A DNA stretch of 45,544 nt, taken from positions 1 through 45,544 of the forward strand of contig JAAYHJ010000005.1 in NCBI GenBank assembly GCA_012735465.1, in the 5' to 3' direction. A program made the position numbers and the translations under genes. This DNA is from Clostridiaceae bacterium (GTDB lineage Bacteria; Bacillota; Clostridia; SK-Y3). Under the pieces are notes generated by a model, which was not told where the DNA came from, did not search any database, and was given only the letters and a program-made list of their open reading frames with translations. Of this stretch, positions 1 through 45,544 are shown piece by piece (positions within the stretch are counted from its first letter, which is position 1; each line of letters opens with the position of its first letter).

Positions 1-21
1 CAGGGTTACTATAAAATCAAT

Positions 22-1002
22 TTATCGGCAAAGTGTCCGGATGCCTCCGGAATAGGTGTCCGGATGCCTTCGGGATAGATGTCCGGATGCCTCCGGATTA
101 GCCGTCCGGATAATCCGGAATACGCATAATATCCAAAACTTTGGTTTTTTATAGTTTAAAACATTTTTTATTCTCCCTTTTACATCCCCTTCACCAAAGG
201 CAAGAGGACTCCCATTTAAAATATGCCTCCCGGTGGCAAGGGACAATAAAGAGCTGGCATAAGGCTTTTTAATGTCTTCCTTCATTGCTTCCAATACTCT
301 TTCGTCACAGGATAACTCCATATCCGCGCTCATTAACATAAACGCAATCCAAACCAGGGGATTAAACCAGTGTATGGACACTATTAAGAAGGCTAATGCT
401 TTTATGACATGGTCTTTCCGCTTGATGTGGGTCTGTTCATGTATAAGAATATAATCTTGTTCCTCTTTGCTCAATCCAACCGGCAAATATATCCTGGGGT
501 TTATCAATCCAAACACAAAGGGTGTTTTTAAATTATTAGCTTCATAGATATTCTTTTTTATCAGTTTCGCACTATTAAGACTCTTTTTTAGTTTTAAAAC
601 AGACACTAAACTGTATATAAGTAATACAACTATTCCTAAAATCCAAATATATGCCCCTATTTCCACATAAATCTGCAGTGGATTTGCACTTGTTTCAACA
701 GTAGGTGCAGGAAGCAATTGATTTACAAATGAATCTACTGCTTCTATCCCGCTATTAATTTGCGGGCTTTGCTGATAAATAACATCACGAGGTATTGGTG
801 CCCCATTCGTATTGCGTGGCATAAGGCTAAATATGCTTTCAAAGGAAAAGGGAATTATAAGGCGAAATGCAACCACACTCCATAAGACATAGGAGATGAA
901 CTTAGGAGCTTTTTTGAGCAGCAGTCTTACTACCATCACAAAAAGGATTACATAACTTGCCGTTAGGCTCATATTTAAAACTGTAAGAAATTGCTCCCTC
1001 AT
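22..1002 (-). CDS. M56 family (BlaR1/MecR1-like) membrane metallopeptidase, C-terminally truncated
   Basis: This is a 326-residue integral-membrane zinc peptidase of the family that senses a signal and triggers loss of a BlaI-type repressor. Hydrophobic segments lie near residues 8-30, 37-55 and 112-137. The zinc motif HEQTH is at 188-192, and a downstream acidic segment (ADMELSCDE) supplies the likely third ligand. The family signature FGEGDVKGRIKNV follows, after which a normal protein would enter another membrane helix and an extracellular sensor domain. Here the frame runs into the 23-bp repeats and stops within about 35 residues. The gene sits directly after the BlaI-like repressor with a good Shine-Dalgarno sequence. 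The peptidase core is probably intact, but the sensor domain is missing. The ligand need not be a beta-lactam. Confidence 0.82.
   Translation of the reverse strand: MREQFLTVLNMSLTASYVILFVMVVRLLLKKAPKFISYVLWSVVAFRLIIPFSFESIFSLMPRNTNGAPIPRDVIYQQSPQINSGIEAVDSFVNQLLPAPTVETSANPLQIYVEIGAYIWILGIVVLLIYSLVSVLKLKKSLNSAKLIKKNIYEANNLKTPFVFGLINPRIYLPVGLSKEEQDYILIHEQTHIKRKDHVIKALAFLIVSIHWFNPLVWIAFMLMSADMELSCDERVLEAMKEDIKKPYASSLLSLATGRHILNGSPLAFGEGDVKGRIKNVLNYKKPKFWILCVFRIIRTANPEASGHLSRRHPDTYSGGIRTLCR
33..124. repeat. 23-bp tandem repeat, about four copies
   Basis: Three near-identical 23-bp units (33-55, 56-78, 79-101) and a degenerate fourth (102-124) follow each other without spacers. Each unit holds two TCCGGA-type palindromes separated by TGCC, so each could form a small hairpin. 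The array is more G+C-rich than its surroundings. It overlaps the 3' end of the M56 peptidase frame on the minus strand and supplies that protein's aberrant last residues. Confidence 0.85.
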
Positions 1003-1004
1003 TT

Positions 1005-1367
1005 CTACACCTCCTTATGCTCGTCAATCAGTCTTTTCAACTCTTCGGCCTGATGTCTACTTAATTTTCTACCGCTGATAAAAGCTGTCAAAAACTTCGG
1101 CAGGGATCCTCCAAAGGTATCTTCAACAAAACGTATGCTTTGCCTGGCATAGTACTGCTCCCTTGTGATTTTAGATGAAACCACAGCATCTTTATTTTGA
1201 AAAATGCCCTTTTCACATAACTTTTTTAGTACTGTATATGTTGTTGACTTTTTCCAATTCATCTCCTTTTCACAAAGCTTTACAAGGTCCCCGGAACCTA
1301 TTGGTTCATTCTCCCAAATTAATTGTGCAAACTTTTCTTCACTTTCCGTAAGCTTATACTCTTTCAT
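1005..1367 (-). CDS. BlaI/MecI/CopY family winged-helix repressor
   Basis: This 120-residue DNA-binding repressor pairs with the M56 peptidase immediately downstream. The N-terminal half is the typical winged helix (TESEEKFAQLIWENEP, then NWKKSTTYTVLKKLCEKG), and the C-terminal half is the helical dimerisation region. I chose the ATG at 1367 because it follows a G-rich ribosome-binding site (1375-1380) and starts at the conserved domain. A longer frame reaching 1532 would run through the operators and promoter and is rejected. Two 17-bp dyads upstream make autorepression likely. In the known systems the paired M56 protease relieves this repression when a signal is sensed. Confidence 0.9.
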   Translation of the reverse strand: MKEYKLTESEEKFAQLIWENEPIGSGDLVKLCEKEMNWKKSTTYTVLKKLCEKGIFQNKDAVVSSKITREQYYARQSIRFVEDTFGGSLPKFLTAFISGRKLSRHQAEELKRLIDEHKEV

Positions 1368-1382
1368 AATAAAACCCCCTTG

Positions 1383-1399
1383 GTCTATATGATATAGAC
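1383..1399. promoter_or_regulatory. BlaI-type operator 1 (perfect 17-bp dyad)
   Basis: GTCTATAT-G-ATATAGAC is a perfect palindrome around base 1391. It lies between the predicted transcription start and the ribosome-binding site of the blaI-like gene, where bound repressor would block elongation or initiation. It is paired with a second copy 29 bp away. Confidence 0.75.
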
Positions 1400-1410
1400 T
1401 ATGTATAATA

Positions 1411-1439
1411 AGTCTACAACATATAGACCAAGATGTCAA
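1411..1439 (-). promoter_or_regulatory. Promoter of the blaI-M56 operon
   Basis: On the minus strand a perfect -35 hexamer TTGACA (1434-1439) is followed after 17 bp by TAGACT (1411-1416). The spacer contains operator 2, and operator 1 lies downstream of the expected start site. Confidence 0.6.
1412..1428. promoter_or_regulatory. BlaI-type operator 2 (imperfect 17-bp dyad)
   Basis: GTCTACAACATATAGAC shares the outer GTCTA/TAGAC arms of operator 1 but is imperfect in the middle. It falls between the -35 and -10 hexamers of the repressor's promoter, so binding here would exclude RNA polymerase. Confidence 0.7.
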
Positions 1440-1450
1440 TAGGTATTTAT

Positions 1451-1491
1451 AAAAAAACCGCCAAAAATAGAACTTGTCACTTAATTGGCGG
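1451..1491 (-). terminator. Rho-independent terminator of the CRISPR effector operon
   Basis: Read on the minus strand, CCGCCAA (1491-1485) pairs with TTGGCGG (1464-1458) across a 20-nt loop and is followed by seven T residues. It lies about 90 nt after the last cas gene and before the blaI promoter, so it separates the two operons. Confidence 0.65.
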
Positions 1492-1578
1492 GTAGTTATC
1501 AAAGATTTTATCACTAGCCTGTTATGATACATTAACTACCTTTTCAATTAATTATTAACAGTTATAAATACTATATTT

Positions 1579-2466
1579 TTATATAAAGATTCTTTTAAAT
1601 TTCCCTTTTGACAACCTATACTCGGATACGACAGGATAATTACTATTTTCAACATAAATACTGCTTCCTATGTATATATAAAAAGATGCTTCTTTTATTT
1701 TGGGGATGTTGCTATTAAAATCAAATTCCGCTAAAGGCATAATACTTCCTTTGCATTTATTCATATCTACTGCAGATGTTATCTGTATGAAATTTCTTAA
1801 AATGTTATCTTTATCTTTCAAAAATAATTCTCCATTTTCATCTAAATTCCAATCTTCAAGTAATTGTCTGTCAACTTTTTTTATAGTTTTTAAAATCATC
1901 ATACCAAGCCCATATTTAATCTCCCCTCCGATATTAATTTCTAGCCTATTTTTATGCAAAAGATTAATAATATTTTCATTATTCTCTTCTATTCCTACAA
2001 GGCCAATCCATTTTAGATTTTCTTCTTTGCATATATTTTTTTCAGGCAATTCGTTTTTAGGTTTTGGGAGGAGTACATCAATTTCATGCAATGATTCGTC
2101 GACGGCCTCTTTCGATGGAGATCTTACCGCAGTTGATACTATGGTATCAATATATGCAAACCTAAACTCATCTTCTGTTATATTTTCACCTAAATGAAAC
2201 TTGCCGTTTTTATATAAAGGAGTCAAAACATTTTCTCCATCAAAGGAAGGGTAAAAACAGGTTATGGTTGAAAATACATCCTGGTTTTCATTTAAGTTTG
2301 CATTACTGTAGAGATTATAATATTTAGTTAAAGCCCCCCACATAGTTTGACCGGGAATAAATATCTCTGTTTCAGATATTACCCCATAATTAAGCTTTCC
2401 TATATGTATTGGCTGCAACTGCTCGAAGACAAGCTCATACCACCCTATTTTTGATCTTTTACTCAT
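1579..2466 (-). CDS. Type III CRISPR Cas5-group RAMP protein (Cmr3/Csx10-like position)
   Basis: This 295-residue protein is the last gene of the effector operon. The N-terminal section (LQPIHIGKLNYGVISETE, then IFIPGQTMWGALTKYYN) is the RAMP-type ferredoxin fold, in which a short strand-loop is followed by a substrate-entry helix. A glycine-rich element (GGEIKYGLGMMIL) lies near residue 180. By position and size it is most likely the Cas5-group subunit that caps the crRNA 5' end next to the large subunit. I chose ATG 2466 (MSKRSKIGW) because it follows GGGAGTAGG and lies 1 nt after the preceding stop; the longer frame to 2499 overlaps the upstream gene. RAMP membership is fairly secure; the exact subfamily is inferred from the operon. 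Confidence 0.72.
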   Translation of the reverse strand: MSKRSKIGWYELVFEQLQPIHIGKLNYGVISETEIFIPGQTMWGALTKYYNLYSNANLNENQDVFSTITCFYPSFDGENVLTPLYKNGKFHLGENITEDEFRFAYIDTIVSTAVRSPSKEAVDESLHEIDVLLPKPKNELPEKNICKEENLKWIGLVGIEENNENIINLLHKNRLEINIGGEIKYGLGMMILKTIKKVDRQLLEDWNLDENGELFLKDKDNILRNFIQITSAVDMNKCKGSIMPLAEFDFNSNIPKIKEASFYIYIGSSIYVENSNYPVVSEYRLSKGKFKRIFI

Positions 2467-2467
2467 C

Positions 2468-2815
2468 CTACTCCCTCGCTTTTGCATGATAACGAGCATA
2501 TATCAGTGTTTCTTCAAGTACTTCTTTAAAAAACAGGAGATCGTTTATATTGCTGCTTAAGTTGACAAAATAGTTCTCACAGTTATCATTTTCCAGTTTT
2601 GTATCAGTATATTTCATCAGTTCTTTTATTTCATCAATAAAAATATTATCATTTCCTTTTGATTTGACATAAACATAGTATGCATAAACTCCGTCATTGC
2701 TTAAAACTCCCAAAGCTTTATCAATTTCGCTTTTTTCAGATGACTTTATTTTCCCAGCAATCCGGCTTCCTATTTTACATATGACGCTATCCAGAAATTC
2801 GAGATTGTTATTCAT
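2468..2815 (-). CDS. Type III CRISPR small subunit (Cas11 group, Cmr5/Csm2-like)
   Basis: This 115-residue protein is predicted to be almost wholly alpha-helical and lies between the Cas7 and Cas5-group genes. That is the usual place and size of the small subunit that lines the target-RNA channel. No strong motif is visible and these subunits diverge quickly, so the call rests on length, composition and context. The ATG at 2815 is preferred over the TTG one codon earlier; it follows AAGGTGGTGG. The next gene begins 1 nt after this stop codon. Confidence 0.62.
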   Translation of the reverse strand: MNNNLEFLDSVICKIGSRIAGKIKSSEKSEIDKALGVLSNDGVYAYYVYVKSKGNDNIFIDEIKELMKYTDTKLENDNCENYFVNLSSNINDLLFFKEVLEETLIYARYHAKARE

Positions 2816-2845
2816 CAAACCACCACCTTACATAATTTTGGTATC

Positions 2846-3955
2846 CTAATTATTTAATAATACCTTAAGCCTTCCAAATCCTCTCGTTGTCATTCCACCA
2901 ATTCCAAGTGTCTCGTAAAAACCCGCTGTACTTTTAAGAGCAAGTGTCAATTGCTTAACTGTAGGTAAGTCATTTATTTTTGCATATGAGTCATTTATTT
3001 TTATTTCTATCCCCTTAAACATACTTTTATCGTATATTCTTACGGTTCCATAAAAAACAGTTGCCCTTGGTATAGCTTCGGAAGTGAACAGTGCGCCGTC
3101 TTTTGCGGCACCCGTAATTGGATCGATAGATACAGAAGTTCTTACTTCCAGACTTGAATTGATTATTTGTGAGATCAGCTTGTCCGGTACAATACAAATA
3201 TCTTTTTCTTTAATATTAAATAAACTATTGATTTGATTAAAATCAATATTCATTTTTGCCGTTTTATAGGGTAAGTTAAGCCACCCCAGATTAAGCCACC
3301 CTTCTTTTGGGCCATATGCTCCTTCATTCAATATAATCATGTTATCTTCGTCAAAACCATCTCCCTCCTGTAATAAGCCGGCCTCATTTAAAATTCTTCC
3401 GGAACTTATCCACTTTGTACCCCATCTAGTATATATGGGAAAAAGTGCGATGTTAAGATCACTGAAAGAAAGCATTCCTTGCCACGAATGGTCTTTTTTA
3501 GAAAAACCAAAGCCCTTGCATACTATACAATTCCCACAGTGTCCTGTATCCTTAGTACAGGCTTCACTATATTCATCCTGCGGAGATTCGTCCTGGCCTG
3601 CACATTTGATAGCAGCATATCTGTTTCCTTCATAATACACCCATTCTTTTATTTCAGAAAACCCCTGTTCATTACGATTATTAATATCGTCTATAAATAA
3701 ATCACTTATTTTATCAACATCTATTCTTTCGCTACGTTTTATCCTGTATTGATCTTTAAACAAACTTTGCAAATATAATGCTATGTAATATCTCCATGTA
3801 CCGGCAAAACTGGTTCCCGGAATTTTGGGAATTTTTGTTATAGGATCGCGTACTATAGTATTATCCACTCTACCTATAGAGTAACCGCCGGTTCCAATGT
3901 AAATAGGATCAGTGGCTATGGCCCAAACATTAAGATTTAAAGATATTTTACTCAT
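2846..3955 (-). CDS. Type III CRISPR Cas7-group backbone protein (Cmr4/Csm3-like)
   Basis: This 369-residue RAMP protein is expected to polymerise along the crRNA and cut target RNA at 6-nt steps. The start shows the RAMP fold (TDPIYIGTGGYSIGRVDNT, then RDPITKIPKIPGTSFAGTW). Asp31 in the VDNT segment sits where the catalytic Asp of Csm3 and Cmr4 lies, so slicing may be retained. A cysteine cluster (C133, C140, C143, C146) suggests a zinc-binding insertion. The C-terminal glycine-rich loop GIGGMTTRGFGRLKV is the usual RAMP signature. It has a good AGGAGGT ribosome-binding site and sits 54 nt downstream of csx11. Csm3-like and Cmr4-like origins cannot be separated by eye. Confidence 0.8.
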   Translation of the reverse strand: MSKISLNLNVWAIATDPIYIGTGGYSIGRVDNTIVRDPITKIPKIPGTSFAGTWRYYIALYLQSLFKDQYRIKRSERIDVDKISDLFIDDINNRNEQGFSEIKEWVYYEGNRYAAIKCAGQDESPQDEYSEACTKDTGHCGNCIVCKGFGFSKKDHSWQGMLSFSDLNIALFPIYTRWGTKWISSGRILNEAGLLQEGDGFDEDNMIILNEGAYGPKEGWLNLGWLNLPYKTAKMNIDFNQINSLFNIKEKDICIVPDKLISQIINSSLEVRTSVSIDPITGAAKDGALFTSEAIPRATVFYGTVRIYDKSMFKGIEIKINDSYAKINDLPTVKQLTLALKSTAGFYETLGIGGMTTRGFGRLKVLLNN

Positions 3956-4009
3956 CTTTTAATACCTCCTAAATAAATCTCCGATTTCCCCTATTTTTAA
4001 TCTAAAGAA

Positions 4010-7000
4010 TTACTCTTTCAAAGCTTTATGCCAGAATTCAAAAACATCGAAAAACAATCTTGCTATCCATCTGATTTCATCATTGTTCTTCTCAAGTAGC
4101 TCATTTATGCTTGAAATCCCTAATACTTTACAAATGTTATCTTTTAATCTCCCATCTTCTACTGCGTTTGTTAATTTACAAGTATTTAAGAGAAGCGAAA
4201 CAAGGAACAATTTAAAATTATCAACATTCCTATCATTATTTTCTATATCCCATTCTTCATATTTTCTGTATAGCATGATGATAAATTTATGAAATTGCGA
4301 AACAGAAATTTTATTAAATACTTCATATAGTTCCATAATTTTTTCTGCTTCTTCCATTGTATATGGACGATTATTCTTTAGCGGTAGTACTCGCTTGCCA
4401 TGTTGGTAAAAGATTTCGTTTCTTCGGGTATTTGTATCTAAAAACTCAAAATCAAATGTATTGGGATAATATATCATACTTTCATCATCAGCAGCACAAT
4501 CTAAAGGTTTCAATTGCCTTAAACCATCGGCATCCGGATATAAATAAAAACTGTAACGCTCAGCACTGTCTGTTGTTTCCTCTGACATTTCATAAATCAT
4601 GTAGTATTTGCCTGCTTCGTCAATATCTTTATTATTTTTAGATTCAGATTTGCATTCATCCACCTTAAGTTTTAATTCGCTAACTTTGATCTCTCTCTCC
4701 AAATCTTCTCTTTTTACATCATCACGCCTTATCTTTCTTAAAGCTTTTATACCTACGTATAAGGGTTTTTTATAATCTTGAATTATGACACCTGTATGGA
4801 GATGCAGTTTCCCAAATACTAACTTGAAGTGGCTTTTATATAGACTATTAATTTTTCTTATAAGATTTGAAACATATCCTGCAGGAATAGCAAATTCCCA
4901 ACTTACAGGTGTTGATTCAATTATAGAAAAATATGGCTTATAATATTGATATACAGCATTATTTTTTAACAATCTGATTGTGCCAGTATTTACCGGACCA
5001 GATACCCCGTAAGGTTTTAGAATAAATTCGTCTTTATCCTCAGGCACCGGCGATATCATGTAAACTGTCCCTTTGTTTGCCCAGAACAAAATCTCCCCGT
5101 CTTGATATTCGCCATCACTACATTCTATATCCTTCCAAAGTAAACGCCTGCATCTTTCATTTTCTATTCCCGCATACTCTATTATCTTGTTTTCGATCTC
5201 TTCGAAAAAATCTTTCGTTGTTTCCCAAATTCTGCGCAGTCTTGCAGGAGAAGGATTTTTACGAATTATAAACTGTAGCAGCAATATTGAAAAAAGCTCT
5301 ATTTCATCTTTTGACCATTTATCCCATAATATTTCCTGCTTATCCCAGTTAATAAATTCCCCCAAATTTCTGTTTTTTACGAAATCTTCCCATTCATTTC
5401 CCGTTATCGAGCCAAAAAATACCTGCCTGATCCAGTCATTAAAAGTTTCATTACATTTTTTGCATCCCTTGTATGATTCGTCGGTTGCTAAATAAGTTAT
5501 AAAGAAATTACCTCTTTGAAGATCTGTTATTCTCTCAATAAGCTTATCAATACAAGATACATATTTATTGTAAATTTCTTCTTCAAAAAAGCCCTTATAT
5601 TTTTGGAAATTATCTTTTAAAATTTTTGCATTTTTACCCAATGAATTTAGGTCTCTATAAAACAATTCAATAATTTCATTAAAATTATTATTATATTTTA
5701 TTCCTTCAATCTTTTCATTTAATTTAATTGAGTCGCTAAAAAGCTTATTTCGTAAATTATTAACTAATATTTCGATTTCATTTGCCTCTTTTTTTATATC
5801 CCTGCTTCTGCCTTTAACATTTTTAGCAAAAGAACTTTTATCATATTGCGGAATTGTGTGTAATATTCTGATTGATTCTTCTTCCATCTCGTTTAACCAA
5901 CTTTTATCTTCCAAGAAAACAGTTTCTTTGGAAAAAAATGTCCTAAAAAACATCTTTATTTCTTCAAGCTTTTGGCAATAATCTACTTGGCGTATAAGGA
6001 GTCTATTTAACATATTGCCGTTTAACCATTCTTTGAGCTCAAATTTCATTGTAACAAGAGCAATTCTGCCGTTTTTGTCCTGCAGTTCAGATGTCCAAAT
6101 CGTTTCACCTTCAGCAGTCTTCAACCATTCATTAATCCGGTTTTTAGTCTTTTCCTCATAGCATTTGTCGCAAATACGCATATCTTCAATTTTTCTTTCT
6201 TTTCTGTCGGAAATAGAAAACGCTCTTATGCAACACACGGGACAAATCTTTGATTTATCTGTACTATCAAAATAAAAACTACTTTGCGGATAATCAGGCT
6301 GTAGAAAATTATCCTTAGCTTCTTCTAAAAGAAATGTTAGATTCATAAGGCCACGGGAAGGTTTCGTTAAAAAGATGGCAGGATAAAATTCCCCTACGTT
6401 CTCTTGTCCATGTACTTCTCCGCATATATTACAACATGATACTTGAGCCGTTTTGAATATATTTAAAATTTTGTTTTTCACCTCTGTGAGGTCAGAATGA
6501 AGTTTTGTCAATTTGCTCTTATCATCTTCACCCAGATCTTCGCCTACCAGGAAATAAATTCCTGTTTCATCTCGATAAATTTCATTTCCCAAAGAATAAC
6601 AAGTTTCTACAAGATACTTAATTTTTTCGTCTATAGTGTTAGCGGTTTCTCGATACCACTTAATCTGTGCAGGTTTAAAACCTCTCTCTGCCAAGCCCAG
6701 TTTATCGTACTGTATGCCCATGATTCTCCATTTTATATTTGCAGGTGATTCAAAATAAGTTTTTATTCTTTCTTGCTCTGCCATATCGGAAATAACAAGA
6801 TACATATTAGCTAAAACCGCTTTGAACATGGAAGCAACCATATATACCTGATCCCAAAGAGTTACATCATTTATAGAAACACGGTTGTCACTTAATAAGG
6901 AAGAGTACCATGGTTTCATATTATCAAATATCCATTTTCTTATGCTTTTCCAATTAGGAGTCTTATTATAATAGTCATTATTGTCCAGAAACACATGCAT

Positions 7001-7501
7001 TTTATTCCAGAAATATTTCCTCCTGTTATCCATATCACTTATCAAAACTTCTTTCTTGAATGTTCCAAATGCATTGGCTATAAAAAGCTCTGTCATTTCC
7101 TTTTCTGGCGTTCCTTTGTCTATACCGGAATTTATGTTTTCGCAGCCTCGAAAAAAAACATTTTTAGATAGACTTTCTGAGCTTTTTCTCGCTTTCATAA
7201 TTTCGATCAATTCAACACTATTTTTATCTTTTAAATACTGGGATGAAAAATAAACTTTAATATCGCTGAAAAATTTTTCTAATTTAGGTGATATATTTTT
7301 TAATTCTTTATAAAAATATCCACCATCATAATATTCATCATACTCTGAGAAATAACTTTGGACTGTATAGGAACCATTTTTAAATTTTTCTCTCCAATTA
7401 TTAATTCCCGCATGGGTCTTTCCCATATTGAAAAGCAGCGCCCCAATCTCTGCTTTCAGTATGTCAGAATTGTGAGCCTTTAAACTTTTCAAGTCTAGCA
7501 T
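4010..7501 (-). CDS. csx11: Csx11-type Cas10 large subunit (type III-C), HD and cyclase motifs lost
   Basis: This 1163-residue protein is the large subunit of the interference complex. The N-terminus resembles the start of a Cas10 HD domain, but the expected HD pair reads F24-N25 within GALLFNMGKTH. Residues 308-326 look like a remnant palm strand. Cysteine pairs C357/C360, C420/C423 and C444/C447 form a likely zinc-binding region, as in Cas10. The strand where Cas10 palms carry a DxD-type metal site may correspond to RIALVTMKFELKEWL (479-493), without the acidic pair. I found no GGDD or close variant anywhere. The Csx11 family (large, RAMP-associated, Cas10-derived) fits best and defines subtype III-C. 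It overlaps the upstream RAMP gene by 7 nt. Both DNA cleavage and cyclic oligoadenylate synthesis are probably absent. Confidence 0.82.
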   Translation of the reverse strand: MLDLKSLKAHNSDILKAEIGALLFNMGKTHAGINNWREKFKNGSYTVQSYFSEYDEYYDGGYFYKELKNISPKLEKFFSDIKVYFSSQYLKDKNSVELIEIMKARKSSESLSKNVFFRGCENINSGIDKGTPEKEMTELFIANAFGTFKKEVLISDMDNRRKYFWNKMHVFLDNNDYYNKTPNWKSIRKWIFDNMKPWYSSLLSDNRVSINDVTLWDQVYMVASMFKAVLANMYLVISDMAEQERIKTYFESPANIKWRIMGIQYDKLGLAERGFKPAQIKWYRETANTIDEKIKYLVETCYSLGNEIYRDETGIYFLVGEDLGEDDKSKLTKLHSDLTEVKNKILNIFKTAQVSCCNICGEVHGQENVGEFYPAIFLTKPSRGLMNLTFLLEEAKDNFLQPDYPQSSFYFDSTDKSKICPVCCIRAFSISDRKERKIEDMRICDKCYEEKTKNRINEWLKTAEGETIWTSELQDKNGRIALVTMKFELKEWLNGNMLNRLLIRQVDYCQKLEEIKMFFRTFFSKETVFLEDKSWLNEMEEESIRILHTIPQYDKSSFAKNVKGRSRDIKKEANEIEILVNNLRNKLFSDSIKLNEKIEGIKYNNNFNEIIELFYRDLNSLGKNAKILKDNFQKYKGFFEEEIYNKYVSCIDKLIERITDLQRGNFFITYLATDESYKGCKKCNETFNDWIRQVFFGSITGNEWEDFVKNRNLGEFINWDKQEILWDKWSKDEIELFSILLLQFIIRKNPSPARLRRIWETTKDFFEEIENKIIEYAGIENERCRRLLWKDIECSDGEYQDGEILFWANKGTVYMISPVPEDKDEFILKPYGVSGPVNTGTIRLLKNNAVYQYYKPYFSIIESTPVSWEFAIPAGYVSNLIRKINSLYKSHFKLVFGKLHLHTGVIIQDYKKPLYVGIKALRKIRRDDVKREDLEREIKVSELKLKVDECKSESKNNKDIDEAGKYYMIYEMSEETTDSAERYSFYLYPDADGLRQLKPLDCAADDESMIYYPNTFDFEFLDTNTRRNEIFYQHGKRVLPLKNNRPYTMEEAEKIMELYEVFNKISVSQFHKFIIMLYRKYEEWDIENNDRNVDNFKLFLVSLLLNTCKLTNAVEDGRLKDNICKVLGISSINELLEKNNDEIRWIARLFFDVFEFWHKALKE

Positions 7502-8217
7502 TTATACCACCCTTCAACACTAAAATCCTTGTCGGTAATAAAATATTTCTTATCCATCAATTCAAACCTACCCCATCCTAGCTTGATTTTTGCGCCTATA
7601 CCTTCTTCTTCCGTTTTTTCTATCGCTCTGCATAAAAAAGAAATATCTTCTTTGACTTGGTCTTTTAATATCTGAGATTCAGACAAAACCGCATCATGGG
7701 GAATATATATTATCTGTAGTTTTCCTCTCGCACCTTCGGGAACAATCTCATAATATATTGGATTAATTCCTGCTCTTCTCTTCCTGTCATGAGGATTTAT
7801 TATTTCGTAAGATACCTTATCAAAAAAAGTAGGATAAAAGATAGCTCTGCCCTTGTGGGGTTGTAGGAAGGGAAATAGAGTTTTGTTTTTTACATTTGTA
7901 ATAGTTAAGTTCTGGGATAGATTCTTTAAAAATTCCAAAGGATCATTTTTTATAACGCTTATATCATTTTTATCCAGGCTAAGTCCTAATTCAAATAGAG
8001 CAAAATAAATTGCAGCTTTCCTTATCTCTTCCCGATTATCCTCTTTTAGAGAGTCTATCAACTGCCGATATTCGCAAGAACCTAATCCCCAAATTCGTGC
8101 AAATTGCGGGAAGTATTCTTTATTTTCTCTAACCAGCTTTCTGGCAGATGCCGCCAGAGCGCCCTTCCAACTACTTCCTCTGATCATAGGAACTTTAAAA
8201 ACATGCTCTTTTAGCAC
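7495..8217 (-). CDS. Type III CRISPR Cas7-group RAMP protein, C-terminal part (Cmr6-like position)
   Basis: This frame opens at a GTG (8217) and encodes 240 residues with clear RAMP features: VFKVPMIRGSSWKGALAAS near the start and a C-terminal glycine-rich loop (GIGAKIKLGWGRFEL). Convincing family-like sequence continues upstream in the same frame without a start codon, back to about 8330 (ALAADVILKSPYFSRDDN, then HFYLVDNP). The 8319-8708 frame ends exactly where this extension begins, so the two pieces are best read as one gene of about 404 codons broken by a -1 frame change. The stop overlaps the csx11 start by 7 nt, which suggests translational coupling. The GTG has no convincing ribosome-binding site, so separate initiation there is unlikely. 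Confidence 0.72.
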   Translation of the reverse strand: MLKEHVFKVPMIRGSSWKGALAASARKLVRENKEYFPQFARIWGLGSCEYRQLIDSLKEDNREEIRKAAIYFALFELGLSLDKNDISVIKNDPLEFLKNLSQNLTITNVKNKTLFPFLQPHKGRAIFYPTFFDKVSYEIINPHDRKRRAGINPIYYEIVPEGARGKLQIIYIPHDAVLSESQILKDQVKEDISFLCRAIEKTEEEGIGAKIKLGWGRFELMDKKYFITDKDFSVEGWYKC

Positions 8218-8318
8218 AGGATTATCTACAAGATAAAAATGATTATCATCTCGACTGAAATATGGAGATTTAAGTATAACATCTGCCGCAAGTGCAAAAG
8301 AACAAGGTGGTAGATTTT

Positions 8319-8708
8319 TTATACATTTTTTACGTCTTCAGTATTTTGAAATATACCGGCAAAATTTTCAGCTAAAAGCGTATCTGCTTTAAATTCTAAC
8401 TCTTTATTTTGAAACTTAAATTTTTTAAGCCATAAAAACGGAAACTCAGCACTTTTCCAATTTCTATATGGACTTTTATTTCGATCGAATTTTTTATCAA
8501 CAAAATTAAACCTTTCGTAAAATTCATTTTCCATTAGTTCAGGGTCAGATATCTTTCTCTTATCAGAGCTTTTATTTTTCTTTTCTCGTTCATAAATTTT
8601 GCAAAAGTTAAAGTAATCCTTCAAATTAAATTTGTTTTTTATTTCTTCTGATTTAATATTTCCTGACAGAACATATTCATAAGAAAAATTAGAATTCATT
8701 TTTCCCAT
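8319..8708 (-). CDS. N-terminal part of the frame-split RAMP gene
   Basis: This 129-residue frame starts at ATG 8708, inside the end of the cmr1-like gene, with AAGGAG just upstream. It ends at a TAA (8319-8321) two codons after an A AAA AAT heptamer (8331 down to 8325). Alone it resembles no complete family. Its last residues (AENFAGIFQNTEDVK) join smoothly, after a -1 slip, to the RAMP sequence read in the next frame (KCIKNLPPCSFALAADV). It is therefore the N-terminal third of the same protein. Whether the split is programmed frameshifting, a disabling mutation or an error in the A6 run cannot be decided from the sequence. Confidence 0.68.
   Translation of the reverse strand: MGKMNSNFSYEYVLSGNIKSEEIKNKFNLKDYFNFCKIYEREKKNKSSDKRKISDPELMENEFYERFNFVDKKFDRNKSPYRNWKSAEFPFLWLKKFKFQNKELEFKADTLLAENFAGIFQNTEDVKNV
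8325..8331 (-). promoter_or_regulatory. Candidate -1 frameshift heptamer A AAA AAT
   Basis: In the zero frame of the upstream piece the codons are GTA AAA AAT GTA TAA. The heptamer fits the X XXY YYZ slippery pattern, and the zero-frame stop follows two codons later. A -1 slip opens a continuous frame into the downstream RAMP sequence. I see no clear stimulatory hairpin or upstream Shine-Dalgarno enhancer. Confidence 0.4.
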
Positions 8709-9819
8709 TGTCTCCTTCTCCTATATTAAGTATATCAATAATCGAAATTAATCCATATTCCCACTTTTTTTCTTCGTTATTCGCTTCACGCACCCAAGGC
8801 AAAACTTTGCTCCCGTGAACTGGCAAACTTTTTGAACCAAAAACTTGATAATATTTTTCATATTTTCCCATGTTATATCTGTGCCTTCGAATGTAAATTT
8901 TCTCTTTTTTCAATTCTTTTAAAAGGTAATTCACAGTTTCACCATGAAAATCTTTAGAATCATTTCTAATAAACAGTCTCAATTTATTATTTATTTTCTT
9001 ATTTTTTAACAGATCTATCTCTCTATCAACATTTTCAACCAAATCATCAATGCTTACAGGATTGTTGGAAAATTCAGCATAGTCTGAAAATTTATTATAT
9101 TCTACTTCAGCTTTATCAAAGCTTACTTTTACTCTGCCGTACCCTAAATTCCAAGCTCCACCTATAAATCCATAACATTCAATAAATTTAAGCAAAGGGA
9201 ATAAAATATGTTGCGCCGTATTTTTATCTGTCGAAAAAATAACGTCAAAATAACCATAAAAGTAATCTCGAATATAATTGTCAGAACGCTTAGAATTGCT
9301 TTGGTACAAATGTTCATTATTTCTTAAGATTAAATTTTGTGGATTAGTATTAGATGTGAATATCTCGTACGATTGGTTTCTTTGTATTTTAGAAATTTCT
9401 ACTTTCTTAATCTTAATTAAACCCTGCCAACCCGTACAACCGAAAACTCTTGCAGGCAATGGAATCTTCATTTTCTCTAAAAGCTCAATTGTCAAATCGT
9501 CAGTCGAGCAGTCTTTTTCAGATGTTTCAATCAGCTTTATTAATTCATCACGAAATTCTTTTTGTTTTAAATCTGCCTTTAGGATAACATTATATTTATG
9601 CTTATGAATTTTATCAGCTTTACCATATCTATCATGAGTATTTATTGTATAATCATACGGCTTAGTTATTCCACTTAAATAACATATGATTTCAAACCAA
9701 AATCTTAAACTACCAATTATAGAGGAAGTTTTAAATGGAGCCTTGTTTTCAAGCCAAGCATCACCGAACCTGAGAGGAGTAACTGTTTCAAAATGTACTT
9801 TATATTCCTGGGGTTTCAT
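8689..9819 (-). CDS. Type III CRISPR RAMP protein Cmr1-like (first gene of effector operon)
   Basis: This 376-residue RAMP-superfamily protein belongs to the Cas7 group. The N-terminal motif (HFETVTPLRFGD, then FKTSSIIGSLRFWFE) is characteristic of Cmr1, and the glycine-rich loop GGAWNLGYGRVKV lies in the middle. In type III-B, Cmr1 sits at the 3' end of the crRNA and helps position the target. I chose ATG 9819, preceded at 8 nt by GGAGG (9828-9832). The alternative ATG at 9858 overlaps the -10 hexamer of the predicted promoter and is rejected. The gene leads the six-gene operon, and its end overlaps the next frame by 20 nt. Confidence 0.8.
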   Translation of the reverse strand: MKPQEYKVHFETVTPLRFGDAWLENKAPFKTSSIIGSLRFWFEIICYLSGITKPYDYTINTHDRYGKADKIHKHKYNVILKADLKQKEFRDELIKLIETSEKDCSTDDLTIELLEKMKIPLPARVFGCTGWQGLIKIKKVEISKIQRNQSYEIFTSNTNPQNLILRNNEHLYQSNSKRSDNYIRDYFYGYFDVIFSTDKNTAQHILFPLLKFIECYGFIGGAWNLGYGRVKVSFDKAEVEYNKFSDYAEFSNNPVSIDDLVENVDREIDLLKNKKINNKLRLFIRNDSKDFHGETVNYLLKELKKEKIYIRRHRYNMGKYEKYYQVFGSKSLPVHGSKVLPWVREANNEEKKWEYGLISIIDILNIGEGDNGKNEF

Positions 9820-9856
9820 TGTAATAACCTCCGAAATATTGAGTATGTTTTTCTTC

Positions 9857-9885
9857 ATATTACCATAATTTCATCATTATTTCAA
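9857..9885 (-). promoter_or_regulatory. Promoter of the CRISPR effector operon
   Basis: The minus strand reads TTGAAA (9885-9880), a 17-bp spacer and TAATAT (9862-9857). Transcription would start near 9850, about 30 nt before the preferred ATG of the cmr1-like gene. Confidence 0.6.
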
Positions 9886-9947
9886 CAATTAATTACAATT
9901 ATAATCAATATTAGAAAACATTGTATTAACCGCCATAGCAGTGTTGA

Positions 9948-10254
9948 TTAATACCAAATAATATTAATGCTTTCGCATTCGCCTATTGCCAAAACCACGC
10001 ATAAATTATGCTTTGAATAGACCTTAAAAACATTTTTGTTCCCTTCGGTAGTAATAATGCTTGAAATCATATGAGCCATATGGTTTCGTATTGCTTCAGA
10101 ATAAGGCAAATTTAGCATATTTATATAATTTGATTATATTATTATTTTGTTCTATTATTATCTCAGGCATAAGATTGACTCCCAGTGGAAATAGTTTGTT
10201 TCGTGTTAATTCAAACTTTACCACATTCGGTCGACTTATGCTTTTGTTTACCAT
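9948..10254 (-). pseudogene. Possible frameshifted small gene upstream of the cas operon
   Basis: Two short overlapping minus-strand frames fit one broken gene. The first (10254-10096) encodes 52 residues beginning MVNKSISRPNVVKFELTRNK. The second (10118-9948) encodes 56 residues and includes SEAIRNHMAHMISSIITTEG and KHNLCVVLAIGECESINIIW. The second frame is open in protein-like composition back to about 10136, and a shift in the A/T-rich overlap near 10115-10135 would join them into roughly 100 residues. Neither frame has a good ribosome-binding site, and a stop directly precedes the first ATG. I do not recognise the product. Two unrelated non-coding frames remain possible. The rest of the 9900-10530 interval shows only A/T-rich DNA and a weak 6-bp hairpin at 10401-10418. 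Confidence 0.35.
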
Positions 10255-10533
10255 CTAATTAGTAATCTAATTATTTACTTTTTGCTGCACAACACAAATC
10301 AGATATATTGTTTATGAAAATTTCTTATTTTTTGTAAAATAATCTAAGTATAGTAATAATTTTTCAAACTCGCTTCAATGACAATATGATGAATCATCTT
10401 AAGAGTTTAGATACTCTTTGAAATTATTATAAATAAGAAGGATTCATAGCCAAAAATAGAGAATAATAACACTGCATTGAACAATAATATTATAGTGATT
10501 CCGAATTAAATATTAAGTGTTGGAGGTTTTATT

Positions 10534-10929
10534 ATGTTTTCAAGTATAAGGGCACGGACAATTACAGTCGATACCTTAATAGGAGAAGGCTCCTACTTTG
10601 AGGGAAATATTCAGTCGGAGGAGACAATCAAAATTGATGGCAAAATCCATGGAGAAATCAGGGCCGGAGGAGACATAATAATTGGTGAAAAAGCTCATAT
10701 TCAGGGAAATATTTTTGGTACAAATATAATTATTTCAGGTAAAGTGGAAGGAAATGTAGAAGCCAGAGGACAGTTAAGGCTGACCGTATCTGCCCAACTA
10801 ATCGGTGACATTAAGATAAACAGTTTTATAGCTGATGAAGGAGCGGTATTTCAAGGAAACTGCACCATGCTGGAAGTTCCCGTCAGTCGCGAGAACCTGT
10901 CCATTGAAAAAGGTATTGCTGTAGATTAA
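10534..10929 (+). CDS. Bactofilin (polymer-forming cytoskeletal protein)
   Basis: This 131-residue protein consists almost entirely of a bactofilin domain. Regular short repeats (EGSYFEGNIQSEETIKIDG, then KIHGEIRAGGDIIIGEKA) form a right-handed beta-helix that assembles into non-polar filaments without nucleotide. The short N- and C-terminal tails are typical. In other bacteria bactofilins organise cell shape, wall enzymes or sporulation factors at membranes. The start follows GGAGG (10522-10526). It is one of the few plus-strand genes and is followed by a small acidic-tailed gene. Confidence 0.9.
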   Translation: MFSSIRARTITVDTLIGEGSYFEGNIQSEETIKIDGKIHGEIRAGGDIIIGEKAHIQGNIFGTNIIISGKVEGNVEARGQLRLTVSAQLIGDIKINSFIADEGAVFQGNCTMLEVPVSRENLSIEKGIAVD

Positions 10930-10971
10930 TAATTTTACATATAATTGCACACCCTATGTAGGGGTGGTTAT

Positions 10972-11130
10972 ATGTATTTTCCCAATAAAAAGTTTAAAAA
11001 GTCCATATTAAGGTACGGTTATACCTGGGGAGGCACTACACCCATGTGGGAAGAAGAATCGGAAGAGCTCATTGATGAAATGGATGAGGTTGATGAGCTG
11101 GAAGATTTAAGGGAAAGAAATGAAAGCTAG
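10972..11130 (+). CDS. Small acidic-tailed protein of unknown function
   Basis: This 52-residue protein has a basic, aromatic N-terminus (MYFPNKKFKKSILRYGYTWG) and a strongly acidic helical C-terminus (EEESEELIDEMDEVDELEDL). I do not recognise the family. The ATG at 10972 follows GGGGTGG closely. A TTG at 10945 in the same frame would add nine residues but has no ribosome-binding site. It lies 42 nt after bactofilin on the same strand and is probably co-transcribed. Its stop codon sits inside a hairpin shared with the convergent PHP gene. The charge split suggests a protein-binding adaptor, which is only an inference. Confidence 0.6.
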   Translation: MYFPNKKFKKSILRYGYTWGGTTPMWEEESEELIDEMDEVDELEDLRERNES

Positions 11131-11153
11131 AAAGGCACTAGCCTATTCTAGCT
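11125..11153. terminator. Convergent hairpin overlapping both stop codons
   Basis: AGCTAGAA (11125-11132) pairs with TTCTAGCT (11146-11153), and an inner AGGC/GCCT stem lies within. The hairpin contains the stop codons of both convergent genes and is followed on the plus strand by CTCATTTTTG. It probably serves as a compact terminator, mainly for the bactofilin operon. Confidence 0.5.
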
Positions 11154-11980
11154 CTCATTTTTGTAAGCAGATCATAAGGTACCATTAGGGAACCATATCC
11201 CCGCCCCAATTCAATTTCAGGCTTACTTTTACCATGAAAATCACTGCCCCCTGTGATAAGCAGGTTGTACTTTTCCGCCAGCTCAATAAATTGAGTGGTC
11301 TCTGCTTCAGAATGTTCCGAATAATGTGCTTCCACTCCGTCCAGCCCGTAAGACATTAGCTCTTTCAATACTTCCTCCAGGTTATAGCCATTTCTTACAA
11401 GATAAATGGGGTGGGCAAGCACTGCCAAGCCTCCGGCCTTTTTTATAAGCTCAATCCCCTCTTGGGGAGTTACTTTTTTCTTTTCCACATAAGCAATCCG
11501 GGACTGTCCGAGAAATTTTTCAAAGGCCTCACTGGTGCTCTTTACATAGCCCTTGTCCACCAATACCGCTGCTATATGTGGACGGCCGACTATTTTTCCC
11601 CCCGCCTTTTGCTCCACTTCTTGCATGGTTATAGGGATTCCTGCTTGATTCAATTTTTTAAGGATGAGAGGATTTCTCTGGTCCCTATAAACCTTCAGCC
11701 TCTCAAGGGTTTGTATCAAAGGAAGACAGTTTATGTCAATGAAATAGCCCAGGATATGCATTTCCGACTCAAAGGATACACTGATTTCCACTCCCGGAAC
11801 CACTTCGATATTTTGCTTTTTCCCCTGTTCTACAGCTTCTTTAACCCCTGCAACCGTATCATGATCGGTGATAGCTATAGCTGCCAGTTTTCTTTCCACC
11901 GCATATTGTACGATTTGAGCTGGACTAAATGAACCGTCAGAAGCTGTTGTATGCACATGAAGATCTATATACTTTTCCAA
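11138..11980 (-). CDS. PHP domain metal-dependent phosphoesterase (TrpH/YciV-like)
   Basis: This 280-residue enzyme of the PHP superfamily probably hydrolyses phosphate esters of nucleotides or RNA 5' ends. The metal-binding motif DLHVHTTASDGS starts at residue 6, ITDHDT follows near residue 38, and further conserved histidines occur at VLAHP (about 190) and GSDFHG (about 245). These match the family signatures. E. coli YciV (RNase AM) is a 5'-3' exonuclease acting on short RNAs and 3',5'-bisphosphates, which gives a possible function. Translation appears to start at a TTG (11980) seven nt after GGAGG. It lies just downstream of nrdR on the same strand. The substrate is not known. Confidence 0.85.
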   Translation of the reverse strand: MEKYIDLHVHTTASDGSFSPAQIVQYAVERKLAAIAITDHDTVAGVKEAVEQGKKQNIEVVPGVEISVSFESEMHILGYFIDINCLPLIQTLERLKVYRDQRNPLILKKLNQAGIPITMQEVEQKAGGKIVGRPHIAAVLVDKGYVKSTSEAFEKFLGQSRIAYVEKKKVTPQEGIELIKKAGGLAVLAHPIYLVRNGYNLEEVLKELMSYGLDGVEAHYSEHSEAETTQFIELAEKYNLLITGGSDFHGKSKPEIELGRGYGSLMVPYDLLTKMRARIG

Positions 11981-12013
11981 AAGCCTTCCTCCAAACTTGT
12001 GTGAAATAAGATA

Positions 12014-12469
12014 TTATGTATCCTGCAAAAGCTTATTAAGTTCTACCAAAAAAGTATTGATATCTTTAAACTGCCTATACACCGAAGCAAAACGTACATA
12101 TGCCACGTCGTCCAGTTTCTTTAGTTTTTCCATCACCATTTCTCCGATTTGCTGGCTTGTTACCTCTCTTTCAAGGGTATTACAAATGCTGCTTTCAACC
12201 TCATTAACAATTCTCTCCAGGTCGTTTAATGATACGGGACGCTTTTCACAGGCGCGCAGCAAACCATTCATTAACTTATTCCTGTTAAACGGTTCGCGCC
12301 TGTTGTCCTTCTTAATTACCATCAATGGGATATTTTCAACCTTTTCATAGGTAGTAAAACGCTTCTCACATTTAAGGCATTCCCTTCTTCTCCGAATGGA
12401 GAGCCCATCATCAATTGGTCTTGAATCAACAACCTTGCTTTCTTCATAGCCGCAAAAAGGACATCTCAT
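12014..12469 (-). CDS. nrdR: Transcriptional repressor NrdR
   Basis: This 151-residue repressor of ribonucleotide reductase genes senses ATP/dATP. The N-terminal zinc ribbon uses C3, C6, C31 and C34 ([18 protein letters not shown]). An ATP-cone domain follows ([20 protein letters not shown]). The length is typical. I chose ATG 12469, which follows GAGGTGA, rather than the earlier ATG at 12529, which lies inside the upstream palindrome. That palindrome contains a sequence close to the NrdR box and may allow autoregulation. The gene sits between ylmC-like and PHP genes, a common clostridial neighbourhood with sigG. Confidence 0.95.
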
Positions 12470-12509
12470 AAAATCACCTCGTATTCTGGAGCTAACTACA
12501 TTTGGCATA

Positions 12510-12553
12510 ATTATCCGTATATGACACAATATATTGTATCACATACGGATAAT
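12510..12553. promoter_or_regulatory. 44-bp palindrome with NrdR-box-like core
   Basis: The outer arms ATTATCCGTAT and ATACGGATAAT are perfect 11-bp inverted repeats, and 20 of 22 positions pair across the whole dyad. The core at 12524-12539, ACACAATATATTGTAT, is close to the NrdR-box consensus acaCwAtATaTwGtgt. It lies 40 nt upstream of the nrdR start codon. Confidence 0.6.
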
Positions 12554-12599
12554 CTGTCAATACCAGTTCAAGCCAAAGGTGTATATTTTTAATAAAATT

Positions 12600-12857
12600 T
12601 CAGGAATGCCTCTTTATTACGGTTTCATTTATATCCACCAGGATTATATCTTCTCCAACCTTTTTTATGTTTTCCCAGGGTATCACATAATCGGTATCGT
12701 GACCAAACATACCCAGGAATTTACCCGGCCCCGGTACAATAATGGATTTAATTACCCCTTTATTCATATCCATTTCCACATCATATACGAATCCCAGCCT
12801 TTTGCCATCGGAAATATTTATTACTTCTTTCTGCCTGAAATCCGATGCCCTCACCAT
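12600..12857 (-). CDS. YlmC/YmxH family PRC-barrel sporulation protein
   Basis: This 85-residue protein has a single PRC-barrel fold (RASDFRQKEVINISDGKRLG, then FVYDVEMDMNKGVIKSIIVP). The YlmC/YmxH family is restricted to spore formers and close relatives and commonly lies beside sigG or the dcw cluster, as here. The exact role is unknown; PRC-barrels usually mediate protein contacts. I chose ATG 12857 because it follows GGGGGGATA at proper spacing. The longer frame to 12878 has its start upstream of this ribosome-binding site. It is separated from sigG by a strong terminator. Confidence 0.85.
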   Translation of the reverse strand: MVRASDFRQKEVINISDGKRLGFVYDVEMDMNKGVIKSIIVPGPGKFLGMFGHDTDYVIPWENIKKVGEDIILVDINETVIKRHS

Positions 12858-12927
12858 AATTATCCCCCCATATACCAACTCATTATCTTATTACTATATT
12901 ATGCATCTGCCAACCGACAAATACTTA

Positions 12928-12980
12928 AAGAAAAAGGCAGTGGAGTTGTACCTAAAAATTATTTTACAACCCACTGCCTT
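12928..12980 (-). terminator. Strong terminator after sigG
   Basis: A long stem is formed by 12980-12965 (AAGGCAGTGGGTTGTA on the minus strand) and 12950-12934, with one bulge. It is followed on that strand by TTTTTCTTT. It ends transcription of sigG before ylmC. Confidence 0.8.
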
Positions 12981-12990
12981 CTTACCAAGC

Positions 12991-13764
12991 TTAAATATAT
13001 TTTCTCATATGCATAAGTGCGCTTTTTTCAAGCCTTGAAACCTGAGCCTGGGATATTCCTATCTCTTCTGCCACTTCCATTTGCGTTCTTCCTTCATAAA
13101 ACCTGAGATTTAAAATATGCTTTTCCCTGTCATTAAGCTTGCGCATTGCTTCACGCAAGGCAATTTCCTCCACCCAGCCTTCATCATGGTTTTTTTCGTC
13201 TTTAACCTGGTCCATTACATAAATTGCATCGCCCCCGTCATGGTACACAGGTTCAAACAGAGATATGGGGTCCTGGATGGCATCCAATGCAAAAACTACT
13301 TCTTCCTTTGGGAGGTCCAGTTCTTTTGCTATTTCGGTAATTGTTGGTTCCTTGGAATTCTTATTGGTGAGCTTTTCTTTTACCTGAAGCGCCTTATAGG
13401 CAATGTCCCTCAGGGAACGGCTGACGCGAATGGAATTGTTATCCCTCAGATACCTCCTTATTTCCCCTATTATCATTGGCACCGCATAAGTAGAAAACTT
13501 TACATTTTGTGAGAGATCAAAATTATCTATAGCCTTAATAAGTCCGATACAGCCTACTTGAAATAAATCATCTACATATTCTCCTCTATTATTAAATCTC
13601 TGGATAACACTCAATACCAATCTGAGATTCCCTTTTATAAACTCTTCCCTGGCGGTCATATCACCCTTATGCATTCTTTCAAACAGTTCCTTTTTTTGCT
13701 CATTTGTCAGAACCGGCAACTTAGATGTATTTACTCCGCAAATTTCCACTTTGTTCATTAACAT
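12991..13764 (-). CDS. sigG: RNA polymerase sporulation sigma factor SigG
   Basis: This 257-residue sigma-70 family factor drives late forespore gene expression. The N-terminus NKVEICGVNTSKLPVLTNEQ is a hallmark of SigG. Region 2 (GNLRLVLSVIQRFNNRGEYV, then DDLFQVGCIGLIKAIDNFDL) is well conserved. The C-terminal helix-turn-helix reads GRTQMEVAEEIGISQAQVSR. I placed the start at ATG 13764, after CTGGAGG. The frame is open for 37 codons further upstream and would add a spurious hydrophobic segment. The gene directly follows sigE on the same strand, the usual order. Activity in relatives is confined to the forespore after engulfment. Confidence 0.95.
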   Translation of the reverse strand: MLMNKVEICGVNTSKLPVLTNEQKKELFERMHKGDMTAREEFIKGNLRLVLSVIQRFNNRGEYVDDLFQVGCIGLIKAIDNFDLSQNVKFSTYAVPMIIGEIRRYLRDNNSIRVSRSLRDIAYKALQVKEKLTNKNSKEPTITEIAKELDLPKEEVVFALDAIQDPISLFEPVYHDGGDAIYVMDQVKDEKNHDEGWVEEIALREAMRKLNDREKHILNLRFYEGRTQMEVAEEIGISQAQVSRLEKSALMHMRKYI

Positions 13765-13948
13765 ATCAAAACCTCCAGGTAATAAAATCAATGTCAATAT
13801 CATTATTACCATGAAGGTTTTTTTTATACGAAAGGGTCTTTCAGTACCCAACATACCATATTGCAAAAACAGCAACTATTTTAAATCATCTTTTTACTGC
13901 TTCAATTTTTAACTATTTTCGAGTATTTTTTAATTCTATTTTAATGCT

Positions 13949-14680
13949 TCACACCATCCTGCTGATTTCCTTCCTCAGCCTGTTAATGATCCTCTTTTCC
14001 AGCCTGGATATATAGGATTGGGATATTCCCAGCATGTCTGCTACTTCTTTTTGCGTTTTTTCCACACCGTTTCTAAGGCCAAATCTTAACTCCATTATTT
14101 TCTTTTCCCTTGAAGAAAGCTTTCTCATGGCAAGGTCAAGCAATTCTTTGTCCACTTCATCTTCTATGCTCCTGTAAATCAAATCGTTTTCAGTGCCAAG
14201 TATATCGGACAAAAGCAATTCATTGCCGTCCCAGTCGGTATTTAACGGTTCATCAATGGATATTTCCGACTTTGCTGTGTTGTTCTTCCTCAGAAACATC
14301 AGTATTTCATTTTCTATGCATCTTGATGCATAGGTGGCAAGTTTTATGTTTCTGCTTGGGTTAAAGGTATTGATTGCCTTAATTAATCCGATGGTTCCAA
14401 TGGAAATAAGGTCTTCTACCCCTACACCGGTATTTTCAAACTTTCTTGCTATGTACACAACAAGGCGCAGATTTCTTTCTATGAGTATTGTTTTAACTGC
14501 AAAATCCCTTTGATCCAGTTTAGAAATAAGATAGCTTTCCTCTTCCCCTGTCAGCGGCGGAGGCAGTGCTTCGCTGCCTCCTATGTAATCTATTCTCGGA
14601 GGCTCATATAATCCAAATTTTATGAGAAATAATACATATTTTATTTTAAAATACATTTTAATACGAACCATTGCCTTCAT
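13949..14680 (-). CDS. sigE: Pro-sigma-E, mother-cell sporulation sigma factor
   Basis: This 243-residue sigma factor directs early mother-cell transcription. The first 30 or so residues are a basic and hydrophobic pro-sequence ([18 protein letters not shown]) that tethers the inactive form to membrane. The mature protein begins near [14 protein letters not shown], the conserved processing region. Region 2 ([20 protein letters not shown], then [18 protein letters not shown]) and region 4 ([20 protein letters not shown]) are complete. ATG 14680 follows AAGGAGTGGGG. It is immediately downstream of spoIIGA, whose product cleaves the pro-sequence after a signal from the forespore. Confidence 0.96.
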
Positions 14681-14707
14681 GATACCCCACTCCTTCATAA
14701 ATAAATT

Positions 14708-15625
14708 TTATTGTAAACCAATGATTTCCGGGTTTAACAGAGCACGATAGGTCTCATCCTTTGATAGCTTTTTATTGTACACTCCTACTATAATATCTTT
14801 GATATCCTTTTTTTCCTCCCCTTCCATAATTTCTACTTCGTCCGGTTTAAATCCAATAAGCATCCCGTTTTCCTTCCCCAGGGACGTAAAAGGAATAAGT
14901 CTAAACCGGGAAACCCAATCGGAATTTGACATGATTTTTGATATAAGGTTTAAATCATTTTCGCTGCACTCACTAAATATTTGTTGAATATCTTCCGGCA
15001 GAAGCTCCTTTATAGCATTAAATTCTACAACCACAACCGGAAATTTTGAAATGGGATCATATAATGAATTCCCGGTATCTATTAGAGCATTTACGCATAT
15101 ACTTTTATTGTCAAATATAATAACCAGCGGAACAAACATGTTTTCCCGCCCCATCTTCCTGGCAATGATGCTCCAGGTTATTCTTATGATTATATATGCA
15201 ATCATACTTGATAAAAGCAATACCTTCCAGGGAAGCGTGAAATAAATTACTCCATTGCTTACAAGGGCACCTATAAAGGCACCTACATTGGTAAAATAAA
15301 ATAAACCCAGCGCAGCACCTCCAAAGGTAAAGGATACAACATAAAATATGGTTAACACCTTTACAAATTCTCTGGCCTTTTCTATGTTAAATGTTACGGC
15401 TATTAGAACCATGGAAAACAGTATTTTAGCAATAAAAGTATAATAAATCTTAAAGGCTGGGAAAAACATGACCACTGCATAAACGGCTCCTAAAACTGCT
15501 CCGGCAAGTATGCGCATCGTGCTTGCTCTTTTTTTAGATATTTTACTTGTGGTCCATAATAATAAATAATTGATTATTAAATTAATCACAAATAAAACAT
15601 CAATATATACTACCGGTTTCACCAT
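14708..15625 (-). CDS. spoIIGA: Sigma-E processing peptidase SpoIIGA
   Basis: This 305-residue membrane-embedded aspartic protease removes the pro-sequence of sigma-E. Five hydrophobic segments occupy the first 150 residues. A cytoplasmic protease domain follows, with the catalytic motif LIDTGNSLYDP; the Asp is residue 183, the same number as the catalytic Asp in Bacillus subtilis. The length matches the family. The leader shows sigma-A-like hexamers with a possible Spo0A box. A terminator behind ftsZ isolates this operon from the division genes. Cleavage requires forespore-derived SpoIIR in known systems. Confidence 0.95.
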   Translation of the reverse strand: MVKPVVYIDVLFVINLIINYLLLWTTSKISKKRASTMRILAGAVLGAVYAVVMFFPAFKIYYTFIAKILFSMVLIAVTFNIEKAREFVKVLTIFYVVSFTFGGAALGLFYFTNVGAFIGALVSNGVIYFTLPWKVLLLSSMIAYIIIRITWSIIARKMGRENMFVPLVIIFDNKSICVNALIDTGNSLYDPISKFPVVVVEFNAIKELLPEDIQQIFSECSENDLNLISKIMSNSDWVSRFRLIPFTSLGKENGMLIGFKPDEVEIMEGEEKKDIKDIIVGVYNKKLSKDETYRALLNPEIIGLQ

Positions 15626-15695
15626 ATATATCCTCCATAATTTGTGCGATAAGCTTCTATTTTACTGATATTCAATTATGTGTATTTTTATGATT

Positions 15696-15728
15696 ATTAT
15701 ATAATATTCTCTTTCAAAAATTTGTCAA
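15696..15728 (-). promoter_or_regulatory. spoIIGA-sigE promoter, wide spacing or overlapping hexamers
   Basis: On the minus strand TTGACA (15728-15723) is followed after 21 bp by TATAAT (15701-15696). A TATTAT at 15706-15701 would give a 16-bp spacing instead. The sequence around the -35 (plus strand TTTGTCAAAG) differs by one base from the Spo0A box core TTTGTCGAAA. The B. subtilis spoIIG promoter is known for an over-long spacer and Spo0A activation. Confidence 0.5.
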
Positions 15729-15740
15729 AGCCTGCTGTAG

Positions 15741-15772
15741 AAAAAAAATAACGGCGTGAATATCACACCGCT
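15741..15772 (-). terminator. Terminator of the ftsZ transcript
   Basis: On the minus strand CGGTGTGA pairs with TCACGCCG (one G-U pair) around a TAT loop (15770-15752), followed by TTATTTTTTTT. It separates the ftsZ transcript from spoIIGA. Confidence 0.85.
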
Positions 15773-15781
15773 TGTCTATGT

Positions 15782-16876
15782 TTATCTTATCCTATTTCTG
15801 CGTAAAAATGGAGGAATATCCAAATCATCGTCTTCCTGAGGCTTGATCGGCGGAATCTTTTCATCCTTCTTCATCTTTTCAAATACAGGAAGAGTCTTTT
15901 TTGTACTTACATGAGGCATTTTATCAAAACCTGTTGCAATAACTGTAATAACAATCTCATCTTGCAGTTTTTCGTCAATAACCGCTCCAAAAATAATATT
16001 TGCATCCGGATCGGCAGACTTTTGCACTAATTCTGCTGCCGCATTCACTTCAAATAATCCAAGATCGCTTCCGCCGGTAATATTAAGCAATACTCTCCGT
16101 GCACCTTCAATGGAAGTCTCCAACAGTGGACTGTGAATTGCTTGCCTTGCAGCTTCTTCTGCCTTGTTGTCACCCGCTGCCCTGCCAATTCCCATATGGG
16201 CATAGCCAGTCTCCTCCATAATTGTCTTTACATCGGCAAAGTCGAGATTTACCAACCCCGGAACTGCAATTAAATCTGAAATACCCTGTACTCCCTGGCG
16301 CAAAACATCATCTGCCATTTTAAAGGCTTCCACAAAAGATATCTTCTTTTCAGAAATTTGCAGCAACCTGTCATTTGGAATAGTAACCAAAGTATCTACG
16401 CACTCTTTTAGTTCCATAATTCCCTTTTCGGCATTTATCATCCTTTGTCTGCCTTCAAAGGTAAATGGCTTTGTAACAACACCTACTGTTAGTATTCCCA
16501 TTTCCTTAGCAACAGAGGCAACTACCGGTGCACCCCCGGTTCCGGTCCCGCCTCCCATACCGGCAGTTACAAAAACCATATCCGAACCTTTTAATGCCTG
16601 GGCCACTTCATCTTTACTTTCCTCCGCCGCCTTATGTCCTATTTCAGGGTTAGCTCCTGCACCCAAACCTTTAGTCAACTTCTCTCCAATCTGTATCTTA
16701 TGGGAGGCCTTTGATAATAGGAGTGCTTGTTTATCCGTATTTATTGCAATAAATTCTATTCCTTTCAAACCAGCAGCAATCATTCGATTTACAGCGTTAT
16801 TACCTCCACCTCCAACACCTACAACCTTTATTTGTGCAAAATTACCCATATCAGTATCAAATTCCAACACCGGCAT
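15782..16876 (-). CDS. ftsZ: Cell division protein FtsZ
   Basis: This 364-residue tubulin homologue polymerises into the Z-ring at midcell. The nucleotide-binding region begins with [15 protein letters not shown], and the tubulin signature [10 protein letters not shown] is near residue 107. NTDKQAL (T3 region), NLDFADVK and the T7 loop are present. The C-terminal conserved peptide ([15 protein letters not shown]), which binds FtsA, SepF or ZapA partners, ends the protein. I chose ATG 16876, directly after AAAAGGGGGCT; upstream in-frame ATGs have no such site. It is the last gene of the division cluster before the terminator. Confidence 0.98.
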
Positions 16877-16987
16877 AGCCCCCTTTTCGTTAATATAATA
16901 TTTATTATTTACGCACCTAATTATTATTTCCGTCATAAAATCTATACACAATGATGCAATATTTTTTCGTTAAACTAATTATGATAA

Positions 16988-17335
16988 CTATATATTATCG
17001 TTTTTAACGTATTTATTCAATATAAATCTTCTAATAAATGCAAAATTCTGAAACAGTCTTGCACCAAAGGCAATAACAGCAGCCAGATACAGATCCAAAT
17101 CCAATTTCTTCCCAATATAAGTGAGCATTGCAGCCAATAGCGCATTCCCAAAAAACCCGGATATGAATATCCTCATATCAAAGTTTTTCTGGACACTGGC
17201 ACGCATTCCTCCAAATACCGAGTCAAGGGCGGCAAGGATTGCAATTGCAACATAGGGAGAATACTGAGAAGGAATATGAATCGGAACAAATAAACCTAGT
17301 ACAAGCCCAATCATAAGGCCTATTGCAATTATCAT
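16988..17335 (-). CDS. sbp: Small basic protein Sbp (DUF1290)
   Basis: This 115-residue membrane protein has three to four hydrophobic segments (MIIAIGLMIGLVLGLFVP, then SPYVAIAILAALDSVFGGMR). DUF1290 proteins lie between divIB/DUF881 genes and ftsZ in many Firmicutes, exactly as here, and are called small basic protein in Bacillus. The function is unknown. It starts 1 nt after the DUF881 stop region with an ATG, suggesting translational coupling. Length is typical. Confidence 0.9.
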   Translation of the reverse strand: MIIAIGLMIGLVLGLFVPIHIPSQYSPYVAIAILAALDSVFGGMRASVQKNFDMRIFISGFFGNALLAAMLTYIGKKLDLDLYLAAVIAFGARLFQNFAFIRRFILNKYVKNDNI

Positions 17336-17336
17336 A

Positions 17337-18077
17337 TTATTCCCCTTCTTTCTTTACTACCGGTTTTGCATATTTAAAATTAATTACCCCATTATACCTG
17401 GGTATCATAATCTTGTTCGATTTTTTAACCGTAACTTCGATACCCCATGTGCTTAAAATATCTTTAACACCACCTCTAAGATTTAGCGCGGCTTCTAAAG
17501 TATCCGGATCACCTATTGCTTTTATCACAAAGGGAGTTGAATACCTGTTATTGTTAACGCTAACGGTTGCCCCGGCACACCGTATCTCACTGGTGGCTAG
17601 TAAGCGCTCATCATTTAAGGACATGGCTTCTGCTCCTGCATCGGCTAATTCATTAATTACCATTAATATGTCTTCATCATGAATGATGAAATAGTTTTCA
17701 TCTGACTGACCAAAATTTTCACTCTTGAGCTTACTGTCGTTCAGTGTAACTATAACCCCTTTTCCTTCCACATCTGTGAGCCCTGCAAGTATCTCCGCCC
17801 TGTTCAACTGTTCCAGCAGGCTTTTTGCATATCCGCTTTTTTCCGAAACATCCTGGCGCAATGCATTTAAATCCTTTTCATATTGGATCAACTGCTGATA
17901 CAGCTTTTCATTGTTTTCCCTTTCTTTATTTAACTGAACCTGCAGCTCGTCGGCCCTTTGAAACTGACTGCTTACAAGTTTATTATTTCTTCTGACACTT
18001 TTAAATTGAATGGAAATCATAAAGCCCAACAGAATGCAGATGAAAGCTATGGCAATCTGTGCTCTTGTATTCTTCAC
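17337..18077 (-). CDS. DUF881 (YlxW/YlxX-like) division-cluster protein
   Basis: This 246-residue protein has one N-terminal membrane anchor (IAIAFICILLGFMISIQF), a coiled coil (about residues 37-92) and a C-terminal DUF881 domain with the pattern GVIVTLND and YSTPFVIKAIGDPDTLEAAL. Members always sit in the division cluster; the role is not established. It begins with a GTG that overlaps the ftsQ stop as GTGA, so translation is probably coupled. In this organism there is a single DUF881 copy in the cluster, whereas Bacillus often has two. Confidence 0.88.
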   Translation of the reverse strand: MKNTRAQIAIAFICILLGFMISIQFKSVRRNNKLVSSQFQRADELQVQLNKERENNEKLYQQLIQYEKDLNALRQDVSEKSGYAKSLLEQLNRAEILAGLTDVEGKGVIVTLNDSKLKSENFGQSDENYFIIHDEDILMVINELADAGAEAMSLNDERLLATSEIRCAGATVSVNNNRYSTPFVIKAIGDPDTLEAALNLRGGVKDILSTWGIEVTVKKSNKIMIPRYNGVINFKYAKPVVKKEGE

Positions 18078-18877
18078 CCTTCTCCCCCCGTTTGCTTTTC
18101 AGGCTGAAATGTCGCCCGTTCCACATTGGTCAAATCTATATATCCTCTTTCATCAGGCTTTAACTCCTTTAATATCTCCTTTAAAAAACTCATTTTATAA
18201 TTTATCTTTAAACTATCCCCGATGTTTACATCAATCCTATCCTCAATCCTCAATTGAATGTTTCCTAAATCACTTACATCTATACCCCAAACCTTGTCCA
18301 ACAATCCCACATTAACTAACTCCCTGATGCATGATACAACCGCTTCCAGTTTCTTTTCATCGTCCACCCGTATTACTTCCCCCAGTGCAAACTCATTAAA
18401 CCGAAGTCCTTTAATTACCGGTAGACTGCCTTCTTCAATTTCAGACACAACTTCCAAAACATTCCCTTTTTGGTCAATAAATATATACGAACCCATAAAG
18501 GGTATATATCCAACCGACTTCCTTTCCTTTACGTTAATTATTATCTTATTGGGATAGGACCTGGATATTTTTACATAATCAATATAAGGTATTTCATAAA
18601 TGTTTTCCTTTGCCTTTCTGAGATTTGCTCTGAAAATATTTATACCCTTTTCTATCTGGGAAAGATCAATGATACTCTTTGAAGCTATCTTTTCGTTCCC
18701 TACCACCACAATGGACGTAATATTAAAAACAGGAAGAAACAAGGAACTTAAAAGCACTCCGACAAATAATAATGACAATACAAAAACTTTCCTGCTTGTC
18801 CTCTTTTTTTGCCTGCGTGCAAGTTTTGTTTCAGTAGTGGTAATCAAATTACCACTACTACGATTATTGAGTACCAT
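18074..18877 (-). CDS. ftsQ: Cell division protein FtsQ/DivIB
   Basis: This 267-residue bitopic membrane protein has a basic cytoplasmic tail (ETKLARRQKKRTSRK), one membrane segment (about 31-51) and an extracytoplasmic POTRA domain beginning FNITSIVVVGNEKIASKSII. The beta domain follows (RSYPNKIIINVKERKSVGYI). DivIB stabilises the FtsL-DivIC subcomplex at the septum. It lies between murA and the DUF881 gene in the expected order. The end overlaps the next start by GTGA. Confidence 0.92.
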   Translation of the reverse strand: MVLNNRSSGNLITTTETKLARRQKKRTSRKVFVLSLLFVGVLLSSLFLPVFNITSIVVVGNEKIASKSIIDLSQIEKGINIFRANLRKAKENIYEIPYIDYVKISRSYPNKIIINVKERKSVGYIPFMGSYIFIDQKGNVLEVVSEIEEGSLPVIKGLRFNEFALGEVIRVDDEKKLEAVVSCIRELVNVGLLDKVWGIDVSDLGNIQLRIEDRIDVNIGDSLKINYKMSFLKEILKELKPDERGYIDLTNVERATFQPEKQTGGEG

Positions 18878-18881
18878 TATT

Positions 18882-20135
18882 CTAATCCACCCTTTTTATA
18901 TCTGCTCCTAAATTGATAAACTTGTCTTCTATCTTTTCATATCCTCTGTCAATATGATGAACTCCGTTTACGGTTGTGACACCTTCTGCTGCCAATCCTG
19001 CAATTACCAATGCGGCACCGCCCCGAAGGTCCATTGCATTCACATTTGCTCCGGTAAGCTTATCTACTCCACGAATCACTGCCACCCTGCCGTCAACCAT
19101 GATATCCGCACCCATCCTGATGAGTTCTTCCACATGTTTAAACCGGTTCTCAAAAATTGTTTCGCTCACAATACTGGTACCCTTGGCAAGGGTCAGCACT
19201 GACATCATTGGAGCCTGCATATCGGTGGGGAAACCGGGATACGGAAGTGTTCGTATCACATCCACTGGCTGTAAAGAAGAAGTCCTTGACAATGTAATGC
19301 TGTCTTTTTCAATATATATCTTACATCCGCATTCCTGTAAAACTGCTAAAACAGCCTGAAGGTGTTCCGGATTCACATTCGTTACTTTTACAGTTCCCCC
19401 TGTAATGGCTGCCGACGCTAGATATGTAGACGCTTCTATTCTATCAGGAATTACAGTGTGTTCCACATCATGCAGTTCTGTTACACCTTCTACCCTTATA
19501 ACACTGGTACCTGCTCCGGTTATCTTGGCTCCCATTCCGTTGAGATAATCCTGCAAGTCTACAACTTCCGGTTCTTTAGCAGCGTTACGGATAATTGTCT
19601 CACCTTTTGCCATTACTGCCATCAGCATAATATTTTCTGTAGCACCAACACTTGGAAAATTTAAACAAATATCGTTACCTATTATATTTTCAGCATCACA
19701 AAAAATATAGCCATGGGATTCACGAGCTTTAATTCCCAATTTCTTTAATGCTTTAAGGTGCAAATCTATAGGTCTCGGCCCAATTTCGCATCCTCCGGGA
19801 TAACTCAAGACGGCTTTTCTACATCTTGATACAATCGAACCTAAGAAAATAACCGATGAACGCATCTCTCTCATCAAGTTTTCCGGAACATGGAATTCAT
19901 TCACACTTGAAGAATCAACAATAATGGTTTTACCCTGTCTTTGTATCCTACACCCTAAAAATTCAAGAATTTGAAGTGAAGCAGATACATCTTTAAGCTC
20001 AGGGCAATCATGGATTATGTTTTTACCACCATTGAGTATTGTTGCAGCGAGTATTGGGAGAACTGAATTTTTTGCACCACTTATTTTTACCTCACCTTCA
20101 AGTTTATTACCACCAGCAATGACAATGCTGCTCAT
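18882..20135 (-). CDS. murA: UDP-N-acetylglucosamine 1-carboxyvinyltransferase MurA
   Basis: This 417-residue cytoplasmic enzyme transfers enolpyruvate from phosphoenolpyruvate to UDP-GlcNAc, the first committed step of peptidoglycan synthesis. The N-terminal KISGAKNSVLPILAATIL binds UDP-GlcNAc. Cys116 in PGGCEIGPRPIDLHL is the catalytic cysteine that fosfomycin alkylates, so the enzyme should be drug-sensitive. RGGAALVIAGLAAEG lies near the C-terminus. A promoter is visible just upstream, so murA may be expressed independently of murG. Confidence 0.97.
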   Translation of the reverse strand: MSSIVIAGGNKLEGEVKISGAKNSVLPILAATILNGGKNIIHDCPELKDVSASLQILEFLGCRIQRQGKTIIVDSSSVNEFHVPENLMREMRSSVIFLGSIVSRCRKAVLSYPGGCEIGPRPIDLHLKALKKLGIKARESHGYIFCDAENIIGNDICLNFPSVGATENIMLMAVMAKGETIIRNAAKEPEVVDLQDYLNGMGAKITGAGTSVIRVEGVTELHDVEHTVIPDRIEASTYLASAAITGGTVKVTNVNPEHLQAVLAVLQECGCKIYIEKDSITLSRTSSLQPVDVIRTLPYPGFPTDMQAPMMSVLTLAKGTSIVSETIFENRFKHVEELIRMGADIMVDGRVAVIRGVDKLTGANVNAMDLRGGAALVIAGLAAEGVTTVNGVHHIDRGYEKIEDKFINLGADIKRVD

Positions 20136-20180
20136 AATCTACACCTCCATGAGTCTGCTGGCTTAGAATAATCGTACTAC

Positions 20181-20209
20181 ATTATATATACTATGCAGAC
20201 CTGTATGAA
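20181..20209 (-). promoter_or_regulatory. Internal promoter upstream of murA
   Basis: On the minus strand TTCATA (20209-20204) and TATAAT (20186-20181) are separated by 17 bp. The site lies in the 121-bp gap between murG and murA, the largest gap inside this part of the cluster. Confidence 0.45.
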
Positions 20210-20256
20210 GGTGTTACTTGCTGAGCATAATCCAGCGGTGCAAAGAAATATATGAA

Positions 20257-21366
20257 TCATTTTTTTATCAATTCAGCAATAATATTATATATCTTTTCTG
20301 TGGCATTTGTAATACCCATGCTATAAGAATTTTTTCCCATGTTATTCAATGCCCTTCTGTCTTTCAACAGGCCGTGAATCTTATCATACAGCACTTCTCC
20401 GTTTAACTCCTGCTCCCTTATAACAATGGCTGCCCCCTGTTTTTCCAAGGCCCTTGCATTGTACTCCTGGTGATTGTTGGTTACATTGGGAGAAGGAATC
20501 AACAGGGCCGGCTTGCCCATTGCAGTAATTTCACTCAAGGTAATGGCACCTGCCCTGCACACCACCAAATCGGCGGCTGCCATTGCATTATCCATATCAT
20601 GTATATAGGGCAGCACCCGTATATGCTCAAGTTTACTCACATCAATTCCTTGCCTGTTAAGGGTGTCCAATACGGATTTATAGTACCTTTCCCCCGTTCC
20701 AAACATCAGTTGTACCGACTTATCATTGCGTATTTTTTTAATGTATTCTATCAGGGTTGAGTTAATCTTGTCCGCACCAAGGCTTCCTCCAAAAACAAGT
20801 ATAAAGGGATTATAGTTGAGCCCCAACCGCATCCTTGCCGTATGGCGGTCAGTATCAATTATGGTTTGCCTTATGGGATTCCCCGTCAAAACAATTTTTT
20901 TATTTGTTTTTAAATATTTTCTGCTTTCATCAAAGCTGATTGCCACAACATCGGCAAAATGGGACAATATCTTGGTGGTAACCCCCGGAAAAACATTTTG
21001 TTCATGAATCAATGTGGGTATTTTCATGAGTGAAGCATTCCAAACAACGGGACCGCTTACATATCCACCGGTTCCTACAACAATATCCGGTTTAAACTGC
21101 CTGATTATGCTTCTCGCCTGCATTATACCTTTAAACAATTCTTTAATAACAATAAAATTTTCAAAGCTTAATTTACGCCTGAACCCTTTTATATTGATAT
21201 ATCGTATATTATAACCTTCCCTGGGGACAAGTTTATTTTCCATTCCTTCCTTTGTGCCTATAAAAAGGATATCACAGTCCTTGTGCCTTGCACATATGTA
21301 GCTGGCTATCGCAATGGCCGGATTTATATGACCTGCGGTACCCCCTCCGGCAAATATTATCTTCAA
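20257..21366 (-). CDS. murG: Lipid II synthase MurG (UDP-GlcNAc:lipid I transferase)
   Basis: This 369-residue GT28 glycosyltransferase adds GlcNAc to undecaprenyl-pyrophosphoryl-MurNAc-pentapeptide at the inner membrane face. The N-terminal glycine-rich loop GGGTAGHINPAIAIA binds lipid I. The second domain carries FGGSLGADKIN and the UDP-binding region CRAGAITLSEITAMGKPALLI. The gene starts 7 nt after ftsW and ends 121 nt before murA, in the normal cluster order. Confidence 0.96.
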   Translation of the reverse strand: MKIIFAGGGTAGHINPAIAIASYICARHKDCDILFIGTKEGMENKLVPREGYNIRYINIKGFRRKLSFENFIVIKELFKGIMQARSIIRQFKPDIVVGTGGYVSGPVVWNASLMKIPTLIHEQNVFPGVTTKILSHFADVVAISFDESRKYLKTNKKIVLTGNPIRQTIIDTDRHTARMRLGLNYNPFILVFGGSLGADKINSTLIEYIKKIRNDKSVQLMFGTGERYYKSVLDTLNRQGIDVSKLEHIRVLPYIHDMDNAMAAADLVVCRAGAITLSEITAMGKPALLIPSPNVTNNHQEYNARALEKQGAAIVIREQELNGEVLYDKIHGLLKDRRALNNMGKNSYSMGITNATEKIYNIIAELIKK

Positions 21367-21372
21367 ATTCCA

Positions 21373-22473
21373 TCAACCCCTGCCTTTTGAATATCTCGAA
21401 ATATTTAGCACAATTCCCATCCCCATCATAATGAATACCAGTGACGAACCCCCGGCGCTAAAGAAAGGCAATGGCATACCGGTAACAGGCATGGAGGAAG
21501 TAACAACCGCTATATTTATCAATACCTGGATAGCAATTAGGGATATTATACCCGTTGCAAGGAGGCTTCCAAAGGTATCCCCTGCATTTATTGCAATTTT
21601 TATACCCCTCCATATTAAAATGATGAACAAAATAATTACCGTTGCCGCACCTACAAAGCCCAGTTCCTCACAAAGTATGGAAAATATAAAATCGTTTTGT
21701 GCCTCCGGGATGTATAAAAGCTTCTGGCGGCTCCTGCCCAGTCCAAGGCCAAAAAGGCCCCCGGAACCAATGGCATATAAGGACTGGATTATCTGCCATC
21801 CTTCTTTCATCTTATATTCCCACGGATTAAGAAAAGACACAATCCTTCTCATTCGATAGGGCTCCATCATTACTGCCACTACCAGCCCTGCAACTGCCGG
21901 TATAGCCATAAGTACAAAGTGAAATATTTTTGCGCCGGCAGCAAACAACAGCATCAAACCTACCAGCACAATTACAACAGCTCCGCTTAAATGGGGCTCT
22001 TTTATTACAAGCAAGGCAATTACCCCCAAAATAAGCAAATAAGGCACAAATCCGGTAAAAAATTTCTTAACCTTATCCTTTTTCTTTGCCAAACTGTTTG
22101 AAAAATAAATAATAACCGCTAGTTTTGCCACTTCCGACGGCTGAAAGCTTAAACCGCCAATTCCCAGCCATCTGCGTGCTCCGTTTACTTCAGTACCTAC
22201 AATCAATACAGCCACAAGCAATACTATGCTGATCAGCAAAAAAGGTACCGACAAATAAGCCAGTTTTCTATAATCAAAGCCTGCCATGAAAAACATGACA
22301 AACAATCCTAGCAAAGCCCATATCAGCTGTCTCTTTATAACATAATAACTGTCGTTATAATCGTTCAGGGCAGAATAGCTGCTGGCGCTAAATACCATAA
22401 CCAGTCCAAAGGACAGCAATATCATCACAGTCAGAAAAAATCCAAAATCAAAAGTACCCCTGTCTTTCACCAC
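21373..22473 (-). CDS. ftsW: SEDS peptidoglycan polymerase FtsW/SpoVE
   Basis: This 366-residue polytopic membrane protein is a SEDS-family glycosyltransferase that polymerises lipid II, probably together with the penicillin-binding protein encoded upstream. About ten membrane segments are visible. Signature segments include GIGGLSFQPSEVAKLAVIIY, NDFIFSILCEELGFVGA and GMPLPFFSAGGSSLVF. It starts with a GTG after AAGGAGG. In Clostridia this cluster copy may serve vegetative division, sporulation, or both. The sequence does not decide between FtsW and SpoVE naming. Confidence 0.93.
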   Translation of the reverse strand: MVKDRGTFDFGFFLTVMILLSFGLVMVFSASSYSALNDYNDSYYVIKRQLIWALLGLFVMFFMAGFDYRKLAYLSVPFLLISIVLLVAVLIVGTEVNGARRWLGIGGLSFQPSEVAKLAVIIYFSNSLAKKKDKVKKFFTGFVPYLLILGVIALLVIKEPHLSGAVVIVLVGLMLLFAAGAKIFHFVLMAIPAVAGLVVAVMMEPYRMRRIVSFLNPWEYKMKEGWQIIQSLYAIGSGGLFGLGLGRSRQKLLYIPEAQNDFIFSILCEELGFVGAATVIILFIILIWRGIKIAINAGDTFGSLLATGIISLIAIQVLINIAVVTSSMPVTGMPLPFFSAGGSSLVFIMMGMGIVLNISRYSKGRG

Positions 22474-22517
22474 ATAAACCTCCTTCGTGGTTCTACGTAT
22501 ACCGAGGCGTTAAAGAT

Positions 22518-22539
22518 GTCCCCCACCTTTGTAGGGGAC
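22518..22539. other. Hairpin between mraY and ftsW
   Basis: GTCCCC (22518-22523) pairs with GGGGAC (22534-22539) around a 10-nt loop in the 86-bp gap. No T-run follows on the minus strand, so it is a weak terminator or an mRNA-stabilising element rather than a clear stop. Confidence 0.35.
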
Positions 22540-22559
22540 TTTTGCATTATAAACAAAGG

Positions 22560-23534
22560 TCAGGCTACTAAATGTAAAATATTATTGACTCCAATAAGTC
22601 CAATCATACATAAAATAATCGTAATAAGTACAAAAACAGTAACCACCTTTGTTTCTTTCCATCCCATCATTTCAAAATGATGGTGAATAGGGCTCATCTT
22701 AAATATCCTTTTTCCGGTCAGCTTAAAAGAGGCTACCTGCATGATAACCGACAGGGTCTCAACCAGATACACCCCACCTGCAATTATCAAGAAAAGGTGC
22801 ATCTTAAGAGAAATTGCTGCTGCTGAGACAGCACCTCCAAGGAAAAGAGAACCCGTATCTCCCATGAAAACTTTTGCAGGGTGGGCATTAAAAATCAGAA
22901 AGCCCAAACACCCACCGGTTACTGCTGCACAAAACACAGCCGTGCTCCTGTCTCCTAAAACAAAGGCTGCAATTGTAAAGAAAAGGGATACCACTACTGT
23001 AATACCTGCAGCTAATCCATCCAATCCGTCGGTAAGGTTAACGCTATTGACCGTGCCCAACAATACAAACACAGTAAAAGGAATAAACAGCCATCCTTCC
23101 ATCTGTGCTATTTTATCTAAAAACGGAATATACAATTCACCGTCTGCAAACCCACTGTTATATAAAAACAGGGTATAGAAAACAGCAACAACAGTCTGGG
23201 CTGTGAACTTCTGCCTTGCTGTCAGGCCAAGGTTCCTTTTTAACACCACCTTAATGAAATCGTCTATAAATCCTATGATGCCAAAAGCTATGGAAACCAA
23301 AAGCAAAAGCAATCCTTTGAAGTCCCTTGCTAACAGTATTACCGATACTGTCACACCCAGTATAAATATGATTCCCCCCATAGTGGGAGTACCTGATTTT
23401 TTAGCATGCCATTGGGGACCAATTTCCAATATGCTCTGACCAAATTTTAACCTCCTTAGAACCGGAATTATTACAGGTCCTGTTATAACGCAAACTATGA
23501 ATGATATAATAACCGAAGTAATATTTGTTCCCAC
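22560..23534 (-). CDS. mraY: Phospho-MurNAc-pentapeptide transferase MraY
   Basis: This 324-residue integral membrane enzyme attaches phospho-MurNAc-pentapeptide to undecaprenyl phosphate to make lipid I. Ten hydrophobic segments are visible. Catalytic and metal-binding signatures include KKSGTPTMGGIIF, NLTDGLDGLA and NAHPAKVFMGDTGSLFLGG, plus the cytoplasmic histidine cluster MSPIHHHFEMMGW. Translation starts at a GTG with GGGGAGTGGGG upstream, and the murF stop codon lies immediately before the start. Confidence 0.97.
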   Translation of the reverse strand: MGTNITSVIISFIVCVITGPVIIPVLRRLKFGQSILEIGPQWHAKKSGTPTMGGIIFILGVTVSVILLARDFKGLLLLLVSIAFGIIGFIDDFIKVVLKRNLGLTARQKFTAQTVVAVFYTLFLYNSGFADGELYIPFLDKIAQMEGWLFIPFTVFVLLGTVNSVNLTDGLDGLAAGITVVVSLFFTIAAFVLGDRSTAVFCAAVTGGCLGFLIFNAHPAKVFMGDTGSLFLGGAVSAAAISLKMHLFLIIAGGVYLVETLSVIMQVASFKLTGKRIFKMSPIHHHFEMMGWKETKVVTVFVLITIILCMIGLIGVNNILHLVA

Positions 23535-24920
23535 TTACCCCACTCCCCGTATATGCTCCGAAATACTCTCCATTCTCATTCCCCGAGAAGCTTTTACGAG
23601 TACTACATCGCCTTGTTTTAGAAATTCATCTATCTTTTGTATTGCTTCATCATTGCTGTCAAAGCTAAAAACCTTATGTACCGGCATTCCCGCATCAATT
23701 GCACCCTTTGCAATATCCTTCCCATTGTATCCTACTGTAAATAAATAATCAATACCGCATTTTTGGACTTCTTCCCCGACTTTCCTGTGTGCCTGGCCGG
23801 CCCAGTGTCCCATCTCAAGCATATCTCCCAAAATTGCTATCTTACGTCCCCTACTCTGAATCTGCATAAGGACGCTCAAAGCTGCTTTCATGGACTCAGG
23901 ACTCGCATTATAGCAGTCATTTATCACTTTTATGCCTTTTGCTTCAAAAATATCCAGTCTCATTTTTTCCGGCTTAGAAAGTGCTATACCTTTAATTATG
24001 CTGTTCATTTCCATATTATAAACTCTACCTGCTGCAATGGAAGCCAGCGCATTGTATATATTATGCCTGCCTATTAAAGGCACTTTTACTTCATATTCCC
24101 TGCCATCTATGTCAACACAAAAGGTACTTCCTTCTTCTCCATAAGATATAATATTCTTCGCCTTAATGTCACATTCATTATTATCAATGCCATAAAAAAC
24201 TGTTTTAAAGGGCAACTTACCTTTAAGATTATAAAGAAGAGGATCATCTCCGTTCAATATGGCTGTGTTATCAGCCGTAAATTTATAAAACACTTCCATC
24301 TTTGCCTTCAGTATATTTTCCTGGGAACCTAGTTTTTCTATATGGGCTGACCCGATATTTGTTATTATGGCAACCTGAGGATTTACAATGGATACAAGCT
24401 TTTTTATCTCGCCAAATCCGCTCATGCCCATCTCGGTTACGGCTATATCATGGTAAGAATTTAATCGGAACACTGTAAGAGGCAACCCTATTTCATTATT
24501 AAAATTTCCCTGGGTTTTTAACACATTAAATTTTTGCTCCATAACACTGGAAACCATCTCTTTGGTCGTAGTCTTTCCCACGCTTCCCGTAACAGCAATA
24601 AAAGGAATTTTAAACTTGCTTCTATAATACCTTGCCATATCGTGCAGTGCAGCCAAGGTGTCTTTTACCTTGATTTCACAGGCACCTTCCATTGGGATTT
24701 CCATATCCCTTTCGGTAATAAAAGCTGCTGCCCCGGCCTGTAAAGCATTGACTATAAAATCATGGCCGTCATACCTTTCCCCTTTTAAAGGTACAAAAAG
24801 AACGCCCTTTCCGGCTTTTCTGCTGTCGGTACAAATATCGGTTATTTCAATATCCCTGTCGCCCTTTCTTAGAATTCCGCCCGTTGCTTCTAAAATCTCT
24901 TGTACTTTTAAAGCTTCCAC
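23535..24920 (-). CDS. murF: UDP-MurNAc-tripeptide--D-Ala-D-Ala ligase MurF
   Basis: This 461-residue ATP-dependent Mur ligase adds D-Ala-D-Ala to complete the pentapeptide. Domain order is normal: an N-terminal UDP-binding domain (TDSRKAGKGVLFVPLKGERY), a central ATPase with P-loop VTGSVGKTTTKEM, NNEIGLPLTVF and TEMGMSGFGEI, and a C-terminal Rossmann-like domain with NDCYNASPESMKAAL. The start overlaps the murE stop by one base (24920), which implies translational coupling. Confidence 0.96.
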   Translation of the reverse strand: MEALKVQEILEATGGILRKGDRDIEITDICTDSRKAGKGVLFVPLKGERYDGHDFIVNALQAGAAAFITERDMEIPMEGACEIKVKDTLAALHDMARYYRSKFKIPFIAVTGSVGKTTTKEMVSSVMEQKFNVLKTQGNFNNEIGLPLTVFRLNSYHDIAVTEMGMSGFGEIKKLVSIVNPQVAIITNIGSAHIEKLGSQENILKAKMEVFYKFTADNTAILNGDDPLLYNLKGKLPFKTVFYGIDNNECDIKAKNIISYGEEGSTFCVDIDGREYEVKVPLIGRHNIYNALASIAAGRVYNMEMNSIIKGIALSKPEKMRLDIFEAKGIKVINDCYNASPESMKAALSVLMQIQSRGRKIAILGDMLEMGHWAGQAHRKVGEEVQKCGIDYLFTVGYNGKDIAKGAIDAGMPVHKVFSFDSNDEAIQKIDEFLKQGDVVLVKASRGMRMESISEHIRGVG

Positions 24921-26380
24921 TAATGCCCACTCTCCATTTCTTCTTCTTTTAAAATTTCTCGTACGATTTTTTCTTCATCAAAGTCAATGACTTTATCTTT
25001 AAGTATCTGATAGGTTTCATGCCCCTTTCCGGCCAGAACAATCACATCATCTTTTTCTGCATTCCTGATCGCATACCTGATTGCTTCATACCGGTTTTCT
25101 ATCCTGACATAAGGACAGGGGGTTTTTTTAATTCCTTCTTCTATATGATCTATAATAACTCCAGGGTCTTCTGTCCTGGGATTATCGGAGGTAATGATGC
25201 AAAAATCCGACAGCTCCCCGGCAATTTTCCCCATAACGGGCCTTTTCGTTCTGTCCCTGTCGCCTCCGCAGCCAAATAAGGTCACTACCCTGCCCTTTGC
25301 AAGCCCTCTTACCGTGTTTAATATATTTTCCAGGCCGTCCGGCGTATGGGCATAGTCAATGATCACCGCAAAATCCTTTCCTGTCTCAACAATTTGTGCC
25401 CTGCCCGGTACCCCCTTTGCCTGCTTCAACCCTTTTTGAATCTGGCGCAGGTTTATACCCAAAGATAAACATGCCCCGATACTACCCAAGGCATTATATA
25501 CGGAAAACTTACCCGGTATAGCCAGTTCTATAAATGCGTTCCCGTGGGGAGTTATGCAATCAAACTTTACACCGCTTGCCGAAATTGATAGGTTTTCCGC
25601 TCTTACATCGGCAATGCTTTCAATTGCAAAGGTCATCATGTCACATTTGCCGTTTTTAAGTATATAATCGCTGTTAACATCATCAATGTTAACAACCCCT
25701 TTTTTACAGCGGTCAAACAGCTTTGATTTTGCCTTAAGGTAATTTTCCATGGTACCGTGAAAGTCAAGGTGGTCCTGGGTTATATTTGTAAAAATCCCTA
25801 CTTCAAAATCACAGCCTTCCACCCTATCTAGCTCCAACGAATGGGAAGATACTTCCATTACAACATATTCCACCTTTTCCCTGGCCATGTCATAAAAAAG
25901 CCGCTGAAGCTCAAGGGACTCGGGAGTGGTATGATGTGCCGGCAGGACCTTTTCCCCTATCATGTTCTGGTTTGTTCCAATAAGCCCTACCTTGCTTCCA
26001 CCTGCCTCAAGTATGGATTTAATCAAATATGTGGTAGTGGTTTTACCGTTTGTTCCTGTAACACCTATCAGCTTAAACTCGGATGATGGATGATTGTAAA
26101 AAGCAGCGGAAACCAGTGCCAGTGCCTTTCTCGAATGAGTCACTTTTATGCGCGGCACTGGTAATTCTCCTACTTCCTTTTCCACCATTACTGCCGAAGC
26201 TCCTTTTTGGATCGCCTCTTCAATATAGTCATGTCCGTCTGCCTTAAACCCTTTTATGCATACAAACAAATCTCCCGGCTTAACCTTTCTGGAATCATAG
26301 GCAATACCTTTGATCACTGCATCTATATTACCAATAATATACTCGGTCTCCACAATATTGGTCAATTTCTCCAGACGCAT
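24920..26380 (-). CDS. murE: UDP-MurNAc-tripeptide synthetase MurE (meso-DAP-adding)
   Basis: This 486-residue Mur ligase adds the third amino acid of the stem peptide. The P-loop is GVTGTNGKTTTTYL, followed by VMEVSSHSLELDRV. The motif DNPR in TSDNPRTEDP is the recognised signature for meso-diaminopimelate, where lysine-type enzymes differ, so the wall is probably DAP-type. The C-terminal domain contains GKGHETYQ. It sits between the transpeptidase gene and murF in the standard order. Confidence 0.96.
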   Translation of the reverse strand: MRLEKLTNIVETEYIIGNIDAVIKGIAYDSRKVKPGDLFVCIKGFKADGHDYIEEAIQKGASAVMVEKEVGELPVPRIKVTHSRKALALVSAAFYNHPSSEFKLIGVTGTNGKTTTTYLIKSILEAGGSKVGLIGTNQNMIGEKVLPAHHTTPESLELQRLFYDMAREKVEYVVMEVSSHSLELDRVEGCDFEVGIFTNITQDHLDFHGTMENYLKAKSKLFDRCKKGVVNIDDVNSDYILKNGKCDMMTFAIESIADVRAENLSISASGVKFDCITPHGNAFIELAIPGKFSVYNALGSIGACLSLGINLRQIQKGLKQAKGVPGRAQIVETGKDFAVIIDYAHTPDGLENILNTVRGLAKGRVVTLFGCGGDRDRTKRPVMGKIAGELSDFCIITSDNPRTEDPGVIIDHIEEGIKKTPCPYVRIENRYEAIRYAIRNAEKDDVIVLAGKGHETYQILKDKVIDFDEEKIVREILKEEEMESGH

Positions 26381-26400
26381 AAAACCCCTCCCATTAGGTA

Positions 26401-28566
26401 CTAGTCCACATCCATATGTCTGAACTCTACATTGACCACAGTGCCGGGTGGAACCACCGTCCCCGCAGCAGGCTCCTGTTTAATTGCAGTGCCCGACCCG
26501 GTAATCCTAATGTTCAGTCCCGCATTAATGATAATCCGATTGGAGTCCAACACCGATTTACCCAATACGTCAGGTACAACAACATTTTCTACCTTATCAG
26601 CACCTTCCGTATACAGTATTACCGTCGATTGTCCCTGTAGTTTCGCTCCGGGCTTGGGTGTCTGATCAATTATAGTGTTTCCATTTCCTTCTACTTTATT
26701 TTTCAGATTGAGTTCTTTCAGAGCATTTTGCGCTTCTTTCACTTCCATATTTCTCAGTTCAGGAACAATAACATCCATTGTTTCCAATTCCTTTTCCGTA
26801 AACTTAGGCTCCACTTCCAGGTAACGCAATGTATCATCAAGTATTTTACCCACCACCGGTGCAGCAATGGTTCCGCCATAGTAAGATTCTCCCATCGGTT
26901 CATCCAATATGACGAGGCATACCACCTTTGGGTCATCGGCAGGCGCAAAGCCAATAAAGGAAGCAATGTATTTGCCATTGCCCCTGGGCAGCTTCTCGGA
27001 TGTACCGGTCTTTCCTGCAACCCTGAAACCTTTTATATAGGCATTGCCTCCAGTCCCTTCAGAAACAACCGATTCCAGTATATTTCTCAAGGTTGCCGCC
27101 GTCTCCTTTGAGATCACCTGTCTTACAATCTCCGGCTCAAAAGTTTGAACAACATTACCGTCCACATCGGTTAGCTGCTTTACAAGTCTGGGCTTAAGAA
27201 GCAGCCCGTCATTTGCAACCGCAGATACGGCACAAACCATTTGCAAGGGCGTAACGGTAAAGCCCTGCCCAAAGGCTGCGGTAGCCAGTTCCAGTTCATT
27301 AAAGTTTTCTTTTTTATGAAATAATCCTGCTGTTTCCCCATCAAAATCTATACCGGTTTTGTCCATGAACCCAAAAGCATCCACATAACGATAAAACTTA
27401 TCACTGCCCAGCCGGAAGGCAACATCAATAAAAACCGGGTTACACGAGTTTTGTACCCCCTCCACAAAGGTCTGGGTACCGTGGGGGTTGTAGGAACGCC
27501 AACATTTTATATTATGATTGGCCACGGTTGCATAACCTCTGCAGGTAAAGACATCGTCCACTTTAACCACATTTTCTTCCAATCCCATGGCCGATGTAAA
27601 AATTTTAAAGGTAGAACCCGGCTCATAACTATCTACAACGGCTTTATTTCTCCACATCTTTCCAAGCTCTATTTCGTAGCGTTTTTTAAACTCTTCACCG
27701 GTTAACTTCTCCAATTCCTCACGGGCTTGTGCATCCTGAATTTCAAAAGGATTGTTAAGGTCAAAATCCGGCTTGACAGCCATTGCCAATATATCCCCTG
27801 TTTTAGGGTCCATGACTATGGCTGCTCCTCCCTGCTGCACCTTGTTTTCTATGACAGCCGTTTCCAAGTGTTTTTCAACAAAGTGCTGTATAACCTCATC
27901 AATGGTTAACACCACATTCGTACCTTCTTCTGCGTTTATATACCTTTCATAGGGATACGGCATATCGGTTCCAAGGGCATCCTTTGCAGCCACAATCCGG
28001 CCCGGCATCCCCTTCAAATATTTATCATACTTGGCTTCAATACCAAACAGGCCTTGATTATCCGTACCCGTTGCACCAATAACATGGGAAGCAAAATTAC
28101 CATAAGGATAATACCTTTTTGAATCCTCCTCAAGATAAACACCTTTAAAATTATATCCCCTTATGATATCCGCTTCCTTTTTTTCAATTTTTCTTTTTAT
28201 GAACTCATAGGCGCTGTTTTTTGTAATCTTATTATATACTTCCTCATAGCTCATACCTAAGACTTCCGATAGTTTCGCTGCAACTTCTTCCGCATTTCCG
28301 GCCTTTTTTATCTCATTAGGTATAACACTTACCGTGTCCACCGATGCGCTGACAGCTAAAGGTTTCCCATTACGGTCATAAATGGTGCCCCGTCTTGAAC
28401 TTATTATCCTGTCCCTCGTCTGCTGTTCAATGGCTTCTTTTTGCAGTCTTTCCCCTTCATGAATTTGCCACCAGCCGGTTCTTATTATAAGAGCGATGGC
28501 TGCGGTAATAAATATTATTAAAAGCGTAAATATTCTTTTCTTTATTGTTATACTAGGAGCTGCCAA
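26401..28566 (-). CDS. spoVD: Class B penicillin-binding protein with two PASTA domains (SpoVD/PBP2B-like)
   Basis: This protein of about 721 residues is a septal transpeptidase anchored by one N-terminal membrane segment (RIFTLLIIFITAAIALII). A dimerisation domain precedes the transpeptidase domain, whose active-site motifs are STFK (in YEPGSTFKIF), SCN (VQNSCNPVF) and KTG (AGKTGTSEK). Two PASTA repeats (about VIVPELRNMEVKEAQNALKE, then VVVPDVLGKSVLDSNRI) end the protein. In Bacillus, two PASTA domains fit PBP2B, while SpoVD has one; Clostridia often have a single cluster gene. I chose the TTG at 28566, seven nt after AAGGGTGG. In-frame GTG 28584 and TTG 28599 lack such a site, the latter lying within a leader hairpin. 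Confidence 0.93.
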   Translation of the reverse strand: MAAPSITIKKRIFTLLIIFITAAIALIIRTGWWQIHEGERLQKEAIEQQTRDRIISSRRGTIYDRNGKPLAVSASVDTVSVIPNEIKKAGNAEEVAAKLSEVLGMSYEEVYNKITKNSAYEFIKRKIEKKEADIIRGYNFKGVYLEEDSKRYYPYGNFASHVIGATGTDNQGLFGIEAKYDKYLKGMPGRIVAAKDALGTDMPYPYERYINAEEGTNVVLTIDEVIQHFVEKHLETAVIENKVQQGGAAIVMDPKTGDILAMAVKPDFDLNNPFEIQDAQAREELEKLTGEEFKKRYEIELGKMWRNKAVVDSYEPGSTFKIFTSAMGLEENVVKVDDVFTCRGYATVANHNIKCWRSYNPHGTQTFVEGVQNSCNPVFIDVAFRLGSDKFYRYVDAFGFMDKTGIDFDGETAGLFHKKENFNELELATAAFGQGFTVTPLQMVCAVSAVANDGLLLKPRLVKQLTDVDGNVVQTFEPEIVRQVISKETAATLRNILESVVSEGTGGNAYIKGFRVAGKTGTSEKLPRGNGKYIASFIGFAPADDPKVVCLVILDEPMGESYYGGTIAAPVVGKILDDTLRYLEVEPKFTEKELETMDVIVPELRNMEVKEAQNALKELNLKNKVEGNGNTIIDQTPKPGAKLQGQSTVILYTEGADKVENVVVPDVLGKSVLDSNRIIINAGLNIRITGSGTAIKQEPAAGTVVPPGTVVNVEFRHMDVD

Positions 28567-28587
28567 AACAAAACCACCCTTCACAAC

Positions 28588-28664
28588 GTAGGGAGTCAAA
28601 AGCCAAGTGGTTGGAGCTGATTCCTCCAGCTATATTTATCCACTTCTGACTCCTCACTCCCTAC
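28588..28664. repeat. 77-nt nested inverted repeat in the ftsL-spoVD gap
   Basis: GTAGGGAGT (28588-28596) matches ACTCCCTAC (28656-28664) perfectly. Inside, GGAGTCA (28592-28598) can alternatively pair with TGACTCC (28647-28653). AAGTGG (28605-28610) pairs with CCACTT (28640-28645), and AGCTG (28615-28619) with CAGCT (28627-28631). The element ends just upstream of the spoVD ribosome-binding site. It could be a small palindromic mobile repeat, a leader structure, or both. Confidence 0.6.
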
Positions 28665-28699
28665 CAAAAGTAACATCTTTAATTATATATAATATGGAT

Positions 28700-29188
28700 T
28701 TAATGTAAATATTCCAAAACATTGTTAATTATCGTCATTAGCGTTGATAAACCACCTAAACGATTATCCTTATCCGGCTGCTCGTATACTACTTCTGCAT
28801 AATCTTTCTTTTCGATGGTGACATAAACAATCTGGTATTTTTCAGGGCGCCTCATTCCCAGCCTGTTTTTTGCAATTTCTTCTATTTTTTGAAGATTAAT
28901 CGACCTGTCCAGCTCCACCTGCATTTGCTCATTATTTCGTTTAAGCTGGTTAAGCTGCTTTTTATATGCCTCAACCTGCGAGCTTTCCTCAGCAATAGCT
29001 GCATAACGAAGTATTATAAAAAAAGCAACACCAAAACACAGCAACACCTGAAGAAGGGTCCTGATCTTTTGCACCCCTCCCCCTTTTGGGTGATCTGCAG
29101 GTATATTTAGATTATTTTGCTGATTATCATATACATATTCTTGTTGCTGATACCTATATGCATTACTGCCCGTTTGTGCCGGTAACAA
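28700..29188 (-). CDS. ftsL: FtsL-like cell division protein
   Basis: This 162-residue bitopic protein fits FtsL by position between rsmH and the transpeptidase gene and by topology. A Gln/Asn/Tyr-rich cytoplasmic N-terminus precedes one membrane segment (LLQVLLCFGVAFFIILRYAA, about 46-65). An extracytoplasmic coiled coil follows (EAYKKQLNQLKRNNEQMQVE). The segment KIEEIAKNRLGMRRPEKYQI is typical of FtsL/DivIC proteins. Sequence conservation in this family is low. Translation starts at a TTG (29188) seven nt after a run of G residues. The C-terminal 40 residues extend beyond the usual FtsL length. Confidence 0.85.
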   Translation of the reverse strand: MLPAQTGSNAYRYQQQEYVYDNQQNNLNIPADHPKGGGVQKIRTLLQVLLCFGVAFFIILRYAAIAEESSQVEAYKKQLNQLKRNNEQMQVELDRSINLQKIEEIAKNRLGMRRPEKYQIVYVTIEKKDYAEVVYEQPDKDNRLGGLSTLMTIINNVLEYLH

Positions 29189-29227
29189 ATGAATCGCCCC
29201 CCTTTAGTACACAGAACCAACCTGGTT

Positions 29228-30169
29228 CTATGTATTTATTTTTTCTGCCACTCTAAGTTTTGAACTCCTTGCCCTAGGATTTTTTACCTTTTCTTCCCCA
29301 GAAGGTATTATGGGTTTTCTTGTAATTATATTTACAAGCGGTTTTTTACCGCAAATGCAAACCGGAAACCTTGGTGGACACTCACATCGGCTGCTAAGCT
29401 CACTGAAAGTCTGCTTCACAATCCTGTCTTCCAATGAGTGGAATGTAATAACTGCTATCCTTCCTCCGGGTTTTAAAACATCAATAAAATCTTTTATGGA
29501 ACTGCTCAATATATCCAGCTCATCATTTACCTCTATGCGAATTGCCTGAAATGTCCTTTTTGCAGGATGGGGCCCATCCCGCCGTGCCGAGGCCGGGATG
29601 GCCTTTTTAATCACATCCACCAGTTCTCCTGTTGTCCTAATGGGTGAAACAGCCCGCCTGGCCACTATGAAGCTTGCAATCCTTTTTGCCCACTTTTCTT
29701 CCCCATACTTGGATATGATCTCACTTAATTCCTCTTCAGAATATTCGTTCACCACATTATATGCGCTGAAAGGACTTGCACGATTCATTCGCATATCCAA
29801 AGGTGCATCATGCTGATAGCTAAAACCTCTTTCTCCTTCATCCAGTTGGTGGGATGATACTCCAAGGTCCATGACCACCCCGTCAATCTGCTGAATACCC
29901 AGTTTATTTAAAATACTTTTTATATTTTTAAAATTATCATTAATAAATATAACCACTGGCTCATAATCCTTAAGCCTTTTTTGGGACGCTTCAATTGCAT
30001 TAATATCCTGATCAATCCCTATTACTTTACCGTAGCGACCTATTCTCTTGCATATTTCAAGGGTATGCCCACCGCCTCCAAGGGTGGCATCCACGTAAAC
30101 GCCATCCTCTTTTATATTTAATGCATCAATGCTTTCTTTTAAAAGCACCGGTACATGCTTAAAATCCAT
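29228..30169 (-). CDS. rsmH: 16S rRNA (cytosine(1402)-N(4))-methyltransferase RsmH
   Basis: This 313-residue SAM-dependent methyltransferase (formerly MraW) modifies C1402 of 16S rRNA in the decoding centre. [13 protein letters not shown] opens the protein, the SAM-binding motif [13 protein letters not shown] follows, and [15 protein letters not shown] and [15 protein letters not shown] are conserved. The C-terminal [12 protein letters not shown] ending is diagnostic. It is the second gene of the cluster, 36 nt after mraZ. Confidence 0.97.
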
Positions 30170-30205
30170 CCATTCACCTTCCTAAATCCGATAGCTATAG
30201 GGGTC

Positions 30206-30637
30206 TTATATGCCCAGGTAAGCCATCTTTTCTGCTAATTCATCCGGGTTAATATTTTCATCGCTATTGTACCTATACCATCGCTGCTTGTCCCATATCT
30301 CCACCCGGGTCGATACCCCAATAATGACTACTTCTTTATTCAACGACGCATACTCCCGTAAACTTTGGGGGATTAGTATTCGCCCTTGTTTATCCACCTC
30401 ACATTCTGCGGCACCGGAAAAAAAGAAGCGACTAAAGGCTCGTGCATCCTTACTGGTTAGCGGCAAAGTTTTTAGCTTTGCTTCTAGGTTAGCCCATTCG
30501 TCCAAAGAATATACAAACAGGCAGTTATCCAAGCCTTTGGTAACAATAAATCGGTATCCGAGATGCTCACGAAACTTTGACGGGATAATAACTCTTCCTT
30601 TTGCATCTATGCTATGCAAATATTCTCCTATAAACAA
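30206..30637 (-). CDS. mraZ: Transcriptional regulator MraZ
   Basis: This 143-residue protein has two SpoVT/AbrB-like repeats, each with the DxxxR signature: [14 protein letters not shown] near residue 11 and [14 protein letters not shown] near residue 82. MraZ forms ring-shaped oligomers and represses the division cluster by binding short repeats upstream of its own gene. Such repeats are present 30-60 nt upstream here. The gene heads the cell-wall cluster, so autoregulation would affect all downstream genes. Confidence 0.97.
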
Positions 30638-30660
30638 ACCTCTTCACCCTATTTATGCAA

Positions 30661-30694
30661 CTGTCCACCACTTTGCACCACTTTACACCACTAC
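30661..30694. promoter_or_regulatory. MraZ-type binding boxes, three 10-bp direct repeats
   Basis: On the minus strand three successive 10-bp units read TAGTGGTG, AAAGTGGTG and AAAGTGGTG (plus strand CACCACTTT pattern). Ten-bp-spaced repeats containing GTGG or TGGG are the known MraZ target in several bacteria. They lie just downstream of the predicted transcription start of mraZ. Confidence 0.7.
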
Positions 30695-30701
30695 AATTGT
30701 A

Positions 30702-30730
30702 ATTTTATAACATTTACCCGTTTAAAGCAA
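30702..30730 (-). promoter_or_regulatory. mraZ (division cluster) promoter
   Basis: On the minus strand TTGCTT (30730-30725) and TAAAAT (30707-30702) are spaced by 17 bp. The start would fall near 30695, at the edge of the MraZ boxes. Confidence 0.5.
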
Positions 30731-30741
30731 TAGATTTTATT

Positions 30742-30780
30742 AAAAAATAAAAAAGATGGGTCTAAAGAATCATCCCACCT
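30742..30780 (-). terminator. Terminator after the Spo0E-like gene
   Basis: On the minus strand AGGTGGG pairs with CCCATCT (one G-U pair), followed by TTTTTTATTTTTTA. It separates the Spo0E-like gene from mraZ. Confidence 0.7.
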
Positions 30781-30811
30781 TTCATGTAATATGGTACTGA
30801 GTTACTAGACG

Positions 30812-30994
30812 CTACCGTTTGCTTCTAACAGTAGCACTATCCCGTTTGCCTTCTATCTTCATCCGATTATAATAATATTCAACAATTAATTTGTCTAACT
30901 CTATACTAATAGCATAAACTTCTTCATAATCGACATCTTTTGACAACAAGGAATCCAGTTTGTTCCTCAGAGCATTAATTCGATCATTTAACAT
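30812..30994 (-). CDS. Spo0E-like aspartyl-phosphate phosphatase
   Basis: This 60-residue protein is predicted to be a two-helix hairpin. The motif SIELDKLIVEYY matches the Spo0E family core (S-x-x-L-D), whose members dephosphorylate Spo0A~P and so delay sporulation. AGAGGTGA precedes the ATG. It lies alone between lgt and mraZ and has its own terminator. A second family member is present at 43505-43720. Actual phosphatase activity towards Spo0A is inferred from the family. Confidence 0.82.
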   Translation of the reverse strand: MLNDRINALRNKLDSLLSKDVDYEEVYAISIELDKLIVEYYYNRMKIEGKRDSATVRSKR

Positions 30995-31129
30995 AGTGTC
31001 ACCTCTAAATTGGATTGCTTTCTCATTTTACAACACCATACAAAATATGTCAATAAATATTTTGTTTCATCCTTTTTACAATACTGTTACATTTCTTAAT
31101 TTAAAAAATTCCATATAATTCAACAAAAT

Positions 31130-31924
31130 TCAATATGCCTTTTTATTCTTTCTATAATATATGAGCAAACCTGCACATAAGAATACTGATACAAATGCTA
31201 CCACCTGGGAAATGCGAAAGCTGCCCCAATAGAGGCTATCGGCTCTCATACCTTCGATCCAAAACCGTCCTAAACCGTACCACAACCCATATAACAGGAA
31301 TATTTCTCCATCAAATTTTTTTCTTTTCCGATACCAAAAAAGGAACAGAAAGCCCACCAGGTTCCACAAGGATTCATATAAAAAAGTCGGATGTACCGAA
31401 ATCCTTGCCTGTGCGTCAATGTCAAATATTTCCATTCTCCAGGGAAGGCGGGTTGGCCCTCCATAGGCTTCCTGATTCACAAAATTTCCCCATCTCCCAA
31501 TTGCCTGGGCAATCAATAATCCCAAGGCACCTATATCGCATACTTTCCATAAATCTACTTTATTAATTTTACAATAAATTACAGTAGATAAAAGAGCGGC
31601 AAGGATGGCACCGTAGATTGCCATCCCACCATGTCTTATTGAAAAAATTTCCATAATGTTATTCTTATAGAAAGACCAGTTAAATAAGACATAGTATAGC
31701 CTTGCTCCCACAATAGCGGAGGGCGTACCATACAGCGCAACATCCAAAATAACTTCCGAATTTAACCCCACCCTTCTTGCTTCATAATGAGCAAGAATAA
31801 CTGCTATCATAAATCCAATTGATATAATAATTCCGTACCAATAAATTGGTATGCCAAAGGCGCGGAAAGCTACTGGATCTATGTTAAATTCCAATCCAAG
31901 GCCCGGGAATCCAATAGGTTGCAT
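31130..31924 (-). CDS. lgt: Prolipoprotein diacylglyceryl transferase Lgt
   Basis: This 264-residue membrane enzyme transfers diacylglycerol from phosphatidylglycerol to the lipobox cysteine of prolipoproteins. Seven hydrophobic segments are visible. The signature GRWGNFVNQEAYGGPTRLPW is near the middle, and PTFLYESLWNLVGF follows. ATG 31924 follows GGAGGAG; an in-frame TTG at 31939 overlaps that site and is rejected. It lies 30 nt downstream of the M16 peptidase pair. The YhcN-like lipoprotein encoded nearby is a likely substrate among many. Confidence 0.95.
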   Translation of the reverse strand: MQPIGFPGLGLEFNIDPVAFRAFGIPIYWYGIIISIGFMIAVILAHYEARRVGLNSEVILDVALYGTPSAIVGARLYYVLFNWSFYKNNIMEIFSIRHGGMAIYGAILAALLSTVIYCKINKVDLWKVCDIGALGLLIAQAIGRWGNFVNQEAYGGPTRLPWRMEIFDIDAQARISVHPTFLYESLWNLVGFLFLFWYRKRKKFDGEIFLLYGLWYGLGRFWIEGMRADSLYWGSFRISQVVAFVSVFLCAGLLIYYRKNKKAY

Positions 31925-31953
31925 GACATTCTCCTCCAATCGGCATGTATAAT

Positions 31954-33234
31954 TTAATAGGGCCTGACAACCGACAATGCCATATTCTCCGGCTTGAAGT
32001 GATTCACAAGGCGCTCATTTACATCATCAAGAGTTATTGTCTCAAAAACATCAATATAGTTTAAAAGGTCAATATCCTTAAATAAATTTGCCATAAAATT
32101 ATTTGCTATTCCTTCTATATTATTAAACTGACGTATGAACCTGCCGTAAATCACCTTTTTTATTCTCTCATATTCGTTCTTTTCAAGGCCGCGGCTGCGG
32201 AGCCTGTCAATTTCCTCCAAAATATACTGCTGTACCTTCTCCGGCTGAGACGATTCCCCGCCTAAAATGGTAAACCCGTAGTCAATTTCAGCAGTGAAAT
32301 CAGATTCAAAAGTATCATTTATCAATCCCTTTTCATATAAATCCTGATACAAAACAGTACTTTTACCCAAAACCATTTCAAGCAGTATCCTTGTAACTAT
32401 ATCCTTTCTAAGAAGCCGTTCTCCTCCATATCCTATATCATTATCCTTAAATCCAATTTGAAACAGAGGTATTGATACGCTTAATTTTTGCTCAACTTTA
32501 GGTTGATTAATTATTTCCGGTTCTTCCGGGTATATCCTTTTTATACCACTTTTAGTCCTGTCACAAACCTTTATGCACTTTTCCACATGTTCCCATACCT
32601 CATCGGGATTTACATCCCCTGCTATAAAAAGCAGCATGTTTGAAGGGTTGTAAAAAGTATTATAACACTTATACAATATATCCTTATTGATTTTACTGAT
32701 GCTTTCTATGGTCCCTGCAATATCTTTCCTTACAGGATGGCAGTGATAAAGGGCTCCAAGTAAATTAAAGTAAACACGCCAATGGGGGTCATCTTCATAC
32801 ATCCTGATTTCCTGCCCTATAATTCCCTGTTCTTTTTGAACGCTTTCATCGGTAAAATACGGGTTTTGTACAAAATTCAACAGTATATCTAAATTTTCAT
32901 AAAAATAATCAGTACAATAAAACAGATAGGCTGTAATGTTGAAAGATGTAAATGCATTGGCTGAAGCTCCTAATCGGGAAAATTTTTCAAATACGTTCCC
33001 TTCTTCTTCTTCAAATAGCTTATGCTCAAGAAAATGGGCTATTCCATCCGGCACCTCCGTAACCTCTTGTTCCCCCGGCACAATAAACTTGCTGTCCACG
33101 GATCCATACCTGGTGGCAAATACAGCATAGCTTTTGCTATAGCCTTTCTTGGGCAATATATATACATTTAACCCGCTCCTATGTATCCTGTGAAATAATG
33201 TTTCTCCGAGTACCGGATTACTTATCTGTTTCAA
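31954..33234 (-). CDS. M16 family zinc peptidase (YmfH-like)
   Basis: This protein of about 426 residues belongs to the pitrilysin/insulinase family. The inverted zinc motif HFLEH (residues 67-71 from my start) lies in DGIAHFLEHKLFEEEEGN, so it should be catalytically competent. The second, non-catalytic half follows. I placed the start at a TTG (33234), nine nt after AAGGAGG and next to the conserved ETLFHRI segment. The longer frame to 33312 runs deep into the upstream gene. The 17-nt overlap with the upstream M16-like gene and the inactive partner suggest a heterodimer, as for other YmfF/YmfH pairs. Confidence 0.88.
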   Translation of the reverse strand: MKQISNPVLGETLFHRIHRSGLNVYILPKKGYSKSYAVFATRYGSVDSKFIVPGEQEVTEVPDGIAHFLEHKLFEEEEGNVFEKFSRLGASANAFTSFNITAYLFYCTDYFYENLDILLNFVQNPYFTDESVQKEQGIIGQEIRMYEDDPHWRVYFNLLGALYHCHPVRKDIAGTIESISKINKDILYKCYNTFYNPSNMLLFIAGDVNPDEVWEHVEKCIKVCDRTKSGIKRIYPEEPEIINQPKVEQKLSVSIPLFQIGFKDNDIGYGGERLLRKDIVTRILLEMVLGKSTVLYQDLYEKGLINDTFESDFTAEIDYGFTILGGESSQPEKVQQYILEEIDRLRSRGLEKNEYERIKKVIYGRFIRQFNNIEGIANNFMANLFKDIDLLNYIDVFETITLDDVNERLVNHFKPENMALSVVRPY

Positions 33235-34525
33235 GTTCTTTCTCCTCCTTCCTGTCTTCATTATTGGTGAGAAAATAGATGGTATCCAGCTCAATATTTT
33301 GAGCAACCGCAACTACATCTTCCTTTTTTACCGAAGAAATCTTTTCAATCAAATCTTCAAAGGTATCCTCGGTACCGGCCACTAACTGGCCTAAATAGTA
33401 GTCCGTCATATAAAGGGGGCTGTCTGCCAATGAGCGAATGTTATTGGTAAAGCTTTTTATTGTGGCTTCAAACTCATAATCCGATATATTGCCCTTTTTG
33501 ATTTCTTCCATTTGTGCATTTATTTCATCCACTGTTTTTTGATAATTTGTAGGCTCTATGCCCGAGCTTATTATCATCAACCCTTTAAATTTTTCCAAAC
33601 GGGCAAAGATGTAATAGGCAAGGCTCAGCTTTTCCCTGACATTGTTAAAAAGCTTTGAATGGGATCCTCCACCCAGTATACCGTTATATACTACAAGAGG
33701 ATAATACTCCTTATCCCTGGGGGTAATCTTTGTTCTAAAACCTAAGGAAAGTTTGCCTTGATTTACTGCTAGTATTTCTTCCACCTTTCTAACCTGATCA
33801 ACCGTAGTTTTAATTTGTGTAGTGGGGTAAACTCTTGTTTCATTGGATTTACTGGAAAACAACTCCGTAACCATCCCATATATTTCATCTTCGTCTATTT
33901 GTCCTACTACAAAAATATCTATCGGGCTTGTATTAATTACTTCCTGATAATGCTCATACAGCTTTTTTTCATCAATGGCATTCAAATCTTCAATACTACC
34001 CAATTCATAAATGCTGAATGCCTCATTCCTGCACATCTCCTGGTAGCATCGTTCTATCGCATAAACCATCTTATTGTTAATCAGGCCTTTGATTTGGTCT
34101 TCTATTTTTTTCTTTTCCTGAATCACATATTCCTTTTTAAAGGCTTCCTCTTCCAGAAGCGGGTTAAACAAGATGCTGTAAGCAAATTTTAAAATTTTCT
34201 TAAAAAGTTTATCCTGACTGGGAACGTATTGATCGCTTATTACATCAAAATGAAAACTGATTATATGGTCCTCTCCCTTTTTGTTTACACCACAATCAAA
34301 ATTTGCACCATACAGTCCTTCCAGATGCTTTGCAATTACCTGCGAGCTGGGAAAGTCCTTACTGCCTCTTTTCAACACATGGGGCAATAAGGCATTCATG
34401 GCGGCCTCTTCCTTCCTAAGCGGCCTGTGAATAAAAATACTTATAGTGGATGTTTTAAACTTATCCACCGGAATATGGTATAGATTTATTCCCTTGCTGA
34501 TAGGTATTTGCTTTAAACCTTTCAT
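33218..34525 (-). CDS. M16 family peptidase-like protein, non-catalytic partner (YmfF-like)
   Basis: This 435-residue M16-fold protein lacks the zinc motif: at the expected place it reads ALLPHVLKRGSKDF rather than HxxEH. The rest is recognisable (GLYGANFDCGVNKKGEDHI, and the RxxxY-type segment NNVREKLSLAYYIFARLEKF). Such inactive members usually pair with an active one encoded next to them, here the YmfH-like gene. ATG 34525 follows GGGGAGTGA. The GTG three codons earlier overlaps that site. Substrate unknown. Confidence 0.87.
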   Translation of the reverse strand: MKGLKQIPISKGINLYHIPVDKFKTSTISIFIHRPLRKEEAAMNALLPHVLKRGSKDFPSSQVIAKHLEGLYGANFDCGVNKKGEDHIISFHFDVISDQYVPSQDKLFKKILKFAYSILFNPLLEEEAFKKEYVIQEKKKIEDQIKGLINNKMVYAIERCYQEMCRNEAFSIYELGSIEDLNAIDEKKLYEHYQEVINTSPIDIFVVGQIDEDEIYGMVTELFSSKSNETRVYPTTQIKTTVDQVRKVEEILAVNQGKLSLGFRTKITPRDKEYYPLVVYNGILGGGSHSKLFNNVREKLSLAYYIFARLEKFKGLMIISSGIEPTNYQKTVDEINAQMEEIKKGNISDYEFEATIKSFTNNIRSLADSPLYMTDYYLGQLVAGTEDTFEDLIEKISSVKKEDVVAVAQNIELDTIYFLTNNEDRKEEKELETDK

Positions 34526-34676
34526 AGATGTCACTCCCCACCATATCTATCAAACAGTAAAATAAAAAATGTTGAATTTTGTATTGCTTTTTTGTACTTT
34601 AATACTATAACACAACTTACATTTTTATTCTATATAGATTGTACCATAATTTATCAAATTTATTCATTTCATTATT

Positions 34677-34710
34677 AAAGCCATGAATAATGATGTATCC
34701 ATGGCTTTTT
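34677..34710. terminator. Hairpin after the lipoprotein gene
   Basis: AAAGCCATG and CATGGCTTT form a 9-bp stem around a 14-nt loop. The better T-run is on the plus strand, but on the minus strand it lies just beyond the lipoprotein stop, so it may act in both directions. Confidence 0.5.
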
Positions 34711-34743
34711 TAGTTACCTTATATTTTTTAGTTACCTTATATT
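34708..34743. repeat. Perfect 18-bp tandem duplication spanning a stop codon
   Basis: TTTTAGTTACCTTATATT occurs at 34708-34725 and again at 34726-34743. The second copy contains the last codons and stop of the YhcN-like lipoprotein, so the downstream copy is a duplicated, untranslated gene end. Confidence 0.9.
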
Positions 34744-35520
34744 GGAGGTGATTCTATTTACTAAATTCTTGAATTCATCGTTAAGCCTTTGTACCGTATT
34801 CCCATTTCCAATATCCCTGGACAGGCGGCTTATCCTTTCAAATAAATCCGGTGACTCGGTAATAGCTACATTTGTAACTCCCGGTGCCAGTCTCTTAATC
34901 TTTTCTACCAACTCATCTTTTAAATATTCTTCTTCGCTGTACTTATAATATCCATCAACAATATCTATTCCCACCAGGGCAGTATTTCCGCTTATAACCA
35001 CCGTAGCCCTTTCAATAGGCTCCATTTCCGTCAGTATATTGGCAATGCTTTGTGCTTTTTTGTTATCATAATTGTCCAGTGCACCATTATTTGCATTTGG
35101 AATACCTAGGATTCCGCGCTGTTCATTTGTTCTTGCCGTATTGGTATTCCCCCGTTCCCAGATATTCGTTCTTGTAGTATTGGTATTTCCCTGATTCCTG
35201 GTATTTGTCCCTGTCGTACCGGTACCATTACGCCTCAGGTCATTTCTGTCCATTGGGGTTCCCAACCTGCTTAAATCCATGTCATTTGTACCAGGAGTCC
35301 GCCCAGCATCGTAAGGTGTTCTTATTCCGTCCATTTGTTCAGTGCTTCCCGGCGAATAATCTCCATTTGGAATGGTGGATGTACCAGGAGAATTCATTTG
35401 GTTCCGAGCATTGTTTTGTTCCGGTACCGTCCTTTGTGTTGCTCTACATCCAGCAAACACTATTAAAAGCATTAAGCTTAAGAAAACAAAAAATATAATT
35501 TTGGGATAATTTTTTTTCAT
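34732..35520 (-). CDS. YhcN/YlaJ family sporulation lipoprotein
   Basis: This 262-residue lipoprotein has a basic N-terminus, a hydrophobic signal segment and a lipobox (LLIVFAGC), where Lgt and signal peptidase II would act. A low-complexity Asn/Thr/Arg/Gly-rich linker follows (about residues 35-135), with near repeats such as GNTNTTRTN and GNTNTARTN. The C-terminal YhcN/YlaJ domain (KAQSIANILTEMEPIERATV, then VISGNTALVGIDI) is clear. These proteins are found in spore membranes and linked to germination. ATG 35520 is preferred; the GTG at 35532 overlaps the GGGAGG site. Confidence 0.85.
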   Translation of the reverse strand: MKKNYPKIIFFVFLSLMLLIVFAGCRATQRTVPEQNNARNQMNSPGTSTIPNGDYSPGSTEQMDGIRTPYDAGRTPGTNDMDLSRLGTPMDRNDLRRNGTGTTGTNTRNQGNTNTTRTNIWERGNTNTARTNEQRGILGIPNANNGALDNYDNKKAQSIANILTEMEPIERATVVISGNTALVGIDIVDGYYKYSEEEYLKDELVEKIKRLAPGVTNVAITESPDLFERISRLSRDIGNGNTVQRLNDEFKNLVNRITSNIR

Positions 35521-35591
35521 TTTTTTAAACACCTCCCTATATTATTGTTTTCATAATAAAGATTTTTAGTATGAGTATATCTGCCATTTAC

Positions 35592-35609
35592 ACTAATAAT
35601 TTTATTAGT
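35592..35609. promoter_or_regulatory. 18-bp palindrome in a divergent intergenic region
   Basis: ACTAATAA-TT-TTATTAGT is a perfect inverted repeat between the divergently oriented lipoprotein and microprotein genes. It could bind a dimeric regulator or simply reflect A/T-rich DNA. Confidence 0.35.
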
Positions 35610-35666
35610 AAATAAAATAAGCTGGTCCATACTAATCATGAATAAAAAAATAGGAGGCATTTAAAC

Positions 35667-35852
35667 ATGAACCTGGAAAATGCGGGTCATTACCGCAAGC
35701 ATTATCGCCTATACAATAAAAAAGATGCATCATACCATTTTCCCAAAATCTGCAGTGAAATAAAAAAACAAAAATTTTTGTGCTGCATGATTGGAACAAG
35801 CTTTATTTCAGGGTTTTTACTGGGATGCTTATTTTCAGCAAAAAAAAGGTGA
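35667..35852 (+). CDS. 61-residue single-pass membrane microprotein
   Basis: This small plus-strand gene has a strong AGGAGG site eight nt before the ATG and a terminator directly after it, so it is probably real. The N-terminal half is basic and Tyr/His-rich (NAGHYRKHYRLYNKKDASYH). Residues about 37-56 form one membrane helix (FLCCMIGTSFISGFLLGCLF), and the protein ends SAKKR, suggesting two cytoplasmic-type basic flanks. I do not recognise the family. It is divergent from the spore lipoprotein gene, which hints at, but does not show, a sporulation link. Confidence 0.65.
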   Translation: MNLENAGHYRKHYRLYNKKDASYHFPKICSEIKKQKFLCCMIGTSFISGFLLGCLFSAKKR

Positions 35853-35880
35853 GGCACTTACTGTGCCCGACCTTTTTCTT
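35842..35880 (+). terminator. Terminator after the microprotein gene
   Basis: AAAGGT-AGGCAC pairs with GTGCC-ACCTTT around TTACT, followed by TTTTTCTTCTT on the plus strand. It starts within the last codons of the gene. Confidence 0.75.
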
Positions 35881-35919
35881 CTTCCATATCATTCAGATAT
35901 TCAATCCTGGGTATCCAGT

Positions 35920-36795
35920 TCATTTTTTTATTAAATCCAGGTAATCATCTGCATCAAGTTCTTCCGGCTTTTTACCCGAAGCTGCAACTAATACGGCTTC
36001 CATTACATTGGTACCAAAGGATCTGCCCTCATATTCAGGAGTTGATGTAATCAGGAGTTTTACCCCCCTGCTTTTTAGTATTTCAACATCCTCCTGGGTA
36101 ACCGTATTGGTTATTATTATTTTACCATGCATAAACAACGGCATGTGCTTCTTAATATATAAATAGTCCCCTGCAATGATATCCGAATCCATATAATACT
36201 TTTCAAATTTTTTATTTGGACCATTGTTTTCTTGTTTCTCTCCGGTAGGGTATAATACATCAAAGGGAAACTTGGAAACAATGGGCAACAGAACATCGAC
36301 AACCCTTCTGAACATTTTTAAACTTCTGATAGGTATGGGAATACCCAGGGCAAAAATCAGATCTCCCAGAATCGTATCACATCCGCAGTGAATAAAAGCC
36401 TCTGCCATCTTATACCTGTCAATGGCACAAACCACTAAGACCTTTTTCCCTTTTAATTTGATTATATTTTCTTGTTCCAAGTATTCTACTACTCTTTTTT
36501 CCCAAGTGTTTTTAATGCCGTACCCATCAACAATAGGTGTCTTTGATGCGGCCTGTACAATTGGGATTGCCTCTTTGATCATAAACTTTTTGTTTGCTCC
36601 CGTAAGATATAAATCAATTCCTCCCAATCCAAAGGCGTCTATCTTGCCATCCAATTCCTGTATGAGCTTAATTGCTTTCTTGATATCACCATCGGTACCA
36701 ATACGTTCAATGATATATTTTTCGTTTAGTATTTCTGTTTCCACCCGGTGATTTCGCGACGAAGATCCTATACTAACGCTAACAACCTTCTTCAA
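35920..36795 (-). CDS. Conserved clostridial protein, family often labelled quinate 5-dehydrogenase
   Basis: This 291-residue cytoplasmic protein opens KKVVSVSIGSSSRNHRVETE and contains ERIGTDGDIKKAIKLI and DAFGLGGIDLYLTGANKKF. A second half begins LKGKKVLVVCAIDRYKMAEA, which may be a Rossmann-like nucleotide-binding region, although a canonical GxGxxG motif is missing. I recall this family being annotated as quinate 5-dehydrogenase, but no shikimate or quinate pathway gene lies nearby and the motifs of that enzyme class are not evident. The function should be treated as unknown. It is transcribed from just downstream of the RNase J gene. Confidence 0.55.
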   Translation of the reverse strand: MKKVVSVSIGSSSRNHRVETEILNEKYIIERIGTDGDIKKAIKLIQELDGKIDAFGLGGIDLYLTGANKKFMIKEAIPIVQAASKTPIVDGYGIKNTWEKRVVEYLEQENIIKLKGKKVLVVCAIDRYKMAEAFIHCGCDTILGDLIFALGIPIPIRSLKMFRRVVDVLLPIVSKFPFDVLYPTGEKQENNGPNKKFEKYYMDSDIIAGDYLYIKKHMPLFMHGKIIITNTVTQEDVEILKSRGVKLLITSTPEYEGRSFGTNVMEAVLVAASGKKPEELDADDYLDLIKK

Positions 36796-36820
36796 ATAAA
36801 AGCCCTCCTTAAAATGAGCA

Positions 36821-38485
36821 TCAGATTTCCATGATGACCGGAAGAATCATTGGCTTTCTCTTGGTCTTTTCATACAAATATTCGTTTAAGCTGCTTTTTA
36901 TATTTGATTTTATGGTGGACCAATCGGTAATTTTCTTTTCTTCACACTTTTCCAACGCCGTTTTTGCAATACTGCGTACTTGTTCCATAAGGTCTTCCGA
37001 TTCCCTCACATAAACAAATCCTCTTGAAATGATATCAGGTCCGGCAATTACCGACCCGTTTTCCCCTGATATGGTTACCACTACAACAATAAGACCATCC
37101 TGTGCCAGGTGCTTTCGGTCACGCAGAACAATGTTTCCTACATCGCCTACCCCAAGACCGTCTACCAGAACTTTACCTGCTGTAACGCTACCGGATATCC
37201 TTGCCGAATCTTCAGTTAATTCTAAGACCTTACCTATATCCATTATAAATATATCCTGCTTTTTCATACCAAGCTTTTCAGCCAGGTTTGCATGTTGTTT
37301 TAAATGCCTGTATTCACCATGTACCGGGATAAAAAATTTGGGTTTTACCAGGCTATGTATCAGTTTTAACTCTTCCTGACATGCATGCCCCGATACATGT
37401 ATATCCGCCAGGGACTCATAAATAACATCGGCTCCCTTTTTGAAAAGCTCATTTATCACTTTTGAAATTAATTTCTCATTTCCCGGGATCGCAGAAGCAG
37501 AAATAATCACCAGGTCTCCTGCATCAATATTTACTTTTTTATGGTCGTCAAATGCCATCCTGGATAATGCAGACATGGGCTCCCCTTGACTCCCGGTTGT
37601 AATAATTACAATTTCATTGTTCTTGTAACGGTTAATACTGTCAATATCAATAAGCACACCCTCAGGTACATTCATATAACCCAGTTCGATGGATACGTTC
37701 ACTACATTAAGCATACTTCTGCCGCTTACAGCAACCTTCCTCCCGTAACGGGCGGCAGCATTTATAACCTGCTGAACCCTATGTACATTTGAGGCAAAAG
37801 TAGCAACTAAAATCCTTTGTTCGCAATTTTTAAATATTTCCTCAAAGGTTTCGCCCACCGTTCTTTCGGACATGGTATATCCGGGCCGCTCTACATTCGT
37901 GCTATCGGCCAGTAAAGCAAGTACGCCCATTTTGCCCAGCTGTCCGAAACGGGCAAGGTCTATCATTTCCCCCTCAATAGGTGTATAATCAATTTTAAAA
38001 TCCCCTGTATGAACAACAATTCCTACCGGCGTGTGAAGCGCTATGGCAACGGAATCCGCTATGCTGTGAGTTGAACGGATAAATTCAACTTTAAAAGCAC
38101 CCAAAGTAATTTGATCACCGGGTTTAACCGTTTCAAGCTTAACATCCGAAAGAAGACCATGTTCTTTCAATTTATATTCTACAAGCCCCAGGGTAAGCCG
38201 GGTTCCATACACCGGTACGTTAAGGTCACGCAATACATAGGGCAATGCCCCTATGTGGTCCTCATGTCCATGAGTAAGAACAATTGCACGAACTTTTTCT
38301 TTATTTTTAGTCAGGTACGATATATCAGGGATTACTAAATCAATTCCCAGCATTTCATCTTCCGGAAAAGCCAACCCGCAATCTATGACAACAATGTCAT
38401 TTCCATATTCAAACACTGTGATATTCTTACCTATTTCGTTTAATCCTCCTAAAGGAATAATTTTCAGTTTCGATTTCTTCGACAC
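36821..38485 (-). CDS. rnj: Ribonuclease J
   Basis: This 554-residue enzyme of the metallo-beta-lactamase/beta-CASP family degrades and processes RNA, with endonuclease and 5'-3' exonuclease activity in Firmicutes. The metal motif THGHEDHIGALPYVL begins near residue 71. The beta-CASP region includes LLADSTNVERPGYT, and later motifs are ITTGSQGEPMSALSRMA and ADIHVSGHACQEEL. The C-terminal domain for dimerisation is full length. The start is a GTG after GGAGGTAGG. The sequence alone does not separate RNase J1 from J2. Confidence 0.95.
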   Translation of the reverse strand: MSKKSKLKIIPLGGLNEIGKNITVFEYGNDIVVIDCGLAFPEDEMLGIDLVIPDISYLTKNKEKVRAIVLTHGHEDHIGALPYVLRDLNVPVYGTRLTLGLVEYKLKEHGLLSDVKLETVKPGDQITLGAFKVEFIRSTHSIADSVAIALHTPVGIVVHTGDFKIDYTPIEGEMIDLARFGQLGKMGVLALLADSTNVERPGYTMSERTVGETFEEIFKNCEQRILVATFASNVHRVQQVINAAARYGRKVAVSGRSMLNVVNVSIELGYMNVPEGVLIDIDSINRYKNNEIVIITTGSQGEPMSALSRMAFDDHKKVNIDAGDLVIISASAIPGNEKLISKVINELFKKGADVIYESLADIHVSGHACQEELKLIHSLVKPKFFIPVHGEYRHLKQHANLAEKLGMKKQDIFIMDIGKVLELTEDSARISGSVTAGKVLVDGLGVGDVGNIVLRDRKHLAQDGLIVVVVTISGENGSVIAGPDIISRGFVYVRESEDLMEQVRSIAKTALEKCEEKKITDWSTIKSNIKSSLNEYLYEKTKRKPMILPVIMEI

Positions 38486-38720
38486 GATCCTACCTCCATT
38501 ATTTCTGTCAAATAATTTTATGGGTTACGTTTTACACCTCCAGAGGGCACTTGATAAATAATACATATTTGTTAATATTTTACTTTTATTTACAAAAATA
38601 TATTTGCCGTTAGTATAATAAATCTCCGTTCACCCATTCTCCCTTAATATTATAACAGTATTTTCAAATCAAATAAATACTATTTACCAATTTTCATCCT
38701 CTTTACAAACATTTAATGCT

Positions 38721-39911
38721 TCATGCCCATTGGGAACGCTTATATTCTTCCAAAACATTATTATATATGGATAAAACCTGCTTACCTATTGTACTCCAAT
38801 TGTAAAACTTTTTTATTTTCTCGAATGCATTGGCCCGAATCCTGTCACATAAGTCCTGGTGATAGAGAAGTGCTATTACACAATCGGCCAATGAATTTGG
38901 ATTGCCGGTATAGGCTTTCATCCCGTCCCGGGCATGTTCCACAATTTCGCCCAGCCCGCCCGTATCTGTAACAACCACAGGTATGCGTGCAGCCATTGCT
39001 TCCAAGGCTACTATCCCAAAGGGCTCATATAAACTTGGAAAAACAGCTATATCAGCACATCCATAATATTTCTTCAAATCCTCGTCCGAAACATACCCAG
39101 TGAAATAAAACCGATTGCCTATGCCCATCCATTCCGCCTTTGCCCTCAAATCGTTCAACAGGGGCCCTTTCCCCACAATAACAAACTTCACATCATTATA
39201 ATGGGAAAGGATTTTAGGAGCAGCATCCAGCAGTACATGAACCCCCTTTTCTTGCACCAGCCTTCCCACAAAAAAAATTATTTTCTCATTATCCCGTGCA
39301 AGGTTACGCCTGAACAAATAATCCCTTTCCATATCATTGAACTTATCTATGCTCACACCATTGGGCACAATGTTTATCTTATCCTCGGGTAACTGAAAGA
39401 TGTTGCAAATTTCATTTTTCATATACTGGCTATTGCATATCACCTTCCATGATTCATAAGTAAGCCACCATTCTATACCATTAATATATCTTTGCATGTC
39501 GGTGTGAATCCCCTGGTTCCTTCCATGTTCCGTAGCATGTATTGTGCATATGAGGGGAATCTTATAAGCATGTTTTAAAACCCTTGACGCATATGCAACA
39601 ATCCAGTCATGGGCATGGATAATATCCACCTTTCCTATATCTTTTAATAATCTTATGGAAGATTCTATAAAAGCAAAATTCAAATGCATGACCCAATCGG
39701 TAAAACTGTTTGCCCCAATATCATATGTATGTACACGGTGTACAAATACATTCTTATCCTTTTCATAGTCCTGCATTCCCGGCTCCCAGCATGTTACAAT
39801 GTGTATCTCATGTCCGTTTTTCCCTAATTCCTGCGCTAAATCGTGCACCACCCTCGAAATACCTCCCACAATTCGCGGAGGATATTCCCAAGTCAGCATT
39901 AAAACCCTCAT
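38721..39911 (-). CDS. GT4 family glycosyltransferase
   Basis: This 396-residue GT-B fold enzyme probably uses a nucleotide sugar to build glycans. The N-terminal MLTWEYPPRIVGGISRVVHD is typical of glycogen-synthase-like GT4 enzymes. The C-terminal half has FFVGRLVQEKGVHVLLDA and the catalytic-domain E-x7-E motif in YEPFGIVALEAMAARIPVVV. It lies 141 nt downstream of the nucleotidyltransferase fusion, separated by a hairpin terminator. That neighbour may make its donor sugar. The acceptor and donor are not known. Confidence 0.88.
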   Translation of the reverse strand: MRVLMLTWEYPPRIVGGISRVVHDLAQELGKNGHEIHIVTCWEPGMQDYEKDKNVFVHRVHTYDIGANSFTDWVMHLNFAFIESSIRLLKDIGKVDIIHAHDWIVAYASRVLKHAYKIPLICTIHATEHGRNQGIHTDMQRYINGIEWWLTYESWKVICNSQYMKNEICNIFQLPEDKINIVPNGVSIDKFNDMERDYLFRRNLARDNEKIIFFVGRLVQEKGVHVLLDAAPKILSHYNDVKFVIVGKGPLLNDLRAKAEWMGIGNRFYFTGYVSDEDLKKYYGCADIAVFPSLYEPFGIVALEAMAARIPVVVTDTGGLGEIVEHARDGMKAYTGNPNSLADCVIALLYHQDLCDRIRANAFEKIKKFYNWSTIGKQVLSIYNNVLEEYKRSQWA

Positions 39912-40014
39912 TCTTTTCTCCCTTTCAATAAAAATATATAATAAGTGCTGTATACATTTTATATTTTTAACCTTTTCATCATAAACAATACCCTGTTAAA
40001 ATATATAACATATA

Positions 40015-40042
40015 ACGAGGCGAAAAAGACATCTCGCCTCGT
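40015..40042 (-). terminator. Terminator of the nucleotidyltransferase gene
   Basis: On the minus strand ACGAGGCGA pairs perfectly with TCGCCTCGT around a 10-nt loop, followed by TATATGTTATATATTTT. It lies 11 nt after the stop codon. Confidence 0.7.
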
Positions 40043-40052
40043 TTATGATAAA

Positions 40053-42488
40053 CTATCCGCTCATTCCGATTTCTTTAACACGATTGGCAAAGGTATCCGT
40101 CAGGGATTCGGCAAATTCCTGGGAATAACCTTCGCCAATTACCTTGCATACAGGCTTCTCCGAATCCGGCAATACCAATACCCATCCGCCGTCTTTGTAA
40201 ATTTTCACTCCTTCCATCAGTTCCATCTTTTCATTATAGCTTTCTTCTATTATTTTCCTTATCACCTTACCCTTTGCATTCCACGGACATTCAACTTCCT
40301 TTTTTATCATGTGAAAGGAAGGAATCTCGTCAACCAGTTGCGATAATTTTATGGAATTGCTTTTCATATAATCCATTATTTTTATAATGCTTCCCAGGGC
40401 ATCAAAATTTAATGTAAACTGATCGCTCAAAAATGTTTTTTTCTGTCCGTCAGCAACCATCTTACTCATGATTTCCAGAGGAGATGTTTTTGTTCTTATT
40501 ACTTTGCCTCCATATTTCTCAGCCATCCGGTCAATGACGCTTGGAGCAGAAATAGGCACAACCACTGTTGCGTTTTTTACCCTGCTCAGTACTATAAGTG
40601 AAGTAAGAGCAGTGAACATCTCATCATCCACAAACCGACCTTTTTCATCAATCAGCATTAGCCTCTCGCAATTACTACTTATTACAGCCCCTAAATCCGA
40701 ACCGGTTGAAAGAACTAGTTTTGAAAGGCTTTCCCTGTTTGCCATCGGTACTTCCAACATGTTTAACTCACATTCCAACTCTTCCATGAGTGAAACCATT
40801 ATTGACTTTAATGCTTTTGACGGGGCATCTATACATAATTTATAACCGAGTTTTTTGTTTTCCAGGTTATTGATGATATTTCTCAAATAATAAGGTGTAA
40901 AGTCCTTTATTTCTTTTACTTTCTTTACATCATCCGCCTCGCACCGACAAAAGTCCTCCCGTATAAATATGTTCTCAAGCTTTCTCTCCGTTGCCCTATT
41001 GATATTGATACCCCGGGAATCAATAAAGTCTATGGACAGTTTTGAATCATTATCACTAGAAGCAGTATCTAAATGTATAGCACCATCCAGACCAAAGAAG
41101 CTTGTTGCAAACCTGGTAACAGGCAGTATTTGTTCTCCAAAATCATATACTTCCGCTCCTGCCGACAATAATCCGGATATAAATGAGTTTTTTAGCATAT
41201 GAGAAGCATTTGACTGGTCACAGCTGACTCCTACCTTGGCATCCTTTTTGAGAAGTATGCCAAAGGAAGCTCCCAGGCGCGAAGCAAATTCCGGAGTAAT
41301 ATCCACATTTATCTCGCCTGCAACCCCTTTTTCACCAAACAAGGTCTTGGAATACTTGCCTCCCCATACCAGATTTACATTTACCTCTGTCCAACTTTCT
41401 ATTATTTTTGACGGCCAGATTTTTATGCTGGGCTTAATAACCACCCTTTCTTCAATAATCGTTTCGTCGCCTACTACGGATTGTTCAAATATGGAAGAGT
41501 GTTCTTTTACCTGAACCTTACTGCATAATGTGCAACCTCTTAACTGCGCACCCTTTCCTATGATATTGCCTTTCCATATTATTGACTTTTTCAGTGAAGC
41601 ATTTTCATGGATTATATTATCACTGCCAATAACAACATAGGAGGAGATTTCCGCATTTTTCTTTATGGTTGTATTTGCTCCGATTAAAACCGGTCCGTTG
41701 ATTATGGCACCTTCTTCAATATTAACACCCTTCTCAACCCATATGCCTTTATCTATCTGTTCAGCATCAATCTGTATATTTACTTTACCATCTAATATAT
41801 CAAAATGGCATTGCTGATAGGCAGCAAGATCTCCAATATCACACCAGTAATCCGAGGTTACGTATCCAAACAAAGGCTTATCCTTTTTTAACAATAACGG
41901 AAACAAATCCTTGCTGAAATCAAACATTTCTCCTTTTTCAAAATAGTCTAAAACTTCAGGCTGCAAAATATATATTCCCGTATTAACCGTATCACTAAAA
42001 ACCTCGCTCCAACTTGGTTTTTCAAGAAACCTGGTTATTCTTCCATCCGCATCGGTTACAACCACTCCATATTCCAATGGTTTATCCACTCGGGTAAGCA
42101 CCAATGTTGCCATTGCCTTCTTCTCGTCATGGTAGTCTATTACTTTTTTAAGATCGATATCTGTAAGTGCATCTCCTCTTATCACCATAAACGTATCATC
42201 TAAAAAGTCTTCTGCATTTTTAACGCTTCCTGCCGTACCAAGGGGAGTATCTTCGATAAAGTAATGGATATTTACACCAAAGCCTGATCCGTCTTCAAAA
42301 TAGTCTTGTATGATTTGTGGCATGTATTGAAGTGTTACCCCTATATCCGTAATATTATTCTTTTTTAATAAATTGATAATATGTTCCATTACCGGCTTAT
42401 TCATTACCGGAACCATTGGTTTGGGTCGGTTGCATGTAAGCGGTCTTAGTCTGGTACCCTCTCCCCCTGCCATGATGAGTGCTTTCAT
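40053..42488 (-). CDS. Sugar-1-phosphate nucleotidyltransferase fused to a degenerate phosphomannomutase domain
   Basis: This 811-residue protein has three parts. Residues 1-230 are a nucleotidyltransferase ([32 protein letters not shown]), probably making GDP-mannose or a related nucleotide sugar. Residues about 245-350 form left-handed beta-helix hexapeptide repeats. Residues about 385-811 have the phosphomannomutase fold, but its catalytic motifs are altered: TASHNP reads TASSDND (475-481), DGDADR reads SSNCER (604-609) and the phosphate-binding RPSGTE reads LPDSEK (773-778). The mutase part is therefore probably inactive and may be regulatory or structural. Fusions of this architecture are common and are often mislabelled as bifunctional. 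It precedes a GT4 gene. Confidence 0.88.
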
Positions 42489-42690
42489 GTAGTACTTTCA
42501 CCCTTTCTTCATATGTGTTAGTGATAACGCAACAGTTATAATTTTTTTATAAAAACCGCAGCCTTTGACCAATTGAAAATTTTAAACAATAAATTTAGTG
42601 GTCATGCGGTATATATGGACAATATTTAGTATACACACTTATGGTAGATAGTATTCTTTTCCCCCAATATCTTGCATGCATTCTGCGCAC

Positions 42691-42723
42691 AAAAAAAGAA
42701 CAGGTATTATTCCTGTTCTTTCC
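42691..42723 (-). terminator. Terminator of the Fur-family gene
   Basis: AAAGAACAGG and CCTGTTCTTT form a perfect 10-bp stem with a 7-nt loop, followed on the minus strand by TTTTGTG. The rest of the 313-bp gap (42489-42801) shows no gene or other clear element. Confidence 0.8.
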
Positions 42724-42801
42724 TATGTTGAACCTCTCCCAATTAAACGCTAAAAGTGTTGTGAAGAGGGATCATTCCTGCCAATATATCCAGACAAAGG
42801 C

Positions 42802-43257
42802 TTATTCCTCTTTTTCCCTGCAAGCCTGACAATATCCGTAAAACTTAACCCTGTGGTCCTTTACTAAAAACTTATTTTTTATTAGAATCTCTTCTTCCAG
42901 TGTTTCTAATAAATCTTCTTCAACTTCAGAAACACTGCCACACTGGGTACAGATAAGGTGATGATGCCTGTGGTCTTCCTTATGCCTGTTAATCTCATAC
43001 CTGCTACAACCATCATCAAAATCCAGTTTATATATAAGTTCAAGACGGTCAAAAAGCAAGAGAGCCCTGTAAACGGTAGCAAGACCAATCTCGGGACATT
43101 TTAACTTTACATACTCATATATCTCTTCCGTGCTCAAATGTTCATTCTCATGCTCAAGAATTACATCAAGCACCGCTCTTCTTTGAGTAGTAAGCTTATA
43201 TCCATTTTCCTTTAATTGCTCCTTCAACTCATTTGCCAAGTTACTCACATTTATCAC
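42802..43257 (-). CDS. Fur family transcriptional regulator
   Basis: This 151-residue metalloregulator has an N-terminal winged helix (LKENGYKLTTQRRAVLDVIL; EIYEYVKLKCPEIGLATVYR) and a C-terminal dimerisation domain. HRHHHLICTQCGSVSEV supplies regulatory-site histidines and the first CxxC. The second CxxC is in YGYCQACREKEE, and together they form the structural zinc site. The absence of obvious PerR-specific evidence leaves Fur, PerR and Zur all possible. It has its own promoter and terminator and is monocistronic. Confidence 0.9.
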   Translation of the reverse strand: MINVSNLANELKEQLKENGYKLTTQRRAVLDVILEHENEHLSTEEIYEYVKLKCPEIGLATVYRALLLFDRLELIYKLDFDDGCSRYEINRHKEDHRHHHLICTQCGSVSEVEEDLLETLEEEILIKNKFLVKDHRVKFYGYCQACREKEE

Positions 43258-43314
43258 CTCTCTTGCGTGTAGTAGGCATGCCCCGACCTTTAAACATACT
43301 TCCTTCTCACTTAT

Positions 43315-43344
43315 ATATTATGCTAAAAACCTGTAATATGTCAA
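43315..43344 (-). promoter_or_regulatory. Promoter of the Fur-family gene
   Basis: On the minus strand TTGACA (43344-43339) and TAATAT (43320-43315) are separated by 18 bp, about 60 nt upstream of the start codon. Confidence 0.6.
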
Positions 43345-43443
43345 TGAAAAAAGTATCTCAATCTGATTTATATTCTATTATGATGTATTTTGTAAAATAT
43401 TGTTATTTCATTAATAAAAATATTACATTTCTTCAAAAATTTA

Positions 43444-43472
43444 TTGACTTATATTGCTAAATACTGTATAAT
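43444..43472 (+). promoter_or_regulatory. Promoter of the second Spo0E-like gene
   Basis: TTGACT (43444-43449), a 17-bp spacer and a perfect TATAAT (43467-43472) lie 33 nt upstream of the GTG start. This is one of the best vegetative-type promoters in the window. Confidence 0.75.
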
Positions 43473-43504
43473 CTCCTAAGGTAATAAAAAAAGAGGTGAT
43501 ACCC

Positions 43505-43720
43505 GTGCACAAAATAAGGTGCGAGGCGTTAAAGCTACAGATAGAAGCCTCGCGGAGTATGCTTGATAAACTATATAAAGATGATCAGACCCCTTATGAA
43601 GAAATTATAAGGTTAAGCCAGCAGCTCGATATACTTATTGTTAATTATCAAAGGGCTAAACAAGAAAGCTCTGAACAGTATATGCTTCTCGATTGCCAGC
43701 AAAACGTGGTATATGCTTAA
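43505..43720 (+). CDS. Spo0E-like aspartyl-phosphate phosphatase
   Basis: This 71-residue plus-strand protein has the Spo0E core LSQQLDILIVNYQ. The preceding helix (ALKLQIEASRSMLDKLY) completes the expected helical hairpin. I chose GTG 43505, six nt after GAGGTG; an in-frame GTG at 43496 overlaps that site. A consensus promoter precedes it, implying expression during growth, which fits a factor that holds back sporulation. A weak CCTGCAGG stem with a T-run at 43758-43779 may terminate it. Confidence 0.82.
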   Translation: MHKIRCEALKLQIEASRSMLDKLYKDDQTPYEEIIRLSQQLDILIVNYQRAKQESSEQYMLLDCQQNVVYA

Positions 43721-43798
43721 TTTATTTTAAATAAAGCTTTTTGCCTTAAGCAATTAACCTGCAGGGTTGTATTTTTTTTCTTTTATAGCAGGATTAAT

Positions 43799-45262
43799 TT
43801 ATTTCCGATACGTCTGCTCTTTTAGCAATCCTACTTTAATGTCCCATAACTTCTGTGATAAATCCACATAATACTTGTGGGGATTTTCAAACCTTAAAAC
43901 TTCGTCCCATAACGTGTTCACTTGTTCATCACAGTATCTCCTGATTTCACTTAAGTCAGGACTATTATATACACATTTTCCTTTTTGAAAAATTGGCACC
44001 TGCAATTTTCTTGCATAAAAATTCGTAACTATCTTTCTCTTCCAGGTGTATTCCGGGTCAAATATTTCATAGGGCTGAGTGTCATCAATTACTTCATCCC
44101 GAAGCGTAATCACATCAGCAATAGCCTTATTGGTATCCCGTTCATAAAGCCTATAGACTTGTTTAAAACAAGGATTGGTTATCTTTTCAACATTCTCACT
44201 TACCTTAATCTTGGGAATTATTCTTCCGTCTTCTTCTATGGCTACCAGCTTATACACCCCTCCAAAAACAGGTTCGGATTTCGATGTGATTAAGCGTTCT
44301 CCAACTCCAAACATATCCACCTTTGCACCTTGTACTAAAATATCCCGGATAATATATTCATCCAGGGAATTGGATGCACAAATCAAACAGTCCTGCATAC
44401 CTGCTTCGTCCAACATTTTTCTTGCCATTTTTGAAAGGTAGGTTATATCCCCACTGTCTATGCGCACACCTTTTAAGCGGTAACCCCTTGGCTCCAATTC
44501 TTCACGGGCCGTTCTTATTGCATTTGGAATCCCCGATTTCAACACATTATACGTGTCTACCAACAGCACACAATTATCCGGATATGTTCGCGCATAGGCT
44601 TTGAAAGCATCCAGTTCAGACGGGAATAACTGGACCCAACTGTGAGCCATGGTGCCAACGGCAGGAATTTCATAGTCCCGGTCTGCAATGGTACATGCCG
44701 TACCCTTACATCCTCCAATATATGCTGCCCTGGCCCCAAGAATAGCGCCATTATACCCTTGTGCCCTACGCGAGCCAAATTCAAGCACCGGACGTCCCTG
44801 CGCGGCCCGTACAATGCGATTTGCTTTAGTTGCTATTAAGCTCTGATGATTTATTGTAAGTAAAACCATTGTTTCTATGAACTGGGCTTCAATTATGGGT
44901 CCCCTGACCGTTATAATAGGTTCGTTAGGGAATATAGGTGTGCCTTCCGGAATAGCCCATACATCACAGGAAAATTTAAAATTTCTGAGATACTCCAAGA
45001 AGTCATCACTAAACACTTTCTTACTTCTTAAATATTCTATGTCTTCATCTTCAAATTTAAGCATTTTTATATACTCTATAAGCTGCTCAACTCCTGCCAT
45101 AATGGCAAATCCGCCGCCGTCCGGCACCTTTCTGAAAAACATATCAAAGTATGCAATTTTGTCTTTTAAACCATGTTGGAAATAACCATTTGCCATGGTA
45201 ATCTCATAAAAGTCTGTCAACATGGTTAAATTTACTTTTTCTTTCCATGTAATCTTACCCAT
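43799..45262 (-). CDS. pncB: Nicotinate phosphoribosyltransferase PncB
   Basis: This 487-residue enzyme makes nicotinate mononucleotide from nicotinate and phosphoribosyl pyrophosphate with ATP, the entry to the Preiss-Handler NAD salvage route. Recognisable segments are NLTMLTDFYEITMANGYF, EFGSRRAQGYNGAILGARAA, GTMAHSWVQLFPSELDAF and RIDSGDITYLSKMARKML. ATG 45262 follows GCGGAGG; the longer frame to 45316 is upstream of this site. A consensus promoter leaves an untranslated leader of about 105 nt. I see no known NAD riboswitch in that leader. Confidence 0.94.
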   Translation of the reverse strand: MGKITWKEKVNLTMLTDFYEITMANGYFQHGLKDKIAYFDMFFRKVPDGGGFAIMAGVEQLIEYIKMLKFEDEDIEYLRSKKVFSDDFLEYLRNFKFSCDVWAIPEGTPIFPNEPIITVRGPIIEAQFIETMVLLTINHQSLIATKANRIVRAAQGRPVLEFGSRRAQGYNGAILGARAAYIGGCKGTACTIADRDYEIPAVGTMAHSWVQLFPSELDAFKAYARTYPDNCVLLVDTYNVLKSGIPNAIRTAREELEPRGYRLKGVRIDSGDITYLSKMARKMLDEAGMQDCLICASNSLDEYIIRDILVQGAKVDMFGVGERLITSKSEPVFGGVYKLVAIEEDGRIIPKIKVSENVEKITNPCFKQVYRLYERDTNKAIADVITLRDEVIDDTQPYEIFDPEYTWKRKIVTNFYARKLQVPIFQKGKCVYNSPDLSEIRRYCDEQVNTLWDEVLRFENPHKYYVDLSQKLWDIKVGLLKEQTYRK

Positions 45263-45375
45263 TTTACAAAATCCTCCGCAAATAATAATTGCAACTCCCA
45301 TTGCTTCTTTATGCAATACTGCTTATATAGTTTCTTATGGTTTTTGAATAATTTAACCATCTACGTTAATTTATA

Positions 45376-45404
45376 ATTATATTTTTTTAAACTTAATCTG
45401 TCAA
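45376..45404 (-). promoter_or_regulatory. pncB promoter
   Basis: On the minus strand a perfect TTGACA (45404-45399) and perfect TATAAT (45381-45376) are spaced by 17 bp. Confidence 0.75.
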
Positions 45405-45462
45405 CAAAAACTGCATCAATCATAGTGTAAAATAATTGTAGGACATTTTAAGGATAAAAAAA

Positions 45463-45529
45463 CAAGAGATCCTCACTTTTTGATACAATAGAATCACCAT
45501 CAAAAACCTTTGAAAAGGAGGATCTCTTG
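45463..45529. repeat. 12-bp inverted repeat around a leader and ribosome-binding site
   Basis: CAAGAGATCCTC (45463-45474) and GAGGATCTCTTG (45518-45529) are perfect inverted repeats. The right arm includes part of the AAAAGGAGG site and the first base of the start codon, so a read-through transcript would fold and hide the start. Such arrangements are common at insertion-sequence ends. Confidence 0.6.
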
Positions 45530-45544
45530 TGAATACTATTGTAA
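45529..45544 (+). CDS. Start of a gene running off the window, possibly a transposase
   Basis: A GTG follows AAAAGGAGG at good spacing and opens a frame reading MNTIV to the window edge. Only five codons are visible, so no family can be assigned. The surrounding inverted repeat suggests a mobile element, but this is only an inference. Confidence 0.35.

What the first reader, a model, noticed from the sequence alone, without database searches (positions are those of the whole stretch)
4010..7501. Cas10-like subunit with both enzymatic centres apparently lost
The HD motif is replaced by F24-N25 inside an otherwise recognisable GALLxxMGK segment, and no GGDD-type motif occurs in 1163 residues. 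Cyclase loss is known for III-C; simultaneous loss of the HD pair would leave no DNA nuclease and no second messenger. The large conserved size then implies a different output, such as recruiting a partner or pure target-RNA slicing.
Basis: partly seen in the sequence, partly recalled or inferred. Interest (0 to 1): 0.75.

Follow-up and report, generated by a model that had tools for sequence, protein, structure and literature searches.

The report
CRISPR Cas10 with both enzymes dead
The gene encodes the large subunit of a type III-C CRISPR complex whose DNA-cutting and alarm-signal active sites have both been replaced, leaving target-RNA cutting by a partner subunit as the only visible activity; this is real and shared by many bacteria, but dead cyclases and frequent loss of the HD motif in this subtype are already in print.

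Summary
Confirmed, with corrections. The 1163-aa ORF lies on the minus strand (7501 to 4010) and is Csx11, the Cas10 of subtype III-C (TIGR02682, 500 bits), in a cmr1-cmr6-csx11-cmr4-cmr5-cmr3 cassette. Its AlphaFold model matches only Cas10 chains in the PDB at E <= 0.001. All four HD metal-ligand positions are replaced, not just the HD pair: H24F, D25N, D121E, H218Q. The GGDD site reads T864-P-V-S. In 78 relatives no GGDD stands at that column, and only 4 keep the full H-D-D-H set. The window belongs to one clade (25 aligned rows, eight or more phyla, one archaeon) in which E121 and Q218 never vary. Aquificota, sampled without that bias, give 13 of 14 with E-Q. No ancillary effector gene is shared, while the Cmr4 slicing Asp is kept in 78 of 78. 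The genome holds a I-B system with Cas3, arrays and Cas6, and no cyclase-type Cas10 was found. Best reading: Csx11 is a non-catalytic scaffold and the complex is an RNA slicer fed with crRNA in trans. Cyclase loss in III-C, and HD in only half of III-C, are published (PMC11229360).

The parts
4010..7501 (-). [quoted passage not shown]
   Evidence: TIGR02682 500 bits (cut-off 249), PADLOC Cas10c 1.6e-118; Foldseek to Csm1/Cmr2 chains
6794..7501 (-). N-terminal HD-like domain (residues 1-236), metal ligands lost
   Evidence: motif alignment to HD-intact Csx11 and canonical Cas10; helical domain model pLDDT 87; fold match of this domain alone is weak
7427..7432 (-). F24-N25 in place of the H-D pair
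7139..7141 (-). E121 in place of the third ligand (Asp of the 'AD' motif)
6848..6850 (-). Q218 in place of the fourth ligand (His of the 'DH' motif)
6161..6244 (-). four-cysteine zinc finger C420/C423/C444/C447, retained
   Evidence: nearly invariant in alignment A3
5432..6001 (-). variable-length helical insert (residues 501-690)
   Evidence: length and entropy table, helices in model
4901..4912 (-). T864-P-V-S in place of the GGDD cyclase motif
2846..3955 (-). cmr4 (Cas7 backbone, putative target-RNA slicer), 369 aa
   Evidence: TIGR02580 90.9 bits, PADLOC Cmr4; PDB Cmr4 hits
3863..3865 (-). Cmr4 D31, aligned with P. furiosus Cmr4 D26; Asp in 78 of 78 relatives
2468..2818 (-). cmr5 (small subunit), 116 aa
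   Evidence: PADLOC Cmr5 3.9e-32
1579..2499 (-). cmr3, 306 aa
   Evidence: PADLOC Cmr3 1.1e-65
7495..8217 (-). cmr6, 3' part of the gene
   Evidence: PADLOC Cmr6 6.4e-61
8319..8708 (-). cmr6, 5' part (129-aa ORF), separated from the rest by an apparent frameshift near 8325
   Evidence: homology to the N-terminus of intact Cmr6 in relatives
8689..9858 (-). cmr1, 389 aa
   Evidence: PADLOC Cmr1 1.2e-64

Best explanation
The protein is Csx11, the Cas10-type large subunit of a type III-C Cmr-like complex. It keeps the Cas10 fold, the zinc finger and the second-shell residues of the HD pocket. It has lost every HD metal ligand and the cyclase motif, so it should neither cut DNA nor make a nucleotide messenger. 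It therefore acts as a non-catalytic scaffold that, by analogy with other type III complexes, sits with Cmr3 at the crRNA 5' end. The complex takes crRNAs made by the genome's Cas6 from its I-B-type arrays, binds complementary transcripts, and cuts them with the Cmr4 backbone Asp (D31). DNA destruction is left to the type I-B system and its Cas3 in the same cell. Shown here: family, cassette, loss of both sites, clade-wide conservation, Cmr4 Asp, presence of I-B genes, arrays and Cas6. Inferred: scaffolding, crRNA sharing, RNA slicing, division of labour.
For: Csx11/Cas10c family scores. AlphaFold model pLDDT 84.8, pTM 0.86; all 28 PDB matches at E <= 0.001 are Csm1 or Cmr2 chains. Ligand quartet F-N-E-Q against H-D-D-H in three HD-intact Csx11 and a Csx11-like Cas10, with the same motifs in canonical Cas10s. 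No accepted cyclase motif at the GGDD column in 78 sequences. E-Q rows form one clade with full support in two trees. Purifying selection: window against the paralogue, dN 0.18, dS 0.84. Conserved six-gene order, 55 loci exact, no shared ancillary gene. Cmr4 Asp 78 of 78. Own genome: arrays, cas1/2/4/6, cas3/5/7, no other cyclase-type Cas10 palm.
Against: No biochemistry; slicing and crRNA source are inferred. The window's cmr6 is split by an apparent frameshift, so the complex may be impaired in this strain. Cas3 co-occurrence is not specific to the HD-less clade: 23 of 26 genomes against 7 of 9 with the HD pair. 17 of the 26 clade genomes do carry another Cas10 with a palm2 domain, so signalling in trans is possible elsewhere.
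Confidence: 0.66

Rival explanations
1. The former HD pocket has been repurposed: F24-N25, E121, Q218 and the retained second shell bind something (target RNA flank, DNA, a nucleotide, or a partner protein) and so gate or direct the complex.
For: Residues 13-33 are the most conserved window of the whole protein in the 16 FN members, and 211-231 are close behind. E121, N124, S125, K129, R207, N211 and Q218 are invariant in 25 of 25, although the metal ligands are gone. Aquificota sampled by family HMM also give 13 of 14 E-Q.
Against: AL, IL, FL and other sublineages have dropped F24-N25 while staying in the clade, so that pair is dispensable. Residues 211-231 were part of the search pattern, which inflates their conservation. 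No partner gene is conserved. Fold packing alone could explain the constraint.
Confidence: 0.18
2. An unusual metal site with E121, D128, D217, H30 or neighbours still supports DNase activity.
For: Acidic residues remain near the old site and H30 is kept in 16 of 16 FN members.
Against: None of the four canonical ligands is kept, the second ligand is the non-acidic N25, and H30 is lost in the AL, IL and FL sublineages.
Confidence: 0.06
3. The complex binds but does not need to cut: it silences by binding its target.
For: Both Cas10 activities are lost, and binding-only interference is known or predicted for some type IV and V systems (PMC12669027).
Against: The Cmr4 catalytic Asp is conserved without exception, unlike III-G and III-H, where it is not conserved and HD is kept (PMC12669027).
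Confidence: 0.07
4. The locus is decaying and the active sites eroded for lack of selection.
For: cmr6 frameshift, orphan second csx11 next to an IS200/IS605 element.
Against: The replaced residues are fixed across eight or more phyla, the ORF is intact, dN/dS is 0.21, and the cassette order is kept.
Confidence: 0.03

Closest known systems
Type III-C Cas10 / Csx11 (TIGR02682, PADLOC Cas10c)
   Same: Family, cassette, cyclase motif lost, no cyclic-oligoadenylate effectors
   Different: All four HD ligands replaced; the published count is only that half of III-C loci have a recognisable HD domain (PMC11229360)
HD-intact Csx11 (L037, L039, L041; Aquificota L178)
   Same: Same family, same operon partners, GGDD lost
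   Different: Keeps H-D-D-H and could cut DNA
[quoted passage not shown]
   Same: Cyclase inactivated, no signalling effectors
   Different: Those keep HD and lose the Cas7 Asp, so are predicted to cut DNA (PMC12669027); this is the reverse
Subtype III-I (and III-E)
   Same: Cas7 Asp kept, predicted RNA cleavage without Cas10 catalysis (PMC12669027 for III-I)
   Different: Cas7 domains fused into one protein; III-I Cas10 lacks the polymerase domain, whereas Csx11 here is full length
Type III-B Cmr2 (e.g. 6s8e_K, Cmr-beta)
   Same: Overall fold (Foldseek E 2.1e-5, TM 0.38/0.43)
   Different: About 10% identity; the window protein lacks the active-site residues

Membership tests
Cas10 superfamily | Cas10 fold: HD-like domain, two Palm domains, zinc finger, helical C-terminus | tested here: met
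   AlphaFold model and Foldseek matches to Csm1/Cmr2; cysteines conserved
Csx11 / Cas10c (type III-C) | Score above the curated TIGR02682 cut-off | tested here: met
   500 bits against 249
Type III-C locus | Cas10c with Cmr1, Cmr3, Cmr4, Cmr5, Cmr6 | tested here: met
   cmr6 is present but split by an apparent frameshift
Type III-C locus | Cyclase motif inactivated | tested here: met
   TPVS at the GGDD position
Cas10 HD nuclease | Metal ligands H-D-D-H | tested here: not met
   F-N-E-Q
Cas10 HD nuclease | ssDNase activity | not testable with these tools
   needs biochemistry
Cas10 cyclase | GGDD or accepted variant in Palm2 | tested here: not met
   none at the site; literal GEDD at 324-327 is in a Palm1 loop
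Target-RNA slicing type III complex | Catalytic Asp in the Cas7/Cmr4 backbone | tested here: met
   D31, aligned with Pfu D26; 78 of 78
Target-RNA slicing type III complex | Cleavage of target RNA | not testable with these tools
   needs biochemistry

The most novel reading that the evidence does not exclude
A widespread III-C clade has turned the Cas10 HD nuclease into a pseudo-active site in which the metal ligands are exchanged for a fixed E-Q pair that is under strong constraint. The complex has no Cas10 catalysis at all and works by guided RNA slicing, possibly gated through this pocket. III-C Csx11 as a whole shows several alternative ligand quartets (HDDH, HDHW, HMHQ, FNEQ), so loss or conversion of the HD site happened repeatedly and in a coordinated way.
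Probability: 0.25. Interest if true: 0.65.

Novelty: new member of a known kind. Interest (0 to 1): 0.42.

Why it matters
Type III CRISPR is usually explained by Cas10 output (DNA cutting or messenger synthesis). A large natural group with neither, and with no replacement gene, makes it testable whether guided RNA slicing alone protects a cell. It also warns that calling Cas10 nucleases by the HD pair alone may overcount: 6 of 9 HD-pair Csx11 in the Bacillota sample have the other two ligands replaced (by H and W).

Tried and rejected
Sequence search of the single protein and of a 33-row profile against the PDB found no relative; only fold comparison did. A shared ancillary effector was sought by clustering 725 neighbouring ORFs: only Cas1, Cas2, Cas3, Cas6 and unrelated genes recur. 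BlaI and M56 peptidase genes just downstream were considered as an output and rejected: not found at any relative's locus. The 129-aa ORF was considered as a new subunit and rejected: it is the N-terminus of cmr6. The long insert as a new effector domain: rejected, variable and dispensable. Cas3 presence as an explanation specific to HD loss: no contrast with HD-pair genomes. Viral contigs: no relative. Array spacers of contig C82 against phages: no match. Viral fold library: nothing. N-terminal domain alone against PDB folds: best matches are Csm1 chains but E about 0.5, not significant.

Full report
What is there. The finding's coordinates hold one ORF on the minus strand, 7501 to 4010, 1163 aa, no internal stop. 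It scores 500 bits against TIGR02682 (Csx11; cut-off 249) and 1.6e-118 against PADLOC Cas10c. It lies in a minus-strand cassette cmr1 (9858-8689), cmr6 (8708-7495, split), csx11, cmr4 (3955-2846), cmr5 (2818-2468), cmr3 (2499-1579). AlphaFold with 41 sequences gives pLDDT 84.8 and pTM 0.86. All 28 PDB matches at E <= 0.001 are Cas10 chains from Csm or Cmr complexes. So it is a bona fide Cas10 by fold, and a III-C one by family.

The HD site. In HD-intact Csx11 (L037, L039, L041) and in canonical Cas10s from genomes that also carry Csx11, the site is made by 'LLHDxGK', the Asp of 'CD/AD..S..DK/R', and the His of 'ND[VI][TS]L[WF]DH'. The window protein has F24-N25, E121 and Q218 at these places: four of four ligands replaced. 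Over 78 aligned Csx11 the quartets are HMHQ 36, FNEQ 16, HDHW 6, ALEQ 5, HDDH 4, HNHI/V 3, ILEQ 2, FLEQ 2, two singles (HLHY, HQHQ) and two truncated rows. The genome-contig scan used a pattern that contains Q218, so these numbers are not frequencies. Two samples taken by family HMM are free of that: Bacillota (the window's phylum), 24 sequences, HD pair in 9 and full quartet in 3; Aquificota, 14 sequences with an N-terminus, 13 with E-Q and 1 HDDH.

The cyclase site. The GGDD column reads TPVS here and x-P-x-x in almost all of the family; none of 78 has an accepted motif there. The divergent Csx11-like L059 has LTDE. A literal GEDD at 324-327 of the window protein is in a Palm1 loop that varies among relatives.

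Evolution. Two trees, the first built without the HD-pair columns and the second without all four ligand columns, put all E-Q rows in one clade with full support (26 rows including one N-terminally truncated; 17 of 38 rows). It spans Bacillota, Aquificota, Campylobacterota, Cloacimonadota, Fidelibacterota, WOR-3, Patescibacteria-type lineages and a Methanocaldococcus MAG. The constraint on the dead site is high: residues 13-33 are the most conserved window of the protein in the FN members, and E121, N124, S125, K129, R207, N211 and Q218 are invariant in 25 of 25. F24-N25 itself is dispensable, as sublineages carry AL, IL, FL and others. The window gene and its paralogue on contig C87 (71% identical) show dN 0.18 and dS 0.84, so this is not decay.

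What remains catalytic. Cmr4 D31 aligns with P. furiosus Cmr4 D26 (that D26 is the slicing residue is established knowledge), and all 78 full-length Cmr4 proteins have Asp there. The cassette order is exact in 55 loci, and clustering of neighbours found no ancillary gene shared by the clade. The source genome has arrays of a 30-nt repeat on three contigs, cas2-cas1-cas4-cas6 beside one of them, and I-B cas7-cas5-cas3 on another contig, with an unassigned 579-aa ORF at the cas8 position. No other Cas10 palm2 domain was found there. In a WOR-3 genome (L072) the III-C cassette sits inside a I-B operon between cas8b and cas7. A type I Cas3 is found in 23 of 26 clade genomes, but also in 7 of 9 genomes with HD-pair Csx11, so this is context, not proof of a division of labour.

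Mechanism. Most likely Csx11 is a scaffold, and the complex slices guide-matched transcripts through Cmr4 while I-B handles DNA; confidence 0.66. The main rival is a repurposed pocket (0.18). Slicing, crRNA sharing and scaffolding are inferred, not shown.

Against the literature. Makarova et al. 2011 (PMC3150331) already call Csx11 an inactivated Cas10. Hoikkala et al. 2024 (PMC11229360) report that III-C lacks cyclase sites and that half have a recognisable HD. Makarova et al. [quoted passage not shown] The present group is the reverse of III-G/H. I found no paper on the four-ligand pattern or on the conserved E-Q pocket, but the library lacks many subscription papers and preprints. Verdict: real, well supported, a new member of a known kind with an under-described twist; interest 0.42.

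Noticed in passing
window 8217-8380, minus strand: cmr6 is split by an apparent frameshift at an A-run (GTAAAAAATG); relatives have one ORF. Assembly error, real mutation or slippage was not resolved.
   Followed up: partly
L006:8420-11545 (same genome, contig C87): A second csx11 (1041 aa, also FN-E-Q, 71% identical) stands alone downstream of apparent anaerobic ribonucleotide reductase genes (named by eye, not tested) and beside an IS200/IS605-like element at the contig end; the only cmr4 found in the genome is the window's.
   Followed up: partly
L048, L049, L050, L051, L055, L058: Csx11 with the HD pair kept but the other two ligands replaced by H and W (HDHW); counting HD motifs alone may overcall active nucleases.
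   Followed up: partly
L046, L089 group and main HM clade: The same quartet HMHQ occurs in three groups that are not sisters in the trees; convergence, ancestral state or tree error is unexplained.
   Followed up: no
L059:5843-9571: Divergent Csx11-like Cas10 with a complete H-D-D-H set and LTDE at the GGDD column, possibly close to an intermediate.
   Followed up: no
L072:4246-20044: III-C cassette embedded in a type I-B operon between cas8b and cas7, in a candidate WOR-3 genome; L078 is similar.
   Followed up: partly
window 22-1532, minus strand: BlaI-type repressor and M56 (BlaR1-like) peptidase follow cmr3 by 47 bp; not found at relatives' loci. The M56 gene's 3' end holds 23-nt tandem repeats.
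   Followed up: partly
L070, L076, L083, L166: csx11 is broken by apparent frameshifts or stops in several clade members.
   Followed up: no
L081:14755-16467: Predicted AAA-ATPase with PD-(D/E)xK nuclease next to one HD-less III-C cassette (Caldicoprobacter); not conserved in the clade.
   Followed up: no

Follow-up and report, generated by a model that had tools for sequence, protein, structure and literature searches.

A predicted non-catalytic phosphohexomutase half retained in a family of nucleotidyltransferase fusions from Bacillota and Actinomycetota

The window analysed here is a 45,544-nucleotide stretch of DNA from a Clostridiaceae bacterium, and one of its genes (40053–42488, minus strand) encodes a nucleotidyltransferase fused through a beta-helix to a phosphohexomutase half whose catalytic loops have all been changed. 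The reading that we favour, and regard as fairly probable, is that of an active nucleotidyltransferase joined to an ancient pseudomutase module of structural or regulatory role, in which mutase chemistry was lost once, and whose product in the Bacillota is NDP-glucose. The loss would have preceded the separation of the sampled members of the Bacillota, Actinomycetota and Campylobacterota, after which purifying selection would have maintained the fold, no longer for catalysis but most likely to shape the oligomer or to regulate the nucleotidyltransferase. Separate, live enzymes would carry out the mutase step, and in the Bacillota NDP-glucose would be used by a neighbouring GT4 glycosyltransferase, often alongside a GH57 enzyme, for alpha-glucan. 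The fusion architecture itself was already known; what is new is the family-wide extent of the loss, the selection acting on the altered half and the genomic context. Reading the fusion as a two-step enzyme, as has been assumed for SCO1388 of Streptomyces coelicolor, would place a false mutase in metabolic models, and on the reading favoured here the family would be a widespread example of an enzyme fold retained for a purpose other than catalysis, linked in the Bacillota to a GT4/GH57 route to alpha-glucan.

Architecture of the fusion protein and its altered mutase loops

The open reading frame begins with ATG and runs for 811 aa with no internal stop. Its nucleotidyltransferase domain occupies residues 2–231 (41796–42485, minus strand; Pfam PF00483, 194.5 bits) and carries a complete signature ([20 protein letters not shown]106, FLEKP and WCD217); in an alignment of 12 members of the family the elements GxGxRLxPLT..PKP, GD, EKP and WxD are all present and the key residues are invariant, and from these motifs the nucleotidyltransferase half is predicted to be active. 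A left-handed beta-helix of hexapeptide repeats follows at residues ~248–375 (41364–41747, minus strand), matched by PF25084 (residues 248–351) and PF00132 and seen as short strands in the AlphaFold model. Among the best 25 of 45 NCBIfam matches to the protein none reaches its cut-off: the top model is man1P_GTase_Rv (271.1 bits, cut-off 440), and the glgC equivalog TIGR02091 scores 120.9 bits against a cut-off of 424.9, so that the protein does not qualify as a GlgC.

The remainder of the chain, residues 382–811 (40056–41345, minus strand), is the pseudo-phosphohexomutase half, in which all four domains of the fold were recognized by a combination of PF02878, Foldseek and structural alignment. 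At E<=1e-3 Pfam matches mutase domain I alone (PF02878, residues 382–513), and the archaeal GlmM model spans residues 382–804 with 207 bits, below its cut-off of 439. Residues 382–807 of the AlphaFold model superpose on the phosphoglucomutase of T. kodakarensis (9du5) with Z 39.0 over 413 residues at 2.3 Å, and Foldseek gives a TMt of 0.84 for the mutase half against 9du5_A. The model was built from nine sequences and has a mean pLDDT of 75.7, with most of the mutase half at ~80–90, and a pTM of 0.53 with an uncertain junction between the two halves. As modelled, the protein contains the complete four-domain phosphohexomutase fold, in agreement with a sequence-only reading of this DNA which had proposed that the fold is kept over some 420 residues.

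The same reading had held that the catalytic loops of the mutase half are altered. Against a reference of Thermococcales mutases and 24 stand-alone mutases, the sequences TASSDND, SSNCER and LPDSEKP of the window protein take the alignment positions of TASHNP, DGDADR and RPSGTEP in genuine mutases, and all four loops are changed. The phosphoserine loop TASHNP has become TASSDND (residues 475–481; 41046–41066, minus strand), the metal loop DGDxDR has become SSNCER (residues 604–609; 40662–40679, minus strand) and the phosphate loop RxSGTEP has become LPDSEKP (residues 773–779; 40152–40172, minus strand). The alteration extends to the sugar loop GExSG, which had not been listed before and is deleted in the window (region of residues 680–690; 40419–40451, minus strand), as it is deleted or replaced in the fusions as a group. 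For the phosphoserine loop the claim holds for the surroundings, which have changed, but not for the phosphoserine position itself, which is still serine (S477). A frameshift or a local mutation was considered as the cause and rejected, since the frame is open and relatives of the same family (71–75% identity) also lack the loops.

Extent of the loss and selection on the mutase half

The fusion set consisted of 129 open reading frames from 153 loci, reduced to 118 distinct sequences, with the contig-end fragment L016 excluded. They came from the Bacillota (named relatives including Petroclostridium, Ruminiclostridium, Fuchsiella and Frackibacter), the Actinomycetota (with Streptomyces and Ca. 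Subteraquimicrobium as named relatives, the others coming from the phylum to which the latter belongs) and one Campylobacterota plasmid; Cyanobacteria lay outside the sample. For comparison, 31 stand-alone mutases were reduced to 23 by removing duplicates and those shorter than 440 aa, and L051 was added by hand to give 24, a non-random sample taken from the window's own genome and from neighbours. The fusion is common in the phylum of the window, where 195 of 398 sampled genomes contain a match at E<=1e-100.

The triad of metal-binding aspartates is present in all 24 stand-alone mutases and in none of the 118 fusions, of which 77 retain one of the three residues, 31 none and ten two (the first aspartate is retained in 80/118 and the loop-2 arginine in 40/118). 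The same absolute division (0/118 versus 24/24) is found for the loop-3 glutamate and for the loop-4 arginine. Loop 3 is deleted or replaced, with deletion in about half of the fusions; loop 4 keeps its serine in 0/118 and its threonine in 1/118, with its glutamate retained in 73/118. The phosphoserine loop retains its serine in 62/118, its histidine in one, its asparagine in seven and its proline in one, and two further arginines that are invariant in mutases are present in four and one of the 118 fusions, respectively. Residues that are structural invariants of the superfamily have been kept: F384 (118/118), D424 (112), Y534 (114), G600 (113), G617 (116), D696 (116) and E786 (114), a retention of 112–118 out of 118 which argues that the chemistry has been lost with the fold preserved. 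Taken over the 34 columns that are at least 95% conserved in stand-alone mutases, it is mostly those which we take, from general knowledge, to be catalytic or ligand-binding that have been lost in the fusions.

Two of the checks that the sequence-only reading had named were followed. Searches with regular expressions found no intact loop 1, 2 or 4 at any other position in the mutase half of the 118 fusions; loop-3-like strings occur elsewhere in four. Nor do loops 1, 2 or 4 occur in 18 further fusions, which include the most divergent matches, and one loop-3-like string was found among 20 further fusion open reading frames (two of them already counted). The loss is thus common to the clade, across 118 + 18 fusions, and a tree built from 41 dead and 24 live mutase sequences places all dead halves on one side of a single branch with SH-aLRT support of 100; the trees took 41 of 91 representatives, the live set was simply what was at hand, and the split is an unrooted one. 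By these sequence comparisons the fused half is predicted to be dead as an ordinary mutase, as had been proposed.

Some fusions depart from the common form. One of 710 aa (L171; G152:C1:284964-287051) ends after mutase domain III and has lost domain IV, and several genomes of its genus (g140) score alike, such that the loss may be fixed there. Members of family f19 (L177, L178, L180 and L181) are ~740 aa long, with a strongly shortened mutase half without the LPDxxEP site. A very divergent fusion (L055) lies on plasmid pSULKU01 of Sulfuricurvum kujiense between genes for phospholipase A and a patatin-like phospholipase. Two stand-alone nucleotidyltransferase/beta-helix proteins of 374–375 aa (L144 and L145) are nested among the Actinomycetota fusions in the tree, and in one genome (G551) a full fusion coexists with a copy of this type that has no dead half.

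The dead mutase halves are under purifying selection. Of 115 close pairs, 47 were removed for saturated dS; over the other 68 the mutase half has a median dN/dS of 0.154, with a range of 0.03–0.40, and the nucleotidyltransferase half one of 0.096; neither the rows of the trees nor these pairs are independent of each other. Mean pairwise identity among the 91 representatives is 33% for the mutase half versus 61% for the nucleotidyltransferase half. Within the mutase half 30 of 436 positions are at least 90% conserved in the same representatives, and these include a family-specific stretch, CPWxxKGxVxR ([11 protein letters not shown] in the window; residues 734–744, 40257–40289, minus strand), in which W736 (95%), K739 (96%), G740 (100%) and R744 (96%) stand out. 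R459 is another family-specific conserved residue of this half, and the former phosphate loop has proline in 118/118 and aspartate in 114/118 fusions. Low dN/dS together with family-specific conserved residues points to a fold that has been re-used and is not rotting, whilst its faster evolution and the existence of a fusion without domain IV indicate that the module is not strictly conserved.

Genomic neighbours, live mutases and the likely product

The next gene downstream of the fusion in the window encodes a GT4 glycosyltransferase (38721–39911, minus strand), a likely functional partner, whose best NCBIfam match is glgA_Coryne (158.5 bits, below the cut-off of 302.4). Neighbours were surveyed over a span of four genes at 58 loci (33 from Bacillota and 25 from other phyla), after loci without flanks, duplicates and overlapping-ORF picks (L095-L097, L128) had been dropped. 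A glycogen-synthase-like GT4 is present at 26 of the 33 Bacillota loci, a GH57 alpha-glucan branching enzyme at 19, a DUF4912 protein at 16 and a GH15 enzyme at five, and five loci have none of GT4, GH57 and GH15 within the survey; at the 25 non-Bacillota loci none of the four was found. The GT4 gene lies downstream of the fusion in the window and in its relatives L011 and L017, and upstream at most of the others. At L136 a single 942-aa protein, composed of GH57, its C-terminal domain and GT4, is encoded directly upstream of the fusion, and proteins of 942–955 aa that match both GH57 and GT4 seeds occupy the same position at L134, L139 and L141 (of these four loci, the domain scan covered L136). 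Only three genes of the window genome match the window's GT4 at E<=1e-15, so that adjacency of the fusion and a GT4 gene by chance should be rare. The fused GH57–GT4 protein beside the fusion gene connects the GT4 with alpha-glucan synthesis, and this connection makes NDP-glucose for alpha-glucan the most likely product of the nucleotidyltransferase in the Bacillota, judged from its neighbours. GDP-mannose is less likely, as the nearest NCBIfam model is far below its cut-off and the Bacillota neighbours favour alpha-glucan.

The pair in the window itself may make something else, since a search of its genome found no GH57 branching enzyme and the genome holds a separate set comprising a classical GlgC (571.6 bits), a GlgA-like match and a GH13-type match. 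The glgA of this genome (G000:C78:10667-12065) is matched in two frames (model positions 2–72 and 65–474) and is either frameshifted or mis-assembled. Product and pathway may also differ between phyla, given the absence of GT4 and GH57 from all 25 non-Bacillota loci; at nine of these the gene for a CDP-alcohol phosphatidyltransferase lies upstream of the fusion, either next to it or with one gene between. In archaeal glycogen metabolism the role of GT4 is described as needing clarification in the available part of a review (PMC11046441). Elsewhere in the window, a 291-aa protein (35920–36795, minus strand) that neither Pfam nor NCBIfam matches at E<=1e-3 adjoins RNase J, as it also does at L011 and L017.

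Three intact mutases with all four loops are encoded on other contigs of the window genome, and a stand-alone 349-aa nucleotidyltransferase related to the N-terminal half of the fusion (L002; G000:C86) lies a few kb from an intact PMM/PGM (L052) on the same contig. At 15 of the 29 best-scoring Actinomycetota loci (L065-L093) the gene next to the fusion encodes a live mutase, on the same strand and separated from it by -1 to 96 bases; such a neighbour would be expected of a fused half that performs no chemistry. Around 29 Bacillota loci, flanks of 1.5 kb contained no live mutase.

The role of the retained fold and comparison with known systems

Two readings deny the module a non-catalytic role of its own. 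That the fusion is a truly bifunctional enzyme, with a live mutase built on unusual loops, could draw on the serine kept in the window and in just over half of the fusions, but we give it next to no credence: the metal triad, the phosphate-binding Arg, Ser and Thr and the sugar-binding Glu and Ser have been lost together, no intact loop 1, 2 or 4 occurs elsewhere in the half, and the intact mutase site by which a bifunctional GMP/PMM would be recognized is absent. That the half is a functionless relic on its way out would fit its faster evolution, the loss of domain IV in one fusion, the trimming of one family to ~740 aa and the nesting of stand-alone nucleotidyltransferases inside the Actinomycetota fusions; it is nevertheless very improbable, because dN/dS does not exceed 0.40 in any of the 68 measured pairs, the new motifs are near-invariant and the fusion is spread over at least two phyla.

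Two further readings assign it a specific task, and both are doubtful. The sequence-only reading had suggested an allosteric sensor, in which the dead cleft binds a hexose phosphate and signals to the nucleotidyltransferase. In the GMPPA/GMPPB pair a non-catalytic homologous partner regulates a sugar nucleotidyltransferase, and the cleft loops of the fusions bear new conserved residues, both of which would suit a sensor. A further precedent is herring PGM5, which lacks mutase activity and binds glucose-1-phosphate, according to the available part of the source (PMC7761743). Unlike PGM5, however, the fusions have lost nearly all of the invariant residues that contact sugar and phosphate; about half lack the sugar loop and one lineage lacks domain IV. 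The former phosphate loop, neutral in 23/24 stand-alone mutases, is negative in 116/118 fusions (net -1 to -3), and with the PGM5-type contacts missing it is unlikely, on sequence grounds, that the dead half binds hexose phosphate in the old manner, so that the suggestion of a sugar-phosphate sensor fared poorly; a different ligand may be sensed instead. About equally doubtful is a docking and control platform, by which the dead mutase would pair with a live mutase (in Actinomycetota) or with GT4/GH57 (in Bacillota) and join it to the nucleotidyltransferase, coupling the supply and use of sugar-1-phosphate. The adjacent live mutase genes of Actinomycetota, the GT4 genes that keep company with Bacillota fusions in two arrangements, and the protein complexes formed by mutases of the superfamily (CdaA-GlmM, for example, from PDB titles) speak for docking, but gene adjacency is not contact and the 29 Bacillota loci have no live mutase in their flanks. 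Were it true, a dead enzyme fold would underlie a sugar-activation assembly, and the phosphate site would have given way to a new acidic LPDxxEP site. We return to the broader reading of a pseudomutase module with a structural or regulatory role, which the selection and the new conserved residues suggest.

The literature searched, subscription papers and databases excluded, yielded no paper on the dead half of the fusions. Known fusions of the MPG1 type share the nucleotidyltransferase and mutase architecture, among them SCO1388, of which the available part of the source says that it 'appears to be a bifunctional enzyme' and that its share in the synthesis of GDP-mannose is small (PMC5982138). 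The window protein differs from SCO1388 in belonging to the Bacillota branch that is linked to GT4 and GH57 genes. The earlier warning that automatic labels as a bifunctional enzyme would be wrong applies to SCO1388, so described, but not to the relatives in the plasmid collection (those from Streptomyces cover 91–99% of the window query at 33–36% identity), which are labelled 'sugar phosphate nucleotidyltransferase'; the worry over mislabelling is also lessened by the failure of any NCBIfam model among the best 25 of 45 matches to reach its cut-off. We take CDD cd05805 to be the family of MPG1-type fusions, with members noted as lacking metal-binding and catalytic residues. One paper, in its available part, mentions cd05805 only to exclude it as one of the groups whose reactions are distinct (PMC9426568).

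Beyond the fusions, the solved structure that best matches the N-terminal half is that of the UTP-glucose-1-phosphate uridylyltransferase tlr0611 (8x7s; E 1.8e-64), which has no mutase half. The GMPPA/GMPPB complex, a GDP-mannose pyrophosphorylase, likewise combines a nucleotidyltransferase bearing a left-handed beta-helix with a non-catalytic homologous module, but there the dead partner is itself a nucleotidyltransferase, whereas in the window fusion it is a mutase in the same chain. A parallel to the mutase half is PGM5 (aciculin) of vertebrates (6y8x), a four-domain mutase fold without activity, as is predicted for the window half; PGM5 keeps its substrate binding, as far as the available part of the source goes (PMC7761743), and has no fused nucleotidyltransferase, and its activity was probably lost separately.
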